Shown: positions 1-64,000 of the stretch, piece after piece
Layout of the letters: the number at the start of each line of letters is the position of its first letter
Position numbering within the stretch: the stretch's first letter is position 1
NCBI RefSeq assembly: GCF_010730575.1
Contig: NZ_AP022614.1
Span: 620,001-684,000 of the forward strand
Direction of reading: 5' to 3'
Length of the DNA stretch: 64,000 bases
Source: Mycobacterium parmense
Lineage (GTDB): Bacteria > Actinomycetota > Actinomycetes > Mycobacteriales > Mycobacteriaceae
Program-made: the position numbers and the translations under genes
The notes under the pieces: generated by a model
Told to the model about the DNA's origin: nothing
What the model saw: only the letters and a program-made list of their open reading frames with translations
The model's database searches: none

Positions 1-2
1 AA

Positions 3-200
3 TCGATCGGCCCCGACCTGGCCGTGGCCAACGTCGTCCCGCGCCTGGTGCTGCCCAACCTCTCCGGCGTCAACGAGGGCCCGGGATTCCCGAATCTCAG
101 CTGCCTGGGACTGCTGTCCGACCGCGTCATCGGCGCCCAGCTGGGAGTCGCCGCCGCCGACCGGTCGAGGAAGAGAAGCGGTGAGTATCAATCGGTTTGA
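3..200 (+). CDS. mbtG: MbtG C-terminus (lysine N6-monooxygenase), truncated by window edge
   Basis: Only the last 65 codons are present; the 5' part lies before the window. The frame reads a tail with the elements LPNLSGVNEGPGFPNLSCLG and LLSDRVIG, ending in RSGEYQSV. This agrees with the C-terminus of M. tuberculosis MbtG as I remember it. MbtG is the FAD/NADPH-dependent enzyme that hydroxylates the lysine side-chain amine to make the siderophore hydroxamates. It faces mbtD tail to tail across about 65 bp. In M. tuberculosis mbtG follows mbtF on the same strand as mbtD, so the flipped neighbour marks a rearranged cluster. Identification rests on a short C-terminal stretch. Confidence 0.8.
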   Translation, partial: SIGPDLAVANVVPRLVLPNLSGVNEGPGFPNLSCLGLLSDRVIGAQLGVAAADRSRKRSGEYQSV

Positions 201-220
201 CGGATCCGATCGCCACCGGC

Positions 221-270
221 GCTGACTGGTCGGACCGTGCGCACGGGGCCGTCGTGGCCCACCGGTCAGC
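221..270. terminator. Nested hairpins between convergent mbtG and mbtD
   Basis: Arms GCTGACTGGT (221-230) and ACCGGTCAGC (261-270) pair over 10 bp with one G-U. They enclose a 12-nt palindrome CCGTGCGCACGG (235-246) and a GGGCC/GGCCC hairpin (46-50 and 56-60 of the second hundred, i.e. 246-250/256-260). There is no U-tract, as is common for mycobacterial terminators. The right arm covers the mbtD stop codon. A bidirectional terminator role is inferred from the convergent genes. Confidence 0.4.
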
Positions 271-3200
271 TCCGTAGCCGTGCGGCGACGTCCGCGATGG
301 ACGCGCCGCCGAGCAGGTCGGCGACCTCGAGGTCGTGGCCGAATTCGAGCTTGACGCGGCGGCGTAATTCCAGCGCCTGCAACGAATCCAGGCCGATCGC
401 CACCATGGGGGCTTCCGCGTCGATCGTCTCCGTGCGCTCGACACCGATGGCCTGAGCGACCAGCTTCACCAACCGCTGCGACGGCTCGACGTCCGCGGCC
501 GGGACGGCCGGCTCGTGGTCGGGCATGTCGTCCGGGGACGCCAGTGCGGACAGCAACGAGGCGCGCCCGCACGTCTCGAGCACCGACCGGGCCCGGTCCA
601 GATCGAAGGCCGCCACCACGACATTGCCGTGGTGATCGGCCATTCCCAGTCCCAGCGCGTCGGGGGACGTCATCGGGTACAAGCCCGTCACCGACAGCTG
701 CGCGGTGCCGGGGGAATCGGGGACGAAGGTGACCGCCCACTGCCCCCACTGCACCGAGACGCAGTCCACACCGTCGACCCGCAGCCGCTGCGCCATGGCG
801 TCGAGCATCCGGTTGGCCGCGGCGTAGGCGATCAGCCCGCGGCCACCGACGTTAGCCGCGATCGAGGAACACAGGACGACGCGGCAGTCGTCGGTGCGCG
901 GGAACGTCGCCAACACCCGCTCGAGGCCGACGACCTTGGCGCGCAGGGCGTCTTTCATCGTGGCGGCGGCGAGGTGGTCCAGCTCCGCGCCCGAATAGCC
1001 CACTGCCGCATGGACGATCAGGTCGGCCGGCGTGTCGCGGTGCCGGTCGGCCAACGCCGCCACAGCCGCCGGGTCGGCCACGTCGCACCGGGTCACCTCG
1101 ATGCGTGTCGGGGTCTGCGCACCGATCCGCCGCAGCCGGTCCGCGACCGCCCGGCCCCCACCCGACCGGCTCACCAGGGTGATTCGCCGCGCCTGGCGGC
1201 GGGCGAAGTGGTCACAGAACTCGAGGCCCAGGTTCCCGGTCCCACCGATGATCAGCACATGGTCGGGCGCAGCGCCGTACGCGGTTTGCGGGGGCAGCCG
1301 CTGTTGCACAACGCGTTTGGCGTACAGGCCGCCGCCGCGCAGTGCCAGCTCCGACTCGCCGGCGGTGTGCAGCGAGGTGAGGACGGTGACCGCGGCAGCG
1401 GGCGACATCGCCGCGGCATCCAGATCGAGGTGCCGGAAACGCACGCCCGGGTGTTCGGCGCCGATGCACCGAAAGCCCGCGCTCGCGGCGGCGTGCACCG
1501 GATCCGGCGGCGGATCGCCGGCGACGGCCTCGGCGCCCACCGTCACCAGCCAGCATTCGGTGATCGTCTCGGTCAGCCCCGGCCACCACGCGCGTTCGGC
1601 GAAGAACGTCGCCACCGCGTCCGCCGCGGCCGAGACGTCGAGCTCCGGTGACGGCGGAACCAGGATGACCAGGGTGTCCAGACCCTCTGTGGTACCCCCA
1701 GTTTCGATGTCGACGGGACGGGCCGTGGCGCCGATGTCCCCGGCGGCGGCGCACAGGGCGCCGGCCAGCCCGGCGCAGGCCCCGGTGTGGTCGACGATCC
1801 CGATGGTTCGCGGCGCAAGCAGGGAGCGGTGCGAAAGCCGAACCCACTCTTCGGCGAGCAGCTTTGGCCCCGCAGCTTCGGCCGCCGCGACCGGCTCGTC
1901 CGCCGCGGCCGCCGGCCTCACGCGCCGCGGCAGGACCTCGTCGTAGGGCAGCCACAGCTTGGTCTCGTTCATGACGGTGTTGGGGAAGTCGCGCAACGGC
2001 CGCGGGTCGGGGCCCTCGGAGTCGATGCGCAGGCGGTCCCAGTCGAAGTCGTGATCGTGCACGGCCAGCAGCGCCAGATTGCGGGTGAACTCGCCGAGAC
2101 CGGCTGCGGTCCGCTCGGATGTGCCGATGACCATGGCCGGGTGTTGGGCTTCGGGGTCCGCGGCGTCCAGCGCCGCGAGGTTGTCCTGCACGGCCAGCTG
2201 CAGGGTGGGGTGATCGGCCAGTTCGACGAAGGTGTCGACGCCGAGCGACACCGCGGCCGCGACCGCCTTGTCGAACCGGACCGTGTTGCGCAGGTTCAAG
2301 AACCAGTACTGCGTCACCGGGATGTCTTTGGCGATCGGCCCGCCGAGCGTCGTTCCGATACAGGCGATCTCGGTGTCGAGAAAACTCGGGTTTTGCAGTT
2401 CGGTGATCGCGCGGACCTTGTCGGCGAGCTCGTGGATCAGGCTGGTGTGGGCCGGGTAGCTGACCCGGATGACGCGGGCGAAGGTGTCCTGGTCGGCGAA
2501 CGCGTCGACGACGTCGCACACCGTTTCCCGGTCACCGGAGATCCCCACCAGGTTCGGCGAGTTGACGACGGAGAGCTGCGCCCAGCCGGCGCATCGCGCC
2601 AGCGCGTCCTCGCAGCCGTCGCGGTTGGTGGCGACGACGGCCATCGCGTAGTCGCCGGAGCCGAACTCGTCGGCGGCACGTGCCCGTGTCGCGATGACGC
2701 GGACCGCGTCGGGCAGTGTGACGGCGCCGGACACGTAGGCGGCCGCGACCTCCCCCTGGCTGTGCCCGAGGACGACCTTCGGCGCGACGCCGAACGAGCG
2801 CCACATCGCCGCCAGGGCCGCCATCATCGTGAACAACGCCGGCTGGACCGTGCCGGCGCTGTCGTCGTCCGTGAGCGACTCGTCGAGAAGGTATTCCAAT
2901 GGCGACCAGCCGAACAGGCTCTCGAAAGTGGCGGCGCAGCGGTCGGCCTCGGCCCGAAACGCCGGAACCGATTCGTAGTAGCGCCGACCCATGCCGGGGC
3001 GCTGGGCGCCCTGCCCGGGGAACACGTACGCGAGTCTGCGCGCGGTGGCCGGCGTGCCGCTGCGAACCACGGCCGGGTGCTCCCGGGAGTCGGCCACCGC
3101 CCGCAGCGCGGCAACCAGCTCGTCGCGGCCGGAGACCATGGCCAGGGCCCGGTGCCGGCGGGCCGCCCGCGTGCGGAACAGCATCGTCGCGATCGCCTGC

Positions 3201-3331
3201 GGCGTCACGTCGGGATGCCGTCCCGCATAGTCCAGGACGGCCGCGGCCTCGCGGCGCAGCGACTCCGGGGTGTCCGAGGTCAACAGGACCGGGACGGTGC
3301 CGTCCGGGAGCCGGTAGGTCGCAGGTGTCAC
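266..3331 (-). CDS. mbtD: MbtD-like polyketide synthase (AT-KR-ACP)
   Basis: A 1021-residue protein with a GTG start, close to the ~1000 residues of M. tuberculosis MbtD. It begins with an acyltransferase domain (PGQGAQ near 103, active-site GHSQGE near 193). A ketoreductase with Rossmann motif GGTGNLGLE follows near 690, then a C-terminal acyl carrier domain with phosphopantetheine motif IGLDSLQALELR. With the ketosynthase MbtC it would make the beta-hydroxy acyl unit of the siderophore. The specificity region of the AT reads YPAH, neither the usual malonyl HAFH nor methylmalonyl YASH, so the extender is uncertain. It starts 10 bp after mbtC and is the last gene of a leftward mbtT-mbtC-mbtD operon. 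Confidence 0.93.
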   Translation of the reverse strand: MTPATYRLPDGTVPVLLTSDTPESLRREAAAVLDYAGRHPDVTPQAIATMLFRTRAARRHRALAMVSGRDELVAALRAVADSREHPAVVRSGTPATARRLAYVFPGQGAQRPGMGRRYYESVPAFRAEADRCAATFESLFGWSPLEYLLDESLTDDDSAGTVQPALFTMMAALAAMWRSFGVAPKVVLGHSQGEVAAAYVSGAVTLPDAVRVIATRARAADEFGSGDYAMAVVATNRDGCEDALARCAGWAQLSVVNSPNLVGISGDRETVCDVVDAFADQDTFARVIRVSYPAHTSLIHELADKVRAITELQNPSFLDTEIACIGTTLGGPIAKDIPVTQYWFLNLRNTVRFDKAVAAAVSLGVDTFVELADHPTLQLAVQDNLAALDAADPEAQHPAMVIGTSERTAAGLGEFTRNLALLAVHDHDFDWDRLRIDSEGPDPRPLRDFPNTVMNETKLWLPYDEVLPRRVRPAAAADEPVAAAEAAGPKLLAEEWVRLSHRSLLAPRTIGIVDHTGACAGLAGALCAAAGDIGATARPVDIETGGTTEGLDTLVILVPPSPELDVSAAADAVATFFAERAWWPGLTETITECWLVTVGAEAVAGDPPPDPVHAAASAGFRCIGAEHPGVRFRHLDLDAAAMSPAAAVTVLTSLHTAGESELALRGGGLYAKRVVQQRLPPQTAYGAAPDHVLIIGGTGNLGLEFCDHFARRQARRITLVSRSGGGRAVADRLRRIGAQTPTRIEVTRCDVADPAAVAALADRHRDTPADLIVHAAVGYSGAELDHLAAATMKDALRAKVVGLERVLATFPRTDDCRVVLCSSIAANVGGRGLIAYAAANRMLDAMAQRLRVDGVDCVSVQWGQWAVTFVPDSPGTAQLSVTGLYPMTSPDALGLGMADHHGNVVVAAFDLDRARSVLETCGRASLLSALASPDDMPDHEPAVPAADVEPSQRLVKLVAQAIGVERTETIDAEAPMVAIGLDSLQALELRRRVKLEFGHDLEVADLLGGASIADVAARLRS

Positions 3332-3341
3332 GTGCTCACTT

Positions 3342-4631
3342 TCACGGGTCGACGGGCATGGCGATGAGTGCGTGCGCGTTGGCCCCCCCGGCGCCGAAGG
3401 ACGAGACGGCGCCGTAGCGCAGACCGTCTTTCGGCGCCCAGTCCTGCAGCTTCGCCGCCAGGCGCAGGCCCGTGATGCTCCAGTCCAGCATGGTCGTCGG
3501 GTTGTCCGCGAAAAGCGTTGGGGGGATGGCGCCGTGGTGGCCGGCGAGCAGCAGTTTGATCAGTCCCATGATCCCGGAGGCCGCCTGCGGATGCCCGAGG
3601 TTGGACTTGATCGAACCCACCGGCGCCCGGCATCCCGCGGCCCCGTAGGTCTTGAACAGGGCGAGCAGTTCCACCGGGTCGCCCGCGCGGGTCCCGGTGC
3701 CGTGCCCCTCGATCATGCCCACGTCGGCCGGGTCGATCGCGGCCGCGTCCAGCGTCTTGCGGATGAGCTGCTCCTGGGCGCGCACCCGCGGCACCAGGAT
3801 CGGTTTGCCCTTGCCGTTGTGGTTGGTGCGGATCGCCAGGATGCGTCCGTAGACGGGATGTCCCAGCTGCCGCGCCCGCGATTCCCGTTCGACGAGGACC
3901 ATGCCCGCGCCTTCCCCCCAGACGGTGCCGCTGGCGTCCTCGGAGTAGGCCCGGCAATGTCCGTCGTCGGACAGCGCGTTGAGCCGTGCGAACTCGTAGA
4001 AGGCCCCGGGGGAGCCCATGACGCAGACGCCGCCGGCGATCGCCCAGTCGCATTCGTCGGCCGCCACCGCGGTGGCGGCCATGTGCACCGCGGTCAGCGA
4101 GGACGCGCACGCCGTGTCGACGCTGATGGACGGGCCGGTCAGCCCGAGGCTGTGCGAGATCCGGGCCGCGCCGCCCAGCTGGCCCAGGCTGGCGATGCGG
4201 TGTCCGCTGTGGGCGTCGGCCACCGCGGCGCGCGGCCCGTACTCCATCGGCGACATCCCGACGAAGCAGCCGACGAATTCCCCGCCCAGCGCGGCGGGAT
4301 TGACGCCCGAGTTCTCCAACGCCTTCCAGGCCACCCGCATCGCGACCCGCTGCTGGGGATGCATCACCAGCGCCTCGCGATGGGTGATACCGAACAGGGC
4401 GGGGTCGAACGTGGTTGCGCTGTCCAGGAATCCGCCCGCGTCGTGCACCGGCCCCCAGCCGTCCAGCTCCGACACCGACAGCAGGTCTTCCAGCGGCCAG
4501 CCGCGGTCGCGCGGGAAGGGGCCGATGAGCTCCCGGGATTCGGCGAGCGCCGACCACAGGGCGCTGGGCCCGTCGATGCCCCCCGGCGCCTCGACCGCCA
4601 GCCCGGAGATGACGACCGGATCGCCGCTCAC
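3342..4631 (-). CDS. mbtC: MbtC-like ketosynthase
   Basis: A beta-ketoacyl synthase of about 429 residues. The catalytic cysteine lies in VDTACASSLTAVH, and the two histidines are in IEGHGTGT and KSNLGHPQAASG. It supplies the KS missing from MbtD, so the two form one split polyketide module. The frame is open well upstream, but I chose the GTG at 4631 because it gives VSGDPVVISG, a normal KS start, and overlaps the thioesterase stop as GTGA, implying translational coupling. The length agrees with the ~444 residues of M. tuberculosis MbtC. Confidence 0.93.
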   Translation of the reverse strand: MSGDPVVISGLAVEAPGGIDGPSALWSALAESRELIGPFPRDRGWPLEDLLSVSELDGWGPVHDAGGFLDSATTFDPALFGITHREALVMHPQQRVAMRVAWKALENSGVNPAALGGEFVGCFVGMSPMEYGPRAAVADAHSGHRIASLGQLGGAARISHSLGLTGPSISVDTACASSLTAVHMAATAVAADECDWAIAGGVCVMGSPGAFYEFARLNALSDDGHCRAYSEDASGTVWGEGAGMVLVERESRARQLGHPVYGRILAIRTNHNGKGKPILVPRVRAQEQLIRKTLDAAAIDPADVGMIEGHGTGTRAGDPVELLALFKTYGAAGCRAPVGSIKSNLGHPQAASGIMGLIKLLLAGHHGAIPPTLFADNPTTMLDWSITGLRLAAKLQDWAPKDGLRYGAVSSFGAGGANAHALIAMPVDP

Positions 4632-5389
4632 GCCGTCTGACCGCACGGCGAGCACGAGGTCAGCAGGTCGGCGATCGCCTCGACATGCTGGTTGAGGTAG
4701 AAGTGCCCGCCGTCGAACATGGTCACCGTGACGGCGCCGGTGTGCTTGCCCCACGCATACAGGTCGCCGAGCGTCACGTACGGATCCTGGTCGCCGCCCA
4801 TCGCGTGAATCGGGGCCGCCACCTTGACGTCTTCGCCGCACGAGTAGGCGTCGAAGGCCTTGAAGTCGGCGCGGACGACCGGGAGGGTCAATTTCATCAG
4901 CTCGCGGTTCGCCATCACGTTGGTGTCGGTGCCCTCGAGTCGCAGGAGATGGTCGAGCAGTTCGTCGTCGTCATCGGTGGGGTGTGAGGGCTTGCCCGCG
5001 GCGTGGCACGGCGCGACGGTCGCCGACACGTTGAGCTGCCGCACCCCGACGCGCCGAGCCTCGGCGATGCGGACGAACTCGAACGCGACCATCGCCCCCA
5101 TGCTGTGGCCGAAGACCACGAGCGGGACCCCGCGATTGTGTTCCGACGCCGCGAATTCGGCGAAGGCGCCGGCCGCGATGTCCGGCAGCGTCCCCAACAA
5201 CGGCTCCCCCGCGCGGTCCTGGCGGCCGGGGTACTGGAAAACCAGGACGCGGAACTTCTTGCTGAGCACTTTCGAGAACTCGCGGTAGGCGGACGCGCCG
5301 GCCCCGGCGTGCGGGAAAACCAGCAGCGGAGGGCTCTCGGGCGAATCCGGCTGGTGGAACTGTCTGATCCACCCGAGTGTGCGCGGCAT
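4628..5389 (-). CDS. mbtT: Stand-alone type II thioesterase of the siderophore cluster (MbtT)
   Basis: An alpha/beta hydrolase of 253 residues with nucleophile elbow GHSMGA, early PHAGAGA oxyanion loop and a C-terminal GGHFYL histidine. These are hallmarks of type II thioesterases that clear or release acyl chains from NRPS/PKS carrier domains. The frame opens at 5458, but the ATG at 5389 (MPRTLGWIRQ) has a strong GGCAGGAG ribosome site just before it. It is the first gene of the leftward operon and overlaps mbtC by 4 nt. In M. tuberculosis the thioesterase is fused to the end of MbtB; here MbtB lacks it, so this protein probably fills that role. Confidence 0.88.
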   Translation of the reverse strand: MPRTLGWIRQFHQPDSPESPPLLVFPHAGAGASAYREFSKVLSKKFRVLVFQYPGRQDRAGEPLLGTLPDIAAGAFAEFAASEHNRGVPLVVFGHSMGAMVAFEFVRIAEARRVGVRQLNVSATVAPCHAAGKPSHPTDDDDELLDHLLRLEGTDTNVMANRELMKLTLPVVRADFKAFDAYSCGEDVKVAAPIHAMGGDQDPYVTLGDLYAWGKHTGAVTVTMFDGGHFYLNQHVEAIADLLTSCSPCGQTA

Positions 5390-5441
5390 GCGCTCCTGCC
5401 TTTCGATCTCACCGGCGCGGTGGCCGCGAGAGCCTTGTAAC

Positions 5442-5460
5442 TTAGCGAAGGCTAACATAA
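5442..5460. promoter_or_regulatory. IdeR-type iron box
   Basis: TTAGCGAAGGCTAACATAA matches the mycobacterial IdeR/DtxR operator consensus TTAGGTTAGGCTAACCTAA at 15 of 19 positions. It lies in the 161-bp divergent region between mbtT and the formyltransferase gene, so one site could repress both arms of the cluster when iron is plentiful. It is the only box I found in the siderophore region. Confidence 0.8.
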
Positions 5461-5550
5461 TCTGCTGGACTTGTGATCGGCGCTCGCACGAGCGCCGGAC
5501 ACCGTTCCAGACGCCGTCCGACCAGCGAGGATGCAGAGGGGTTTCGAATA

Positions 5551-6531
5551 ATGCGCGTCGTGTCGTTCGGTTTTCAGACCTGGGGGTGCAGGACGCTGCA
5601 GGCGCTCATCGAGCTGGGTCACGAGGTGCCGCTCGCGGTCACCCACCCGGCCAGCGAACAGCCGTACAAGGCCATCTGGTCCGACTCGGTCGAGGAACTC
5701 GCCAGACAGCACGGCATCCCGGTGCACCTCACCGACCGGGTCGACGCCGAGACCATCGACGTGGTCAAGCGCGCCGAGCCCGACGTCGTCGTCGTGAACA
5801 GCTGGTACACCTGGATGCCGCCGGAGCTGTACAACCTCGCGCCGCACGGGACGCTGAACCTGCACGACTCGCTGCTGCCGAAGTTCACCGGATTCTCCCC
5901 GGTCCTGTGGGCGTTGATCAGCGGCGAATCCGAGTTCGGGCTGACGATCCACCGGATGGACGACGGGCTGGACACCGGGGACATCCTGATCCAGCATTCA
6001 CTGCCGATCGGTCCGGGTGACACCGGCACGGAGCTGGTCAACCGCGGCATGGACCTGATCCCCGGGGCGCTGCGCGAGGCGCTGAGCGCGCTGGAGTCCG
6101 GCACCGCAGTCTGGCGGCCCCAGAACAAGGCGCAACGCACGTACTTCCACAAGCGTTCCCAACGCGACAGCCTGATCGACTGGAGCTGGCCGGCCGAGGA
6201 TCTCGAGCGGTTCGTGCGCGCACTGTCCGATCCCTACCCACGCCCCTTCAGCTTCTACCGGGGCGAGCGGATCGAGGTGCTAGGGGCTCGGGTCTCCGAA
6301 GCGCGCTACGGCGGGACCCCGGGGCGGGTCGTCGTCCAGGAGGGCGGCGGCGTGGTGGTATGCGGCCCAGACGCGCATCGGGGCGGCAACCGCGGCCTGG
6401 TCATCACGCAGGTTCGTTCCGCCGACGGTACAACGCGCCGCGGCGAGGAGTTCTTCGCGCGGGGCGGCTATCTCGGTGGGCGCAGCGAACCGGGCGGGCT
6501 CGGCGGGCTCAGTGGGCGAACCGAAGGATAG
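5551..6531 (+). CDS. Methionyl-tRNA formyltransferase-like enzyme, likely siderophore hydroxamate N-formyltransferase
   Basis: A 326-residue formyltransferase-fold protein. The catalytic Asn-His-Asp set is visible as NLHDSLLPKFTG (about residue 102) and MDDGLDTGDIL (about 139), which bind 10-formyltetrahydrofolate. The ATG at 5551 is used because the fold begins there (MRVVSFGFQTWG) and AGAGGG precedes it. It is first in the rightward operon, 11 bp before the MbtE-like NRPS and downstream of the iron box. Housekeeping Fmt genes do not sit in siderophore clusters. M. smegmatis exochelin loci carry a similar formyltransferase (FxbA). The inferred role is N-formylation of N6-hydroxylysine. The C-terminal 70 residues are glycine-rich and poorly conserved. 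Confidence 0.85.
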   Translation: MRVVSFGFQTWGCRTLQALIELGHEVPLAVTHPASEQPYKAIWSDSVEELARQHGIPVHLTDRVDAETIDVVKRAEPDVVVVNSWYTWMPPELYNLAPHGTLNLHDSLLPKFTGFSPVLWALISGESEFGLTIHRMDDGLDTGDILIQHSLPIGPGDTGTELVNRGMDLIPGALREALSALESGTAVWRPQNKAQRTYFHKRSQRDSLIDWSWPAEDLERFVRALSDPYPRPFSFYRGERIEVLGARVSEARYGGTPGRVVVQEGGGVVVCGPDAHRGGNRGLVITQVRSADGTTRRGEEFFARGGYLGGRSEPGGLGGLSGRTEG

Positions 6532-6542
6532 TGGGGCGAGCG

Positions 6543-9500
6543 ATGGCAGATCACGCCAAGAGCGTGCAGGAACGGCGTCGCGAACTGCTCAGACGGCGCA
6601 TCGCCGAAAGCGGCGCGGCCACAACCGGTTCAGCAGAGGGAGCGGCGATCCACGCCGGGCAGCGTTACCCGCTGTCGCCCGGTCAGCGCCGGATGTGGTT
6701 CCTGCAGGCGATGGACGCCCAAGACGTCACGCTCAACGTCTGCGTCTCCTATCGGCTGACGGGAGCCGTGGACGAGGCGCGTTTGCGCGGCGCGTTCAAC
6801 GACGTCGTCGCGCGCCATGCGATCCTGCGCACCACCTACGGGGTGGACAGCGAGGGCGAGCCGTATCAGGTCTTTGCCGAACAAGCCGAGATCAATTGGC
6901 GCAGAGATGATCTCACGTTACTCACCGAGGACGAACGCGAGCGGCGGATCGAGGACACGGCGCGAGAGGAATTCGGCCGGCCGTTCGACCTCACCGCCGA
7001 GTTGGCGCTGCGCGTCACCCTGTTGCGCACCGGAGCCGCCGAATTCGTGCTGCTGCTCACCGTTCACCACATCTGCTGGGACGACGACTGCTGGGCCGTC
7101 TTCGCCCACGACCTCAGTGCCGCCTACAACGGCCGCGCCGCGGTGGGGTCCCCGCCCCAGTTCGTCGCGGTCCAAGTGCTGTGTGCCCCAACCGAACCCA
7201 CCATCGCCGACGTCGGCTACTGGGCGGAGGCCCTGCGTCCAGCGCCAGAACCCGTCGAGCTGCCCGGTGCGGCCGCCGCCCACCCGAGCAGAACCGCCGA
7301 ACGCCGGACGCGTGCGCTGCCCGCCGCCCTGTCCGCGCGGGTCCACGACTTCGCCCGTAACCGCTCCGCCTCGCCGTTCATGGTGCTGCTCGCCGCATTC
7401 GGCGTGCTGGTGCGCCGCTACACGGGAGCACCGGACTTCCTGGTCTCCGTGCCGGTGACCCAACGGCAAGCCGCGGCCGAGGGGGCGATCGGGTACTTCG
7501 GCAACACGCTGCTGCTGCGGCTGGCCCCGCGACCGCAGGACACGTTCGCGTCGTTCGTCGACGCGGTGCGGGAGACCTGCCTCAACGGGTTCGCGCACCA
7601 GTCCGTCGGCATCGATCGAGTCGTGCGCGAGGTCAACCCCGAACGGATGGGGCGCGACGGCATGGACCAGCTTGTCCGACTTGGCTTTTCGCTGCGCAAG
7701 AGCGCAGGCGGATTCACGTTGGACGGCGTCGACGTGCGCCAACTCGAGCTCGGAGCGGTCGCCGCCCACCTGCCGCTCGCCCTGGCTGTGGTGCTCGACC
7801 CCGACGAGGCGGCCGTCGAGTTCGAGTACCAGGTCGACGTCCTGGGCGGCGAGCTCGTCGAGCAGATGCTGGTGCACTACCTACAGCTGCTGGACAACGC
7901 GCTCGCCGATCCCGGCCGCCCCCTGACCCGTCTGGACATGCTCGGCGCCGGGGAGCGTGAGGCCGTGCTGGCGCAGTCACACGGCGAGCTCGTCGCGACG
8001 CCACCCACCACCATGGTCGCCATGCTCGAGGCCGCCGCGAACGCCGTGCCCGAGAAGGCCGCGCTGGTCTGCGCCGACGCCGAGCTGACCTACGGTGCAC
8101 TGCACCGGCGGGCGAATCGCCTGGCGCGCAGGCTCGTTGGCGAGGGCTACGGCGCCGACGACATCATCGGGCTGCGCATGACCACGTCGGTTGAGTTCAT
8201 CGTGGCGATGCTCGCCGTGCTCAAAGCCGGCGCGGCCTACCTGCCGATCGACCCGGCCTACCCGGCGGATCGCATCGAATACCTGGTCGCCGACGCCCGC
8301 CCGCGCACGGTCCTCGGGCGCGACGAATTCGACGCCGCCGAACGGGCCGCCGCGCGGCTGGCCGACGCCGAACTGACCGACGCCGACCGGACGCGCCCGC
8401 TGTCCCCGGAACACCTGGCCTACGTCATCTACACGTCCGGCTCCACGGGCCGGCCCAAAGGGGTGGCGGTGTCGCACCGGGCGATCGCCGAGCACGTCGA
8501 CGGTTTCATCGCCGAGTGGAGCATGACCGCCGAGGACCGCCTGCTGCAGTCGTCGTCGGTCAGCTTCGACGCGTCGCTGCTGGACATCTTCGTCACGTTG
8601 TGCCTGGGCGCCCAGCTGATCGTGCCCAGGCCGGACGCGTTCAGCGACGTCGGTTACGTCGCCGACATCATCGACCGCCACCGTGTCACCGTGCTGCACA
8701 TGGTGCCGTCCATGCTGAGCACCCTGCTGTTGTTGCCGCAGGCCAGGCAATGGCGGGCGCTGCGCCACGTGCCCGTCGGGGGAGAGGCGCTTCCCGGCGA
8801 GGTGGCCGACAGGTTCGCCAACCACTTCGACGCGGAGTTGCGCAACCACTACGGGCCCACGGAGGCGGTCGTCTGCGCGACGCACATGCGCGTCGAGGGC
8901 CCGCAGGGCACCCGTGTGGTGCCGATCGGCGTGCCCAACCGCAACGTCTTCACCTACGTGCTCGACGAGCAGTTGCAGCCGGTTCCGGCCGAGGTCATCG
9001 GCGAGCTGTACCTCGGTGGTGCTCAACTGGCCCGCGGCTATCTCGGGCGTCCGCGCCTGACCGCGGAGCGGTTCGTCGCCGACCCGTTCAACCCCGGCAT
9101 GCGGCTTTACCGGACGGGAGATCTGGTGCGCCGCAGGGCGTCCGGCGAGCTCGAGTTCGTCGGCCGGGCTGACGAGCAGGTCAAGGTCCGCGGCTTCCGC
9201 ATCGAGCTGGGCGAGGTCGAGTCCGTGATCGCGCGACACCCGGCGGTGGGGCACTGCCTGGTGGTCACCGAGGACACCGACGCGGGCCCGCTGCTCGCCG
9301 CGTACCTGGTGCCCGCGCATGCCGCTGCGGATCTCGACCTCGACGAGATCCGCGCGCACGCCGCGGCGTCGCTGCCGGAATACATGGTGCCCAGCGCCTT
9401 TGCGGTGATCCCCGAGATCCCCCTGACGGTCAGCGGGAAACTGGACAAACGGGCGCTGCCCGCACCGACCCCGGTGCTCTCGCACGGCTACCGCGAGCCG

Positions 9501-11555
9501 GTGACGGCCACCGAGCGGCGCATCTGCTCGATCTTCGCGCAGCTGTTCGGCCGGGAGCGCGGCCTGGACCGCATCGGTGCCGACGACTCGTTCTTCGGGC
9601 TGGGCGGCCACTCCCTGCTGGCGGCCCGGCTGGTGGCCCGGATCCGCGCCGAGTTCGGCGTCGAATGCAACGTTCGCGCGGTCTTCGACACACCGACCCC
9701 GGCCGGGCTGGCCCGCCAGATCGAGCGGTTGCGGGCCGGGTCCGGCCGTGGGGCAGCGGGTTCGGCCCCCGACGGTGCGTCGCCGAGCCGGCCGCAGTTC
9801 ACCGCGGCGGCCCGCCCCGAACGGCCTCCGCTGTCCTACTCGCAGCTCGCCATGTGGTTTCACTACCGGATGCGAGGCCCCAACGACGTCTTCAACATGG
9901 CGCTCGCGCTGCACTTCAGCGGCCCGCTGGACATCGACGTTCTCACCGAGGCGCTCAACGACGTCGTGGCCCGCCACGAGGCGCTGCGCACCAATTTCGG
10001 CGACCACGAAGGCGTTCCGTACCAGCGCGTGCACCCGAGCCTGCGGGTCGAGCCGGTCGTCATCACCGTGGCCGCCGACCAGGTCGACGACACCATCGCC
10101 GCGCTGCGCCGCCACGTGTTCGCGCTGGAGTCCGAGCCGCTGATCAGGCCGACGCTGTTGAGCGTCGACGCCGAGTCGCACGTTCTGCTCTTGCTCGTGC
10201 ACCACATCGTCACCGACCACTCCTCGCTCGGTGTCGTCTTCGACGACCTCGTCGTCGCGTACCGGGCGCGGCTGGCGGGCACGGTGCCGCAGTGGTCCGC
10301 GCCAGCGCCCCAGTTCGCCGATTACGCTGTGTGGCAACGCAACACCTTCGATACACCGGGCGAGTGGGGGCAAGCGGAGCTGGCCTTCTGGCGCGACGCG
10401 TTGGCCGATCTGCCCGCCGACATCTCGGTGGCCACCGACCGCGCGCGCCCGCTGGTCCTCGGAAGGCGAGCAGAGGTCGCGAGCTTCGCGGTCCGTGCCG
10501 ATCGGCGTGCCGCCCTCACGCGGCTGGCCGAACAGACCGGCTCCAGCGAGTTCACCGTCTACCAGGCCGCTCTGGCGGTGGTGTTGCACAAGCTGGGCGG
10601 TGGCCCGGACATCGTTATGGGCAGCCCGGTCGCCTCCCGCGTCGACCTGAGCACCGCGGAACTCGCCGGCCCGTGCGCCAACGTGGTGGTGCTGCGCACC
10701 GACCTGTCCGGCGCCCTGAGCCTGCGCGACGTGGTCGCGCGCAGCCGCGACACCGTGCTCAATGCGCTTGCACACCAGGAATTTCCGATCGAGCGGCTGG
10801 TCGAAGCGCTCAACCCGCCCCGCTCCTCGGCCCGCAACCACCCGCTGTTTCAGAACTCGATTCACTTCCAGGGCGAGGATTGGGCGCTGGTGGCGCGCGA
10901 GCTCACCCCGGCCGGGGAGACGACGGTTCGCCCCGGCCGGATCGACTTCGACGTCTCGTTGCTGGACCTCAACGTCAGCGTCAACGTGACCCGCGACGGC
11001 GGCCTCGACGTGCGGGTGGTCGCCAATGCCGACCTCTACGATCCCGCCACCGTCGGGCTCATCGCCGAGGCCCTCGACGTGGCGTTCGGCGCCTTCGCGA
11101 CGGCACCGGACACCGCGGTGTCGGCGCTGGAGTTGCTGCCCGCGACCGACCTGGCGGCGTTGTCGGCCCCGCCGGCAGCAGCCGAGGCGCACCGCCCCGA
11201 ATCGTTCGTCGGCGGCTCCCCGCGCACCGAGCGAGCCCTGATCGCCCTGCTCGAGGAGCTGCTCGACGTGACCGGCATCGACCGCGAGGACAACTTCTTC
11301 GCGGTCGGCGGCGACAGCATCGTCTCCGTTCAGCTGGCGGCCCGCGCCACCGCGCAGGGACTGGCGCTGACGCCGGCCATGGTGTTCGAGACCATGTCGA
11401 TCGCCGAGCTCGCGGCCGCCGTGGACGCGGCCACCGACGCCGCCGCGGCGCAACAGGATCCGGGTCGGCAGGCGCACGCGGAGCCCATGAGCGCGTCGGG
11501 GCTGGATGCCGACGCCCTGGCCCGGCTCACCGCATCCTGGCAACGGAACGCGTGA
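6543..11555 (+). CDS. mbtE: MbtE-like nonribosomal peptide synthetase (C-A-PCP-C-PCP)
   Basis: A 1670-residue NRPS, close to M. tuberculosis MbtE (~1680). In order: a condensation domain (40-470) with HHICWDDDC; an adenylation domain (490-1010) with [11 protein letters not shown] near 626; a carrier domain with [11 protein letters not shown] near 1022; a second condensation domain (1097-1520) with HHIVTDHSS; and a terminal carrier domain with [11 protein letters not shown] near 1589. It should add N6-hydroxylysine. The tail C-PCP pair has no adenylation domain and could receive the hydroxy acid from MbtC/MbtD; that is inference. I used the ATG at 6543 rather than the longer frame, which overlaps the formyltransferase. 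It couples to mbtF through a GTGA overlap. Confidence 0.88.
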
Positions 11556-14500
11556 CGACTCCCGTGACCACAGCCCCGCCGCAGATCGAAGACGTGCTCG
11601 CGCTCAGCCCCCTGCAGGAGGGGCTGTTCGCGCTCTCCCGGCTGGCCGAGGACGGCATCGACCTGTACACCATGCAGTTGCGGGTCGACATCGACGGACC
11701 CGTCGACGTCGACCTGCTGCGCCGCAGCGCCGAGGCCATGCTGCGGCGTCACCCGAACCTGCGGGCGTCGTTCTGGGATCGCGACGTTCCGAAGCCGGTG
11801 CAGGTCGTGCCGGTCCACGCGGACCTGCCGTGGACCGAACGAACGGCCACACCAACGGAATTCGATGCCATCGCGCGATCCGAGCGGCGCCGGCCCTTCG
11901 ACTTGGGCCGCGGGCCCGCGCTGCGCGTCGTCCTGCTCTCGGTGCCAGGGGGGAACCGACGGCGGATGATCTTCACCGCGCACCACATCCTGATGGACGG
12001 CTGGGCGCTCGCCGTGTTCTTCACCGAGATGCTGGCCGTGTACCGGGCCGGTGGATCGGCCGACGGGCTGCCGGCCGCTCGGCCCTACCGCGACTACATC
12101 GCCTGGCTCGCCCGGCAGGACAGGGCCGCGGCGACCGACAAGTGGGCCGAGTACCTGCGGCGCGTCTCCGGGCCGCTCATGGTGGCCGACGGTGTGGTGG
12201 CCGCGTCGGGCGGCGTGCCGGAGAAGGCGGACCTGGTGTTGTCCGCCGCCGACACGGCGCGCCTGGGAAACTGGGCGGCGCGCAACGGCATCACTCTCAA
12301 CACGGCCGTCCTGTTCGCGTGGGCGGTCGTCCTGAGCAGGCTCACCGATCGCCGCGACATGGTGTTCGGCACGGTGATCTCCGGCCGCCCGGAGAACCTC
12401 GCCGGCGTCGAGGGCATGGTCGGCCTGTTCATCAACAGCGTTCCCGTCGTGCACGAGGTGAGCGGTGCGGCCTCGGTGATCGACCAGTGCGCACAGTTGC
12501 AGCGGGAGTCCTCGGCCATGCGCGACATCGGCTACCTGAGCCTGTCGGAGATCCAGCGCGCACATGGCCGGGGTGCGTTGTTCGACAGCATGTTCGTGTT
12601 CGAGAACGCCCCGGTCGGCGACGCCATTCGGCCGGTGACCACACCCGACGGCGCCCGGTTCTCCCCGGTCGAGATGGAAAGCCTGACGCATTACCCGCTG
12701 ACGGTGGTCGCGCACGCGAGCGGCGACGAGCTGGTGGTGGTGATCGAGGCGATTTCCGAGCAGTTGCCGCACCTGCTGGCCGGCCAGATCGGTGAACGGC
12801 TGCTGGGCGTCCTGCGTCAACTCCCCGACATCGGTGACCGAACCCCCGAGGCGCTGGACGTCCTCACCGCCGCCGAGCGCGCCGAGTTCCGGGAACTCGC
12901 GGCGCGGCCCGCCCCCGCACCGGGCGAAACGGTGTGGCAGGCGTTCGAGCGGCAGGTGCGCGCCACGCCCGACGCCGACGCCCTGAGCGCGGGTGCGGAC
13001 GAACGCTTCAGCTACGCCGAGTTGCACGGACAGGCGTGCCGCCTGGCGGGGGAGCTGGCCGCCCTGGGCGTGGGTCCCGAAACCGTTGTCGCACTGGCGC
13101 TGCCACGCTCGACTCAGTCCCTGGTCGCGATCCTGGCGGTGCTGGCCGCCGGGGGCGCCTATCTGCCCGTCGACATCACGCTGCCCAGACCCCGCATCGA
13201 GTCGATCCTGCGCCAGGCTGAACCGGCGCTGGCCGTCGCCGCGACCGGCTGTCCGGAGCTGCCCGGCGTACCGGCCCTGGTGATCGACGATCCGGCCGTG
13301 GCCGAACGAATCGCGCGGCGCGCCGTCACCGCGCCGGAGGTCGACCGCCACCCCGGGCAGGCCGCGTATGTGATCTTCACCTCCGGCTCCACCGGTGAAC
13401 CCAAGGGGGTCGTTGGCACCAACGCCGCGATACTCGGCTACTTCGCCGACCACCGAGAACGCGTCTACCGCACGGCCGCAACGCGTCTGGGCCGCCCGAT
13501 GCGCATCGCGCATGCGTGGTCGCTGAGCTTCGACGCCTCGTGGCAGCCCATGGTCGGCCTGCTCGACGGCCACGCGCTGCACCTGTTCGACGCCGAGGAG
13601 ATGCGTGACGCCGACCGGCTGGTGGCCGGGATCGTCAGCCACCGGATCGACATGATCGACACCACGCCGTCGATGTTCGGCCAGCTGCGCGCCGCCGGAC
13701 TGTGCGGGCAGCAGCTCTGCGTGCTCGCGCTGGGCGGCGAAGCCATCGACAGCTCGCTGTGGGAGCGCCTGCGGGCGCTGCCGGCCGCCGAGGTCTACAA
13801 CTGCTACGGCCCCACCGAGATGACGGTCGAGGCGGTGGTCGCGCGCGTCGGCGAGTACCCGGCGCCCACGATCGGGACGGTCAACGCCGGAACCGTTGCC
13901 TACGTGCTGGATTCGGCGCTGCGGCCGGTGCCCCACGGTGTGGTGGGTGAGCTCTACCTGTCCGGCACGCAGTTGACCCGCGGCTACGTCGGCCGGTCCG
14001 CGATGACCGCCGCCCGGTTCGTCGCGGACCCCTTCCGCCCGGGGTGGCGCATGTACCGAACCGGCGACCTGGTGCGCCGCGCGCCGCACGGCGGCTACGC
14101 CTACCTGGGGCGCGGCGACACCCAGGTGAAGATCCGCGGCTATCGGGTCGAGACCGGTGAGGTCGAAGCCGCGCTGTGCGGCCAACCCGGCGTGCGCGAG
14201 GCGGCGGTCTGCGCGGTGCGCCGCGACGGCGCGACCGTGCTGGTGGGTTTCGTTGTGGGACAACCCGGGATCGACGACGACCCGGAGCGGTTGCGGGTAG
14301 CGCTCACCGAAAACCTGCCCTCGTACATGATCCCCGCGCGCGTCGCGGCCGTGCCGCGGTTGCCGGTGAACGCCAACGGCAAGCTGGACGAACTCGCTCT
14401 GCGCCGCATGGCCGAAAGCGCGCTGGCGCAACCCAGAAGCGGCGGAGCGGCGGCGGCGTCGACCGAGACCGAGCGCCTGCTGTGCGAACTTTTCGACGAG

Positions 14501-16108
14501 CAGTTCAACGGAAGCGTCCCGCACCTCGATGACGACCTGTTCCTGTTCGGTCTGGACAGCATCGTGGCGATCTCGCTGGTGCACAAGGCGCAACGGCACG
14601 GTCTTGTGTTGAGCCCCCGAATGATGTTCGCAACCCCGACGATCCGCCAGCTCGCCGCGGCGATCGACGCGGGCGCGGACGCGGCCGTCGCGAACGCCGA
14701 GTACGGCGAGGTGCCGCCGCTGCCGATGGTGTCGTGGCTGTTCGAGCACGGCAACTACCGTCGCTTCACCCACACCGTCCTGCTGCGGCTGCCGTCCGGC
14801 ATCGATCGGCCGTCGATCGAGCAGATGCTGCAGTTGCTCCTCGACGGCCACGACACGCTGAGATCGGTTCTGGTGCAGACCCCGGCCGGGCCGCGCCTGG
14901 TCACGCGCGGCCCGGGCGCGGTGAGCGCGGGCGAGCTGCTTTCCCGCGTGGAGGTACCGAACGGCTCCGACGAGGCGCTGGTCTCGGCCATCCGGGCCTC
15001 CGCCCGAGAGGTGATGGACCGGATCGACCCGCACACCGGTTCGATGGTGCGGGCCCTCTGGTATTCCGGCGCCGTGCACGGCGACGCGCTCCTGCTCACC
15101 GCCCACCACCTGACGGTGGACGTGGTGTCCTGGCACATCATGATCGGCGACCTGATCGAAGCCTGGCGCTGCGTGTGTAACGGCGCGGCACCCAAGAGCC
15201 TTCCGGAGTTCACCTCCTACCGCCGGTGGTGTGAGCTGATGTGGGAGCGGGCCGGATCGCCGGCGGCGCAGGCACAACGCCGATACTGGTCGGCTCAGGT
15301 CCGCGACCCCGATCCGGTGCTGGGTGTTCGACCCGTCGATCCGGCGCGCGACACCTGGGCGACCCTGCGGGTGACGCGGGTGGTCACACCGGTCGACGTC
15401 ACCGAGCCGCTGCTCGCCGCGATCCGCAAGGGCGAGGGTGTCCGCGAATTCCTGCTCGCGGCAACGACGATGGCGATCGCGAGCTGGCGCCGGGAACGCG
15501 GTCAGGATCCGGCGGCCGGAACCCTCGTGGCACTCGAGGGGCATGGGCGTGCCGACGCCATTGTGGACACCGACACCACGAACACCGTCGGATGGTTCAC
15601 CAACGCGTTCCCGGTGCGCCTGGGGACCGGCGCGACGGCGGTCGACGTCGAACGGGCAGAGCGGGATTCGCGCGCGGCCCGCGCGCTGGTGGACTCCGTC
15701 GTCGCCCACCTCGGTGAGGTCCCCAACGACGGCCTGGACTACGGACTGCTGCGCTACATCGAGCGCACGCCCGAGCTGCAGAACGCCGCCGAACCGCAGA
15801 TCCAGTTCAGCTATCTGGGCCGGCTGGACCTCGGTACCGTCATCGACCGGCCCTGGTCGCTGCTCACCGGGCCCTATATCGACGCCCTCCCGGATGACCC
15901 CGAGCCGGACCTGCCGCTGCGCTTCGCGATCAACCTCAGCGCGTTCGTGGCGAATACACCGGAGGGAACCCAGCTCATCAGCAACTGGCGCTGGAGTGAG
16001 GCGTTGTTCGCGCCCTCGGACATCGACCGCCTGACCCACTACTGGCGGCGTGGCATCGCGGTGCTGGCGGCCGGCTTGGGCCGCGACCCGGGCCAGGGAT
16101 TGACATAG
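11552..16108 (+). CDS. mbtF: MbtF-like nonribosomal peptide synthetase (C-A-PCP-E-like)
   Basis: A 1518-residue NRPS (MbtF of M. tuberculosis is ~1460). It has a condensation domain with canonical HHILMDG, an adenylation domain with [11 protein letters not shown] near 606 and [10 protein letters not shown], and a carrier domain with [11 protein letters not shown] near 1000. The terminal domain resembles epimerases ([10 protein letters not shown] near 1184, QFSYLGRL). MbtF adds the terminal N6-hydroxylysine, which is released as a seven-membered cyclic hydroxamate. The GTG at 11552 overlaps the mbtE stop by 4 nt; the frame is open far upstream, but that part is a shadow of mbtE. The terminal domain has Val where epimerases usually have Gly in HHxxxDG. 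Confidence 0.88.
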
Positions 16109-16119
16109 AAGGGACGGGA

Positions 16120-19100
16120 ATGGCGCCGTTGCAGAGCGTGGATTCGATCACCAGGGACGAGATCAGGGCTGCGGTCGCCGACCAGCTCGGCTGCGCCGAA
16201 GGGGAAGTCGCCGACCACGACGACCTGATCCAGCTGGGCCTCAGCTCGATCCGAATGATGGCGCTGGCGGGCGGCTGGCGCAAGCGCGGGGCCGACATCA
16301 CCTTCGCCCAACTCGCTGCCACACCGACGGTGGATTCCTGGTACGGACTGCTGACCCCCGGCGAGGCGGGCAACGGCGAAGCCGCCGTGGCGCAACCCTC
16401 CGCGGCCTCGGCCGGCGCGTCGCCGGCCGAGGAAGAGCCGTTCGGGCTGGCCACCATGCAGCACGCCTACTGGATCGGCCGCTCCGACGAGCAGGAGCTG
16501 GGCGGCGTCGCCGCTCACCTCTACGTCGAATTCGACGGCGCGACAATCGATCCCGAGAGGCTGGAGCAGGCGGTGTCCGAGCTGGTCGCCCGCCATCCGA
16601 TGCTGCGCACCCGCTTCCTGCCGGACGGCACCCAGCAAGTGATGCCGAAACCGGGCCGGCCGGTGTTCGCCGTGGTCGACCTGCGGGGCGGATCGCCCGA
16701 CGAGGTCGAGTCCGCACTGCTGCAGTTGCGCGACCGGAAAACCCACCAGCGCCTGGCAATCGAGGACGGCCAGGTCATCGACGTCACGCTGACCCGGTGC
16801 GGTGACGAACGCAGCCGGCTCCACATCGACGTCGACATGTTGGCCGGCGACGCGATGAGCTACCGGGTGCTGGTCTCGGATCTGGCGCAGCTCTACCAGG
16901 GTGCCACGCTGCCCCCGCTCGGCTACAGCTACCGGCGTTATCGCACCGAACGCCCGGTGGACGAGGCCGCGCGAGACCGCGATCGCCAGTGGTGGCGGCG
17001 ACGGCTGGCCGAGCTGCCCGGCGCGCCCGAACTGCCGACCGTCTCGGTCGGGGACCGCAGGACAGCGCACCGCACCGTCCGTTACGACCACTGGTTGACG
17101 CCGCAGGCCAAACGGCGCCTGACGGTCGGCGCCCACGCGCGGGGCATCACACCGGCGATGGCGTTGGCGGCCGTCTTCGCCGACACCATCGGCGGGTGGT
17201 CGGAACAGGACAGGTTCCTGCTCAATGTGCCGTTGTTCCAACGTGAACCGGTGCATCCGGACATCGACGGAGTGGTGGGGGACTTCACCTCGTCGATCAT
17301 GCTCGAGGTCGACGTCACCGCGGATGTCTCGGTGGCCGAACGCGCCCGCGCGATTCAGCGCACTATGTACGAAAGCGGCTCGCACTGCGCCTATTCCGGG
17401 CTCGAGGTGCTGCGCGACTTGGGCAGGCACCGCGGTGAGCCGGTCATCGCCCCGATCGTGTTCACCAGCGCCCTCGACCTCGGCGAGCTGTTCGCCCGTG
17501 CGGTCGTCGCGACCTTCGGGGAACCGGCCTGGATCGTCTCCCAGGGGCCGCAGGTGCTGCTGGATGCCCAGGTCACCGAGCTGCGCGGGGGGCTGCTGCT
17601 CAACTGGGACGTCCGCGAGTCGGCGTTCCCGCGCGGGCTGATCGCTGCCATGTTCGCCAGGTTCACCGCGGCGGTCGAGAGGCTTGCCGACGGCGACGCG
17701 GGCTGGGACTTCGAGGCGGCGGTACGCCTGCCGGGCAGCCAGGCGCAGGTGCGGGCTGCGGTGAACGCGAGCGACGGCCCGGTCAGCGGACGCTGCCTGC
17801 ATCAGGGTTTCTTCGAGCACGCCGCGGCCAACCCGGATGCGCCCGCCGTGGTCTGGGGCGTGGCAGGCGACGGGCCCGGCACCGAAGGCGCTTGGACCTA
17901 CCGGGAACTCGCCGCGCGAGCACTGGCCGTCGCCGGGGCGCTGCGCGCCGCCGGTGTGCGGCAGGGCGACGCGGTCGCCGTGCAACTTCCCAAGGGGCGC
18001 AGCCAGATCCCGGCCATCCTCGGGGTGCTGGCCGCGGGGGCATCATATGTGCCGATCGGCTTCGACCAGCCCGACGGGCGGCGTGCCAAGATCCTCGAGA
18101 CCGCCGACGTCGTCGCCGCCCTGACGGTCGACGGCGCGAACATGGGCCCCAACGGGCGGGCAGCGATTCGCTGCGTGGGGATCGACGCGGCGTGCGCGCA
18201 TCCGGAGCCGTTGGCGGCACCGGTTTTTCCCGACACCTCCGCCATCGCCTACGTCATATTCACGTCCGGTTCGACCGGCCTTCCGAAGGGCGTCGAGATC
18301 GCCCACCGCGCGGCGATGAACACCATCGACGCCATCAACGGCTGGTTCGGCATCGGAGCCGGCGATCGGGTGCTCGCGCTGTCCGCCCTCGAATTCGATC
18401 TGTCGGTCCACGACATCTTCGGCATGTTCTCGGCGGGCGGCTCACTGGTGGCGGTCGACTCCGAAGAGCGCGCAGCGGCCACCACCTGGGTGGAATTGAT
18501 TCGCCGCCATCGGGTTTCGGTGCTCAACTTCGTGCCCGGTTCGCTCGACATGGTCTTGGCGCTGGGCGGCGACCGGCTGGGCGAGTCGTTACGCGTCGTC
18601 ACCGTCTGCGGTGACTGGGTGGGCGCCGATCTGGCGCGCCGGCTGGCCAGGCAGGCGCCGGGCTGCAGGTTCGCCGGTCTGGGCGGCGCCACGGAGACGG
18701 GGATACACGGCACCGTGTGCGAAGTGGCCGGCGAGCCACCGGCGCAGTGGGCGACAGTCCCCTACGGCGTTCCGCTGCGCAACGTGCGGTGCCGGGTTGT
18801 TGCGCCGTCGGGTCGAGACTGTCCGGACTGGGTCCGCGGCGAACTCTGGTTCAGCGGGCCGAACCTCGCCGCCGGCTACCGCAACGACCCGCAACGTACC
18901 GCGGAGCGCTTCGTCGAGCACGACGGGCGGCGCTGGTACCGGACCGGCGACCTCGCCCGCTACTGGCCCGACGGCACTATCGAGTTCCTCGGCCGTGCCG
19001 ACCACCAGGTGCAGATTCGCGGCTACCGCGTCGAACTGGGCGAGGTGGAGACGGCGCTGCGCACGGTGCCCGGGGTGCGTCACGCGGTCGCGGCCGTCGT

Positions 19101-19659
19101 CGGTGCCGGCGCGCCGAGGCTGGTGGCCGCCGTGGCGGGCGCCCCGGGCGCAATGGGCGACATCGCCGCAGCCGTCGCGGATCTGCTGCCGGCTTACATG
19201 ATTCCGTCGCGTACAACGATTTTGGAGCAGATGCCGTTGACCCCGAACGGCAAGCTGGACCGCCGCGCGGTGGTCGCGCTGCTGGAATCCGAGACTGCAG
19301 AAGCCTCAGAGACTTCGGACGCGCGAGCCTGCGCCCCCCGCGATGACGTCGAGGCCGCGCTGGCCGGCATTGTCGCCGAGGTGCTCGAGACGGAATCCGT
19401 TGGCGTGCATGACGACTTCTTCGCCTCGGGCGGGGACTCGGTGCTGGCCGTCAGCGTCATCGCGCGGGTGCGCGACTGGCTCGACATCGATCACGCCGTG
19501 GCCGCGGACCTGTTCGCCACCCGAACCGTGGCGCGGCTGGCCGGGCGGCTGCAACAGCGCGAGGCGCAGCGCGGCACGCCGGAACGCCTGCGCGTCGTCG
19601 CCCGCCACTACCTCGAAGTCGCCGCCTTGTCCGACGAGGAGGTGCTGGCCGAGGGGTAG
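16120..19659 (+). CDS. mbtB: MbtB-like NRPS (ArCP-Cy-A-PCP, no thioesterase)
   Basis: A 1179-residue protein with an aryl carrier domain (LGLSSIRMMALAG near 41) and a heterocyclisation domain (110-530, MQHAYWIGR and the DMLAGDAMS motif of D-x4-D-x2-S type). An adenylation domain follows (FTSGSTGLPKG near 710), then a carrier domain (SGGDSVLAVSV near 1105). It would load salicylate (supplied by an MbtA outside the window), couple Ser or Thr, and cyclise it to the oxazoline. Unlike the 1414-residue M. tuberculosis MbtB it lacks a C-terminal thioesterase, which is encoded separately at 4628-5389. A GGGACGGG ribosome site precedes the ATG. It is last in its operon instead of first among the synthetase genes. 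Confidence 0.9.
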   Translation: MAPLQSVDSITRDEIRAAVADQLGCAEGEVADHDDLIQLGLSSIRMMALAGGWRKRGADITFAQLAATPTVDSWYGLLTPGEAGNGEAAVAQPSAASAGASPAEEEPFGLATMQHAYWIGRSDEQELGGVAAHLYVEFDGATIDPERLEQAVSELVARHPMLRTRFLPDGTQQVMPKPGRPVFAVVDLRGGSPDEVESALLQLRDRKTHQRLAIEDGQVIDVTLTRCGDERSRLHIDVDMLAGDAMSYRVLVSDLAQLYQGATLPPLGYSYRRYRTERPVDEAARDRDRQWWRRRLAELPGAPELPTVSVGDRRTAHRTVRYDHWLTPQAKRRLTVGAHARGITPAMALAAVFADTIGGWSEQDRFLLNVPLFQREPVHPDIDGVVGDFTSSIMLEVDVTADVSVAERARAIQRTMYESGSHCAYSGLEVLRDLGRHRGEPVIAPIVFTSALDLGELFARAVVATFGEPAWIVSQGPQVLLDAQVTELRGGLLLNWDVRESAFPRGLIAAMFARFTAAVERLADGDAGWDFEAAVRLPGSQAQVRAAVNASDGPVSGRCLHQGFFEHAAANPDAPAVVWGVAGDGPGTEGAWTYRELAARALAVAGALRAAGVRQGDAVAVQLPKGRSQIPAILGVLAAGASYVPIGFDQPDGRRAKILETADVVAALTVDGANMGPNGRAAIRCVGIDAACAHPEPLAAPVFPDTSAIAYVIFTSGSTGLPKGVEIAHRAAMNTIDAINGWFGIGAGDRVLALSALEFDLSVHDIFGMFSAGGSLVAVDSEERAAATTWVELIRRHRVSVLNFVPGSLDMVLALGGDRLGESLRVVTVCGDWVGADLARRLARQAPGCRFAGLGGATETGIHGTVCEVAGEPPAQWATVPYGVPLRNVRCRVVAPSGRDCPDWVRGELWFSGPNLAAGYRNDPQRTAERFVEHDGRRWYRTGDLARYWPDGTIEFLGRADHQVQIRGYRVELGEVETALRTVPGVRHAVAAVVGAGAPRLVAAVAGAPGAMGDIAAAVADLLPAYMIPSRTTILEQMPLTPNGKLDRRAVVALLESETAEASETSDARACAPRDDVEAALAGIVAEVLETESVGVHDDFFASGGDSVLAVSVIARVRDWLDIDHAVAADLFATRTVARLAGRLQQREAQRGTPERLRVVARHYLEVAALSDEEVLAEG

Positions 19660-19668
19660 GCGGCGTGC

Positions 19669-19692
19669 GCAGCCGGTGTCCTCATCGGCTGC
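19669..19692 (+). terminator. Hairpin downstream of mbtB
   Basis: GCAGCCG (19669-19675) and CGGCTGC (19686-19692) form a 7-bp perfect stem 10 bp after the mbtB stop codon. A second overlapping hairpin CGGCTG/CAGCCG can form just downstream. No U-tract follows. It probably ends the synthetase operon. Confidence 0.35.
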
Positions 19693-19854
19693 ACAGCCGC
19701 AGCACAGCCCTGACCGGCCTGGCTGCCATAACTTCGCTGTAACGTGACAGTCCCGAGACACCACTCGGCGGTCACAAAGAGCACACTGACACCATCTGCA
19801 CCATGGAACAGGTCGAGATTTGATCACGTTCCATGCGTCCTTGAAGGGGGAACC

Positions 19855-20373
19855 GTGAAGTCCACTGCGAAAAGCGTGGCCATCAGCGTGGCGGCCTTCG
19901 CCGTCGTCGGGGGCGCCGCCGCGGGCGTCGTCTGCGTTGCACCGGCCGGCGTGTCGCAGGTGCGGCTCGCCGCGGTCGGCGTTCCCCAGCCGCTGGACCC
20001 CGCGTTGCCGGCCCCGGCCCCGGGGGTCGACCTCCCGACCGCGGCTCAGCTGACCGGGCTGCTCACCAGCCTCGCCGATCCCAACGTTTCGTTCACCAAT
20101 AAGAGCAACCTGGTCGAGGGCGGCATCAGCGGAACCCAGGCCCACCTCGCCGACCACGAACTGAAGAAGGCGGCCAAGAACGGCGATCTGCCGCTGACGT
20201 TCGACGTCACCAACATCGCGCCCAGCGACCCGAATTCGGTGACCGCCGACGTCGCGGTGTCGGGGCCCAAGCTCGCCACTCCGGTCACCCAGAGCGTCAC
20301 GTTCGTCAACCAGGGCGGCTGGGTGCTGTCGCGCTCCTCGGCGATGGACCTGCTGCAGGCCGCCGGGCACTGA
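19855..20373 (+). CDS. cfp2: Low molecular weight secreted antigen MTB12/CFP2
   Basis: A 172-residue exported protein. An N-terminal lysine plus hydrophobic alanine-rich stretch forms the signal peptide, then a proline-rich linker leads into the conserved MTB12 domain ([46 protein letters not shown]). This is very close to M. tuberculosis Rv2376c as I recall it. The start is the GTG at 19855 behind GAAGGGGGAA; the longer upstream frame would put sequence before the signal peptide. The function of the family is unknown; it is an abundant culture-filtrate T-cell antigen. It follows the mbt genes as in M. tuberculosis, fixing the locus. Confidence 0.93.
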
Positions 20374-20415
20374 GTCAGCACCTCGATTTCGTCCAGCTCC
20401 ATCGAAGGGGGAACT

Positions 20416-20943
20416 GTGAGACCTGTAGCAACAGCGGCGGCATTGGCCGTCATCGGCGGCGCCGTCGCAGGCTTCGCCGTCACCACGGCGGCTGTCGCAC
20501 CGCAGGGTGCGCAGGTGCAGCTGGCGGCCGTTGGGGCGCCCCTGCAGAACCTGCCCCAGGACCCGCCGCCCCCGCCGCCGGGACAGCAGGGGTTGCCGAC
20601 GCCTGACCAGTTGGCGAACCTGTGCAACCAGGTCACCGACCCCGGCGTCTCGTACACGACCAAGGACAACCTGGTCGAGAACGGGATCACCCCCGACGAG
20701 GGCCACGTCGCCGACCACGACCTGCGAAAGGCCTACCGGAACGGCAACTTCCCGGAGACCTTCACGGTGACCAACATCGCGCCGGCCGGCCCCAACATGG
20801 CCCAGGCCGACGTGGCCGTGGGGGGTCCGAAGTTCGCCGGACCGGTGACCAAGCACCTCGTGTTCGTCAACCAGGGCGGCAACTGGGTGCTGCAGCACGA
20901 CGCCGCGATCGCCCTGATCCAGGCCGCGACGGCGACCAACTAA
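20416..20943 (+). CDS. Second MTB12/CFP2 family antigen
   Basis: A 175-residue paralogue of the preceding gene. It has a signal peptide (AVAGFAVTTAAVA region), a proline-rich QDPPPPPPGQQ linker and the same MTB12 core (GVSYTTKDNLVENGI, VADHDLRKAYRNGNFP, FVNQGGNWVLQHD). It starts with GTG behind the same AAGGGGGAA ribosome site, 42 bp after its twin, so the pair arose by tandem duplication and is probably co-transcribed. Its stop codon overlaps the convergent sigma factor gene. Function unknown; secretion is inferred from the leader. Confidence 0.9.
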   Translation: MRPVATAAALAVIGGAVAGFAVTTAAVAPQGAQVQLAAVGAPLQNLPQDPPPPPPGQQGLPTPDQLANLCNQVTDPGVSYTTKDNLVENGITPDEGHVADHDLRKAYRNGNFPETFTVTNIAPAGPNMAQADVAVGGPKFAGPVTKHLVFVNQGGNWVLQHDAAIALIQAATATN

Positions 20944-21815
20944 CCGGTCAGCGCGCTCAGGTCGATCCGCGAGATGCGTGCGGGATCGGCCAGCACGTCG
21001 ATGGCGGCCACCCGTCCGCCGCGCACCACGAATCCCATGATCGCGGTGGGGTGGTCGCCGACCAGCACCAACGCCCCGGCCGCGCCGTTGACGATCGCCG
21101 CGCGGACCTCGCGCTCAGGCCCGGCATAGCTACCGGCCACCCTTGCCACCGAGGGCGCACCGTCGGCCCGGAACATGGGCGCGGCCCCGCCGAAGTCGCC
21201 CCGCAACACCACGTCGGGATCCAGCACCGACACCAGCCGGTGGAAGTCGCCGGAGCGGCCCGCGGCAAAGAAGGCGTCGACGGCCTGCCGCTGCGCGGCG
21301 ATGTCGCCGTCGGGCGTCGGGTCGGCGTCCCGGATGCGGCGGCGCGCGCGGCTGGCCAGCTTGCGCGCCGCCTGCGGCGTCCGGTCCACGATCGCCGCGA
21401 TCTGGTCGAACGGCACGGTGAAGACGTCGTGCAGCACGAACGCGAGCCGCTCCGCGGGGGGCAGCGTGTCCAGGACGACGAACAGCGCCATGCCGACCGC
21501 GTCGGCCAGCATCGCTCGGTGTTCGGGATCGCATTCGCCGGGCGCCTGCACGATGGGGTCGGGCAGGCGCGCGACGGTTTGCTCGCGGCCCCGGCGCGCG
21601 CGCAGCGTGTTCAGGCAGATACGGGCCACGACGGTGGTCAGCCAGGCGTCGAGGTTCGCGATGGGTTCCGCGGCGGCGAGCCTCAGCCACGCCTCCTGTA
21701 CGGCGTCCTGGGCGTCGTCGATCGAGCCCAGCATGCGGTAGGCGAGCGCGCTCAGCCTCGGTCGGGCCGCCTCGAAACGCGTCGCCAGTGAGGTCGCCGG
21801 TACCGGTGTACTCAC
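20940..21815 (-). CDS. ECF41-type RNA polymerase sigma factor with SnoaL-like tail
   Basis: A 291-residue sigma factor. Sigma region 2 is near 20-90 (YRMLGSIDDAQDAVQEAW) and region 4 near 130-185 (LPPAERLAFVLHDVF, then the PFDQIAAIVDRTPQAAR helix-turn-helix). A fused ~100-residue NTF2/SnoaL-like domain follows (VDAFFAAGRSGDFHRLVSVL). The LPDPIV linker between the sigma regions recalls the ECF41 WLPEP motif. In ECF41 proteins the tail modulates activity in place of an anti-sigma factor. The start is GTG 21815, coupled by GTGA to the upstream decarboxylase-like gene, the standard ECF41 partner. The frame is open further upstream but lies within that gene. Confidence 0.88.
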   Translation of the reverse strand: MSTPVPATSLATRFEAARPRLSALAYRMLGSIDDAQDAVQEAWLRLAAAEPIANLDAWLTTVVARICLNTLRARRGREQTVARLPDPIVQAPGECDPEHRAMLADAVGMALFVVLDTLPPAERLAFVLHDVFTVPFDQIAAIVDRTPQAARKLASRARRRIRDADPTPDGDIAAQRQAVDAFFAAGRSGDFHRLVSVLDPDVVLRGDFGGAAPMFRADGAPSVARVAGSYAGPEREVRAAIVNGAAGALVLVGDHPTAIMGFVVRGGRVAAIDVLADPARISRIDLSALTG

Positions 21816-22408
21816 GCGCCGCCGCCCTCCGGCAGGGCGCACACCCGATCCGCGGAGAAGCCGGACGACCCGATGCCGAGCGCCACGTTGAACCGGGCCC
21901 GCAGATTGCCCAGCGTGATGACGTGGGTGAGGCCCACCAGCTGCGCGGTGTCGAAGTGGGCCCGCAGCCCCGCGAAGAGCTCGTCGCTGACCTCGACCGG
22001 CGTCTGGCTGACCGCGGTGGCGTACCGCAGGATGAGCTTGTCCAGCTCGGAGAAGCACGACGCGTTGCGGTAGTCGGCCATCCCGAGCAGCTCTTCGTCG
22101 GTGATTCCCCAGCGGCGGGCGATCTGCGAGCCCAGGTCGATGCAATACGCGCACCGCACCGTCGTCGCCGCCTTGAGCTCGGCCAGCGCCCGGTGGCGGG
22201 GACTCAGGACGTCCAGCCTGGATTCGGCCTGCTCCAGCCTGCCGTAGGCGGTGAGCAACCTCGGGATGTGGGCGTACAACCGCAGGGGTTCGAGCATGTC
22301 GGCGGTTTCGAGCCCGGTCATCTGCGCCAGCTTGCGCCGGGTGAAGAAGAAGGCGATTCTGGCGCCCGGGCCGGCCTCGCGGTCGGACACCCCTTTCAGC
22401 CGGGACAT
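21812..22408 (-). CDS. Carboxymuconolactone decarboxylase/AhpD-like protein (ECF41 partner)
   Basis: A 198-residue member of the CMD/AhpD family. The redox motif CAYC sits in the conserved helix (TTVRCAYCIDLGSQIARRWG), which suggests a peroxidatic or thiol-disulfide role. The ATG at 22408 has an ideal AGGAGG site, so the upstream 12-codon extension is rejected. It is first in a two-gene operon with the sigma factor and overlaps it by 4 nt. ECF41 sigma factors are known to be linked to and to control such CMD/oxidoreductase genes, so autoregulation of this pair is likely. The substrate is unknown. Confidence 0.88.
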   Translation of the reverse strand: MSRLKGVSDREAGPGARIAFFFTRRKLAQMTGLETADMLEPLRLYAHIPRLLTAYGRLEQAESRLDVLSPRHRALAELKAATTVRCAYCIDLGSQIARRWGITDEELLGMADYRNASCFSELDKLILRYATAVSQTPVEVSDELFAGLRAHFDTAQLVGLTHVITLGNLRARFNVALGIGSSGFSADRVCALPEGGGA

Positions 22409-22450
22409 GGCGGTCCTCCTGTCGAGTCGCGACGGGTTTGTCACCCCCTC

Positions 22451-22477
22451 GACACGTGGCGACGCCCGGATGTGACC
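22451..22477 (-). promoter_or_regulatory. Candidate ECF41-dependent promoter
   Basis: On the minus strand GGTCACA (22477-22471), a 16-nt spacer and TGTC (22454-22451) fit the ECF41 promoter consensus TGTCACA-N16-CGTC at 9 of 11 fixed positions. The site is about 40 bp upstream of the CMD start codon at 22408, where such a promoter should lie. Confidence 0.4.
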
Positions 22478-22493
22478 GCCCGCGAAGTGGCGA

Positions 22494-22808
22494 CTACGTC
22501 TGCGGGCTCAGCGGCAGGTCCATGTCGAACACCCGGGCGTGCAACACCGTGCGGTTCCGCAGCGCCGCGCGCACGGCCCGGTGCAGGCCGTCCTCGAGGT
22601 AGGTGGTGCCCTGCCACCGCACCGCGTGCGGGAACAGGTCGCCGTAGAAGGTGGAGTCCTCGGACAGGAGTCGATCCAGCGCCAGGACCGTGGTGGTGGT
22701 CACCAACTCGTCGAGCCGGATTTGCTGGGGCGGTATCTGGGACCATTCTTTGTAGGACAGTCCATGCTCGGGGTAGGGCTTGCCCTCCCGCACACCCTTG
22801 AAGATCAT
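22494..22808 (-). CDS. Conserved hypothetical protein, Rv2375 family
   Basis: A 104-residue protein, MIFKGVREGKPYPEHGLS to MDLPLSPQT, which I recognise as the M. tuberculosis Rv2375 family. No membrane segments or signal peptide are visible. The conserved core contains IPPQQIRLDELVTT and LYLEDG-like (TYLEDGLHRAVRAAL) segments. A GGAAGG site precedes the ATG. It sits between hrcA (divergent) and the CMD gene, in the same place as in M. tuberculosis. Function is not known to me. Confidence 0.85.
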   Translation of the reverse strand: MIFKGVREGKPYPEHGLSYKEWSQIPPQQIRLDELVTTTTVLALDRLLSEDSTFYGDLFPHAVRWQGTTYLEDGLHRAVRAALRNRTVLHARVFDMDLPLSPQT

Positions 22809-22968
22809 TGGCGGACCTTCCGCGCAGCGTCGGCCGGGTCCGACGAATTCATGCTGGACAGGCTAGCCCGGAAATTGCCGGAGGCTCCCGCCGAGCGCCT
22901 GCTGGTGGCGCTGAGCACTCCCTTCGACCCGTAAAATGAACCCCGTCGTAGCGGTGTCGAGGAGGTGA

Positions 22969-24006
<1,038 letters not shown>

Positions 24007-24048
24007 GCGCCCGAGAGAACTGAAACGCGGCTCAAAGAAAGGTCAGGC

Positions 24049-25197
24049 GTGGCACGCGACTATTACGGGCTGCTCGGCGTGAGCAGGAACGCCAGCGACA
24101 CGGAGATCAAGCGCGCCTACCGCAAGCTGGCCCGCGAACTGCATCCCGACGTCAACCCCGACGAGGCCGCGCAGGCGAAGTTCAAGGAGATCAGCGCCGC
24201 CTACGAGGTGCTCAGCGATCCGGAGAAGCGCCGGATCGTCGACCTGGGCGGCGACCCGCTCGAGAACGCCGCCGCGGCCGGCGCCGGCTTCGGCGGCTTC
24301 GGCGGCCTGGGTGATGTGTTCGAGGCCTTCTTCGGCGGCGGCTTCAGCGGTGGTTCCACCTCCCGGGGCCCGATCGGCCGGGTGCGGCCGGGCTCGGACT
24401 CGCTGCTGCGGATGCGGCTGGATCTCGAGGAGTGCGCCACCGGGGTCACCAAGCAGGTCACCGTCGACACCGCGGTGCTGTGCGACCGCTGCCAGGGCAA
24501 GGGCACCAACGGCGATTCCGCCCCGGTCCCGTGTGACACCTGTGGCGGCCGCGGCGAGGTACAGACGGTCCAGCGCTCGCTGCTGGGGCAGATGGTGACC
24601 TCGCGGCCCTGTCCGACCTGCCGCGGCGTCGGGGTGGTCATCCCCGACCCGTGCCACCAGTGCATGGGCGACGGCCGGGTGCGCGCCCGCCGCGAGATCA
24701 GCGTGAAGATCCCCGCCGGCGTCGGCGACGGCATGCGCGTCCGGCTGGCGGCCCAGGGCGAGGTGGGGCCCGGGGGAGGGCCGGCCGGCGACCTGTACGT
24801 CGAGGTGCACGAACAGGCCCACGACATCTTCGTCCGCGAGGGCGACGACCTGCACTGCACGGTCTCGGTGCCGATGGTCGACGCGGCGCTGGGCGCCACG
24901 GTCACCGTCGACGCCATCCTGGACGGCATCAGCGACATCACGATTCCGCCTGGCACGCAGCCGGGTTCGGTGATCACGCTGCGCGGCCACGGGATGCCGC
25001 AGCTGCGGTCGGGCACACGCGGCGATCTGCACGTCCACGTCGAGGTGGTGGTGCCCGCCCGGCTGGACCACCACGACGCCGAACTGCTGCGCGAGCTCAA
25101 GGCCCGCCGCAGCCGCGACGTACCCGAGGTCCGTTCGACGGCGCACAACGGCGGCGGCCTGTTCAGCCGGTTGCGCGAGACCTTCACCGGCCGCTGA
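24049..25197 (+). CDS. dnaJ2: Chaperone protein DnaJ2
   Basis: A 382-residue Hsp40 co-chaperone that stimulates the DnaK ATPase. It has a J domain with the HPD motif ([10 protein letters not shown]), a short glycine/phenylalanine-rich linker ([15 protein letters not shown]), four CxxCxGxG-type zinc repeats ([32 protein letters not shown]), and C-terminal substrate-binding domains. It starts with GTG behind AAAGAAAGG. The hrcA adjacency and the short linker mark it as DnaJ2 rather than the dnaK-linked DnaJ1. Confidence 0.95.
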
Positions 25198-25232
25198 GTC
25201 GCTGGGCCCCAGCGGCCCGGTAGGAGAAACCG

Positions 25233-26039
25233 ATGGTGGCGGCGCTGTTCTACGTCGACGCGGTGCCCGACGAAGGCTCGCTGGCCGTCGTGGACGGCGA
25301 GGAGGGCTTCCACGCGGCCACCGTGCGCCGGATCCGTCCCGGCGAGGAATTGATGCTCGGTGACGGCGCCGGCACCCTCGCCCACTGCGGGGTCGAGCAG
25401 GCGGGGCGGGACGGGCTGCGGGCGCGGGTACTCCGGCGCTGGACCGTGCCGGCAGGCCGGCCGAGGGTGACGGTGGTGCAGGCACTGCCCAAGTCGGAGC
25501 GCTCCGAGTTGGCGATCGAACTGGCTACCGAGGCGGGCGCCGATGCGTTTGTGGCCTGGCAGGCGGGGCGCTGCATGGCGAATTGGCACGGGGCCCGCGT
25601 CGAGAAGGGTTTGCGCCGTTGGCGCGCGGTCGCCCGCTCCGCGGCCCGGCAATCCCGGCGGGCGCACATCCCGCCCGTGGACGGCGTGCTGTCCACCGCG
25701 CAGCTGACCCGGCGGGTCCGCGACGAGGTCGCGGCCGGCGCGGCGGTGCTGGCCTTGCACGAGTCGGCGACCGCCGGCCTCGCAGATGCCCTCGTAGCAG
25801 AGGCGGATTCGCTGGTCCTTGTCGTGGGCCCCGAGGGCGGCATCGCCCCCGACGAGATCGCCGCGCTGACCGACGCGGGCGCCGCGGCGGTGCGGCTGGG
25901 CCCGCAGGTGCTGCGCACCTCGACCGCCGCGGCCGTGGCCCTGGGGGCGCTCGGCGTGCTCACCGCGCGGTGGGATCAGGGCGCCGGCGGCGAACACGGC
26001 GCGAACGAACGGTTGGGTCACGGTCCTGACCAGCGCTAG
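25233..26039 (+). CDS. rsmE: 16S rRNA (uracil-1498-N3)-methyltransferase RsmE
   Basis: A 268-residue SPOUT-class methyltransferase that methylates U1498 of 16S rRNA with S-adenosylmethionine. An N-terminal PUA-like RNA-binding part precedes the trefoil-knot domain, with [25 protein letters not shown] and [14 protein letters not shown] motifs. The last ~20 residues ([18 protein letters not shown]) extend beyond the usual end. It lies 35 bp after dnaJ2, a widely conserved order. Confidence 0.93.
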
Positions 26040-26106
26040 ACTGGCTTTCGGGAACTTTCACCCGGCGAATATCGCAATACATGAGAAGGCAGGCATCGGA
26101 AACCAC

Positions 26107-27135
26107 GTGACGCCAAGCGACACCAGCGCTGCTCCGGTTCGCAGCAGCATCGATGTTCCGCCCGATGTCGTCGTGGGCTTGTTGGGTTCTGCCGACGAGA
26201 ACCTGCGGGCCTTGGAGCGCGACCTTGCCGCCGACCTGCACGTGCGCGGCAATACGGTCACCGTCTCCGGTGCGCCGGCCGACGTGGCGCTCGCCGAGCG
26301 GGCGATCTCCGAGCTGGTCGCGATCGTGGCCGGTGGTCAGCCGTTGACGCCGGACGTGGTGCGCCACAGCGTCGGCATGCTGGCCGGCACCGACAACGAA
26401 TCGCCGGCCGAGGTCCTCACCCTGGACATCCTGTCGCGTCGCGGCAAGACCATCCGGCCCAAGACGCTGAACCAGAAGCGCTACGTCGACGCCATCGACG
26501 CCAACACCATCGTCTTCGGGGTCGGCCCGGCCGGCACCGGCAAGACGTATCTGGCCATGGCCAAGGCGGTCAGCGCGCTGCAGACCAAACAGGTGACTCG
26601 GATCATCTTGACCCGGCCGGCCGTGGAAGCCGGTGAGCGCCTTGGCTTTCTGCCGGGCACCCTGAGCGAGAAGATCGACCCCTACCTGCGGCCGCTGTAC
26701 GACGCGCTGTACGACATGATGGATCCCGAGCTGATCCCCAAGCTGATGACCGCCGGTGTCATCGAGGTGGCGCCCCTGGCGTACATGCGGGGGCGGACGC
26801 TGAATTCGGCGTTCATCGTGCTCGACGAGGCGCAGAACACGACCGCCGAGCAGATGAAGATGTTCCTCACGCGGCTCGGCTTCGGGTCGAAGATCGTCGT
26901 CACCGGGGACATCACGCAGGTCGACCTGCCGGGTGGCGCCAGGTCCGGGCTGCGGTCGGCGATGGAGATCCTCGACGGTGTCGACGACATTCACATCGCG
27001 GAGCTGACGAGTGTCGACGTGGTGCGCCACCGCCTGGTCTCCGAGATCGTCGACGCCTACGCGAAGTTCGAGGAGCCCGACCTGGCGATGAACCGGGCGG
27101 CCCGGCGCGCGTCGGGGTCACGCAGTCGCCGATGA
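26107..27135 (+). CDS. phoH1: PhoH-like ATPase
   Basis: A 342-residue PhoH-family P-loop ATPase. Walker A is GPAGTGKTYLAMAKAV, Walker B is FIVLDEAQNTT, and ILTRPAVEAGERLGFLPG lies between them. A KH-like N-terminal region precedes the ATPase part. Family members are proposed RNA helicases or accessory RNases and sit next to YbeY, as here (15 bp apart). The start is GTG 26107. Context suggests a role in rRNA maturation or quality control. Confidence 0.93.
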   Translation: MTPSDTSAAPVRSSIDVPPDVVVGLLGSADENLRALERDLAADLHVRGNTVTVSGAPADVALAERAISELVAIVAGGQPLTPDVVRHSVGMLAGTDNESPAEVLTLDILSRRGKTIRPKTLNQKRYVDAIDANTIVFGVGPAGTGKTYLAMAKAVSALQTKQVTRIILTRPAVEAGERLGFLPGTLSEKIDPYLRPLYDALYDMMDPELIPKLMTAGVIEVAPLAYMRGRTLNSAFIVLDEAQNTTAEQMKMFLTRLGFGSKIVVTGDITQVDLPGGARSGLRSAMEILDGVDDIHIAELTSVDVVRHRLVSEIVDAYAKFEEPDLAMNRAARRASGSRSRR

Positions 27136-27150
27136 TGGTGCGGTGAGCTT

Positions 27151-27684
27151 ATGAGCATCGAAGTCTCCAACGAGTCCGGCATCGACGTCTCCGAAGCGGA
27201 ACTGGTCAGCGTCGCGCGGTTCGTCATCGCGAAGATGGACGTCAACCCCGCGGCCGAGCTGTCCATGGTGCTGTTGGACACCGCGGCCATGGCCGACCTG
27301 CACATGCGCTGGATGGACCTGCCCGGGCCCACGGACGTGATGAGCTTCCCCATGGACGAGCTCGAGCCGGGCGGCCGCCCCGACGCCCCCGAGCCCGGGC
27401 CGTCGATGCTGGGCGACATCGTGTTGTGCCCGGAATTCGCCGCCCAGCAGGCGTCCGCGGCCGGCCACAGCCTGGGACACGAGTTGGCGCTGCTGACCGT
27501 GCACGGGGTGCTGCACCTGCTCGGTTACGACCACGGCGAACCGGACGAGGAGAAGGAGATGTTCGCCCTGCAGGACCGTCTGCTCGAGGAATGGGTCGCC
27601 GAACAGGTCGAGGCTTACCGGCAGGACCGCCAAGAGCAGCGAGACCGTCAATTGCTGGACAAGTCAAGGTATTTCGACAATTGA
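27151..27684 (+). CDS. ybeY: Endoribonuclease YbeY
   Basis: A 177-residue metal-dependent endoribonuclease involved in 16S rRNA 3'-end maturation and ribosome quality control. The zinc-binding H-x3-H-x5-H motif is intact as [11 protein letters not shown], and the DVMSFPMDE segment is conserved. It follows phoH and overlaps the next membrane protein gene by 4 nt (TTGA), so the phoH-ybeY-corC genes are one transcription unit. Confidence 0.95.
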
Positions 27685-28988
27685 GCGGTCTGTCCTGGCT
27701 GCTGGGCGCAATCGCGCTGATCGCTCTCGGCGGGTTGCTGGCGGCCATCGACGCCGCCGTGAGCACGGTGTCGCTGGCTCGCGTTCAGGAACTTGTCCGC
27801 GACGAGCGGCCCGGCGCGGTGTCGCTGTCGAAGGTGATGAACGAACGTCCGCGCTACATCAATCTGGTTGTGCTGCTGCGTATTACGTGCGAAGTGACCG
27901 CGACGGTCCTGTTGGTGCTCTTTCTCTACGACAATTTCGGGCTGAACTGGGCGCTGTTCGGTGCGGCGGCGATCATGGTTGTCACCAGCTTCGTCGTGAT
28001 GGGGGTGGGCCCGCGCACCCTGGGGCGCCAGCACGCGTACTCCATAGCGCTGACGACGGCGCTGCCGTTGCGGCTGGTCTCGTGGTTGCTGATGCCGCTG
28101 AGCCGGCTGCTGGTGGTGCTCGGCAACGCCCTGACGCCGGGCCGGGCTTTACGCAACGGGCCCTTCGCCTCCGAGATCGAGCTGCGCGAAGTCGTCGACC
28201 TGGCTCAGCAGCGTGGCGTCGTGGCGGCCGACGAGCGCCGCATGATCGAGTCGGTCTTCGAACTCGGCGACACCCCGGCCCGTGAGGTGATGGTGCCTCG
28301 CACCGAGATGATCTGGATCGAAAGCGACAAGCTCGCCAGCCAGGCGATGAACCTCGCCGTGCGCAGCGGCCATTCCCGCATCCCCGTCATCGGCGAGAAC
28401 GTCGACGACATCGTCGGGGTGGTGTACCTCAAAGACCTTGTTCAGCAAGCGTTCACCTCGCCGGATCGCGGCCGGTCCACCACGGTGGCCCAGGTGATGC
28501 GCCCGGCGGTGTTCGTCCCCGACTCCAAGCCGCTGGACACCCTGCTGCGCGAGATGCAGCGCGACCGCATCCACATGGCCCTGCTGGTCGACGAGTACGG
28601 CGCGATAGCAGGCCTGGTCAGCATCGAGGACGTGCTGGAAGAGATCGTCGGAGAGATCGCCGACGAGTACGACCAGGCCGAAACTGCGCCGGTGGAAGAC
28701 TTGGGCGACAAGCGGTTCCGGGTTTCCGCGCGGCTGCCGATCGAAGACGTCGGCGAGCTCTACGGCCTGGAGTTCGACGACGACCTCGACGTCGACACCG
28801 TGGGCGGTCTGCTCGCCCTCGAGTTGGGCCGGGTGCCGCTGCCCGGCGCCGAGGTGATATTCCACGGCCTGCGCCTGCACGCCGAGGGCGGCACGGACCA
28901 TCGGGGCCGGGTGCGCGTCGGCACCGTGCTACTCAGCCCCGCCGACGACGACGAGTCGACGAATGGGGAACCCAAACACCATGACTGA
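27681..28988 (+). CDS. CorC/HlyC family membrane protein (CNNM-CBS-CorC)
   Basis: A 435-residue protein. The N-terminal DUF21/CNNM membrane domain has three to four hydrophobic helices in residues 1-160. A CBS pair follows ([17 protein letters not shown], then [15 protein letters not shown]), and a C-terminal CorC_HlyC transporter-associated domain ends it. Family members are linked to magnesium or cobalt efflux. I assign the rare TTG at 27681, which overlaps the ybeY stop codon as TTGA; this gives exactly the length I recall for M. tuberculosis Rv2366c. The longer upstream frame is a ybeY shadow. Confidence 0.9.
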
Positions 28989-29163
28989 GGGGTCAATTGG
29001 CGAGAACACCAAACCCCGGATGCGGGCACGGGCTGAGATGGCCCGCGCCGAGGTTGGTGGCGGCGCAGGGAGCCCCGCCGTTACGCCGAACGTGCACCCG
29101 TTGCGAAAAAATCGCGAAAAGTTCGCGGTGAGTGCACGTTCGACGATGGGCCAGCATGGCTGA
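28981..29163 (+). CDS. Small hypothetical ORF between corC and era
   Basis: A possible 60-residue basic protein ([17 protein letters not shown]...), overlapping the corC end by 8 nt and the era start by 8 nt. It is rich in Arg, Ala and Lys, with no membrane segment. It occupies the place where M. tuberculosis annotates a small gene (Rv2365c) and many actinobacteria carry a cytidine deaminase, but I see no deaminase zinc motif. Its second half coincides with strong nested inverted repeats, so it may instead be untranslated leader. Confidence 0.35.
29087..29142. promoter_or_regulatory. Nested inverted repeats upstream of era
   Basis: CGAACGTGCAC (29087-29097) and GTGCACGTTCG (29132-29142) are perfect 11-bp inverted copies. 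Between them CGCGAA (29113-29118) and TTCGCG (29122-29127) form a second 6-bp hairpin. The block ends 13 bp before the era ATG and could be an mRNA structure controlling era translation or a protein-binding site. Confidence 0.6.
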
Positions 29164-30055
29164 ATTCCGTTCGGGTTTCGTCTGTTTGGTAGGCAGGCCC
29201 AACACCGGAAAGTCGACCTTGACCAATGCGCTGGTGGGCACCAAGGTCGCCATCACCTCGAAGCGCCCGCAGACCACGCGACACACCATCCGCGGGATCG
29301 TGCACCGGCCCGACTTCCAGATCATCCTGGTCGACACGCCCGGACTGCACCGCCCGCGGACCTTGCTGGGCAAGCGGCTCAACGACCTCGTGCGCGACAC
29401 CTACACCGAGGTCGACGTGATCGGCCTGTGCATCCCGGCCGACGAGTCCATCGGTCCGGGGGACCGGTGGATCGTCGAGCAGATCCGTTCCACCGCGCCG
29501 AAGACGACGCTGGTCGCGGTCGTCACCAAGATCGACAAGGTGCCCAAGGACCGGGTGGCCGCGCAGTTGGTCGCCGTCAGCGAGCTGGTCGGTCCCGGCG
29601 CCGAGATCGTGCCGGTGTCGGCGCTGGCCGGGCAGCAGGTCGACGTGCTCATCGATGTGCTGGCGGCGGCGTTGCCCCCCGGTCCGGCCTACTATCCCGA
29701 CGGTGAGCTGACCGACGAACCGGAGGAGGTGCTGATGGCCGAGCTCATCCGGGAGGCCGCGCTCGAGGGAGTGCGCGACGAGCTCCCGCACTCGCTGGCG
29801 GTGGTGATCGACGAGGTCAACCCGCGCGAGGACCGTGACGACCTGATCGACGTGCACGCGCTGCTCTACGTCGAGCGGGACAGCCAGAAGGGCATCGTCA
29901 TCGGCAAAGGGGGCGCGCGCCTGCGGGAAGTCGGCACCGCGGCGCGCGGGCAGATCGAGAAGCTGCTGGGCACCAAGGTCTACCTCGACCTTCGCGTCAA
30001 GGTCGCTAAGAACTGGCAGAGCGACCCCAAACAGCTCGGACGTCTCGGGTTCTGA
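29156..30055 (+). CDS. era: GTPase Era
   Basis: A 299-residue essential GTPase that binds 16S rRNA and assists small-subunit assembly. G1 is GRPNTGKST, the switch contains TTRHTIRG, G3 is DTPGLH, G4 is TKID, and the C-terminal KH domain carries GKGGARLREVG. The length matches M. tuberculosis Era (~300). I see no clear ribosome site before the ATG; an in-frame GTG 24 nt upstream lies inside the inverted repeat, so the ATG at 29156 ([13 protein letters not shown]) is preferred. It follows YbeY and CorC in the conserved ribosome-maturation cluster. Confidence 0.95.
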   Translation: MAEFRSGFVCLVGRPNTGKSTLTNALVGTKVAITSKRPQTTRHTIRGIVHRPDFQIILVDTPGLHRPRTLLGKRLNDLVRDTYTEVDVIGLCIPADESIGPGDRWIVEQIRSTAPKTTLVAVVTKIDKVPKDRVAAQLVAVSELVGPGAEIVPVSALAGQQVDVLIDVLAAALPPGPAYYPDGELTDEPEEVLMAELIREAALEGVRDELPHSLAVVIDEVNPREDRDDLIDVHALLYVERDSQKGIVIGKGGARLREVGTAARGQIEKLLGTKVYLDLRVKVAKNWQSDPKQLGRLGF

Positions 30056-30108
30056 CGCAGAAGCCCTTACGAGCGAAGAGTCCGGCGCGCTCAATCCCTC
30101 GAGCCGCA

Positions 30109-30128
30109 CCACCGCACCGGTTCGGTGG
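30109..30128. terminator. Hairpin between convergent era and amiA2
   Basis: CCACCG (30109-30114) pairs with CGGTGG (30123-30128). An alternative stem CCGCACCG/CGGTGGCGG forms with one bulge. There is no U-tract. It lies in the 87-bp gap between two convergent genes. Confidence 0.35.
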
Positions 30129-30142
30129 CGGCCGGCCGGGGC

Positions 30143-31615
30143 CTAGGCGTCAGAGCCGGAGTTCTGGTTCCACCACATTCTGGGCTGCTTGCTCGCCCAG
30201 CCACACACGGCCTCCAGCTCGGCGGCCAGCGAGATCAACATGCCCTCGCTGTTGGCCGGGCCCATCAGCTGCACACCGATCGGCAGGCCCTCGGAGGTGA
30301 ACCCCGCGGGCACGTTGATGGACGGCCAGCCCAGCACGTTCCACGGCCAGGTGGCGGGGCACGCGGCGATCATGGCCCGGTCGGTGCCGTAGCTGCCCAA
30401 CCGGTCGAAGGAGCGCGCCAGCGGCGGGGGTTGCGCGGTGGTGGGCGCCAGCACCACGTCGACGATGTCGAAGATCGAGCCCACCCTGCGCTGGGCGGTC
30501 GTTTCGTGGTTGCGGGCGCTGCGCAGGATCGCCTCACCCAGCACGTGACCCAGGCGCAGGTTGGATACCGTCCGGGGATCCAGGACGACCCCGTCGCCCA
30601 GTCGCTGCTCCCAGTCGCGCAGGCCCGCGGTGGACCGGGCCAGGAAGTCCCACGACAACCGGAAGCCGTAATCCGGATTGCCCCGCACCACGTTGTGGCC
30701 CAGCAGTTCGAGTTGGCTGCCGACCGCCCGGGTCGCCGCCAGGATCTCCGGATGCAGCTTGGCGCGAAAGCCGGTGTACGGGAAACGGGTCGACAGCGCG
30801 ATGTTCAGTGGGCCGGGGGCGATGCCGACGTAATCGGAGGCGGTCAGCGGTGGCGGCCGGTGCCGGTCGCCCTCGACATTGCCCGACGCCGCGTCGAGCA
30901 CCAGCGCGGCGTCGGCCACCGTGCGCGCCAGCACCCCGTTGACGGTCAGGCCGTTGAACGATTCGGCCAGCGGCCAGGTGGAGATGCGCCCGCGCTGCGG
31001 CTTGATGCCCACCAGGTGGGTCCACGCGGCGGGGATGCGCACGCTGCCGGCGCCGTCGGAGCCGATGGCCGCGGTGACCAGGCCGGCGGCCACCGCGACC
31101 GCGCTGCCGCCCGACGATCCGCCCGGCGTGTGACGGCGCGACCACGGATTGTGGGTGTGCCCGAAGCCGGGGCCGCTGGTGAACGGCCACTGACCCAGTT
31201 CGCACGTGTTGGTCTTGCCCACGATCACCGCGCCGGCCGCCTTCAGGCGGCGAACCACCTCGGCGTCCTGGGTGGCGGGCGGCACGTGGCCGTCGCAGCC
31301 GAACGCGGTCGGCACCCCCGCGACGTCGACGTCGTCTTTGACCGCGATCGGGATGCCCAGCAACGGGGACGTGTCCCCGGCGGCGCGGCGCCGGTCGGCC
31401 GCGGCCGCGTCGGCCAGCGCCGACTCGGTGAGCACCACCCGGAAGGCATTGAGCGTGGACTGGCTGGTGTTGATCGCGTGCAGCGAACGACGCACCAGTG
31501 TGTCGGACGTCACGGCGCGGCTGGCGAGCTGGTACAGCAGGTCAGTCAGCGTCGGCAGGCGCTGGCTGCCGGACCCGGGAGGGGACCCGAAACCGGACCC
31601 CGAAGCGCCAACCAC
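30143..31615 (-). CDS. amiA2: Amidase signature family enzyme (AmiA2-like)
   Basis: A 490-residue amidase. The Ser-cisSer-Lys triad can be read as Lys in IAVKDDVDV, cis-Ser in GGSSGGSAVAVAAG and the nucleophile Ser in SDGAGSVRIPA. It hydrolyses an amide of unknown identity. The size and the position between era and recO match M. tuberculosis amiA2 (Rv2363, 484 residues). Its first ~15 residues are Gly/Ser/Pro-rich and the true start may be slightly downstream. It runs opposite to its neighbours, with 61 bp to recO. Confidence 0.9.
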   Translation of the reverse strand: MVGASGSGFGSPPGSGSQRLPTLTDLLYQLASRAVTSDTLVRRSLHAINTSQSTLNAFRVVLTESALADAAAADRRRAAGDTSPLLGIPIAVKDDVDVAGVPTAFGCDGHVPPATQDAEVVRRLKAAGAVIVGKTNTCELGQWPFTSGPGFGHTHNPWSRRHTPGGSSGGSAVAVAAGLVTAAIGSDGAGSVRIPAAWTHLVGIKPQRGRISTWPLAESFNGLTVNGVLARTVADAALVLDAASGNVEGDRHRPPPLTASDYVGIAPGPLNIALSTRFPYTGFRAKLHPEILAATRAVGSQLELLGHNVVRGNPDYGFRLSWDFLARSTAGLRDWEQRLGDGVVLDPRTVSNLRLGHVLGEAILRSARNHETTAQRRVGSIFDIVDVVLAPTTAQPPPLARSFDRLGSYGTDRAMIAACPATWPWNVLGWPSINVPAGFTSEGLPIGVQLMGPANSEGMLISLAAELEAVCGWASKQPRMWWNQNSGSDA

Positions 31616-31676
31616 GGGTCAGAAGACTAACGGCGCGGATACCCGCGATGTCGCGGCGGGGTGCGAAACTATCCAG

Positions 31677-32474
31677 ATGCGGCTGTATCGAGACCGGGCA
31701 GTTGTCTTGCGCCAGCACAAGCTCGGCGAAGCCGACAGGATCGTCACCCTGCTGACCCGTGAGCACGGGCTGGTCCGGGCGGTGGCGAAAGGCGTTCGCC
31801 GCACCCGCAGCAAATTCGGGTCGCGGCTCGAGCCGTTTGCCTACATCGACGTTCAACTGCATCCCGGCCGCAATCTCGACATCGTCACCCAGGTGGTCTC
31901 GATCGACGCGTTCGCCGCCGACATCGTCGACGACTACGGCCGGTACACCTGCGGATGCGCGATGCTGGAGACCGCCGAACGCCTCGCCGGAGAGGAGCGG
32001 GCGCCCGCCCCGGCGCTGCACCGGCTCACTGTGAGCGCGCTGCGCGCGGTGGCCGACGGGCAGCGGTCCCGCGACCTCCTGCTGGACGCCTACCTGCTGC
32101 GCGCCATGGGCATCGCCGGATGGGCGCCGGCGTTGAACGAGTGCGCCCGGTGCGCCACACCCGGCCCGCATCGGGCCTTTCACGTCGGCGCCGGGGGCAG
32201 CGTCTGCCCGCACTGCCGGCCGGCCGGTTCGACCACGCCGCCGCCGGGCGTGCTCGATCTGATGACGGCCCTGCACGACGGCGACTGGGAGTTCGCCGAC
32301 GACGCTCCGCAGGCGCACCGCAATTACGCCAGCGGATTGGTGGCCGCGCACCTGCAGTGGCACCTCGAACGGCAGCTCAAGACGTTGCCACTGGTAGAGC
32401 GCACGTATCACGTCGACCGCACCATCGCCGAACGGCGCGCAGCGCTGATCGGGCAGGATGAGGCCTGTGGCTAA
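31677..32474 (+). CDS. recO: DNA repair protein RecO
   Basis: A 265-residue recombination mediator that loads RecA in the RecFOR pathway. It has an N-terminal OB fold ([22 protein letters not shown]) and a helical C-terminal domain with a zinc site (CARCATPG...CPHC). The ATG at 31677 gives the same length as M. tuberculosis RecO; the longer upstream frame overlaps amiA2 and is rejected. It overlaps uppS by 8 nt. Confidence 0.95.
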
Positions 32475-33351
32475 GCCTCGGAGCAAGTCGGCCGGCTTCC
32501 CGCAGTTGCCGCCCGCGCCCGACGACTATCCCGTCTTTCCCGACAAGTCGACCTGGCCCGTCGTCTTTCCGCAGCTACCCCCGTCGCCCGACGGTGGGCC
32601 CTGTCGCCCGCCGCAGCACCCGTCGAAGGCCGCGGCCCCGCGAATTCCGGCCGACCGGTTGCCCGCGCACGTCGCGATCGTGATGGACGGCAACGGCCGC
32701 TGGGCGACCCAGCGGGGGCTGCCCCGCACCGAGGGACACAAGGCGGGCGAGGCGGTGGTGATCGACATCGTCTGCGGTGCAATCGAACTCGGGATCAAAT
32801 GGCTGAGCCTGTACGCCTTCTCCACCGAGAACTGGAAGCGGTCACCCGAGGAGGTGCGCTTCCTGATGGGTTTCAACCGCGACGTGGTGCGCTTGCGCCG
32901 GGAGAACCTGAACACGCTCGGCGTGCGAATCCGCTGGGTGGGTTCGCGGCCGCGCCTGTGGCGCAGCGTCATCAACGAGCTGGCGATCGCGGAGGACATG
33001 ACGCGCGACAACGACGTCGTCACCGTCAACTACTGCGTGAACTATGGCGGCCGCACCGAAATAGCCGAGGCCGCAAGGGACATCGCCCGGCTTGTCCAGG
33101 CGGGCAAGCTCAACCCCGACCGGATCACCGAGGCGACCATCGCCGGGCATCTGCAGCGGCCCGACATCCCGGACGTGGACCTGTTGCTGCGCACGTCGGG
33201 GGAGCAGCGCTCCAGCAATTTCATGCTGTGGCAGGCGGCGTACGCCGAGTACATCTTCCAGGACACTCTGTGGCCCGACTACGACCGCCGCGACCTGTGG
33301 GCGGCCTGCGAGGAATACGCCTCGCGTAGCAGACGATTCGGGAGTGCGTGA
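32467..33351 (+). CDS. uppS: Decaprenyl diphosphate synthase (cis-prenyltransferase, UppS)
   Basis: A 294-residue cis-prenyltransferase making decaprenyl diphosphate, the lipid carrier for peptidoglycan, arabinogalactan and LAM precursors. Motifs: [29 protein letters not shown] and [16 protein letters not shown] proline-rich N-terminal extension of ~70 residues ([12 protein letters not shown]...) is typical of the M. tuberculosis Rv2361c type. I prefer the GTG at 32467 (VAKPRSKS) because homologues begin similarly and GGATGAGG precedes it. An ATG at 32458 is possible. Confidence 0.94.
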
Positions 33352-33779
33352 TGCCGTCGCTGCAGGAGCGTTTGCCGTCGATACTGCGTGAGGTGCTCGC
33401 GGTCGAGGAGGAGCCCGACGGCGCCGTCACGGTGCGTCACGACGCCACGTTCGCCTCGTTGCGCGTGGTGAACATCGCCGAGAACCTCGATCTGGTGTCG
33501 CTCACGCAGGTCGTGGCCTGGGACCTGCCGCTGACCAAGAAGGTCGGCGACCTGGTGGCCAAGCAGGCGCGCGAGCTCAACTTCGGCAGCCTGACGCTGC
33601 TGGAGAAGGTGAGCGAGAAAGCGGCCCAGCGCAATTCGGGCAGAAACGCCGCCAAGACCGCCGACGTGATGCTGCGCTACAACTTTCCCGGCGCCGGCCT
33701 GACCGACGATGCCCTGCGCACCCTGATCCTGCTGGTGCTGGACAGCGGCGCGCAGATCCGCCGCCTGCTGATCGGCTGA
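33348..33779 (+). CDS. Conserved hypothetical protein, Rv2360c family
   Basis: A 142-143-residue soluble protein ([20 protein letters not shown]...) found next to uppS in mycobacteria. GTG 33348 and ATG 33351 are both possible starts, the first overlapping the uppS stop as GTGA. It has a mixed alpha/beta look with [15 protein letters not shown] and [16 protein letters not shown] segments, possibly a YbjN-like fold, but this is a weak impression. No catalytic motif is evident. Translational coupling suggests co-expression with uppS. Confidence 0.85.
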
Positions 33780-33819
33780 GTTACCGGCGAGCGGCCCGCC
33801 GCGCACTCGCGAATCCGCG

Positions 33820-34212
33820 TCAGGGCCCGCAGTCCGAGCAGGTGCCGAAGATCTCGATCGTGTGGCTGACGTCGGAGAAACCGTGCTTGGCGGCGATCTC
33901 GGCGGCCCACTCCTCGACCTCGTGGTCGCCCACCTCGACGGTGCAACCGCAGTGCCGGCACACCAGGTGGTGGTGATGTTGCTCGGAGCACCGGCGGTAC
34001 ACCGACTCGCCCGTGTCGGTGCGCAGCGTGTCGACCATGCCGGCCGCCGCCATCGACTGCAGGGTCCGGTAGACGGTGGTCAGCCCGATGTTCTCGCCGC
34101 GGCGGCGCAGCTCGTCGTGCAGTTCCTGCGCGGAGCGGAAGTCGTCGAGCGTCTCCATCAGCGTGGCGATGGCCGCCCGCTGGCGGGTCGAGCGCACGCT
34201 GGCGCCGGTCAC
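33820..34212 (-). CDS. zur: Zinc uptake regulator Zur (FurB)
   Basis: A 130-residue Fur-family repressor. It has an N-terminal winged helix (RSTRQRAAIATLMETL, GLTTVYRTLQSM) and a dimer domain with the metal-ligand cluster HHHHLVCRHCGC and a C-terminal CSDC structural zinc pair. With zinc bound it represses zinc uptake, zinc-free ribosomal paralogues and ESX-3 genes in M. tuberculosis. It overlaps smtB as GTGA, forming the conserved smtB-zur operon. Confidence 0.95.
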   Translation of the reverse strand: MTGASVRSTRQRAAIATLMETLDDFRSAQELHDELRRRGENIGLTTVYRTLQSMAAAGMVDTLRTDTGESVYRRCSEQHHHHLVCRHCGCTVEVGDHEVEEWAAEIAAKHGFSDVSHTIEIFGTCSDCGP

Positions 34213-34631
34213 GGGGTGTCCTCGCCGGCGTGGGCGACGGCGTCGACGACGATGTGCGCAAGGTGGTGGTCGGCCAACCTGTACAACACCTCGCGCCCGG
34301 ACCGTTCGCCGGTGACGACGCCGGCCGCCTTCAGGATCTTCAGGTGCTGACTGACCAGTGGCTGCGGCACCCCGAGCGCGTCGACGAGTTCATGCACGCA
34401 GCGCTGCGATTCGCGCAACTGCAGCACTAGGGCGATCCGCACCGGCGCGGCCAGCGCCCGCAGCAGTTCGCCGGCCGCCTCGAGGATGTCCCGCGGCGGC
34501 GGCACAGGGTAGTCCGCGGCCGGTGCCGCGGACCCGGCGCGGGTGTGCTCGTGGGCCATGCCCAGGTCCGAGCTGACGTCGCCGTCGGCGGGGGAGGACG
34601 CGGAGGGGGACGTCGAGGGGGAAACCGCCAT
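34209..34631 (-). CDS. smtB: ArsR/SmtB-family zinc-responsive repressor
   Basis: A 140-residue ArsR-family repressor (M. tuberculosis Rv2358). The helix-turn-helix is VPQPLVSQHLKILKAAG and the wing is SGREVLYRL. The sensor site in the last helix is DHHLAHIVVDAVAHAGE, which supplies Asp and His ligands. The N-terminal ~40 residues are low-complexity Ser/Pro/Asp with a His pair. In M. tuberculosis it controls the smtB-zur operon and is released by zinc. The ATG at 34631 has no obvious ribosome site, so the start is less certain. Confidence 0.92.
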   Translation of the reverse strand: MAVSPSTSPSASSPADGDVSSDLGMAHEHTRAGSAAPAADYPVPPPRDILEAAGELLRALAAPVRIALVLQLRESQRCVHELVDALGVPQPLVSQHLKILKAAGVVTGERSGREVLYRLADHHLAHIVVDAVAHAGEDTP

Positions 34632-34665
34632 GGGAGAAAGTCATCACCTCGAGGAGAGCCGGGTA

Positions 34666-34702
34666 GTGACATCCACTGTCACATGCACGATGACGCATGT
34701 CA
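34666..34702. promoter_or_regulatory. Candidate SmtB operator between smtB and glyS
   Basis: Two adjoining dyads overlap by two bases: GTGACA-TCCAC-TGTCAC (34666-34682) and ACATGC-N8-GCATGT (34681-34700). TGACAT and ATGTCA also pair across the whole block. Placement just upstream of smtB fits autoregulation by SmtB, though the site also lies upstream of glyS. Binding is inferred from geometry alone. Confidence 0.45.
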
Positions 34703-34792
34703 AAGACCGGGGTGGTCGTCGTTACGATGTCTAGTGCTTCGCGCACACAGCCGTCGAGCGTCGTGTGTGTTGGTCCCCGATCCGGAAAGTGA

Positions 34793-36184
34793 GTGCACCC
34801 GCCTGTGGCGTCCGTCATCGATACCGTAGTCAACCTGGCCAAACGGCGCGGCTTCGTATTCCCCTCGGGCGAGATCTACGGCGGAACCCGCTCGGCCTGG
34901 GACTACGGGCCGCTGGGCGTGGAACTCAAGGAGAACATCAAGCGGCAGTGGTGGCGCTCGGTGGTCACCGGCCGCGACGACGTGGTGGGGCTCGACTCCT
35001 CGATCATCCTGCCCCGGCAGGTGTGGGTGGCGTCCGGCCACGTCGAGGTCTTCCACGACCCGCTGGTCGAGTCGCTGATCACGCACAAGCGTTATCGCGC
35101 CGACCACCTCATCGAGGCCTACGAGGCCAAGCACGGACACCCGCCGCCCAACGGTCTGGCCGACATCCGGGACCCCGAGACGGGCGAGCCTGGGCAGTGG
35201 ACCGAGCCGCGCGAATTCAACATGATGCTCAAGACCTACCTCGGGCCGATCGAGACCGAGGAGGGACTGCACTATCTGCGTCCCGAGACCGCGCAGGGCA
35301 TCTTCGTCAACTTTGCCAACGTGATGACGACGGCGCGCAGAAAACCGCCGTTCGGCATCGGGCAGATCGGGAAGAGCTTCCGCAACGAAATCACGCCCGG
35401 CAACTTCATTTTCCGGACGCGAGAATTCGAGCAAATGGAAATGGAGTTCTTCGTCGAGCCGTCGACAGCGAAGGAATGGCACCAGTACTGGATCGACACG
35501 CGGCTGCAGTGGTACGTCGAGCTGGGGATCGACCCGGAGAATCTGCGCCTCTACGAACACCCCGCCGACAAGCTGTCGCACTACTCCGACCGCACCGTCG
35601 ACATCGAGTACAAGTTCGGCTTCGCCGGGAACCCCTGGGGCGAGCTGGAGGGCGTGGCCAACCGCACCGACTTCGACTTGTCCACGCACGCCAAGCATTC
35701 CGGGGTCGACCTGTCGTTCTACGACCAGGCCACCGACACGCGGTACACGCCATACGTCATCGAACCGGCCGCCGGCCTGACGCGGTCGTTCATGGCGTTT
35801 TTGATCGATGCCTACACCGAGGACGAGGCCCCGAATGCCAAGGGCGGCATGGACAAACGCACGGTGCTGCGGCTGGACCCCCGGCTGGCGCCCGTCAAGG
35901 CCGCGGTGTTGCCGCTGTCCCGGCACGCCGACCTGAGCCCGAAGGCGCGTGACCTGGCCGCCGAGTTGCGCAGATGCTGGAACATCGATTTCGACGACGC
36001 GGGAGCCATCGGCCGCCGCTACCGGCGCCAAGACGAGGTCGGTACGCCCTTCTGCGTGACGGTGGACTTCGACTCTCTCGAGGACGGCTCCGTCACCGTG
36101 CGAGAGCGCGACAAGATGACGCAGGAGCGGATCGCGATGGACGCGGTCTGCGACTATCTGGCGACGCGGCTCAAGGGCTGTTGA
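34793..36184 (+). CDS. glyS: Glycine--tRNA ligase
   Basis: A 463-residue class II, homodimeric-type glycyl-tRNA synthetase. Motif 2 is recognisable in [20 protein letters not shown], motif 3 in [13 protein letters not shown], and a C-terminal anticodon-binding domain is present. The sequence and length agree closely with M. tuberculosis GlyS. It starts with GTG 34793. The anticodon-binding part contains the conserved [11 protein letters not shown]. Confidence 0.97.
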
Positions 36185-36501
36185 CCACCTCGGCCGGCAA
36201 ACGCGTTCGCCGCGCACGAGTCGGGCATAAGTCGGCCACGCGGCCGGTGCCACACCGCGGTACCGGCATCGTTGCCGTATGCGCGGGTTCTTCAGCCACC
36301 TGTCCCGTGGTTTCACCCACGCCGCTGCGCGCGGCGCTGGGCGATCGGATCGCAGGGAAACATTTGGCCAAAGCAGGGATTTTTGGGGCGGCGGTGCCTT
36401 AAGCTCAAGCGGTCGCGGTGGGCGGAGTCGCTGTCCCCGCGAGTCGTTGTCGGGTTGTGGTTGACGGAGCCGTACGAGCGGCTGGACGTGTTGGGGTTGC
36501 G
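36185..36501. other. 317-bp intergenic region, glyS to PPE
   Basis: I see no credible coding sequence. A short GCCGGT/ACCGGC dyad lies near 36243-36270 and may act as the glyS terminator. The rest is presumed PPE leader and promoter, without a clear -10 element. Confidence 0.5.
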
Positions 36502-37737
36502 ATGACTGTTCCAGGCTTCTTTTTCTTTCCGCCGGAGATCAACTCGGCGCTGATTTTCGGGGGTGCGGGGTCGGGACCGCTGTTCGCGGCGGCGTCGGCA
36601 TGGGACGGGCTGGCCGCGGATCTGTCGGGCGCCGCCTCGTCGTTCAACTCGGTGATCACCGGACTGACCAGTGGTGCGTGGTCCGGCCCGGCGTCGATGT
36701 CGATGGCGGCCGCGGCCGCGCCGTACGTCGGGTGGTTGGGCGCGGCGGCAGGACAGGCCGAAGCGGCGGCGAGTCAGGCCCGGGCGGCGGCCACCGCGTT
36801 CGAGTCGGCGCTGGCGGGCACGGTGCCCACGCCGGCGGTGATCGCCAACCGGACCCAGTTGATGACGCTGATCGCGACGAACATCCTCGGCCAGAACACG
36901 CCCGCGATCTTCATGACCGAGTTCGAGTACATGGAGATGTGGGCCCAGGACATCGCCGCGATGGTCGGCTACCACGCGGGCGCGATGTCGGTGGCGGCGA
37001 CGCTGCCGGCATTCAGCCTGCCGCCGGTGAGCCTTGCGGGCCTCGGCAGCCTGCTGTCGGCGCCGCTGGCGGGGCTGGCGTCGCAGGCCGCCGGCGTGGC
37101 GTCCTCGGCCGGGTCCGCGCTGGCCGCTCCGATGGCGGCGGTCAGCGGTGCGATCGCCGCCCCGATAGGTGTCGTGCAGGGGGCGGTGGCCGGTGCGATG
37201 GCTCCGGTCGCGGGCCTGGCCAACGCCGTGCCGCTGTCGTCGCTGTCGTCGGTGGCCCAGATCGGGATGTACCCGGCGAGCATGATGATGTCGCCGATCA
37301 TGATGGCGGCCCAGGCCGGCATGCACGGCACCCCCGCGCTGGCGGACGCCACCTCGGCTGCCGCCGCCGGCCCGAAGTTCGTCGACAACGTCGTGCCGAA
37401 GGTCGGTGGCCTCGGCGGCGGGGTCGGCGGCCTGGGCAACGCCGCGGCGGGCCTGGGCAAGGCCCGGCTGGTGGGGGCGATGTCGGTGCCGCCCACCTGG
37501 CAGGGCTCCGCGCCGACCCGCATGGTCAGCGCCGCGATGGCCGGCATGGAAGGCATGCCCGGAACCGCGGCCGCGGCCGCGCCCACCGGCGGCATGCCGA
37601 TGATGCCGATGCCCATGGGTGGTATGGGTGCGGCCGCCGGCGGCATGCCCGGCGGCATGCTCGGTCGTGGTGGCGCAAGCCCCAACCACGTCGTGCAGTC
37701 GCGCCCCGCCGTGATCCCGCGCACCGGCATCGGATAA
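36502..37737 (+). CDS. PPE family protein, PPE-SVP subfamily
   Basis: A 411-residue PPE protein. The N-terminal PPE domain starts [20 protein letters not shown] and contains the conserved WDGLAADL and SGAWSGPAS (WxG-type turn). The C-terminal part is Ala/Gly/Met-rich and carries GAMSVPPTW, the GxxSVPxxW signature of the SVP subfamily. Such proteins pair with PE partners or Esx proteins and are exported by type VII (ESX-5) systems. No PE gene is adjacent. The position after glyS matches M. tuberculosis PPE40, but orthology is unproven. The ATG at 36502 is chosen because the PPE fold starts there. Confidence 0.92.
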
Positions 37738-37764
37738 ACCCCCCGACCGGGAGACTCTGCCGAA

Positions 37765-37796
37765 CTGCCACGCGCCCCGCAGGAGGCGCGTGGCAG
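37765..37796 (+). terminator. Strong hairpin downstream of the PPE gene
   Basis: CTGCCACGCGCC (37765-37776) and GGCGCGTGGCAG (37785-37796) form a perfect 12-bp GC-rich stem with an 8-nt loop, 28 bp after the PPE stop codon. No U-tract follows. Confidence 0.65.
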
Positions 37797-38000
37797 TCGC
37801 ATGACTGGAGCTCGTCGCGGCTCTGCGCGAAGCGTCACGCCTTCCCGGCGCCGGCGGGCCCGGGCCTTCACTCGGCGGAACTGAAATCGGTAATTTCCCG
37901 AACATTGTCGCCGAGATTGCCTTACGATTCGGAGTGCTCGGTGGTTTTTCCATTCGCTGCCGAGCCCGAGTGTTACAGATCGGCTGTGGAAGGGGGCAAC

Positions 38001-38327
38001 GTGCTTCTACCGCTTGGTTCGCCGTTGCCGGACGATTCGGTGGCGGCAGTTCGGGGCGAGTCGGGAATGCTCGGTGGCTTAACGGTTCCGCTCAGCTGGG
38101 GCGTAGCCGTGCCGCCGGATGACTATAACCATTGGGCACCGGAGCCTGGGGAGGATGCCGGTGCCGCTGACCAAGCTGTCCCTGGCCTGATCACCACGGA
38201 AGCTGCAGACTCCGTGGATGACCTTGGCCAGTGGAACGAATGGGGCGGGTGGGAAGGCGAAGCCGAACCCCGCTTCGACATTCCGCGGACGAACAAAGTG
38301 GTACCGCATTCTCCGGCGGCCGGTTAG
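38001..38327 (+). CDS. Small protein with an SVP-like motif, function unknown
   Basis: A 108-residue acidic protein starting at GTG 38001 behind GGAAGGGGG. It has a short N-terminal region (VLLPLGSPLPDDSVAAVRG), then GGLTVPLSW, which fits the GxxSVPxxW motif of PPE-SVP tails with Thr for Ser, followed by an Asp/Glu/Trp-rich tail. No signal peptide or membrane segment is seen. It lies between a PPE-SVP gene and an esx pair, so a type VII secretion link is plausible. It may be a free-standing PPE-tail remnant. The upstream part of the open frame is a PPE shadow. Confidence 0.6.
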   Translation: MLLPLGSPLPDDSVAAVRGESGMLGGLTVPLSWGVAVPPDDYNHWAPEPGEDAGAADQAVPGLITTEAADSVDDLGQWNEWGGWEGEAEPRFDIPRTNKVVPHSPAAG

Positions 38328-38391
38328 GCAAGGGGGAGGCTGTCGGTGTTCCACGCGTGAGCGGCGGCTTCGGTAGCTCCGCAGCCGGCAC

Positions 38392-38410
38392 TCACAGAGT
38401 CAATCTGTGA
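38392..38410. promoter_or_regulatory. Palindrome upstream of the esx pair
   Basis: TCACAGA-GTCAA-TCTGTGA is a perfect 7-bp inverted repeat with a 5-bp spacer, 38 bp before the first esx ATG. It is a candidate operator; the regulator is unknown. Confidence 0.45.
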
Positions 38411-38447
38411 CAAATCCAGGTAAACATCCCAGAAGGAGATAGCCAAA

Positions 38448-38744
38448 ATGGCAACACGCTTTATGACTGACCCGCACGAGATGCGGGCGATGGCGGGGCG
38501 TTTCGAGACCCACGCGCAGACCGTCGAGGACGAGGCCCGCAAGATGTGGGCGTCGTCGATGAACATCGCCGGTGCCGGCTGGAGCGGCCAGGCTCAGGCG
38601 ACGTCGTATGACACCATGGGCCAGGTCAACCAGGCCTTCCGCAACATCGTGAACATGCTGCACGGCGTGCGTGACGGGTTGATCCGCGACGCCAGCAACT
38701 ACGAGCAGCAAGAGCAGGCTTCTCAGCAGATCCTCGGCAGCTAG
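38448..38744 (+). CDS. WXG100 protein, EsxJ/K/P/W-like
   Basis: A 98-residue helical-hairpin protein of the QILSS subfamily. The WxG turn is AGWSGQAQ, and the C-terminal general type VII secretion motif YxxxE is YEQQE, ahead of the QQILGS end. It forms a dimer with the next gene's product and is exported by ESX-5 in relatives. An AGAAGGAG site precedes the ATG. Length and sequence match M. tuberculosis EsxP (Rv2347c), which occupies the same genomic neighbourhood. Confidence 0.94.
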
Positions 38745-38779
38745 TCGCCGGTCCCTCGAAACTTTTAAGGAGAAATGTC

Positions 38780-39064
38780 ATGACCATCAATTACTCGTTC
38801 GGCGATGTGGACGCCCACGGCGCCACGATTCGCGCGCAGGCGGCTTCGCTGGAGGCCGAGCACCAGTCCATCGTTCGCGATGTGCTGGCCGCCGGTGACT
38901 TCTGGGGTGGCGCCGGTTCGGTGGCCTGCCAGGAGTTCATCACTCAGCTGGGCCGCAACTTCCAGGTGATCTACGAGCAGGCCAACTCGCACGGCCAGAA
39001 GGTTCAGACCGCCGGCAGCAACATGTCGAGCACCGACTCGGCCGTCGGCTCCAGCTGGGCCTGA
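38780..39064 (+). CDS. WXG100 protein, EsxI/L/N/O/V-like (Mtb9.9 family)
   Basis: A 94-residue partner Esx protein. It begins MTINYSFGDVDAHGA, has the WxG-equivalent turn GDFWGGAGS, and ends VGSSWA. This is the Mtb9.9 immunodominant antigen family, corresponding to EsxO (Rv2346c). It lies 35 bp after its partner with a TTAAGGAG-type site, so the two are co-expressed and secreted as a heterodimer. Confidence 0.94.
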   Translation: MTINYSFGDVDAHGATIRAQAASLEAEHQSIVRDVLAAGDFWGGAGSVACQEFITQLGRNFQVIYEQANSHGQKVQTAGSNMSSTDSAVGSSWA

Positions 39065-39131
39065 TCGGCGAGCGGTTCGGGGCGCCGCGCCGGGATCCGG
39101 CGTACCGGCCCTGACCGTTGGTACTGCAACG

Positions 39132-39162
39132 CCACCCCCGGGCATTCGATGCCCGGGGGTGG
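39132..39162. terminator. Bidirectional terminator hairpin
   Basis: CCACCCCCGGGCAT (39132-39145) and ATGCCCGGGGGTGG (39149-39162) make a perfect 14-bp stem with a 3-nt TCG loop. GCAA/TTGC can extend it past a 2-nt bulge. It lies between the convergent esx pair and the TPM-domain gene. It is the strongest terminator-like structure in the window. Confidence 0.8.
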
Positions 39163-39195
39163 TTGCGTGTCTGGAGCAAGTCGAGAAAAACAGCG

Positions 39196-41193
39196 TTAAA
39201 AGCGGCCCCCGCCGCCCATGAAGCCGTCGTCGAAGCCGCCGCCGTACGAGTCGTCGCCCGCCCCGGGGGAGCCCCCGAAGGAAGCCGGGCTCCAGCCGCC
39301 GAACCCGCCGCGCATGCCCCCGCCGAGCATGTCGCCGATGATGATGCCGCCCATCATGGCGCCGATGTCGCTGCCGCCCCGCCCCGTGTAGGTCTGCTGG
39401 GCAGCCTGCACGTCGGCGTTGGCCAGCGACTGTGCGTTGGCGGCCAGCGTGGCCGCCGCGTTGGCGTGGGCGATCGCCTCGTTGACGTCCACGGACCGCT
39501 TGTCGAGCGCCGCCTGGACGTGCCGGCCGGCTTCGGCCAGCCGGGTCCGGGCTTCCGGCCCGATGGTGCCGCGCCGCGCGTCGATGTAGTCCGAGACCGC
39601 ACGGACCCGCGACTGGGCCGTGAACAGCGCCTGGTCCAAGGATCGGCTGAGCCGCTCGGCGTCGGCCTGCTCTTCGGCGACGGTGGCCAGCGCCCGGTTC
39701 AGGGCCGCGTCGGCCTCGCTCAGCCGGCCGAACAAAGCCAGCGGGTCCGAGGCTGCCCGCTCGGAGCCCTCCGCCACGCTAGCCGCCGCATCGCGTGCCG
39801 CCGCCAGTTGGCCGGTGTGCGCGGCGCGGCCGGCGGTGCGCAGCAGCTCGTTGGCGTGCCCGACGCCCGACCGGATGTCGGCGAGCAGCGCGGGCAGCGA
39901 CTCGACCGCGTGCTTGATGTCACGGTCCGCGTTGTCCACCGCGTCGAGCAGGGCGCGCGCCTGCCCGAGCGCCGACTCCGCCCCGCGGACGGCGTCCACC
40001 AGGCCGCTCTGCTGCCCGCTGAGAGCCCGGGCGGCCAGATCCCGGGCGGAGCTGATGTTGCGGTCGGCGAACTGCAGGCGCTCCTCGGCCGCCCCGACGT
40101 TGCCGGACACCGAAGTCAGCGCGGCGTCGTCGAATTCCTTGTGCAACTCGGACAGCCGCTGCACGGCCGGGCCCAGCCGCGTGGTGAGCTCCACGTACTG
40201 CTGGGTCAGCCCGTCGAGCCGGGACGATGCGTTGAGCACCAGGTCGCGCAGCTTCTCGAAGGCCTCGGTCTGCGACTCGAGTTCCCGGTCGGCCCGCGCG
40301 GCCGACACGATGACCTGCGTGAGCAGCTGCCGCCGTTGCTCCGGTGTTTCAGGCGTGGCGTCGTCGAGCTGCTGGCGAACGGTAAAAGCTTGCGCCAGAG
40401 CGGCTTTGGCGTTGTTGACGGCATCGCTGAAAGGCCTGGTCCGCTCCTCGCCGAATTCTTCGACGGCCAGCTCGAGTTCGTTGGCGCTGGTGCGCACCGC
40501 GTTGTCGACGTCGACGACCATCGAGCGGGAGAGGTCGTCGAGGACGTCCAACGGCACGCCCGCCAGCGCGCTGGCGTCGGTCGGGTCCAGGCGCCGGGCC
40601 GCGGCGAGGCCGGCCGAGCGCCTGCGCCTGCGGCGCAGCCGCATCACGATCAGCAGGGCCGCCACGGCCAGCGCGATGACGAGAAGCGTGACCAACAGGA
40701 TCAGCCGGCCCGACGACCCCGGCTGCCTGTTCAACCCGTCGGCCGCCGCCACCGCGGCGCCGCTCCAGTCGCGGTTGTGCAACGCCGGCTCGATCTTGTT
40801 GCGCCGCAGGTCGTCGACCTGGCTCGCGGTCACGCTCTTGACCTCGGAGGGCACCAGGAACGCGTAGGCGTGCTCGGTGGTGGCGACCGCCAGCAGCGCG
40901 TCGTAGTCGCGCAGGTCGCTGGCGCGGCGGGTCTGCTGAGCCCAGCTCTCCGGGGTCAAACCGGAGAAGTTGTCGACGTAGACCACCCACAGCCGGATGT
41001 GGCGGTCGGCGTAGAGCTTGTCGACCGCCGACGTGACCGTGGCGCGGCCCGAGGCGGACAGGGCGCCGACGTCGTCGGTGACGTAGTCCGTCAGCTGCAG
41101 CGGTGGCTCTGCGCGGGCTGTCGGCGCCAGGAGCAGCCCGCCGCCCAGGCCGAGGGTGACGATCATGACCCCGAGCAGGCGAGCGGTGCGCAT
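39196..41193 (-). CDS. TPM-domain membrane protein, Rv2345 family
   Basis: A 665-residue protein. It has a signal peptide (MRTARLLGVMIVTLGLGG... ending near TARA), an extracytoplasmic TPM domain (residues 30-160, DYVTDDVGALS) and a transmembrane helix near 165-190 followed by an Arg-rich stop-transfer RLRRRRRR. A long coiled-coil-like cytoplasmic part of ~400 Ala/Glu/Leu-rich residues follows, then a Gly/Met-rich C-terminus (GAMMGGIIIGDMLGGGMRG). The function is unknown; TPM domains include phosphatase-like proteins and photosystem-repair factors. It is the only leftward gene between terminator and dgt. Confidence 0.88.
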   Translation of the reverse strand: MRTARLLGVMIVTLGLGGGLLLAPTARAEPPLQLTDYVTDDVGALSASGRATVTSAVDKLYADRHIRLWVVYVDNFSGLTPESWAQQTRRASDLRDYDALLAVATTEHAYAFLVPSEVKSVTASQVDDLRRNKIEPALHNRDWSGAAVAAADGLNRQPGSSGRLILLVTLLVIALAVAALLIVMRLRRRRRRSAGLAAARRLDPTDASALAGVPLDVLDDLSRSMVVDVDNAVRTSANELELAVEEFGEERTRPFSDAVNNAKAALAQAFTVRQQLDDATPETPEQRRQLLTQVIVSAARADRELESQTEAFEKLRDLVLNASSRLDGLTQQYVELTTRLGPAVQRLSELHKEFDDAALTSVSGNVGAAEERLQFADRNISSARDLAARALSGQQSGLVDAVRGAESALGQARALLDAVDNADRDIKHAVESLPALLADIRSGVGHANELLRTAGRAAHTGQLAAARDAAASVAEGSERAASDPLALFGRLSEADAALNRALATVAEEQADAERLSRSLDQALFTAQSRVRAVSDYIDARRGTIGPEARTRLAEAGRHVQAALDKRSVDVNEAIAHANAAATLAANAQSLANADVQAAQQTYTGRGGSDIGAMMGGIIIGDMLGGGMRGGFGGWSPASFGGSPGAGDDSYGGGFDDGFMGGGGRF

Positions 41194-41281
41194 GACGTCA
41201 ATCTAGCCCCGCGGCGACGCGCGCGGCAGACGCGTCGGCAGGGGGGACCCGGCCCGGCGTTGCCTGGCAGACTGTGCCTCG

Positions 41282-42553
41282 GTGAGCACTGATCAGCAGG
41301 ACCCCTACGACGACTTCGACCGTCAGCGGCGGGTATTCGAAGCGCCGAAGACCGCGGGCCTGCCCGGCACGGAAACTCAGCAACGAAGCGACTTCGCCCG
41401 GGACCGGGCCCGGGTGCTGCACAGCGCCGCGCTGCGCAGGCTGGCCGACAAGACGCAGGTCGTCGGCCCCCGCGAAGGCGACACCCCGCGAACCCGGTTG
41501 ACCCACTCGTTGGAGGTCGCCCAGATCGGGCGGGGAATGGCGGTGGGGTTGGGCTGCGACCTCGACCTCGTCGAGCTGGCCGGTCTGGCCCACGACATCG
41601 GTCACCCGCCCTACGGGCACAACGGCGAGCGTGCGCTCGACGAGGTCGCCGCCGCGCACGGTGGTTTCGAGGGCAACGCCCAGAACTTTCGCATCCTGAC
41701 CAGCCTCGAACCCAAAGTCATTGACGCGCAGGGAAACAGCGTGGGCCTGAACCTGACGCGGGCGTCGCTGGACGCGGTGACGAAATATCCGTGGACACGG
41801 GGCCACGTACCCGGGAACAGCCGGCGCAAGTTCGGCTTCTACGACGAGGACGCCGAGCCCGCGCAGTGGGTCCGCGCGGGAGCCCCAGCGGAGCGCACCT
41901 GCCTGGAAGCGCAGGTGATGGACTGGGCCGACGACGTCGCGTATTCGGTGCACGACGTCGAGGACGGCGTCGTCTCGCAGCGCATCGACCTGCGCGTGCT
42001 CGCCGACGACGACGCCGCCGCGGCGCTGGCCAAGCTGGGCGAGAGCGAGTTCTCCCGGGTGAGCGCCGACGACTTCATGGCGGCCGCGCGCCGGCTCTCG
42101 GCGCTGCCGGTGGTCGCCGACGTCGGGAAGTACGACGCCACGCTGGCGGCGTCGGTCGCGCTCAAGCGGCTGACCAGCGAATTGGTGGGCCGGTTCGCCT
42201 CGGCGGCCATCGCGACCACGCGTGCGGCGGCGGGCCCCGGGCCGTTGGTGCGCTACCGGGCCGACCTCGAAGTGCCGGACCTGGTGCGCGCCGAGGTCGC
42301 GCTGCTGAAGATCCTGGCGCTGCAGTTCATCATGTCCGACCCGCGCCATCAGGAGACCCAGGCCCGGCAGCGTGAACGCGTCCACCGGGTGGCGCGGTGG
42401 CTGTACGCGGGGGCGCCCGGAACTCTCGATCCGATCTTCGCGGCGACGTTCGACGCCGCGGCCGACGACCGTGCCCGGTTGCGGGTCGTCGTCGACCAGA
42501 TCGCCTCTTACACCGAGGGCCGGCTCGAGCGCGTCGACGCCCGCGATCTTTAG
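41282..42553 (+). CDS. dgt: Deoxyguanosinetriphosphate triphosphohydrolase-like protein
   Basis: A 423-residue HD-domain phosphohydrolase that splits dNTPs to deoxynucleosides and triphosphate. The metal-binding set is visible in [13 protein letters not shown] (His) and [15 protein letters not shown] (HD), with a further Asp in [12 protein letters not shown]. The length is typical of the type-2 dgt family. It starts with GTG 41282. It sits upstream of dnaG as in M. tuberculosis, here with a sodC-like gene inserted between. Confidence 0.94.
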
Positions 42554-42608
42554 CGGGCGGCCCACCATCGGGGGAACCGCGTCGGCGCCGGGGGATAGGC
42601 TGCCCGAC

Positions 42609-43229
42609 ATGACGAAATTCAGCGGTTTGGGATCGATGGCCACCCTTTCGCTCGGGCTTCCCGTCGTGCTCGTGACTGCCTGCAGTTCACCCCAGCACGC
42701 GAGCACCCAGCCCGGAACCACCCCCGCGGTGAAAAGCGCCCCGCCGGCGTCGTCCTCGGCGACCACCACCAGCGCGGCGCCGGCCGGTGAGTCGCTCACC
42801 GCGCACCTCAAGGCGCCCGACGGCCGGGCCGTGGCGACGGCGACGTTCGACTTCACCGGCGGGTACGTGACCGTCACCGTGAAGACGGACACCGCCGGCA
42901 TCCTGGCGCCCGGCTTCCACGGCATGCACGTCCACGAGATCGGCAAGTGCGAGCCCAACTCGGTCGCGCCCAACGGCGGTCCCCCCGGCAACTTCATGTC
43001 CGCGGGCGGCCACTACCAGGCGCCCGGACACACCGGCAAGCCCGAGAGCGGCGACCTGACGAACCTCGAGGTGCGCAAGGACGGCTCGGCGTACCTGGTG
43101 ACCACCACCGACGCCTTCACCCGCGACGACCTGCTGGCGGGCAACAAGACGGCGTTGATGATCCACGGCGCGGAGTACAGCGACAACGCGATGGAGCGCA
43201 TGGCGTGCGGCGTCATCGGCACGGGCTAG
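42609..43229 (+). CDS. Cu/Zn superoxide dismutase-like lipoprotein (compact SodC)
   Basis: A 206-residue lipoprotein. The signal peptide ends in lipobox VTAC ([11 protein letters not shown]). It shares long stretches with M. tuberculosis SodC ([18 protein letters not shown]). Candidate copper ligands are in [15 protein letters not shown] and LMIHG; the disulfide cysteines are in GKCEPN and MACGVIG, and the catalytic Arg is probably the R of AMERMACG. Compared with the ~240-residue enzyme it lacks about 30 residues in the loop before ACGVIG, part of the electrostatic channel. It is absent from this place in M. tuberculosis, so it may be a second sodC. Periplasmic superoxide removal is inferred. 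Confidence 0.85.
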
Positions 43230-43258
43230 CCGCGCCGCTCGGCGCTTAGACTGTGCCG

Positions 43259-45175
43259 ATGGCCGGGCGGATCTCCGATCGCGATATCGCCGCCATCCGC
43301 GAACGGGTGCGCATCGAGGACGTCGTCGGCGACTACGTCCAGCTGCGTCGCGCGGGCGCGGATTCGCTGAAGGGCCTGTGCCCGTTTCACGACGAGAAGT
43401 CCCCGTCGTTTCATGTCCGCCCCAATCACGGCCACTTCCACTGCTTCGGCTGCGGCGAAGGCGGCGACGTGTATGCGTTCGTTCAGAAGATCGAGCACGT
43501 CAGCTTCGTCGAGGCCGTGGAGGTGCTGGCCGACCGGATCGGGCACACCATCACCTACAGCGGCCCGGCGACCAGCGTGCAGCGCGACCGCGGCAGCCGC
43601 AGCAGGCTCATCGCGGCCAACGCCGCCGCCGCCGAGTTCTACGCCGCGGCACTGGAATCCGAGGAGGCGGCGCCGGCCCGCCAGTACCTCAAGGAGCGCA
43701 ACTTCGACGCCCAGGCGGCGCGGCACTTCGGCTGCGGATTCGCGCCGTCGGGCTGGGATTCGCTGACAAAGCACTTGCAGCGCAAGGGTTTCGAGTTCAA
43801 GGAGCTGGAAGCCGCCGGGCTGTCGCGGCAGGGCCGGCGCGGCCCGATGGATCGCTTCCACCGGCGGCTGCTGTGGCCCATCCGCTCCTCGGCGGGCGAG
43901 GTCATCGGCTTCGGCGCCCGCCGGTTGTTCGACGACGACCCGATGGAAGCCAAGTACATCAACACCCCAGAGACGCTGCTGTACAAGAAGTCCAACGTGA
44001 TGTTCGGCATCGACCTGGCCAAGCGCGACATCGCCAAGGGGCATCAGGCCGTCGTCGTCGAGGGTTACACCGATGTGATGGCTATGCACCTGGCCGGGGT
44101 CACCACCGCCGTCGCGTCGTGCGGCACCGCGTTCGGCGACGAGCACCTGGCCATGCTGCGCCGGCTGATGATGGACGACAGCTTCTTCCGTGGCGAGCTC
44201 ATCTACGTCTTCGACGGCGACGCGGCCGGTCGCGCCGCCGCGCTGAAGGCCTTCGACGGCGAGCAGAACCTGGCCGGGCAGTCGTTCGTCGCCGTGGCCC
44301 CCGACGGCATGGATCCCTGCGACCTGAGGCTCAAGTCGGGTGACGGCGCGCTGCGCGACCTGGTCGCGCGGCGAACGCCGTTGTTCGAGTTCGCGATTCG
44401 CACCGCCCTGGCCGAGATCGACCTCGACAGCGCCGAGGGCCGGGTCACCGCGCTGCGCCGCTGCGTGCCGATGGTGAGCCAGATCAAAGACCCCACCCTG
44501 CGCGACGAGTACGCCCGCCAGCTCGCCGGCTGGGTCGGCTGGGACGACGTGGCGCAGGTGATCGACCGGGTGCGCAGCCAGTCCAAACAGCCCAAAGCCC
44601 CCGGCCGGCGCGCCGCCGCCGACCTCCGTGGGGCCGGGCGATTATCTGCTACCTCCGCCCCGGCCCAGCCCGCCGCCGCCCGGCCCGATCCGCGTGACCC
44701 CACGCTGTGGCCGCAGCGGGAGGCGCTCAAGTCCGCGCTGCAGTACCCGGCGCTGGCCGGCCCGGTGTTCGACACGCTGACCGTCGAGAGCTTCACCCAC
44801 CCCGGCTACGCGGCCGTGCGGGCGGCCATCGAGGCCGCCGGTGGAACGTCGACGGGTGTCACCGGGGCGCAGTGGATCGACGCGGTGCGCAGGCAGGCCG
44901 CCTCGGCCCTGACGGCGACGCTGATCAGCGAGCTCGGTGTGGAGGCCATTCAGGTCGACGACGAGAAGCTGCCGCGCTACATCGCCGGTGTGCTGGCGCG
45001 GCTGCAGGAGGTGTGGATGGGCCGCCAGATCGCCGAGGTGAAGTCAAAGCTGCAGCGCATGTCGCCGATCGAGCAGGGCGACGAATACCACGCGCTGTTC
45101 GGTGACCTGGTCGCGATGGAGGCCTACCGCCGCAGCCTGCTGGAACAGGCTAGCGGCGACGATTTGACGGTGTGA
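43259..45175 (+). CDS. dnaG: DNA primase
   Basis: A 638-residue primase making RNA primers at the replication fork. The N-terminal zinc ribbon is C-x2-H...C-x2-C (LCPFHDEK, HCFGCGEGG). The TOPRIM core has VVVEGYTDVMAMH and VFDGDAAGR, and a C-terminal helicase-binding domain follows. The linker near 450-475 is Ala/Arg/Pro-rich. The ATG at 43259 (MAGRISDRDI) is preferred over a GTG two codons earlier, to match homologues. Its last 26 bp overlap the convergent Rv2342-like gene. Confidence 0.95.
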   Translation: MAGRISDRDIAAIRERVRIEDVVGDYVQLRRAGADSLKGLCPFHDEKSPSFHVRPNHGHFHCFGCGEGGDVYAFVQKIEHVSFVEAVEVLADRIGHTITYSGPATSVQRDRGSRSRLIAANAAAAEFYAAALESEEAAPARQYLKERNFDAQAARHFGCGFAPSGWDSLTKHLQRKGFEFKELEAAGLSRQGRRGPMDRFHRRLLWPIRSSAGEVIGFGARRLFDDDPMEAKYINTPETLLYKKSNVMFGIDLAKRDIAKGHQAVVVEGYTDVMAMHLAGVTTAVASCGTAFGDEHLAMLRRLMMDDSFFRGELIYVFDGDAAGRAAALKAFDGEQNLAGQSFVAVAPDGMDPCDLRLKSGDGALRDLVARRTPLFEFAIRTALAEIDLDSAEGRVTALRRCVPMVSQIKDPTLRDEYARQLAGWVGWDDVAQVIDRVRSQSKQPKAPGRRAAADLRGAGRLSATSAPAQPAAARPDPRDPTLWPQREALKSALQYPALAGPVFDTLTVESFTHPGYAAVRAAIEAAGGTSTGVTGAQWIDAVRRQAASALTATLISELGVEAIQVDDEKLPRYIAGVLARLQEVWMGRQIAEVKSKLQRMSPIEQGDEYHALFGDLVAMEAYRRSLLEQASGDDLTV

Positions 45176-45473
45176 GCGCCCCGTCGGCCGGGTGCACAAC
45201 CGGCCGTTCCGCCGGCCTGTCCGGCTTTTCTGAGGGCCTTTCTGAGGGCCTTTCGAAGACGGCCGTCTGCTCGTCGATCTCGGCCAGGGTCACGAACCCG
45301 GCGTCGGGCGAGATCCGGTTCGCGATCTTGCGGCGGCCCCCCTCGATCACCGATTTGGCGACGGGGCTGCTGGTCAGCGCGCGATAGGTGCCGGCGATCT
45401 GCTCGTACCGGCGCCGCCCGGCCTTCGAGCCCAGGACGTACCCCAGTCCAAGCACCGCGACATACCCGATCAC
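45150..45473 (-). CDS. Conserved hypothetical membrane-anchored protein, Rv2342 family
   Basis: A 107-residue protein. A glycine-rich hydrophobic N-terminus (MIGYVAVLGLGYVLGSKAG) may be a membrane anchor. A basic segment (GRRRYEQIAGTYRALTSSP) and a Pro/Arg/Glu-rich tail follow. M. tuberculosis Rv2342 is shorter (~85 residues); the extra length comes from a tail containing repeated RPSE units. It overlaps the 3' end of dnaG by 26 bp. Function unknown. Confidence 0.82.
   Translation of the reverse strand: MIGYVAVLGLGYVLGSKAGRRRYEQIAGTYRALTSSPVAKSVIEGGRRKIANRISPDAGFVTLAEIDEQTAVFERPSERPSEKPDRPAERPVVHPADGALTPSNRRR
45227..45250. repeat. 12-bp tandem duplication in the Rv2342-like gene
   Basis: TTTCTGAGGGCC occurs twice head to tail, followed by a partial third TTTC. 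It encodes the repeated RPSE units of the protein tail and keeps the reading frame. Confidence 0.8.
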
Positions 45474-45621
45474 AAGCTTTCCTCCCGACTGTCGATGGTT
45501 CCATCCTGCCTCACCGGGCGGGGTGCGCGCGCGCCCGGCGCCCCCGGAGGCACACGCCCCGGTCCCGCGAAGTTGGGCGCTGTTGTGCCAGTACGCTAGA
45601 GTCGTCCCGCGATCGGGTTAG

Positions 45622-47073
<1,452 letters not shown>

Positions 47074-47077
<4 letters not shown>

Positions 47078-48195
47078 CCGGTCAACCCCCATCGCTTGGC
47101 GATCAGCTCATGCGAGCGCAGCCGATCGGCATGGCGATGCGTCACGGAGGTGATCACCAGTTCGTCGGCATGGGTGACCCGGCGGAGCAACTCCAGCCGA
47201 TCGGCGACCTCGTCCGGATTGCCGACGAATTGCGTTGCGGTGCGGTCGGCGACCAGCGCCCGTTGGTCCTCGGTCAGAGCCTCGCATGTGTCAGGATCCG
47301 GGTAGGGGATCGCGCCCCGGCCGCTACGGATGGAGTACACCCACCTGCCGTAACTCGACGCCAGATGCCGCGCGGTTTCCTTGTCATCCGCGACCACGAC
47401 ATCGGCCGAGACCACCACGTAGGGCCGGGTCAGCCTGGTGGAGGGCCGAAAGGCCTCACGATAAGCGGCGATCGCATCGAGTGCGGTGCCGGGGGTGATG
47501 TGATAGCTCGCGACGAACGGTAACCCCCTGGCGCCCGCCACCTGCGCGCTCTGGCCTCTGGTACTGCCGAAGATCCATGGCGTCAGTTGGCCGTGTTCGC
47601 CTGGAACCGCGTGCAGTTGGTGGCCATCGACCGTGTACGTCCCGTCGAGCATCGCTTCGATATCGGCGATCTGGTCGGCGAAGTCGGCCGGTTTCGCGCA
47701 CGGCTGGGTGAGCACGGAACTCTGTGCCCGGGCCCATTCGCTTCTCATCAGCATCGTCGGGTCGAACGGAGCCGGGATGACGAGGCCGTCCACCTCATGG
47801 CACGGCGTTGGCGGGCTGGGAGGTATCGGCACCGGCGGCGCGGCGGCCTCTGTGCGCCGCTGCCCGGATCGGCCCAAGCCCATGTCGATACGACCGGGAT
47901 AAAGCGCGTCGAGTATGCCGAAGCTCTCCACCACCGCGATCGCCGTGGTATGGCCGATCTGCACCGCAGCGGATCCGACGTGGATACGGTCGGTGGCCGC
48001 GGCGATTTGGCCGATCAATGTCACCGGCGACGAGCTGGCTACCGCGACGAAGTGGTGCTCGGCAAGCCAGTAGCGCTTGTAGCCCCATCGCTCGGCGTGC
48101 CGGGCGAGATCAATGCTGTTGCGCAATGCCGCGGCGGCGTCGCTACCCGAGCTGATGGGGGCGAGGTCGAGGATTGACAGCGGGGTGACGGTCAC
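47074..48195 (-). CDS. LLM-class flavin-dependent oxidoreductase, MsnO8 type
   Basis: A 373-residue luciferase-like oxidoreductase with the N-terminal hallmark LSILDLAPISSGSDAAAALR and RYWLAEHHF. The mid-part has FGILDALYPGRIDMGLGRS and WIFGSTRGQSAQVA. This is the MsnO8 branch, whose substrates are poorly known. It starts with GTG 48195, overlapping the preceding gene as GTGA, and ends overlapping the next as ATGA. The three monooxygenases are therefore strictly coupled. Context points to sulfur scavenging. Confidence 0.88.
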
Positions 48196-49310
48196 GTCGG
48201 CACCGCATAACGATTGGGTGCGGAAGCCAATCCGAGACGTTCACGAAGCGTCTCGCCCACGCTGTAGCCGGTGCGGAACCTGCCGGCCCGCTGCAGCAAC
48301 GGCACCAGCTCGTCGACGATCAAAGGAAGGTCGATCGCGTTGACCGCCGGCCGCAGTCGCACCCCGTCGACTCCCGCGTCGTTCCAGGCAAGCAGAAGCT
48401 GAGCCAAATCGCTTAAGCAGCCGACGAACACGTGCGCATCCGACGAGATGGCCGCTGCCGGTGTCAGTGGATCGTCCGCCAAGGCGACCACCAGATCGGC
48501 GTAGGCCTTCAGCGGACGACCCGCGGTGCGCCGGGCGTTGGCAATGTCGGCCAGAATCGACCGCAGCGAGTCGTCGTTACGCGGGGTGATGAAGACGATA
48601 TCGGCGCCGGCGGAAGCGAACTCGTAGCTGCGTGAGGCGTGAGCCAATGCCGTGATCACCGGCTGGCCTTGTGGCGGCCGCGGGGTGATCGACGGACCCT
48701 TGACGGAGAAGTACCTGCCGGCGAAGTCGATGTAGTGCAACTTTTCCCGATCGATGTAGCGCCCGGTGGCGACGTCGCGGATGACCGCGTCGTCCTCCCA
48801 GCTGTCCCAGAGCCGCCGGACCACCTCCACCGCGTCGGCGGCCTCGTCGAACAAGTCCCGGTCAGCGGCCGGGCCTCTGCGTCCGAACAGCGCCGCCTCG
48901 TGGGCCGTACCGCTCACCCGCACCTGCCAGCCGGCCCGTCCGTGTGAGACATAGTCGAGTGTTGCAATCGATTTCGAGACGTGGAACGGCTCGGTGTGGG
49001 TGATCGTCGCAACCGGCACCAGACCGATGTGTTCGGTCAGAGGCGCGATACGCGCCGCGACCAAGACGGCGTCGGCGCGGCCGGCAAGCCGCCGCGGCGA
49101 GATTTCCGGCTGCCGGCCCGGCTGAACGTCCAGCGTGTCGTCGATCGTGAGGAAATCGAGCAGTCCACGCTCGGCTGTGCGCGCCAGGTCCGCCCAGTAT
49201 TGACCGCTCAGTTGTCCCCCGCCGGTCGCGTTGTGCGCGAAGGCATACCGCCAGGAATGCGGATGCCAACCGTAGCCGTCCAGACCCACCGCCAGGTGCA
49301 ACTCGGTCAT
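48192..49310 (-). CDS. Flavin-dependent monooxygenase (bacterial luciferase family)
   Basis: A third luciferase-like monooxygenase, about 372 residues from ATG 49310 (MTELHLAVGLDGYGWHPHSW). The frame is open to a GTG at 49370, and neither start has a clear ribosome site. Recognisable parts are FLTIDDTLDVQPG, TATLDYVSHGRAGWQ-like strands and the C-terminal LRERLGL typical of the NtaA group. It is first in the three-gene leftward operon, downstream of a striking dyad at 49374-49440. The substrate is unknown; an organosulfur compound is inferred from the neighbouring cysteine genes. Confidence 0.85.
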   Translation of the reverse strand: MTELHLAVGLDGYGWHPHSWRYAFAHNATGGGQLSGQYWADLARTAERGLLDFLTIDDTLDVQPGRQPEISPRRLAGRADAVLVAARIAPLTEHIGLVPVATITHTEPFHVSKSIATLDYVSHGRAGWQVRVSGTAHEAALFGRRGPAADRDLFDEAADAVEVVRRLWDSWEDDAVIRDVATGRYIDREKLHYIDFAGRYFSVKGPSITPRPPQGQPVITALAHASRSYEFASAGADIVFITPRNDDSLRSILADIANARRTAGRPLKAYADLVVALADDPLTPAAAISSDAHVFVGCLSDLAQLLLAWNDAGVDGVRLRPAVNAIDLPLIVDELVPLLQRAGRFRTGYSVGETLRERLGLASAPNRYAVPT

Positions 49311-49373
49311 GAGGGGCAACTGTCGAACGTGGGATGGTCGAGCGCCGGCGAGACGCGTTGCGGCTGACACCGT

Positions 49374-49440
49374 GTTGTCGCAGACATCGCCTCGCCTTCA
49401 TCTAGGTCTCTACCTAGCGTGCAACGCTCATTGCGACAAC
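49374..49440. promoter_or_regulatory. Concentric inverted repeats upstream of the monooxygenase operon
   Basis: The outer arms GTTGTCGCA (49374-49382) and TGCGACAAC (49432-49440) are perfect 9-bp inverted copies. An inner perfect palindrome CTAGGT-CTCT-ACCTAG (49402-49417) sits almost at their centre. The block covers the region just upstream of the first monooxygenase and suggests an operator or paired operator sites. Confidence 0.55.
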
Positions 49441-49555
49441 GCATTCCGGAGCCGGTTATGTTCACGGTGAGTATTACTTCGTCAAGTGCGCCTTACCACA
49501 CGCGAGGGCTGGCACCGCGCAACATCACAGAGTCCCGCGCTCGCTTGATGATCGC

Positions 49556-49984
49556 TCAGGGCCGAATCGTGCCCAATGACTGCAACGCCTTCCGCAGTTC
49601 AGCTACGGTCGGCACCCCGACGCTTCTGTATCTTCGCTTACCCTCGGCGTCGAAAACGAAGGTGGTTGGCAAGGACAGCACCGAGAGATGCTTCGCGGCC
49701 GCCGGGTTGGCGTCGATGTCGATCTCGACGTGTGAAACATCCGGGAGTTCGGCGCACACCTGATCGACGACGCGACGTACCGAGGCGCACGGACCGCACC
49801 AAACAGCGCTGAAGTGCACCACTGTCGGCCCGATCTGTGACAAGCCGAGGTACGGGGTGTCCTGGTCGGACACGGGCTCTGTTGCCCGCAGCGCACCGGA
49901 TCGCCGATTGATCGTTACCCCGAGCACCGAGGCGACGGCCAACGCCGCGACAATCGCCGTCACGACGATCCCCAGCGTGCTCAC
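49556..49984 (-). CDS. Membrane-tethered thioredoxin-like protein
   Basis: A 142-residue protein. An N-terminal hydrophobic helix (LGIVVTAIVAALAVASVLGV) anchors it, and a thioredoxin domain faces outward, with active site WCGPC and cis-Pro LPTTFVF. It starts with GTG 49984, 6 bp after cysE, and is last in the TQXA-cysK-cysE-trx operon. A role in reducing disulfides or recycling thiols for cysteine metabolism is inferred. Confidence 0.88.
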   Translation of the reverse strand: MSTLGIVVTAIVAALAVASVLGVTINRRSGALRATEPVSDQDTPYLGLSQIGPTVVHFSAVWCGPCASVRRVVDQVCAELPDVSHVEIDIDANPAAAKHLSVLSLPTTFVFDAEGKRRYRSVGVPTVAELRKALQSLGTIRP

Positions 49985-49990
49985 CCGGGC

Positions 49991-50677
49991 TCAGATGGAG
50001 AAGTCTTCGCCGTGCCAAACGCCGGCTTCCGGGGGTCGGATAACACGACCGGTCTCTTGCTGTCCATCGTTCAACGCCTCCAGTCTCGCGACCCGGGTGA
50101 GCAGGGACTGCAGGCTGACACCCACGAGGTCGGGCATCCTCGAGTCGTCAGGGCTACCCCGCCCTTGACGGCTGATGACCTGGCCCGGAACCCCGACCAC
50201 CACAGCGCTCGATGGCACTTCCTTCACGACGACGGCGTTGGCGCCGATCCGGCTGTCGTCCCCGATCTTGATGGCGCCCAGCACTTTCGCTCCGGCGCCG
50301 ATGACGACGCGATGACCGATCGTGGGGTGGCGCTTCCCCGTATCCCTACCGCTCCCGCCGAGGGTCACGCCGTGATAGATCGTCACGTCCTCGCCGATCT
50401 CGGCAGTTTCCCCGATCACAACGCCCGTCGCGTGATCGATGAACAGGCCCGGACCGAGGACGGCACCCGGATGGATGTCGACTCCCGTCAGGATCCGGGT
50501 GACCTCGTTGAGTGTTCGCGCGGCCAGTCGTGCGCCGCGATTCCAGAGCCAGTGGCTGACCCGGTGGCCCCAGATCGCGTGCACGCCCGGATAGGCAAGA
50601 ACCACCTGCAGCGTGCTGGGCCGGGCAGGGTCCCGCTGCTTCGCCACGCGGACGTCGTTACGCATGTCTGCGAGCAT
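49991..50677 (-). CDS. cysE: Serine O-acetyltransferase
   Basis: A 228-residue enzyme making O-acetylserine from serine and acetyl-CoA, the first step of cysteine synthesis. The left-handed beta-helix of hexapeptide repeats is clear (IDIHPGA-like [50 protein letters not shown]). The C-terminal tail is longer than in minimal CysE and ends in FSI. Many CysE proteins end in Ile, which docks into the CysK active site to form cysteine synthase complex. It lies 2 bp after cysK. Confidence 0.95.
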
Positions 50678-50679
50678 GG

Positions 50680-51612
50680 CTAACCGGCCAGGTCGGCGAA
50701 TAATGGCGTGCTCAGATACCGCTCGCCGAAGCTGGGCAGCACGACGACGACCAGCTTGCCGGCGTTTTCGGGCCGGCGAGCCACTTGCAACGCGGCGACC
50801 ACGGCCGCGCCCGAGGAGATGCCCGCCAACAACCCCTCCTCCCGGGCCAACCGCCGGGCCATCTCCAGCGAATCTTCGTTGCCGACCGTGATGACTTCGT
50901 CGACCAGATCCATGTCGAGCACCGGCGGGATGAATCCGGCGCCGATGCCCTGGATCGGGTGCGGCCCCTTTTGTCCGCCGGAGAGAACCGGTGAGGCGGC
51001 CGGTTCAACGGCCACGAACTGCGCTGAAGGCTTGCGTTCCTTGATCACCTGGGCGACGCCGGTGATGGTGCCCCCGGTACCCACACCGGAGACGAAGAAG
51101 TCGACCTTTCCCTCGGTGTCCCGCCACACCTCCTCAGCGGTGGTTTCGCGGTGGATCGCCGGATTCGCCGGGTTCTCGAATTGCTGAGGTATGAAATACC
51201 GTTGGTCGCTTTTGGCCATCTCTTCCGCCTTGGAGATCGCGCCCGCCATACCGTCGGCCCCGGGTGTCAGAACGATCTCAGCGCCGAATGCGCGCAACAA
51301 CATTCGTCGCTCCGTGCTCATCGTATCCGGCATGGTCAGCACGCACCGGTAGCCGCGCGCGGCGCAAACCATCGCCAGCGCAATGCCGGTATTCCCGCTC
51401 GTCGGCTCCAGGATGACCGTGTCGGGTTTTATCAGTCCTGCCTGCTCGGCCGCATCGATCATCGACACTCCAATGCGGTCTTTGACGCTGTTCGCCGGGT
51501 TGAAGAACTCCAGCTTGGCGACGACGTCTGCGACCGCGCCTTCAGTGACCCGGTTGAGTCGGACAAGGGGCGTGTTCCCGATCAGTTGCGTGACGTCATC
51601 GGCAATGCTCAT
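50680..51612 (-). CDS. cysK: O-acetylserine sulfhydrylase (cysteine synthase A)
   Basis: A 310-residue PLP enzyme that condenses O-acetylserine with sulfide to cysteine. The PLP lysine is in [10 protein letters not shown], the substrate loop is [12 protein letters not shown], and the phosphate-binding loop is [10 protein letters not shown]. It is very close to M. tuberculosis CysK1 (310 residues). It is second in a compact operon, 9 bp after the TQXA-like gene and 2 bp before cysE. Confidence 0.96.
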
Positions 51613-51621
51613 GAATCTTCC

Positions 51622-52896
51622 TTAAGCAATATCGGTTCGGGACTCTTCGGCGTGCCAGACGATGTCGAATTCGATGGCCACGTCGGTGGGCACGATCAGG
51701 GCGATGGGTGTCAGTCGATGTTGGGTCCCCTCCATCGCGACGCCGGTCAGGACTCGCCCGGCGAGGCCATGCGGTGTTGTAGCTGTCATTGTGGTCGCCG
51801 ACGCGCCGGGCGCCGGGCGCAGGTAGAAGTCGGTGCCAGGCTCGATGATGCCGCCGATCTCTAGACCCTCGGTGTCGACAAGCCTGTGTCCGGCAGCGAC
51901 ACTGAGCGTCAGTGGGATTGGCACTTGGAACGGTCCTATGAGTTCTGCCTCGGCGGTTGCTTGATTATCGACCAGTTGAAGTTCGTCCGTATCGGTTATG
52001 GCTTTGCGTGCCCCGCTCAACAAGTAATTGTAGAGGTGCACGATCCGGTCGGCATTGGGGTAATGGCGGGCACCGGTCAGCCAGAAGCGAACGTGGTCGA
52101 CCACCGCGGCGGCGGCGGTCGTCGCGACCAAACGGTAGTAGCGGTAGCCGCGCCCGCCGCGCCCGTGACTGCTGCCCGAGAGCGTGGTGGCCACACCGAG
52201 CGTGCGCCGATGGCGGCCCTCGCCGGCGCCGGCAATGAATGACGATGTGGAAATGTCCTGCCAGGTAAGGCCGTTGGCTGACTTCTGCAGCTTCAAGTTG
52301 ACCTCGGCATCAGATGCCACCCACACGGAGTAACCACCGATCTGCGGCTCGCCGTCGAACTCGAAGGTGATCACCGGCCCCGGGGCCCGGCGTACCGCGA
52401 CCGGAACGTTGAGAGGCCGGGTACCCAGGTTCAACCCGTTGGTGAAATGCCAGATCGAGGCCTGGGTCGCGGCAATCGCTTCGTGTTCGCTGATGTTGGC
52501 CGGTCCCAGTGGATAGCCCGCCCGGCGCACTCGGCGGCTCAAGTGGGCGATGGGTTGCCTTGGGAAAGAGTTGCGCAGAATCCAGTCCACCCCTGCTTCG
52601 CCGCCCCGGATGCGCAGATGCGGAAGCGCAGACCACGAGCCGAGGGCATAGCGCGATGGATGGTGGGGCGCGATACCCGTGAAGTCCAGCGAGTACGCAT
52701 CGACGTTGGGGTTGACCCTGATGAGGTCGGTGCGCGCGCTGCTGCCGTCCTCAAACACGACTTCGTCCACGGTGTGGGAGTAGGTGCCACCGCGGTAGCG
52801 CGTCATGTGGGAGAGGTCGGTGGCCGGCCGCATCAGTATGCGATGCGTCGTCGCCACCTGCGCCGATGCTCGGCTGCACATGGGTAATACGGTCAT
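51622..52896 (-). CDS. TQXA (thioester-like) domain protein lacking the thioester cysteine
   Basis: A 424-residue protein. The first half has the TQXA architecture of Gram-positive thioester adhesins: TYSHTVDEVV, AYSLDF near 67-72, and AIAATQASIWHFTNG near 140-155. In active domains the first motif contains Cys (YCxD), which bonds to the Gln; here it is Ser, so a thioester should not form. The rest is a beta-rich, galactose-binding-like region. I see no signal peptide and no LPXTG sorting signal, so it may be cytoplasmic. It opens the cysK-cysE-trx operon and is divergent from the encapsulin gene. The start is uncertain; ATG 52806 is an alternative. Confidence 0.75.
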   Translation of the reverse strand: MTVLPMCSRASAQVATTHRILMRPATDLSHMTRYRGGTYSHTVDEVVFEDGSSARTDLIRVNPNVDAYSLDFTGIAPHHPSRYALGSWSALPHLRIRGGEAGVDWILRNSFPRQPIAHLSRRVRRAGYPLGPANISEHEAIAATQASIWHFTNGLNLGTRPLNVPVAVRRAPGPVITFEFDGEPQIGGYSVWVASDAEVNLKLQKSANGLTWQDISTSSFIAGAGEGRHRRTLGVATTLSGSSHGRGGRGYRYYRLVATTAAAAVVDHVRFWLTGARHYPNADRIVHLYNYLLSGARKAITDTDELQLVDNQATAEAELIGPFQVPIPLTLSVAAGHRLVDTEGLEIGGIIEPGTDFYLRPAPGASATTMTATTPHGLAGRVLTGVAMEGTQHRLTPIALIVPTDVAIEFDIVWHAEESRTDIA

Positions 52897-53256
52897 CGGA
52901 GCTCGATCTTCCTGAATGATTGACTACACCCACGTAACAGCCGCAGGCGTTCCGGTGATACCAGCCGGGCAAAGGGCGGGATTTCTACAGCGTCGGACGG
53001 CGTCAGGAAATCAACAACAACGACAACAACAGTCCAAGGCGAGGCGGCGCGTGAGGACAAGGCGCGGCTGTGTGGCCTGTTGCATAGGCCCCACTATATG
53101 GCATCCGAACCCGCCGGTTATTTCGCTCATTGGCGCTCCTAAATCTATCCCGCCGCATTTTGCTCGCTTACGCTCGGCGGGCGCGAGCACACAGCGTGCG
53201 CGAGCATCAGGCTGCCCGGCCTCGCCGCAGCATCGAAAAATGATGGAAGGGACGAG
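52897..53256. promoter_or_regulatory. 360-bp divergent control region between the TQXA and encapsulin operons
   Basis: No credible gene is present. It holds a CAA-rich run (53012-53030) and two mutually exclusive hairpins: CCCGCCG (53149-53155) with CGGCGGG (53175-53181), and TGCTCGC (53161-53167) with GCGAGCA (53183-53189 or 53200-53206). A strong GGAAGGGA ribosome site precedes the encapsulin ATG. It must contain promoters for both directions. Confidence 0.5.
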
Positions 53257-54180
53257 ATGACTTCTGCTCAAACCGAGTCTCAGGCACTCGGCGATCTTGC
53301 AGCCAGGCAGCTTGCCAACGCGACAAAGACGGTCCCGCAGCTCTCCACCATCACGCCGCGCTGGTTGCTGCATTTGCTCGGTTGGGTACCGGTGGAGGCC
53401 GGTATCTACCGCGTGAACCGTGTGGTGAACCCGGAGCAGGTCGCGATCCACAGCGATGAAGGAGTCGATACCGAGCAACCGCTGCCGCAGACCTACGTCG
53501 ACTACGAGACCAGCCCCCGCGAATACACGCTGCGCTCCATCTCGACGCTGCTCGACGTACACACCAGGGTCTCTGACCTGTACTCCAGCCCGCATGACCA
53601 GATCACCCAGCAGCTCCGACTGACCATCGAGACCATCAAGGAGCGTCAGGAATTCGAGCTGGTTAACAGCCCCGAGTATGGGTTGCTCTCGCAGGTGACG
53701 CCCGAGCAGACGATCCAGACACTGGGCGGTGCACCCACGCCGGACGACCTCGACGCGCTGATCACCAAGGTCTGGAAGACGCCGAGTTTCTTCCTGACCC
53801 ATCCGCTGGGTATCGCCGCGTTCGGCCGCGAGGCCACCTACCGTGGCGTGCCGCCGGTTGTCGTCAGCCTCTTCGGCGCACAGTTCATCACCTGGCGTGG
53901 CATCCCGCTGATCCCGTCGGACAAGGTGCCGGTTGAAGAAGGCAAGACCAAGTTCATCCTGGTGCGTACCGGTGAGGAACGCCAGGGCGTCGTGGGCCTC
54001 TTCCAGCCGGGCCTGGTGGGAGAGCAGGCGCCGGGGCTCTCGGTGCGGTTCACCGGCATCAACCAGTCGGCGATCGCGACCTACCTGGTCACCCTCTATA
54101 CGTCCCTGGCTGTCCTCACCGACGACGCTCTCGCCGTGCTCGACGACGTCGCTGTGGACCAGTTCCATGAGTACAAGTGA
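53257..54180 (+). CDS. Family 2A encapsulin shell protein (major membrane protein I)
   Basis: A 307-residue protein matching the M. leprae and M. avium major membrane protein I family. This is now known as a family 2A encapsulin, an HK97-fold shell that self-assembles into a nanocompartment. Segments such as QTYVDYETSPREYTLRSIST, VSDLYSSPHDQITQQLRLT and LFGAQFITWRGIPLIPSDK are typical. There are no transmembrane helices, so the old name is misleading. It overlaps the downstream cysteine desulfurase by 14 nt; in family 2A systems the desulfurase is the packaged cargo. The function is likely sulfur storage or controlled sulfur release. Confidence 0.9.
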   Translation: MTSAQTESQALGDLAARQLANATKTVPQLSTITPRWLLHLLGWVPVEAGIYRVNRVVNPEQVAIHSDEGVDTEQPLPQTYVDYETSPREYTLRSISTLLDVHTRVSDLYSSPHDQITQQLRLTIETIKERQEFELVNSPEYGLLSQVTPEQTIQTLGGAPTPDDLDALITKVWKTPSFFLTHPLGIAAFGREATYRGVPPVVVSLFGAQFITWRGIPLIPSDKVPVEEGKTKFILVRTGEERQGVVGLFQPGLVGEQAPGLSVRFTGINQSAIATYLVTLYTSLAVLTDDALAVLDDVAVDQFHEYK

Positions 54181-56146
54181 GTACCGAGCGGTAGACGCCG
54201 AGAGCGACCTGCCCATCAGCGCTGCGGAACTCGCCGCGCTGGCCAGCCAGCTCTACGCGGCAAGCATCCGGCCGGGCACCGACAGCCCTCCGCAGTCCGC
54301 GCCGGTGGCCCCTCGCGGCAGCGTGCCGGACACGACGGCGGCCGCCGCGGCCGGGCAGTCCGCGGCGGGCGCCGCTGATGTGTACCCGGGGCCGGTGCCG
54401 GCGTTGGGTTTCACCGACATATATGTTCCGGCTCCCACATCCTCAGAACCCGAAGCGCCACCGCAGGCGGTGCCCGTTGCCCCGCGGGGCAGCGTGCCGG
54501 ACACGACGGCGGGCGCAGCTGATGTGTACCCGGGGCCGGTGCCGGCGTTGGGTTTCACGGACATATATGTTCCGGCTCCCACATCCTCAGAACCCGAAGC
54601 GCCACCGCAGGCGGTGCCCGTTGCCCCGCGGGGCAGCGTTTCCCCGCCGACCAGTGATCTGAGTGCCTTCGCGGTGCCCCACGGGATCGTGCCGACGGTG
54701 CCCGGCGCGCTGGCCGGCTATGCCCCGACCGCCCCGGTGGGTCTGCTGGGCCCGAGCGGCTCCGTGCCGAACGCGCTGCCCGACGCACCGTCGGTGACCG
54801 ACCTGGGCTGGTCCAATGGCCCGCCATCCGGTGCCACGATCGCCTCGGGCGGAGACGAGGACAGCTACTACTTCCTGAGCGCCACCGAGAACGTTCCGCG
54901 GTTGCCGGACACGCACGAGGTGTTTGACGTCAATGCGGTGCGCGCGGACTTCCCGATCCTCAAGGAGGTCGTCAACGGCAAGCCGCTGATCTGGTTCGAC
55001 AACGCCGCGACCACTCAGAAGCCGCAAGTGGTGATCGACCGGCTGGTGCGGTTCTACGCTCACGAGAACTCCAACATCCACCGGGCCGCACACGAGCTGG
55101 CGGCGCGGGCCACCGACGCCTACGAAGAAGCGCGTGACACGGTGGCCGAATTCATCGGTGCTCCGAGCTCCGAGAACGTCGTGTTCCTGCGCGGCACCAC
55201 CGAGGCGATCAACCTGGTGGCGCATGCCTGGGGTGGAAAACACCTGCGACCGGGCGACGAGATCGTCATCACCCATCTTGAGCACCATGCGAATATCGTT
55301 CCTTGGCAATTGATTTCGCAGAAGACCGGCGCGATTCTGAAGGTGGCTCCGATCGATGACGCGGGCAACCTGTTGCTGAGCGAGTTCGAGGAGCTGCTGG
55401 GGCCGCGGACCAAGCTGGTCGCGGCCAGCCAGGTGTCCAACGCATTGGGCACGGTTGTCCCGGTGGAGAAGGTCGTGGAGTTGGGTCACCGGTACGGCGC
55501 CCGGGTTCTCATCGACGGCGCGCAGTCGATCCAGCACATACCGGTAAACGTTGCGGAGCTCGGCGCCGACTTCTTCGTGTTCTCCGGGCACAAGATCTAC
55601 GGGCCCACCGGGATCGGTGCGCTCTACGGCACCGAAGAGGCATTGACCGAGACGCCGCCGTGGCAGGGCGGCGGTCACATGATCGCCGATGTCACACTCG
55701 AACGGTCGCTGTATCAGGGGCCGCCCACCAAGTTCGAGGCCGGCACCGGAAACATCGCTGACGCCGTCGGCCTCACGGAGGCGCTGCGCTACGTGCAACG
55801 GCTGGGAGTCGAGCGCATCGCTTCCTACGAACACGCGTTGCTCGAGTACGCGACGCCTCGCCTGGCCGACATCCCCGGGGTTCGCCTGGTGGGCACAGCG
55901 ACTGAGAAGGCGAGCGTGCTGTCGTTCGTGCTAGCGGGACACGAGCCACTTGAGGTGGGCAAAGCGCTCAACGCGGAAGGCATCGCGGTGCGAGCCGGCC
56001 ATCACTGCGCACAGCCCGCTCTGCGCCGCCTCGGGCTGGAGGCCACCGTTCGCCCGTCGTTCGCGCTCTACAACACATTCGAGGAGATCGACGTCTTCCT
56101 ACGCGCTGTTCGCCGGATCGCCGAGGGTGGCACGAACGTCGGTTAG
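54167..56146 (+). CDS. SufS-like cysteine desulfurase with long N-terminal encapsulin-targeting region
   Basis: A 659-residue protein. Residues 1-250 are disordered-looking, Pro/Ala/Ser-rich, with an N-terminal ISAAELAALASQLYAAS helix and two near-identical 48-residue repeats. Residues 253-659 form a class V aminotransferase of SufS type. The PLP lysine is in SGHKIYGPTG (near 474) and the catalytic cysteine in RAGHHCAQP (near 611). It converts cysteine to alanine plus a persulfide. The extra N-terminus matches the cargo-loading region known from family 2A encapsulin desulfurases. The ATG at 54167 lies inside the encapsulin gene, so stoichiometry may be set by coupling. Confidence 0.92.
   Translation: MSTSEYRAVDAESDLPISAAELAALASQLYAASIRPGTDSPPQSAPVAPRGSVPDTTAAAAAGQSAAGAADVYPGPVPALGFTDIYVPAPTSSEPEAPPQAVPVAPRGSVPDTTAGAADVYPGPVPALGFTDIYVPAPTSSEPEAPPQAVPVAPRGSVSPPTSDLSAFAVPHGIVPTVPGALAGYAPTAPVGLLGPSGSVPNALPDAPSVTDLGWSNGPPSGATIASGGDEDSYYFLSATENVPRLPDTHEVFDVNAVRADFPILKEVVNGKPLIWFDNAATTQKPQVVIDRLVRFYAHENSNIHRAAHELAARATDAYEEARDTVAEFIGAPSSENVVFLRGTTEAINLVAHAWGGKHLRPGDEIVITHLEHHANIVPWQLISQKTGAILKVAPIDDAGNLLLSEFEELLGPRTKLVAASQVSNALGTVVPVEKVVELGHRYGARVLIDGAQSIQHIPVNVAELGADFFVFSGHKIYGPTGIGALYGTEEALTETPPWQGGGHMIADVTLERSLYQGPPTKFEAGTGNIADAVGLTEALRYVQRLGVERIASYEHALLEYATPRLADIPGVRLVGTATEKASVLSFVLAGHEPLEVGKALNAEGIAVRAGHHCAQPALRRLGLEATVRPSFALYNTFEEIDVFLRAVRRIAEGGTNVG
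54374..54639 (+). repeat. 144-bp tandem repeat in the desulfurase targeting region
   Basis: The unit beginning GCTGATGTGTACCCGGGG starts at 54374 and again at 54518. The copies are identical over about 120 bp except for one base (CACCGAC versus CACGGAC). A degenerate third piece (GCAGCGTGCCGGACACGACG) precedes copy 1. It encodes 48 residues containing PGPVPALGFTDIYVPAP, in frame. The near identity indicates a recent duplication. Confidence 0.92.
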
Positions 56147-56549
56147 GGGAGGTTGCCTGTGGCATGCGCTCTCGCTCAGTCCACAGGAAGTGCTAAACGC
56201 TTGGATCGCAACCGAACTCGCAGCAAGGGAGGGAGTGGCCCAAGTGGCGGGGCGGGGCCGGGCGGGATCGGTCCCGACCGGACCGGGGGCTCACACCGCT
56301 GCAGATGCCACGGGGGTCGCGTCGCGAGCGGGGAAGTCGTTCGAGAGCAGTCGTTTTCGCAAAAGTGAGGGCGATTCGAATCACGTTGAGTTAATCGCGC
56401 CGAGGCGCCAAGCAACTGGTCAGGCGTGTGCGGCCGGTCCGGAGTCGCGCTGCCGCCTTGTGAGTTCCAGGGACGCCGCGTTGGCTCTCGTTGTCACGTA
56501 TGTGAATTGCTTGTGCTCGCGGTTGCATCACTAGTCCCGGGAGTCGTCT
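56147..56549. other. 403-bp intergenic region, desulfurase to SfnB-like gene
   Basis: The frames here lack family features and ribosome sites. A small CGGTC-CC-GACCG hairpin near 56268 may terminate the encapsulin operon. The segment 56340-56400 is less GC-rich (TTTTCGCAAAAGTGAGG) and could hold the promoter of the next gene. Confidence 0.5.
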
Positions 56550-57782
56550 GTGTCACTGACCACCGCCAAAATGGCCGGCTCCGCGAACGTCCCGACGCCA
56601 TTGCGCGACCACTCGGCGGCCGTAGGCGTCGCCGAAGAGTTCGCCGCCGCCGTCAAGCCCGGTGCGGCTGACCGCGATCGGGTTGGTGCGGTGCCGCGCG
56701 CCGAGCTAGCCGACTTCGACCGTTCCGGCCTTGCGGCCATCACGGTGCCCGTAGGGCAAGGAGGCGGCGGGCTCGGTCCGCGCACCCTGGCGGACGTGAT
56801 CAGGGTGATCGCCGCCGCGGACCCGGCGCTGGCCCAGATTCCGCAAGGCCACTTCCTTGCCGTCGACGTCCTGCGCCTGCTGGGCACGCCCTATCAGCGG
56901 GATCGGATCCTGCCCGCGGTGGTGGAGGGCGGCCGCATCGCGCCGGTGGCGGCCGAGCGTGGCGGTCGCCATGCCCAGGATCTCAAGACGCGCCTGGTGG
57001 AAGACGCCCCAGGCTGGCGGTTGGAGGGCGTCAAGTACTACTGCACCGGGGCGATCACTTCGCGATGGCTTGCCGCGACCGCGCTGGACCCCGACGACCG
57101 CCTCGTGCTCGTTTTTCTCGATCGCGGTGCCCCCGGGGTGACCATCACAGAGGACTGGGCCGCAATGGGGCAGCGGGCCACGGTCAGCGGGACAACCACT
57201 TTCGACGGAGTCCGGGTCGACTCGCAGCTGGTGGTGCCTTACGGCACGGCATTCGCAGGCCCGCAGCTGCTCGGCGCGCGCACCCAGTTGGTCCACGCGG
57301 CCATCGAGGCCGGCATCGCCGAAGGCGCGTTGGCCGATGCCGGAGACTTCGTGCGCACACGTAGTCGACCGTTCTTCGAGGCCGTACGGTCGGGGAAGGT
57401 CAGCGCCGCCGCCGACGACCCCTTCATTCTGCGGGAATTCGGCAAGCTCGCTACCCAAACCCGCGCCGCGGTACAGCTCCTGTGTTGGGCCGCCGACGTT
57501 CTGGAGGACATCGGGCTTCATCCGGCAGACGCGGATGCCGCGGCGCGTGGGTCGATCGCGGTCGCCCAGGCCAAGGCATTCGCCAGCGACGTCGCCGTCG
57601 ACGTGGCCAGCCAGCTCTTCGCAGTGACGGGTACCAGCGGAACAGACCGGCGCTTTGCGCTGGATCGACATTGGCGCAACGCGCGCACCCACAGCGTCCA
57701 CGACCCCGTGCACTGGAAATATCATCACGTCGGGGCATGGGAAATCGCCGGTGTCGCGCCGCCCAACCACCCCCAGATTTGA
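56550..57782 (+). CDS. SfnB/DszC-type acyl-CoA dehydrogenase-like sulfur acquisition oxidoreductase
   Basis: A 410-residue flavoprotein of the acyl-CoA dehydrogenase fold. It has an N-terminal helical domain (LADFDRSGLAAITVPVGQGG), a mid beta domain (GVKYYCTGAITSRW) and a C-terminal helical bundle ending RNARTHSVHDPVHWKYHHVG. This is the SfnB/DszC branch, which acts as a flavin-dependent monooxygenase on sulfur compounds instead of dehydrogenating acyl-CoA; the usual catalytic Glu context of acyl-CoA dehydrogenases is not evident. It starts with GTG 56550 behind GGGAG. The neighbouring monooxygenases and cysteine genes support a sulfur-scavenging role. Confidence 0.87.
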   Translation: MSLTTAKMAGSANVPTPLRDHSAAVGVAEEFAAAVKPGAADRDRVGAVPRAELADFDRSGLAAITVPVGQGGGGLGPRTLADVIRVIAAADPALAQIPQGHFLAVDVLRLLGTPYQRDRILPAVVEGGRIAPVAAERGGRHAQDLKTRLVEDAPGWRLEGVKYYCTGAITSRWLAATALDPDDRLVLVFLDRGAPGVTITEDWAAMGQRATVSGTTTFDGVRVDSQLVVPYGTAFAGPQLLGARTQLVHAAIEAGIAEGALADAGDFVRTRSRPFFEAVRSGKVSAAADDPFILREFGKLATQTRAAVQLLCWAADVLEDIGLHPADADAAARGSIAVAQAKAFASDVAVDVASQLFAVTGTSGTDRRFALDRHWRNARTHSVHDPVHWKYHHVGAWEIAGVAPPNHPQI

Positions 57783-57860
57783 GGCCGCCGCGCGGGATCA
57801 GGCGCGGCTGCGAAGCCGTCCCTGGCTAGGCCTGAAATCAGCGGCTCGGCGGCGCGAGGG

Positions 57861-58662
57861 TCACGTCGGCAGCCCTTCCCTCGCGGCGTCGGCACGGTAG
57901 CGTTCCACCCATTCGTCGGAACGCTGGTCGGCTTGGCGCTCGAGCACCGGCTCGGGCGCCAGTCGTGGATCGAGCCCCAATTTCTGGAGGATTTGACCGA
58001 CCACCTGAGTCAGGTTCCGCCACAACGCCGGATATGGGACCTCCATCGGCTTGACGTCTTCTTCCACGAACCACTTTTGCCAGCCCTCCTCTTGGGCGCG
58101 CAACAACGTGACGACATGCGCGATCGCACCGGCATGGGAGGTCGCCCGCGCATCGCGCGCCGGATCGGGCCGGCCCCGCCAGCCACGGGTCTGCGCCGGG
58201 CGCCAGAACGAGACCGCCTGCGACACCACATCGGGGCGGTGGATGTGGATGAGGAGCGGTGTCTTGCCCACGACGTCGCGGATCGCGGCGAGTAAGCGAT
58301 CGCCGCTGCGTCCGGCAGGTTCTTCGCGCGGTTGAGCGACGAAGGTGTCTGGTTCCACATGAGCTTGCCACCCCACACCCCGTTGGGCGTCCTGCCGACG
58401 GTACGGATGTACTCCCGCCAAATTGAGGCCGGCGCCAGGTCTGGCGTCCCGGCGTCCAACGGATCGAGCGGGCGCAGTATCGTCTCGTCCTCGACGCCGG
58501 CGAACCACTCCCGCGGCTGCGGGGCCTGGCTGGTCGACGGCAAATATAGAAAAACTCGTGCGGTTCGCCGGCAACGCCGGTCGCGCGGAGCGATTCGACC
58601 AGCAGAGTGCTGCCGCTGCGTCGTGAGGCTAATACCAGATACGACGACGGACTTTCTAGCAC
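57861..58662 (-). pseudogene. Frameshifted Stf0-type trehalose sulfotransferase
   Basis: Three reading frames in turn give the M. tuberculosis Stf0 sequence as I recall it. The first has [20 protein letters not shown] and [10 protein letters not shown]. The second has [12 protein letters not shown] and [16 protein letters not shown]. The third has [28 protein letters not shown] and [13 protein letters not shown]. The shifts lie near 58545 and 58321, and each is explained by loss of one base. The start would be GTG 58662, with the PAPS-binding RSGST loop intact. Stf0 makes trehalose-2-sulfate from PAPS. Two separate lesions make a non-functional gene likely, though sequencing error cannot be excluded. 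Confidence 0.85.
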
Positions 58663-59077
58663 GCCGCGATTCTGACGAAAAGGTAAATTCGTCTCAGGTA
58701 ATCGAATTCCGCGCACACTGAATACAATCCTTGTGCGGAAAAATTGATCGAAACCACGATGTTTCGATGGCCGAGCACGACGGCTTGGCCGGGTTGCCGG
58801 TCGCGGGCTTGCGGAATGGGTGCGGCGGGTACGCCGGGTCGGGATTTCTTCTTTGAGCTGGCCAGTAACTTTCTCGTTGATCACAACTCTAACGACGACC
58901 ATGGCTTTGCCCGTAAATTCCTCGCGAAGTGTATGCGCCCAAAAGTGGGCAAGCCGTTGCATCTTGAACAAGGTTGGCCTTCCCAGGGCCAGGCTTATTA
59001 CAACCGGATCAACAATGCCGAGAAGTCGGGGGTTTTGGGTTGAGCCACGAGGGCAGCCGTTGGGCTGAGCAAGCTCG
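58663..59077. other. 415-bp intergenic region upstream of the mce operon
   Basis: Short frames are present, but none has a family signature or ribosome site. The first ~90 bp are AT-richer than the surroundings. The region probably contains the mce operon promoter. I found no clear repressor operator. Confidence 0.5.
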
Positions 59078-59845
59078 ATGAACGGCACCACCATCGCGAA
59101 GCCCATGAATGCGCTGGGTGAATTCTTCATGCTGAGCGCGGAAGCGCTGATCGCCGCGGTGAAGGGTCCGTGGGCGTGGCGCGAGCTACTCGAGCAGATC
59201 TGGTTCGTCGCCCGGGTCTCGATCTTCCCGACGATCATGCTGTCGATTCCGTACACCGTGCTGATCGTGTTCGTCTTGAATATCCTGCTCGTCGAGATCG
59301 GCGCCGGTGATCTCTCCGGTGCCGGGGCCGCGCTGGCTTCGGTGGGCCAAGTCGGCCCGGTCGTGACGGCCATGGCCGTCGCAGGTGCCGGATCGACCGC
59401 GATGTGCGCGGACCTGGGTGCGCGCACCATTCGGGAGGAAATCGACGCGATGAAGGTGATCGGCGTCAATCCCATTCAGGCACTGGTCGTTCCCCGCATC
59501 CTTGCCGCGACATTCGTCGCGATGTTGCTCTATTCGGTCGTCGCCGTGACCGGACTGACGGGCAGCTACATCTTCGTGGTGTTCGTTCAGCACGTGACCC
59601 CAGGCGCGTTCATCACGGGCATGACCCTGGTCACGGGGCTGCCGCAGGTGGTGATCTCACTGATCAAGGCGACCCTGTTCGGGCTGTCTGCCGGGTTGAT
59701 CGCCTGCTACAAGGGGCTTTCGGTGGGCGGCGGACCAACCGGCGTCGGGAACGCGGTGAACGAGACCGTCGTGTTCTCGTTCATGGCCTTGTTCTTCATC
59801 AACATCGTGCTCACGGCGCTCGGAGTGAAGGTGACCGCCAAATGA
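59078..59845 (+). CDS. YrbEA, MlaE-like permease of an Mce lipid importer
   Basis: A 255-residue integral membrane protein of the MlaE family, with five to six hydrophobic helices. The conserved coupling-helix motif is [19 protein letters not shown]. YrbEA and YrbEB form the inner-membrane permease that works with an Mkl-type ATPase and Mce proteins to import lipids or sterols. The ATG at 59078 gives [17 protein letters not shown]. It overlaps yrbEB as ATGA. Which mce locus (mce1-mce7) this is cannot be told from the window. Confidence 0.93.
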
Positions 59846-60690
59846 CCGACGCAGCGCGCGAGCCGTCCTGGTTCATCACTTTGGGCCCGAGGGTGACGGA
59901 CTACGCCCGCAGGCTCGGTGAACAGACCGAGTTCTACGGCAAATCCCTCGCGTCGACCGTCGACGCGGTGCGGCGCTATCCCGGAGAGTTGCTGCGGCTG
60001 ATCGCGGAGATGGGCATGGGAACCGGTGCGTTGGCGGTGATCGGGGGCACCGTCGGCATCATCGGCTTCCTGACGTTGACCACCGGTGCACTCGTCGCGG
60101 TGCAGGGTTACGACACCTTGTCCAACATCGGCGTCGAGGCCCTGACCGGCTTCTTGTCGGCCTTCTTCAACGTCCGGATGATCGCCCCGGCCACGGCCGG
60201 CGTGGCCCTGGCCGCGACGATCGGCGCCGGAACCACGGCGCAACTCGGCGCGATGCGGATCAACGAGGAGATCGACGCTTTGGAGGTGATGGGGATCCGG
60301 GCGATCACGTATCTGTCGTCGACCCGGATCATCGCCGGCGTGCTCGTCGTCATTCCGCTCTACGCCGTCGCGGTGTTGATGTCGTTCCTCGCCGCGAAAT
60401 TGGGCACGATCTACATCTACGGCCAGTCGCGCGGCGTCTACGAACACTACTTCTCCACGTTCCTGCGTCCCACCGACCTGCTCTGGTCGTTCCTGTCGGC
60501 GCTGATCATGGCGGCGGGCGTGATGGTCGTGCACACCTACTACGGCTTCACCGCGACAGGTGGTCCGGCCGGCGTGGGGGAAGCTGTCGGTCGTTCGGTG
60601 CGGTCATCGATGATCGTCACGGCCTTTGTCTGCCTGGCGATTTCGTTGTCCGTCTACGGGCAGTCCGGCAACTTCAATCTATCGGGATGA
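59842..60690 (+). CDS. YrbEB, second MlaE-like permease subunit
   Basis: A 282-residue membrane protein. The MlaE signature is GAMRINEEIDALEVMGIRA, and hydrophobic helices include GTVGIIGFLTLTTGALVAV and FVCLAISLSV. The ATG at 59842 overlaps the yrbEA stop, and the gene ends 4 bp before mceA. It pairs with YrbEA in the permease. Confidence 0.93.
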   Translation: MTDAAREPSWFITLGPRVTDYARRLGEQTEFYGKSLASTVDAVRRYPGELLRLIAEMGMGTGALAVIGGTVGIIGFLTLTTGALVAVQGYDTLSNIGVEALTGFLSAFFNVRMIAPATAGVALAATIGAGTTAQLGAMRINEEIDALEVMGIRAITYLSSTRIIAGVLVVIPLYAVAVLMSFLAAKLGTIYIYGQSRGVYEHYFSTFLRPTDLLWSFLSALIMAAGVMVVHTYYGFTATGGPAGVGEAVGRSVRSSMIVTAFVCLAISLSVYGQSGNFNLSG

Positions 60691-60694
60691 CTGC

Positions 60695-61966
60695 ATGAGC
60701 AACCATAGAGACAGCCGACCGCGCGGAGGCGATCGGGGCCGGGGAGGCAGGATCGACCCAATCTGGTGGGCGCCGACGCTGTTCATCGTCGTGGCCGGCA
60801 TCGTCGCGCTCACCGCCGGGGCGTTCTCCGGCAAGTTCCAGCAGACCGTTCCGCTGACGCTGGTGTCGGACCGGGCGGGGCTCGTGATGGAGCAGGGCGC
60901 CAAGGTGAGGCTGCGTGGTGTGGAGGTCGGCCAGGTCGCGTCGATCGGCACCGACGTCAGGGCGGCTGAGTTGCAGCTCAAGATGCAGCCCGGTCCGTTT
61001 CAATACCTGCCGAGCAATCTCGAGGCCGAAATCAAATCGACCACCGCCTTCGGATCCAAATATGTCGACCTCATCGTGCCCGCACACCCCAGCCACACAT
61101 CGCTGAAGCCCGGGGCCGTGCTGCATTCCCGCAACGTCACCGTCGAAGTGAACACCGTTTTCGAGAACCTGCAGTCCGTGGTGCGCGCCATCGATCCGGC
61201 CAAGCTGAACGCCATTCTGTCGGCTTTCTCGGAAGCGTTGCGGGGCAAGGGAGAACGGATCGGGGAGGCCATCACTGGTGCGAACAACCTGCTGCTGACC
61301 GTCAACCCCCGCATGGACACCGTTCAGAAGGACTGGCAGCTGTTCGGCAAGACAACGTCGATCTATTCCGATGCGGCACAGGACATCCTCTCGATACTCG
61401 ACTCGGCGGCGACGACGAGCAACACCCTTACCGAGAACCAGCGGTCGCTTGATAGCCTGTTGATGGCGGCAGCCGGCTTCAGCCACACCGGCATCAACGT
61501 GATCGGCAGAAGCGAATCCGACATTGTGCGGTCCGTAAACCTGCTCGACCCGACCACCGCGCTGCTGAACAAATACTCTCCGACGTTTACCTGCCTGTTC
61601 CAGGGTGCGCAGTGGTATGTCGACCACGGCGGCCGGGACGCGTTGGGCGGCAACGGCTATTCGGTCATTCTGGACGCCGGGCTGCTCTTCGGTGACGACC
61701 CGTACCGGTACCCGAAGCACCTACCAAAAACCAATGCCACGGGCGGGCCCGGCGGGAGGCCCAGCTGTGGTTCACTGCCCGACCCGAGTGCGAACTTTCC
61801 GGTGCGAGCCCTCGTCACCGACACCGGATGGGGTGCCGAGCCGAACGAGATCCGCACCAACATGGGCGTCGGAAATCCGTGGTGGGCCAATTACTTCCCC
61901 ACCACGAAGAACCCCCCCGAACCACCTCGTTACTTCTACCGCGGGGGGAGGCAACCACCGCCATGA
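60695..61966 (+). CDS. MceA-type lipid transport protein
   Basis: A 423-residue Mce protein. It has one N-terminal transmembrane helix (WWAPTLFIVVAGIVALTAGA), an MCE/MlaD domain at about 45-130 (LVSDRAGLVMEQGAKVRLRG, VGQVASIG), a long helical stretch, and the CLFQGAQWYVD segment typical of MceA C-terminal regions. The tail is Pro-rich (GGRQPPP). Mce proteins A-F assemble into a hexameric tube spanning the periplasm. It overlaps mceB as ATGA. Confidence 0.93.
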   Translation: MSNHRDSRPRGGDRGRGGRIDPIWWAPTLFIVVAGIVALTAGAFSGKFQQTVPLTLVSDRAGLVMEQGAKVRLRGVEVGQVASIGTDVRAAELQLKMQPGPFQYLPSNLEAEIKSTTAFGSKYVDLIVPAHPSHTSLKPGAVLHSRNVTVEVNTVFENLQSVVRAIDPAKLNAILSAFSEALRGKGERIGEAITGANNLLLTVNPRMDTVQKDWQLFGKTTSIYSDAAQDILSILDSAATTSNTLTENQRSLDSLLMAAAGFSHTGINVIGRSESDIVRSVNLLDPTTALLNKYSPTFTCLFQGAQWYVDHGGRDALGGNGYSVILDAGLLFGDDPYRYPKHLPKTNATGGPGGRPSCGSLPDPSANFPVRALVTDTGWGAEPNEIRTNMGVGNPWWANYFPTTKNPPEPPRYFYRGGRQPPP

Positions 61967-62991
61967 GAAGAAAGATGTCCGCAATCATCATTCGCGTCGT
62001 GCTGTTCACGGCGGTCTGCTCGCTGTTCACCTTCGGCCTGATCGCCGTCTTCGGACAGTTCCGTTTCGAGGACCGCACCGGCTACCAGGCGGTGTTCACC
62101 AACATCTCCGGCCTGAAATCCGGCAACTTCGTCCGGATCGCCGGGGTGGAGGTCGGCAAGGTAGGAGACTTGCACCTGCAGCGTGACGGAACCGTCCAGG
62201 TCGGCTTCTCGGTGGACAAGCGTGTCCGGCTCACGGAGGGCACCAAAGCCGTTGTGCGCTACGAGAACTTGATCGGTGACCGTTACCTTGCCCTCGACGA
62301 GGGCCCCGGGCCGCCACGCCGGCTGGCGCCCGGAGCCACCATCCCCTTGGCGCGTACGGCGCCCGCGCTCGACATCGACGCGCTGATCGGCGGGTTCCGG
62401 CCACTGTTCCGCGCACTGGACCCCGACCAGGTCAACGCTTTGTCCGGCCAGTTGCTCCGCATCTTCCAGGGACAGGGCGGCACGCTGGCCTCCGTCCTGG
62501 CGCAGACCTCGATGCTGACCTCGACCCTGGCCGGGCGCAGCGAGTTGATCGGTGAGCTGATCACGAACTTGAACACCGTGCTCCACACCTTCGCCACCCG
62601 TGACCGTCAGTTCTCCGACGGCCTGGACAACCTGTCGCGGTTCGTCGACGGGCTGGCTCAGCGAAAGGACGACATCTCCACCGGCCTGGCCTACGTCAAC
62701 GCGGCGGCCGGCTCGGTCGCCGACCTGCTCGTCCAAGCCCGCCGGCCGATCAAAGACGTCGTGCACGAGACAGATCGCATGTCGGGCCAGGTGATGTCCG
62801 ACCGCGACTACCTGGACGACCTGCTCAGGCAGCTTCCCGACATCTATCAGGTGCTGGCGCGCCAAGGCCTCAACGGCGACTACTTCGGCTTCTATTTCTG
62901 CGAAGTCCTACTGAAGGTCAACGGCAAAGGGGGCAACCCAATCTTCGTCAAACTGTTCGGTCAGCCGAGCGGGCGGTGCACGCCGCGATGA
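61963..62991 (+). CDS. MceB-type lipid transport protein
   Basis: A 342-residue Mce protein with an N-terminal transmembrane helix (IIIRVVLFTAVCSLFTFGLI) and an MCE domain (YQAVFTNISGLKSGNFVRIAG, VEVGKVGDL, YENLIGDRYLAL). A helical region with LAGRSELIGELITNLNTVL follows. The conserved cysteine near the end is in FYFCEVLLKVNG. It overlaps both neighbours by 4 nt. Confidence 0.93.
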   Translation: MRRKMSAIIIRVVLFTAVCSLFTFGLIAVFGQFRFEDRTGYQAVFTNISGLKSGNFVRIAGVEVGKVGDLHLQRDGTVQVGFSVDKRVRLTEGTKAVVRYENLIGDRYLALDEGPGPPRRLAPGATIPLARTAPALDIDALIGGFRPLFRALDPDQVNALSGQLLRIFQGQGGTLASVLAQTSMLTSTLAGRSELIGELITNLNTVLHTFATRDRQFSDGLDNLSRFVDGLAQRKDDISTGLAYVNAAAGSVADLLVQARRPIKDVVHETDRMSGQVMSDRDYLDDLLRQLPDIYQVLARQGLNGDYFGFYFCEVLLKVNGKGGNPIFVKLFGQPSGRCTPR

Positions 62992-64000
62992 AGTTCCCCA
63001 AGATGACGGCCGGTGGCCGGCGAAAGCCGTGGGCGATCGGAGCGATGGGTCTGGTGGTGCTGGCATGTGTCACGGTTGCCGCCTTCCAATACGACAGGCT
63101 GCCGTTCGTGAAGAACACGAACGACTACGCGGCCTACTTCTCCGAGGCTGGCGGCATCAAATCGGGTAATTCCGTCCGGGTTTCCGGCATGGGTGTCGGC
63201 AGGGTCACCGGGATCAAGCTGGAGGGCACCAAGGTGCGGGTCGGCTTCACCGTCCGCAACTTCATCTCCCTCGGCGACCGCACCGAGGCCGCGATCAAGA
63301 CGGAGACCATCCTGGGCGCCAAGATGCTCGAGCTGACCCCCCGCGGCGAGGGCAAGCTGTCAGGCACCATTCCCTTGGAGCGAACCCACTCGCCATATGA
63401 CCTGCCCGACGCGCTGGGCGACCTAACGACCGAGATCAGCGGGCTGGATACCGCTCAGCTGTCGTCGGCGTTGACGACATTGGCGAACACGTTCAAGGAG
63501 ACACCGTCGGACCTTAAGCCCGCGTTGGTAGGTGTGGCGCGGTTCTCCGACACATTGAATAACCGCGATGCGCAGTTGCGCAATCTGCTGGGCAACGCAA
63601 ACACGGTCTCGGCGGTGCTCGGCCGGCGCAGCCACCAGATTGCCGCTCTGGTCGCGGATTCCAACGCGTTGCTGGCGGCGCTGCTGGACGAGCGAGACTC
63701 CATTGACTCGCTGCTGAACAGCCTCACCGCGGCGTCGCACCAGATCTCGGGTCTGGTCAACGACAACCGGACCCAGCTCAAGCCGGCCCTCGATAAGCTC
63801 AACGGGGCATTGCAGATCCTCGACGACCGCAAGCAGGACATCCAGGCGACGTTGCCGAAGTTCAAGCGGTATGCGATGTCGTTCGGCGAGTGCCTGGGAT
63901 CCGGGCCGTTCTTCAAGGCGTACGTGGCGAACCTGATTCCCGGCCAGATCAGCGGGCCGACGATCGATGCCCGAATGTACAACCGTTTCCTGGACCCCAA
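62988..64000 (+). CDS. MceC-type lipid transport protein, truncated by window edge
   Basis: The first 337 codons are present and the frame is open to the window end. ATG 62988 overlaps mceB as ATGA. An N-terminal transmembrane helix (AIGAMGLVVLACVTVAAF) is followed by the MCE domain (YAAYFSEAGGIKSGNSVRVS, GMGVGRVTGI, ETILGAKMLELTP). The helical needle region follows with RRSHQIAALVADSNALLAAL, then the Cys-containing FGECLGSGPFF. Family tails beyond this are usually Pro-rich and are not seen here. Confidence 0.92.
   Translation, partial: MKFPKMTAGGRRKPWAIGAMGLVVLACVTVAAFQYDRLPFVKNTNDYAAYFSEAGGIKSGNSVRVSGMGVGRVTGIKLEGTKVRVGFTVRNFISLGDRTEAAIKTETILGAKMLELTPRGEGKLSGTIPLERTHSPYDLPDALGDLTTEISGLDTAQLSSALTTLANTFKETPSDLKPALVGVARFSDTLNNRDAQLRNLLGNANTVSAVLGRRSHQIAALVADSNALLAALLDERDSIDSLLNSLTAASHQISGLVNDNRTQLKPALDKLNGALQILDDRKQDIQATLPKFKRYAMSFGECLGSGPFFKAYVANLIPGQISGPTIDARMYNRFLDP

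Follow-up and report, generated by a model that had tools for sequence, protein, structure and literature searches.

What part do family 2A encapsulins play in sulfur handling, and how would sulfur stored in them be reached? Both questions bear on a locus of Mycobacterium parmense within the stretch of 64,000 nucleotides analysed here (contig NZ_AP022614.1, positions 620,001 to 684,000), which we call the window. The core of the locus is known, since the pairing of shell and desulfurase has been published, also for mycobacteria, with M. smegmatis named as one that has it (PMC8049743), and the encapsulin alone is an ordinary described member. The link to cysE is likewise known in general, because serine O-acetyltransferase is reported, together with rhodanese, as the most enriched accessory gene of family 2A desulfurase operons (PMC8346489). 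Beside this core stands a divergent gene for a TED-like protein, and such a partner would give the question a gene, a condition and a direction of regulation. Neither this gene and the poly-cysteine uORF before it nor a tandem duplication in the cargo figured in the sequence-only reading. The features are collected in Table 1.

Table 1. Features of the encapsulin locus of M. parmense, with coordinates in the window
Feature	Coordinates	Strand	Basis
Thioredoxin-like protein, 6 nt after cysE	49556..49984	-	Pfam Thioredoxin, 47.6 > 23.5
cysE, serine O-acetyltransferase, 2 nt after cysK	49991..50677	-	TIGR01172, 241.9 > 210.65
cysK, cysteine synthase A, 9 nt after the TED gene	50680..51612	-	TIGR01139, 478.5 > 350.95
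TED-like protein, 424 aa, divergent partner	51622..52896	-	Pfam TED, AF2 model
Leader of the TED gene, predicted pairing of the uORF end with the ribosome-binding site TCAGGAAG	52894..53085	-	Fold, pair counts
Leaderless-type poly-cysteine uORF, 24 aa, ending in CCCRCC	53011..53085	-	Sequence, conservation
Family 2A encapsulin shell protein, MMP-I type, 307 aa	53257..54180	+	NF041162
Cargo cysteine desulfurase, 659 aa, SufS-like domain at about residues 252-652	54167..56146	+	NF041166
Pro/Ala-rich N-terminal region of the cargo, residues 1-245, probable cargo-loading region	54167..54901	+	Composition, homology
144-nt (48-residue) tandem duplication in the cargo N-terminal region	54363..54639	+	Tandem Repeats Finder

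The shell and its desulfurase cargo

Judged from its sequence, the locus encodes an encapsulin system of family 2A. The shell protein scores 501.2 bits with the encap_f2a model NF041162 over residues 11-306, against a curated cut-off of 380, and 321 bits with the SrpI-like Pfam family PF19307, and its closest solved homologues in the PDB are the MMP-I chains 9ksl and 8wol (E about 5e-185), with 8won also found; the MMP-I-type family 2A shell gene of the sequence-only reading is thus borne out. The family 2B model is also passed by a small amount (402.5 bits vs 400), the better of its two stretches covering profile positions 210-449 of 450, and Pfam finds no second domain, and hence no cNMP domain, in the shell. 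There is one 2A shell match in the genome. By analogy with its homologues, the shell protein may assemble into a closed icosahedral compartment.

For the cargo, the model of family 2A cargo cysteine desulfurases NF041166 gives 829.8 bits (cut-off 800) and the SufS model TIGR01979 gives 535.9-537.7 bits (cut-off 475.1). By these profiles it is a SufS-type cysteine desulfurase, as had been proposed. The PDB entry 8kg1 aligns over residues 241-656 with 813 bits, and the cargo has the motifs SGHK and GHHC, which we take to be those of the PLP lysine and of the catalytic cysteine and which align with solved desulfurases. A different gene of the genome scores higher on the SufS model (559.5 bits), so the encapsulated desulfurase is an extra one. 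With ATG 54167 as its start, the cargo gene overlaps the shell gene by 14 nt (54167-54180), in agreement with the length first claimed. The same length recurs in 68 of the 76 loci with shell and cargo (best 80 of at least 565 relatives); it is therefore not due to chance, and this recurrence was used to set the start codon.

The residues P, A, G, S and T make up 62% of cargo residues 1-245, compared with 36% of the remainder. Of the disordered N-terminus of about 250 residues that the sequence-only reading had described, the long region stands, and its disorder is suggested by this composition and by what PMC8049743 gives for a homologue. The further claim that the N-terminus packages the enzyme finds support in the published work on the N-terminal domain of the S. 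elongatus homologue (PMC8049743), by analogy with which this is probably the loading region. By eye, LAALASQLY at its start and YYFL at its end look like the published N-terminal motifs LARLANEFFS and AASPYYFLDG (PMC8049743); searched against solved chains, the N-terminus has no match.

Within this region the motif PVAPRG occurs three times, at residues 48, 105 and 153. Among 65 mycobacterial rows, including the window, the copy number varies from one to three, with three copies in 40 rows, two in 22 and one in 3, as counted by the pattern A[PL]R[GN], which degenerate copies, present in some cases, escape. The spacing is 56-61 residues in 77 of the 102 gaps, with 41 at exactly 57, and the length of the whole region ranges from 134 to 260 residues in the same rows. 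The tandem duplication in the window cargo (1.9 copies, 98% matches) covers the second and third PVAPRG copies. P0121, a database protein of 611 aa, is identical to the cargo except for exactly one missing 48-residue unit; this may be a real loss or an assembly collapse, the two being not separable here.

Spread of the system

The shell scan kept the best 80 of at least 565 relatives, and shell and cargo are both present in 76 of these 80 loci; no cargo domain is seen before the locus end in L036, L038, L057 and L071. On the level of the genus, 90 of 248 genomes have a shell match, 86 of them over the cut-off, and 87 have the cargo over its own cut-off, so the system is patchy in the genus.

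Several side observations concern its history. Two copies of shell and cargo seem to be present in some genomes (L095 and L096; G098 with L136 and L137; G184; G241). In G184 and G241 the shell match ends after about 35 residues, partly at contig ends or beside a run of N, a pattern that looks like misassembly of repeated copies. The identities of shell and cargo domain to the window are out of step in a few loci (88% and 93% in L085, 91% and 94% in L066, 92.5% and 88% in L046), which hints at recombination within the locus. In addition, full-length cysK and cysE stand beside a partial TED gene, shell or cargo in L134 (G105), L138 (G139), L139 (G233) and L140 (G089), and these remains suggest that the genus has lost the system more than once.

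The TED-like protein

The protein encoded divergently from the shell matches Pfam TED (PF08341) with 34 bits against a cut-off of 22, and all 53 members of the TED-like alignment match this family at E<=0.1. Its AF2 model has a pLDDT of 87.5, and the Foldseek rows that we used, namely those of TEDs and discoidin-like domains, show a TED fold with a discoidin/CBM32-like domain inserted at residues of about 160-276. Since the TQxA helix motif is not the site of the thioester Gln according to PMC4450167, we compared the TED-like proteins with seven secreted TEDs of the order. The position of the thioester Cys is Ser69 in the window and Ser in all 73 TED-like proteins, whereas it is Cys in 7/7 of the secreted ones. 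The Gln column of the secreted TEDs holds Arg in 33 of the 53 TED-like members, Gln being outside the four commonest residues there, and the column beside it has Gln in 13 of 53. An LPXTG-like wall anchor is found in 0/53 TED-like proteins vs 7/7 secreted TEDs, and the N-terminal hydropathy, a crude measure, has a mean of 0.64 and a highest value of 1.51 in the former vs 1.67-2.28 in the latter. By these two crude measures, hydropathy and LPXTG motif, there is no evident signal peptide or anchor.

Two earlier placements of the thioester Gln were rejected. Gln145 belongs to the TQxA motif, a helix motif without the thioester Gln (PMC4450167), and a lost Gln at Thr396-Pro397 disagrees with the alignment to the secreted TEDs, which puts the Gln at column 394; at either of the latter placements the TED-like proteins have no conserved Gln. 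Compared with a TED adhesin, then, the protein has the fold, lacks the thioester Cys and Gln, and by the crude measures above lacks secretion signal and wall anchor, which suggests an adhesin-type fold without the reactive bond that has been put to use inside the cell.

Linkage of the TED-like gene to the shell

Among the best 80 of at least 565 relatives, 72 loci have enough flank, and a TED-like homologue lies divergently upstream of the shell in 67 of them; in L101 it has the other orientation, and it is missing at four loci (L106, L107, L109 and L110). At E<=1e-20, a TED match is found in 94 of the 248 genus genomes, and these include every one of the 90 that have a shell match. The four with a TED match and without a shell match (G070, G089, G139 and G233) hold TED pieces only, and G089 has a short piece of the shell as well. 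A single stop falls within the matched TED stretch in seven genomes (G041, G087, G149, G157, G175, G206 and G213). G206 has shell and TED, but its cargo domain is distributed over two frames. The TED gene is matched over almost its full length in G076 and G105, although both have a broken shell: that of G076 is matched in two separate frames, with 52-55% for the cargo region, and that of G105 is matched up to residue 92, with cargo matches from domain residue 175 onward in two frames. G098 has two shell and cargo copies and one TED gene, the second copy being without it.

In the order-level search, the TED-like gene is present in 10 of 10 genus genomes with a shell over the cut-off, and the TED match is absent in two genomes of other families with such a shell, G276 and G323. 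These two, together with the four loci above, show that the shell can exist without the TED-like gene. Order-level TED hits in the remaining 14 genomes are all short (E from 2.6e-15 to 6.1e-11); ten such loci were taken (L152-L161), and the seven readable ones encode TEDs with signal-like N-termini and anchor motifs. The co-occurrence leads us to think that the shell has a cytoplasmic partner in the TED-like protein, which would act with the sulfur of the shell when cysteine is short, although co-occurrence and linked loss overstate the case, since related genomes share history. By titles and the beginnings of abstracts among the papers listed, we found no publication on an encapsulin with a thioester-domain/TQXA protein in Mycobacterium.

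A poly-cysteine uORF ahead of the TED gene

The uORF encodes MQQATQPRLVLTRRLALDCCCRCC, and TATAGT lies 7 nt ahead of its ATG; the pattern TATAAT-ATG has no match in the window. It is a leaderless-type short ORF with a Cys run before a gene, at a predicted transcription start. In 71 of 73 loci a similar poly-Cys uORF precedes the TED gene; the exceptions are the two Gordonia loci, and the uORFs of L100 and L101 pass a loose filter yet differ from the remaining ones. As a control, 16 of 3000 random stretches of 700 nt gave such a uORF, a number that may include the locus itself because the stretches were drawn from the whole window. In M. smegmatis, poly-Cys leaderless ORFs are reported to be cysteine-responsive attenuators (Canestrari 2020, as described in PMC9031893 and PMC9094748), and the uORF is probably a cysteine sensor and attenuator of the TED gene. 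It would govern the TED side; there is no sign in the letters of control over the shell gene.

For the leader we compared 45 of 71 leaders, leaving out rows whose TED start codon was judged mis-set (for example L045, L057, L060, L071 and L092) and others. The whole leader folds no more stably than its shuffles (z-score +0.91). Between the uORF end and the ribosome-binding site, 91.6% of cells pair vs 88.6% in shuffles, a level reached by 0 of 500. Of the 44 distinct leaders, 23 have UA and 21 have CG at pair 101/246, with no mispair, and this is the only pair of the stem that covaries on both sides; pairs changed on both sides are no more numerous than in shuffles (370/500), and a slide by -1 gives a higher covariation score (0.213) than this pairing (0.167). 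The mean energy of the duplexes between uORF end and leader is -17.6 kcal/mol vs -13.4 for shuffled arms; since 82% of shuffles also pass -10, we rely on the covarying pair and not on duplex energy.

Cysteine synthesis and other neighbours

The TED, cysK, cysE and thioredoxin-like genes probably form one operon, as their close spacing suggests, and the thioredoxin-like protein has by eye a hydrophobic N-terminus. Among the best 80 of at least 565 relatives, cysK-cysE follows the TED gene in 27 of 71 loci with enough flank and the cargo gene in six of the 71 (L056, L074, L083, L084, L099 and L103), and the thioredoxin-like gene is at the same place in 15 of 70. That cysK-cysE occurs in two arrangements among mycobacteria and their kin speaks for a role that cysteine synthesis and the encapsulated desulfurase share. 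No cysK is found behind the divergent TED gene in 39 of 66 loci with longer flank (again of the best 80 of at least 565), so the TED gene stays beside the shell without cysteine genes as well.

Two further neighbours were considered. The acyl-CoA dehydrogenase-like gene at 56550-57782 (+) falls just under the cut-off of the SfnB sulfur acquisition model (425 vs 430.9 bits), and its tie to the locus was dropped since at 50% identity it is at the same place in 0 of 76 loci (best 80 of at least 565 relatives). At 47074-49370 (-), two adjacent ORFs of 373 and 392 aa look by eye like flavin-dependent monooxygenases, and at >=80% identity they are near five of 76 loci (L035, L037, L044, L046 and L092; best 80 of at least 565).

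Proposed mechanism and alternatives

As a whole, we find it on balance probable that the locus is an encapsulin with a divergent, cysteine-governed TED operon whose TED-like protein is a partner of the shell. The compartment would be formed by the shell protein, with the desulfurase docked inside by its N-terminal region and taking sulfur from cysteine, as shown for a homologue. Across the divergent promoter region would lie the operon of the domesticated TED-like protein, followed in M. parmense by cysK, cysE and the thioredoxin-like gene. When cysteine is plentiful, the ribosome would clear the uORF, whose end would then pair with the TED ribosome-binding site and keep translation low; when cysteine is scarce, the ribosome would stall on the Cys codons and the site would be freed, so that a lack of cysteine should increase both the TED-like protein and cysteine synthesis. 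The TED-like protein would then work with sulfur held or made in the shell. A fuller version, in which an ex-adhesin that lost its thioester and gained a discoidin-like domain is a cytoplasmic helper, induced by starvation, that docks on the shell and releases or retrieves sulfur for CysE/CysK, with the PVAPRG copies tuning the loading of the desulfurase, we regard as distinctly unlikely.

The TED-like gene may instead be a mere neighbour, a member of the cysteine regulon kept in place by a shared promoter region and common descent and having no role in the compartment. Its position before cysK in 27 of 71 loci (best 80 of at least 565 relatives), the shells without it outside the genus and its nearly end-to-end match in two genomes with a broken shell, G076 and G105, all speak for this, and the decay of whole blocks can be linked deletion; but the gene is beside the shell in the 39 of 66 loci (of the same best 80) with no cysK found behind it, and the four genomes with a TED match and without a shell match hold pieces only. 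We therefore consider the mere-neighbour explanation rather unlikely. What happens to the sulfur is a separate matter. The compartment may store it as persulfide or elemental sulfur, as the sequence-only reading suggested, and an A. baumannii 2A encapsulin reportedly stores elemental sulfur; or the compartment may store none and isolate a desulfurase that passes persulfide on to one particular acceptor or curbs the breakdown of cysteine during starvation, which we hold possible but less likely than not. For isolation without storage, the alternatives in PMC8049743 include transfer to an acceptor and the protection of cysteine in the cytosol, and the operons of family 2A desulfurases are enriched in rhodaneses (PMC8346489), whereas Pfam finds no rhodanese among the eight window proteins scanned, shell and cargo included. 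As for the 48-residue duplication, the chances appear even that it is an ordinary change of linker length or a difference of short-read collapse, without effect on loading: N-terminal lengths vary widely among the mycobacterial rows, and P0121, from contigs of <=69,992 bases, is exactly one unit short as a collapsed repeat would give, yet a free linker need not show the recurrence of PVAPRG at 56-61 residues.

Comparison with known systems

The locus is like SrpI and CyD of S. elongatus (PMC8049743) in shell family, desulfurase cargo, long N-terminal loading region and a link to sulfur starvation, and unlike it in the repeated PVAPRG motifs of the mycobacterial N-terminus; the divergent TED-like gene and the poly-Cys uORF are not mentioned for that system in the available part of PMC8049743, where polysulfide storage is one model among others for a family 2A encapsulin. 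Closest to both proteins among solved structures is the mycobacterial MMP-I/desulfurase complex MAP2121c/MAP2120c (PDB 8wol, 8won, 9ksl and 8kg1; reported by Leite 2015, as cited in PMC8049743), from which the M. parmense cargo differs by its 48-residue tandem duplication. In contrast to the operons of PMC8346489, as far as that source is available, cysE of M. parmense stands in a divergent operon behind the TED-like gene.

Unlike the Gram-positive thioester-domain adhesins (PMC4450167), the TED-like proteins have no thioester Cys, conserved Gln, or evident signal peptide or anchor, and they have 127-135 residues (10 rows) where the seven secreted TEDs have 12-19. A uORF before the TQXA protein MAB_0219 of M. 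abscessus is listed in PMC4974804, the available part of which does not mention an encapsulin. With the polycysteine leaderless sORF attenuators of mycobacteria (PMC9031893, PMC9094748) the uORF shares the leaderless-type start, the run of Cys codons and the downstream gene, and it is set apart by this gene, which encodes a shell-linked TED-like protein, though Canestrari 2020 may already cover this leader. With its conserved partner and the probable cysteine sensor of that partner, the mycobacterial locus is a variant of these encapsulin systems that deserves study.
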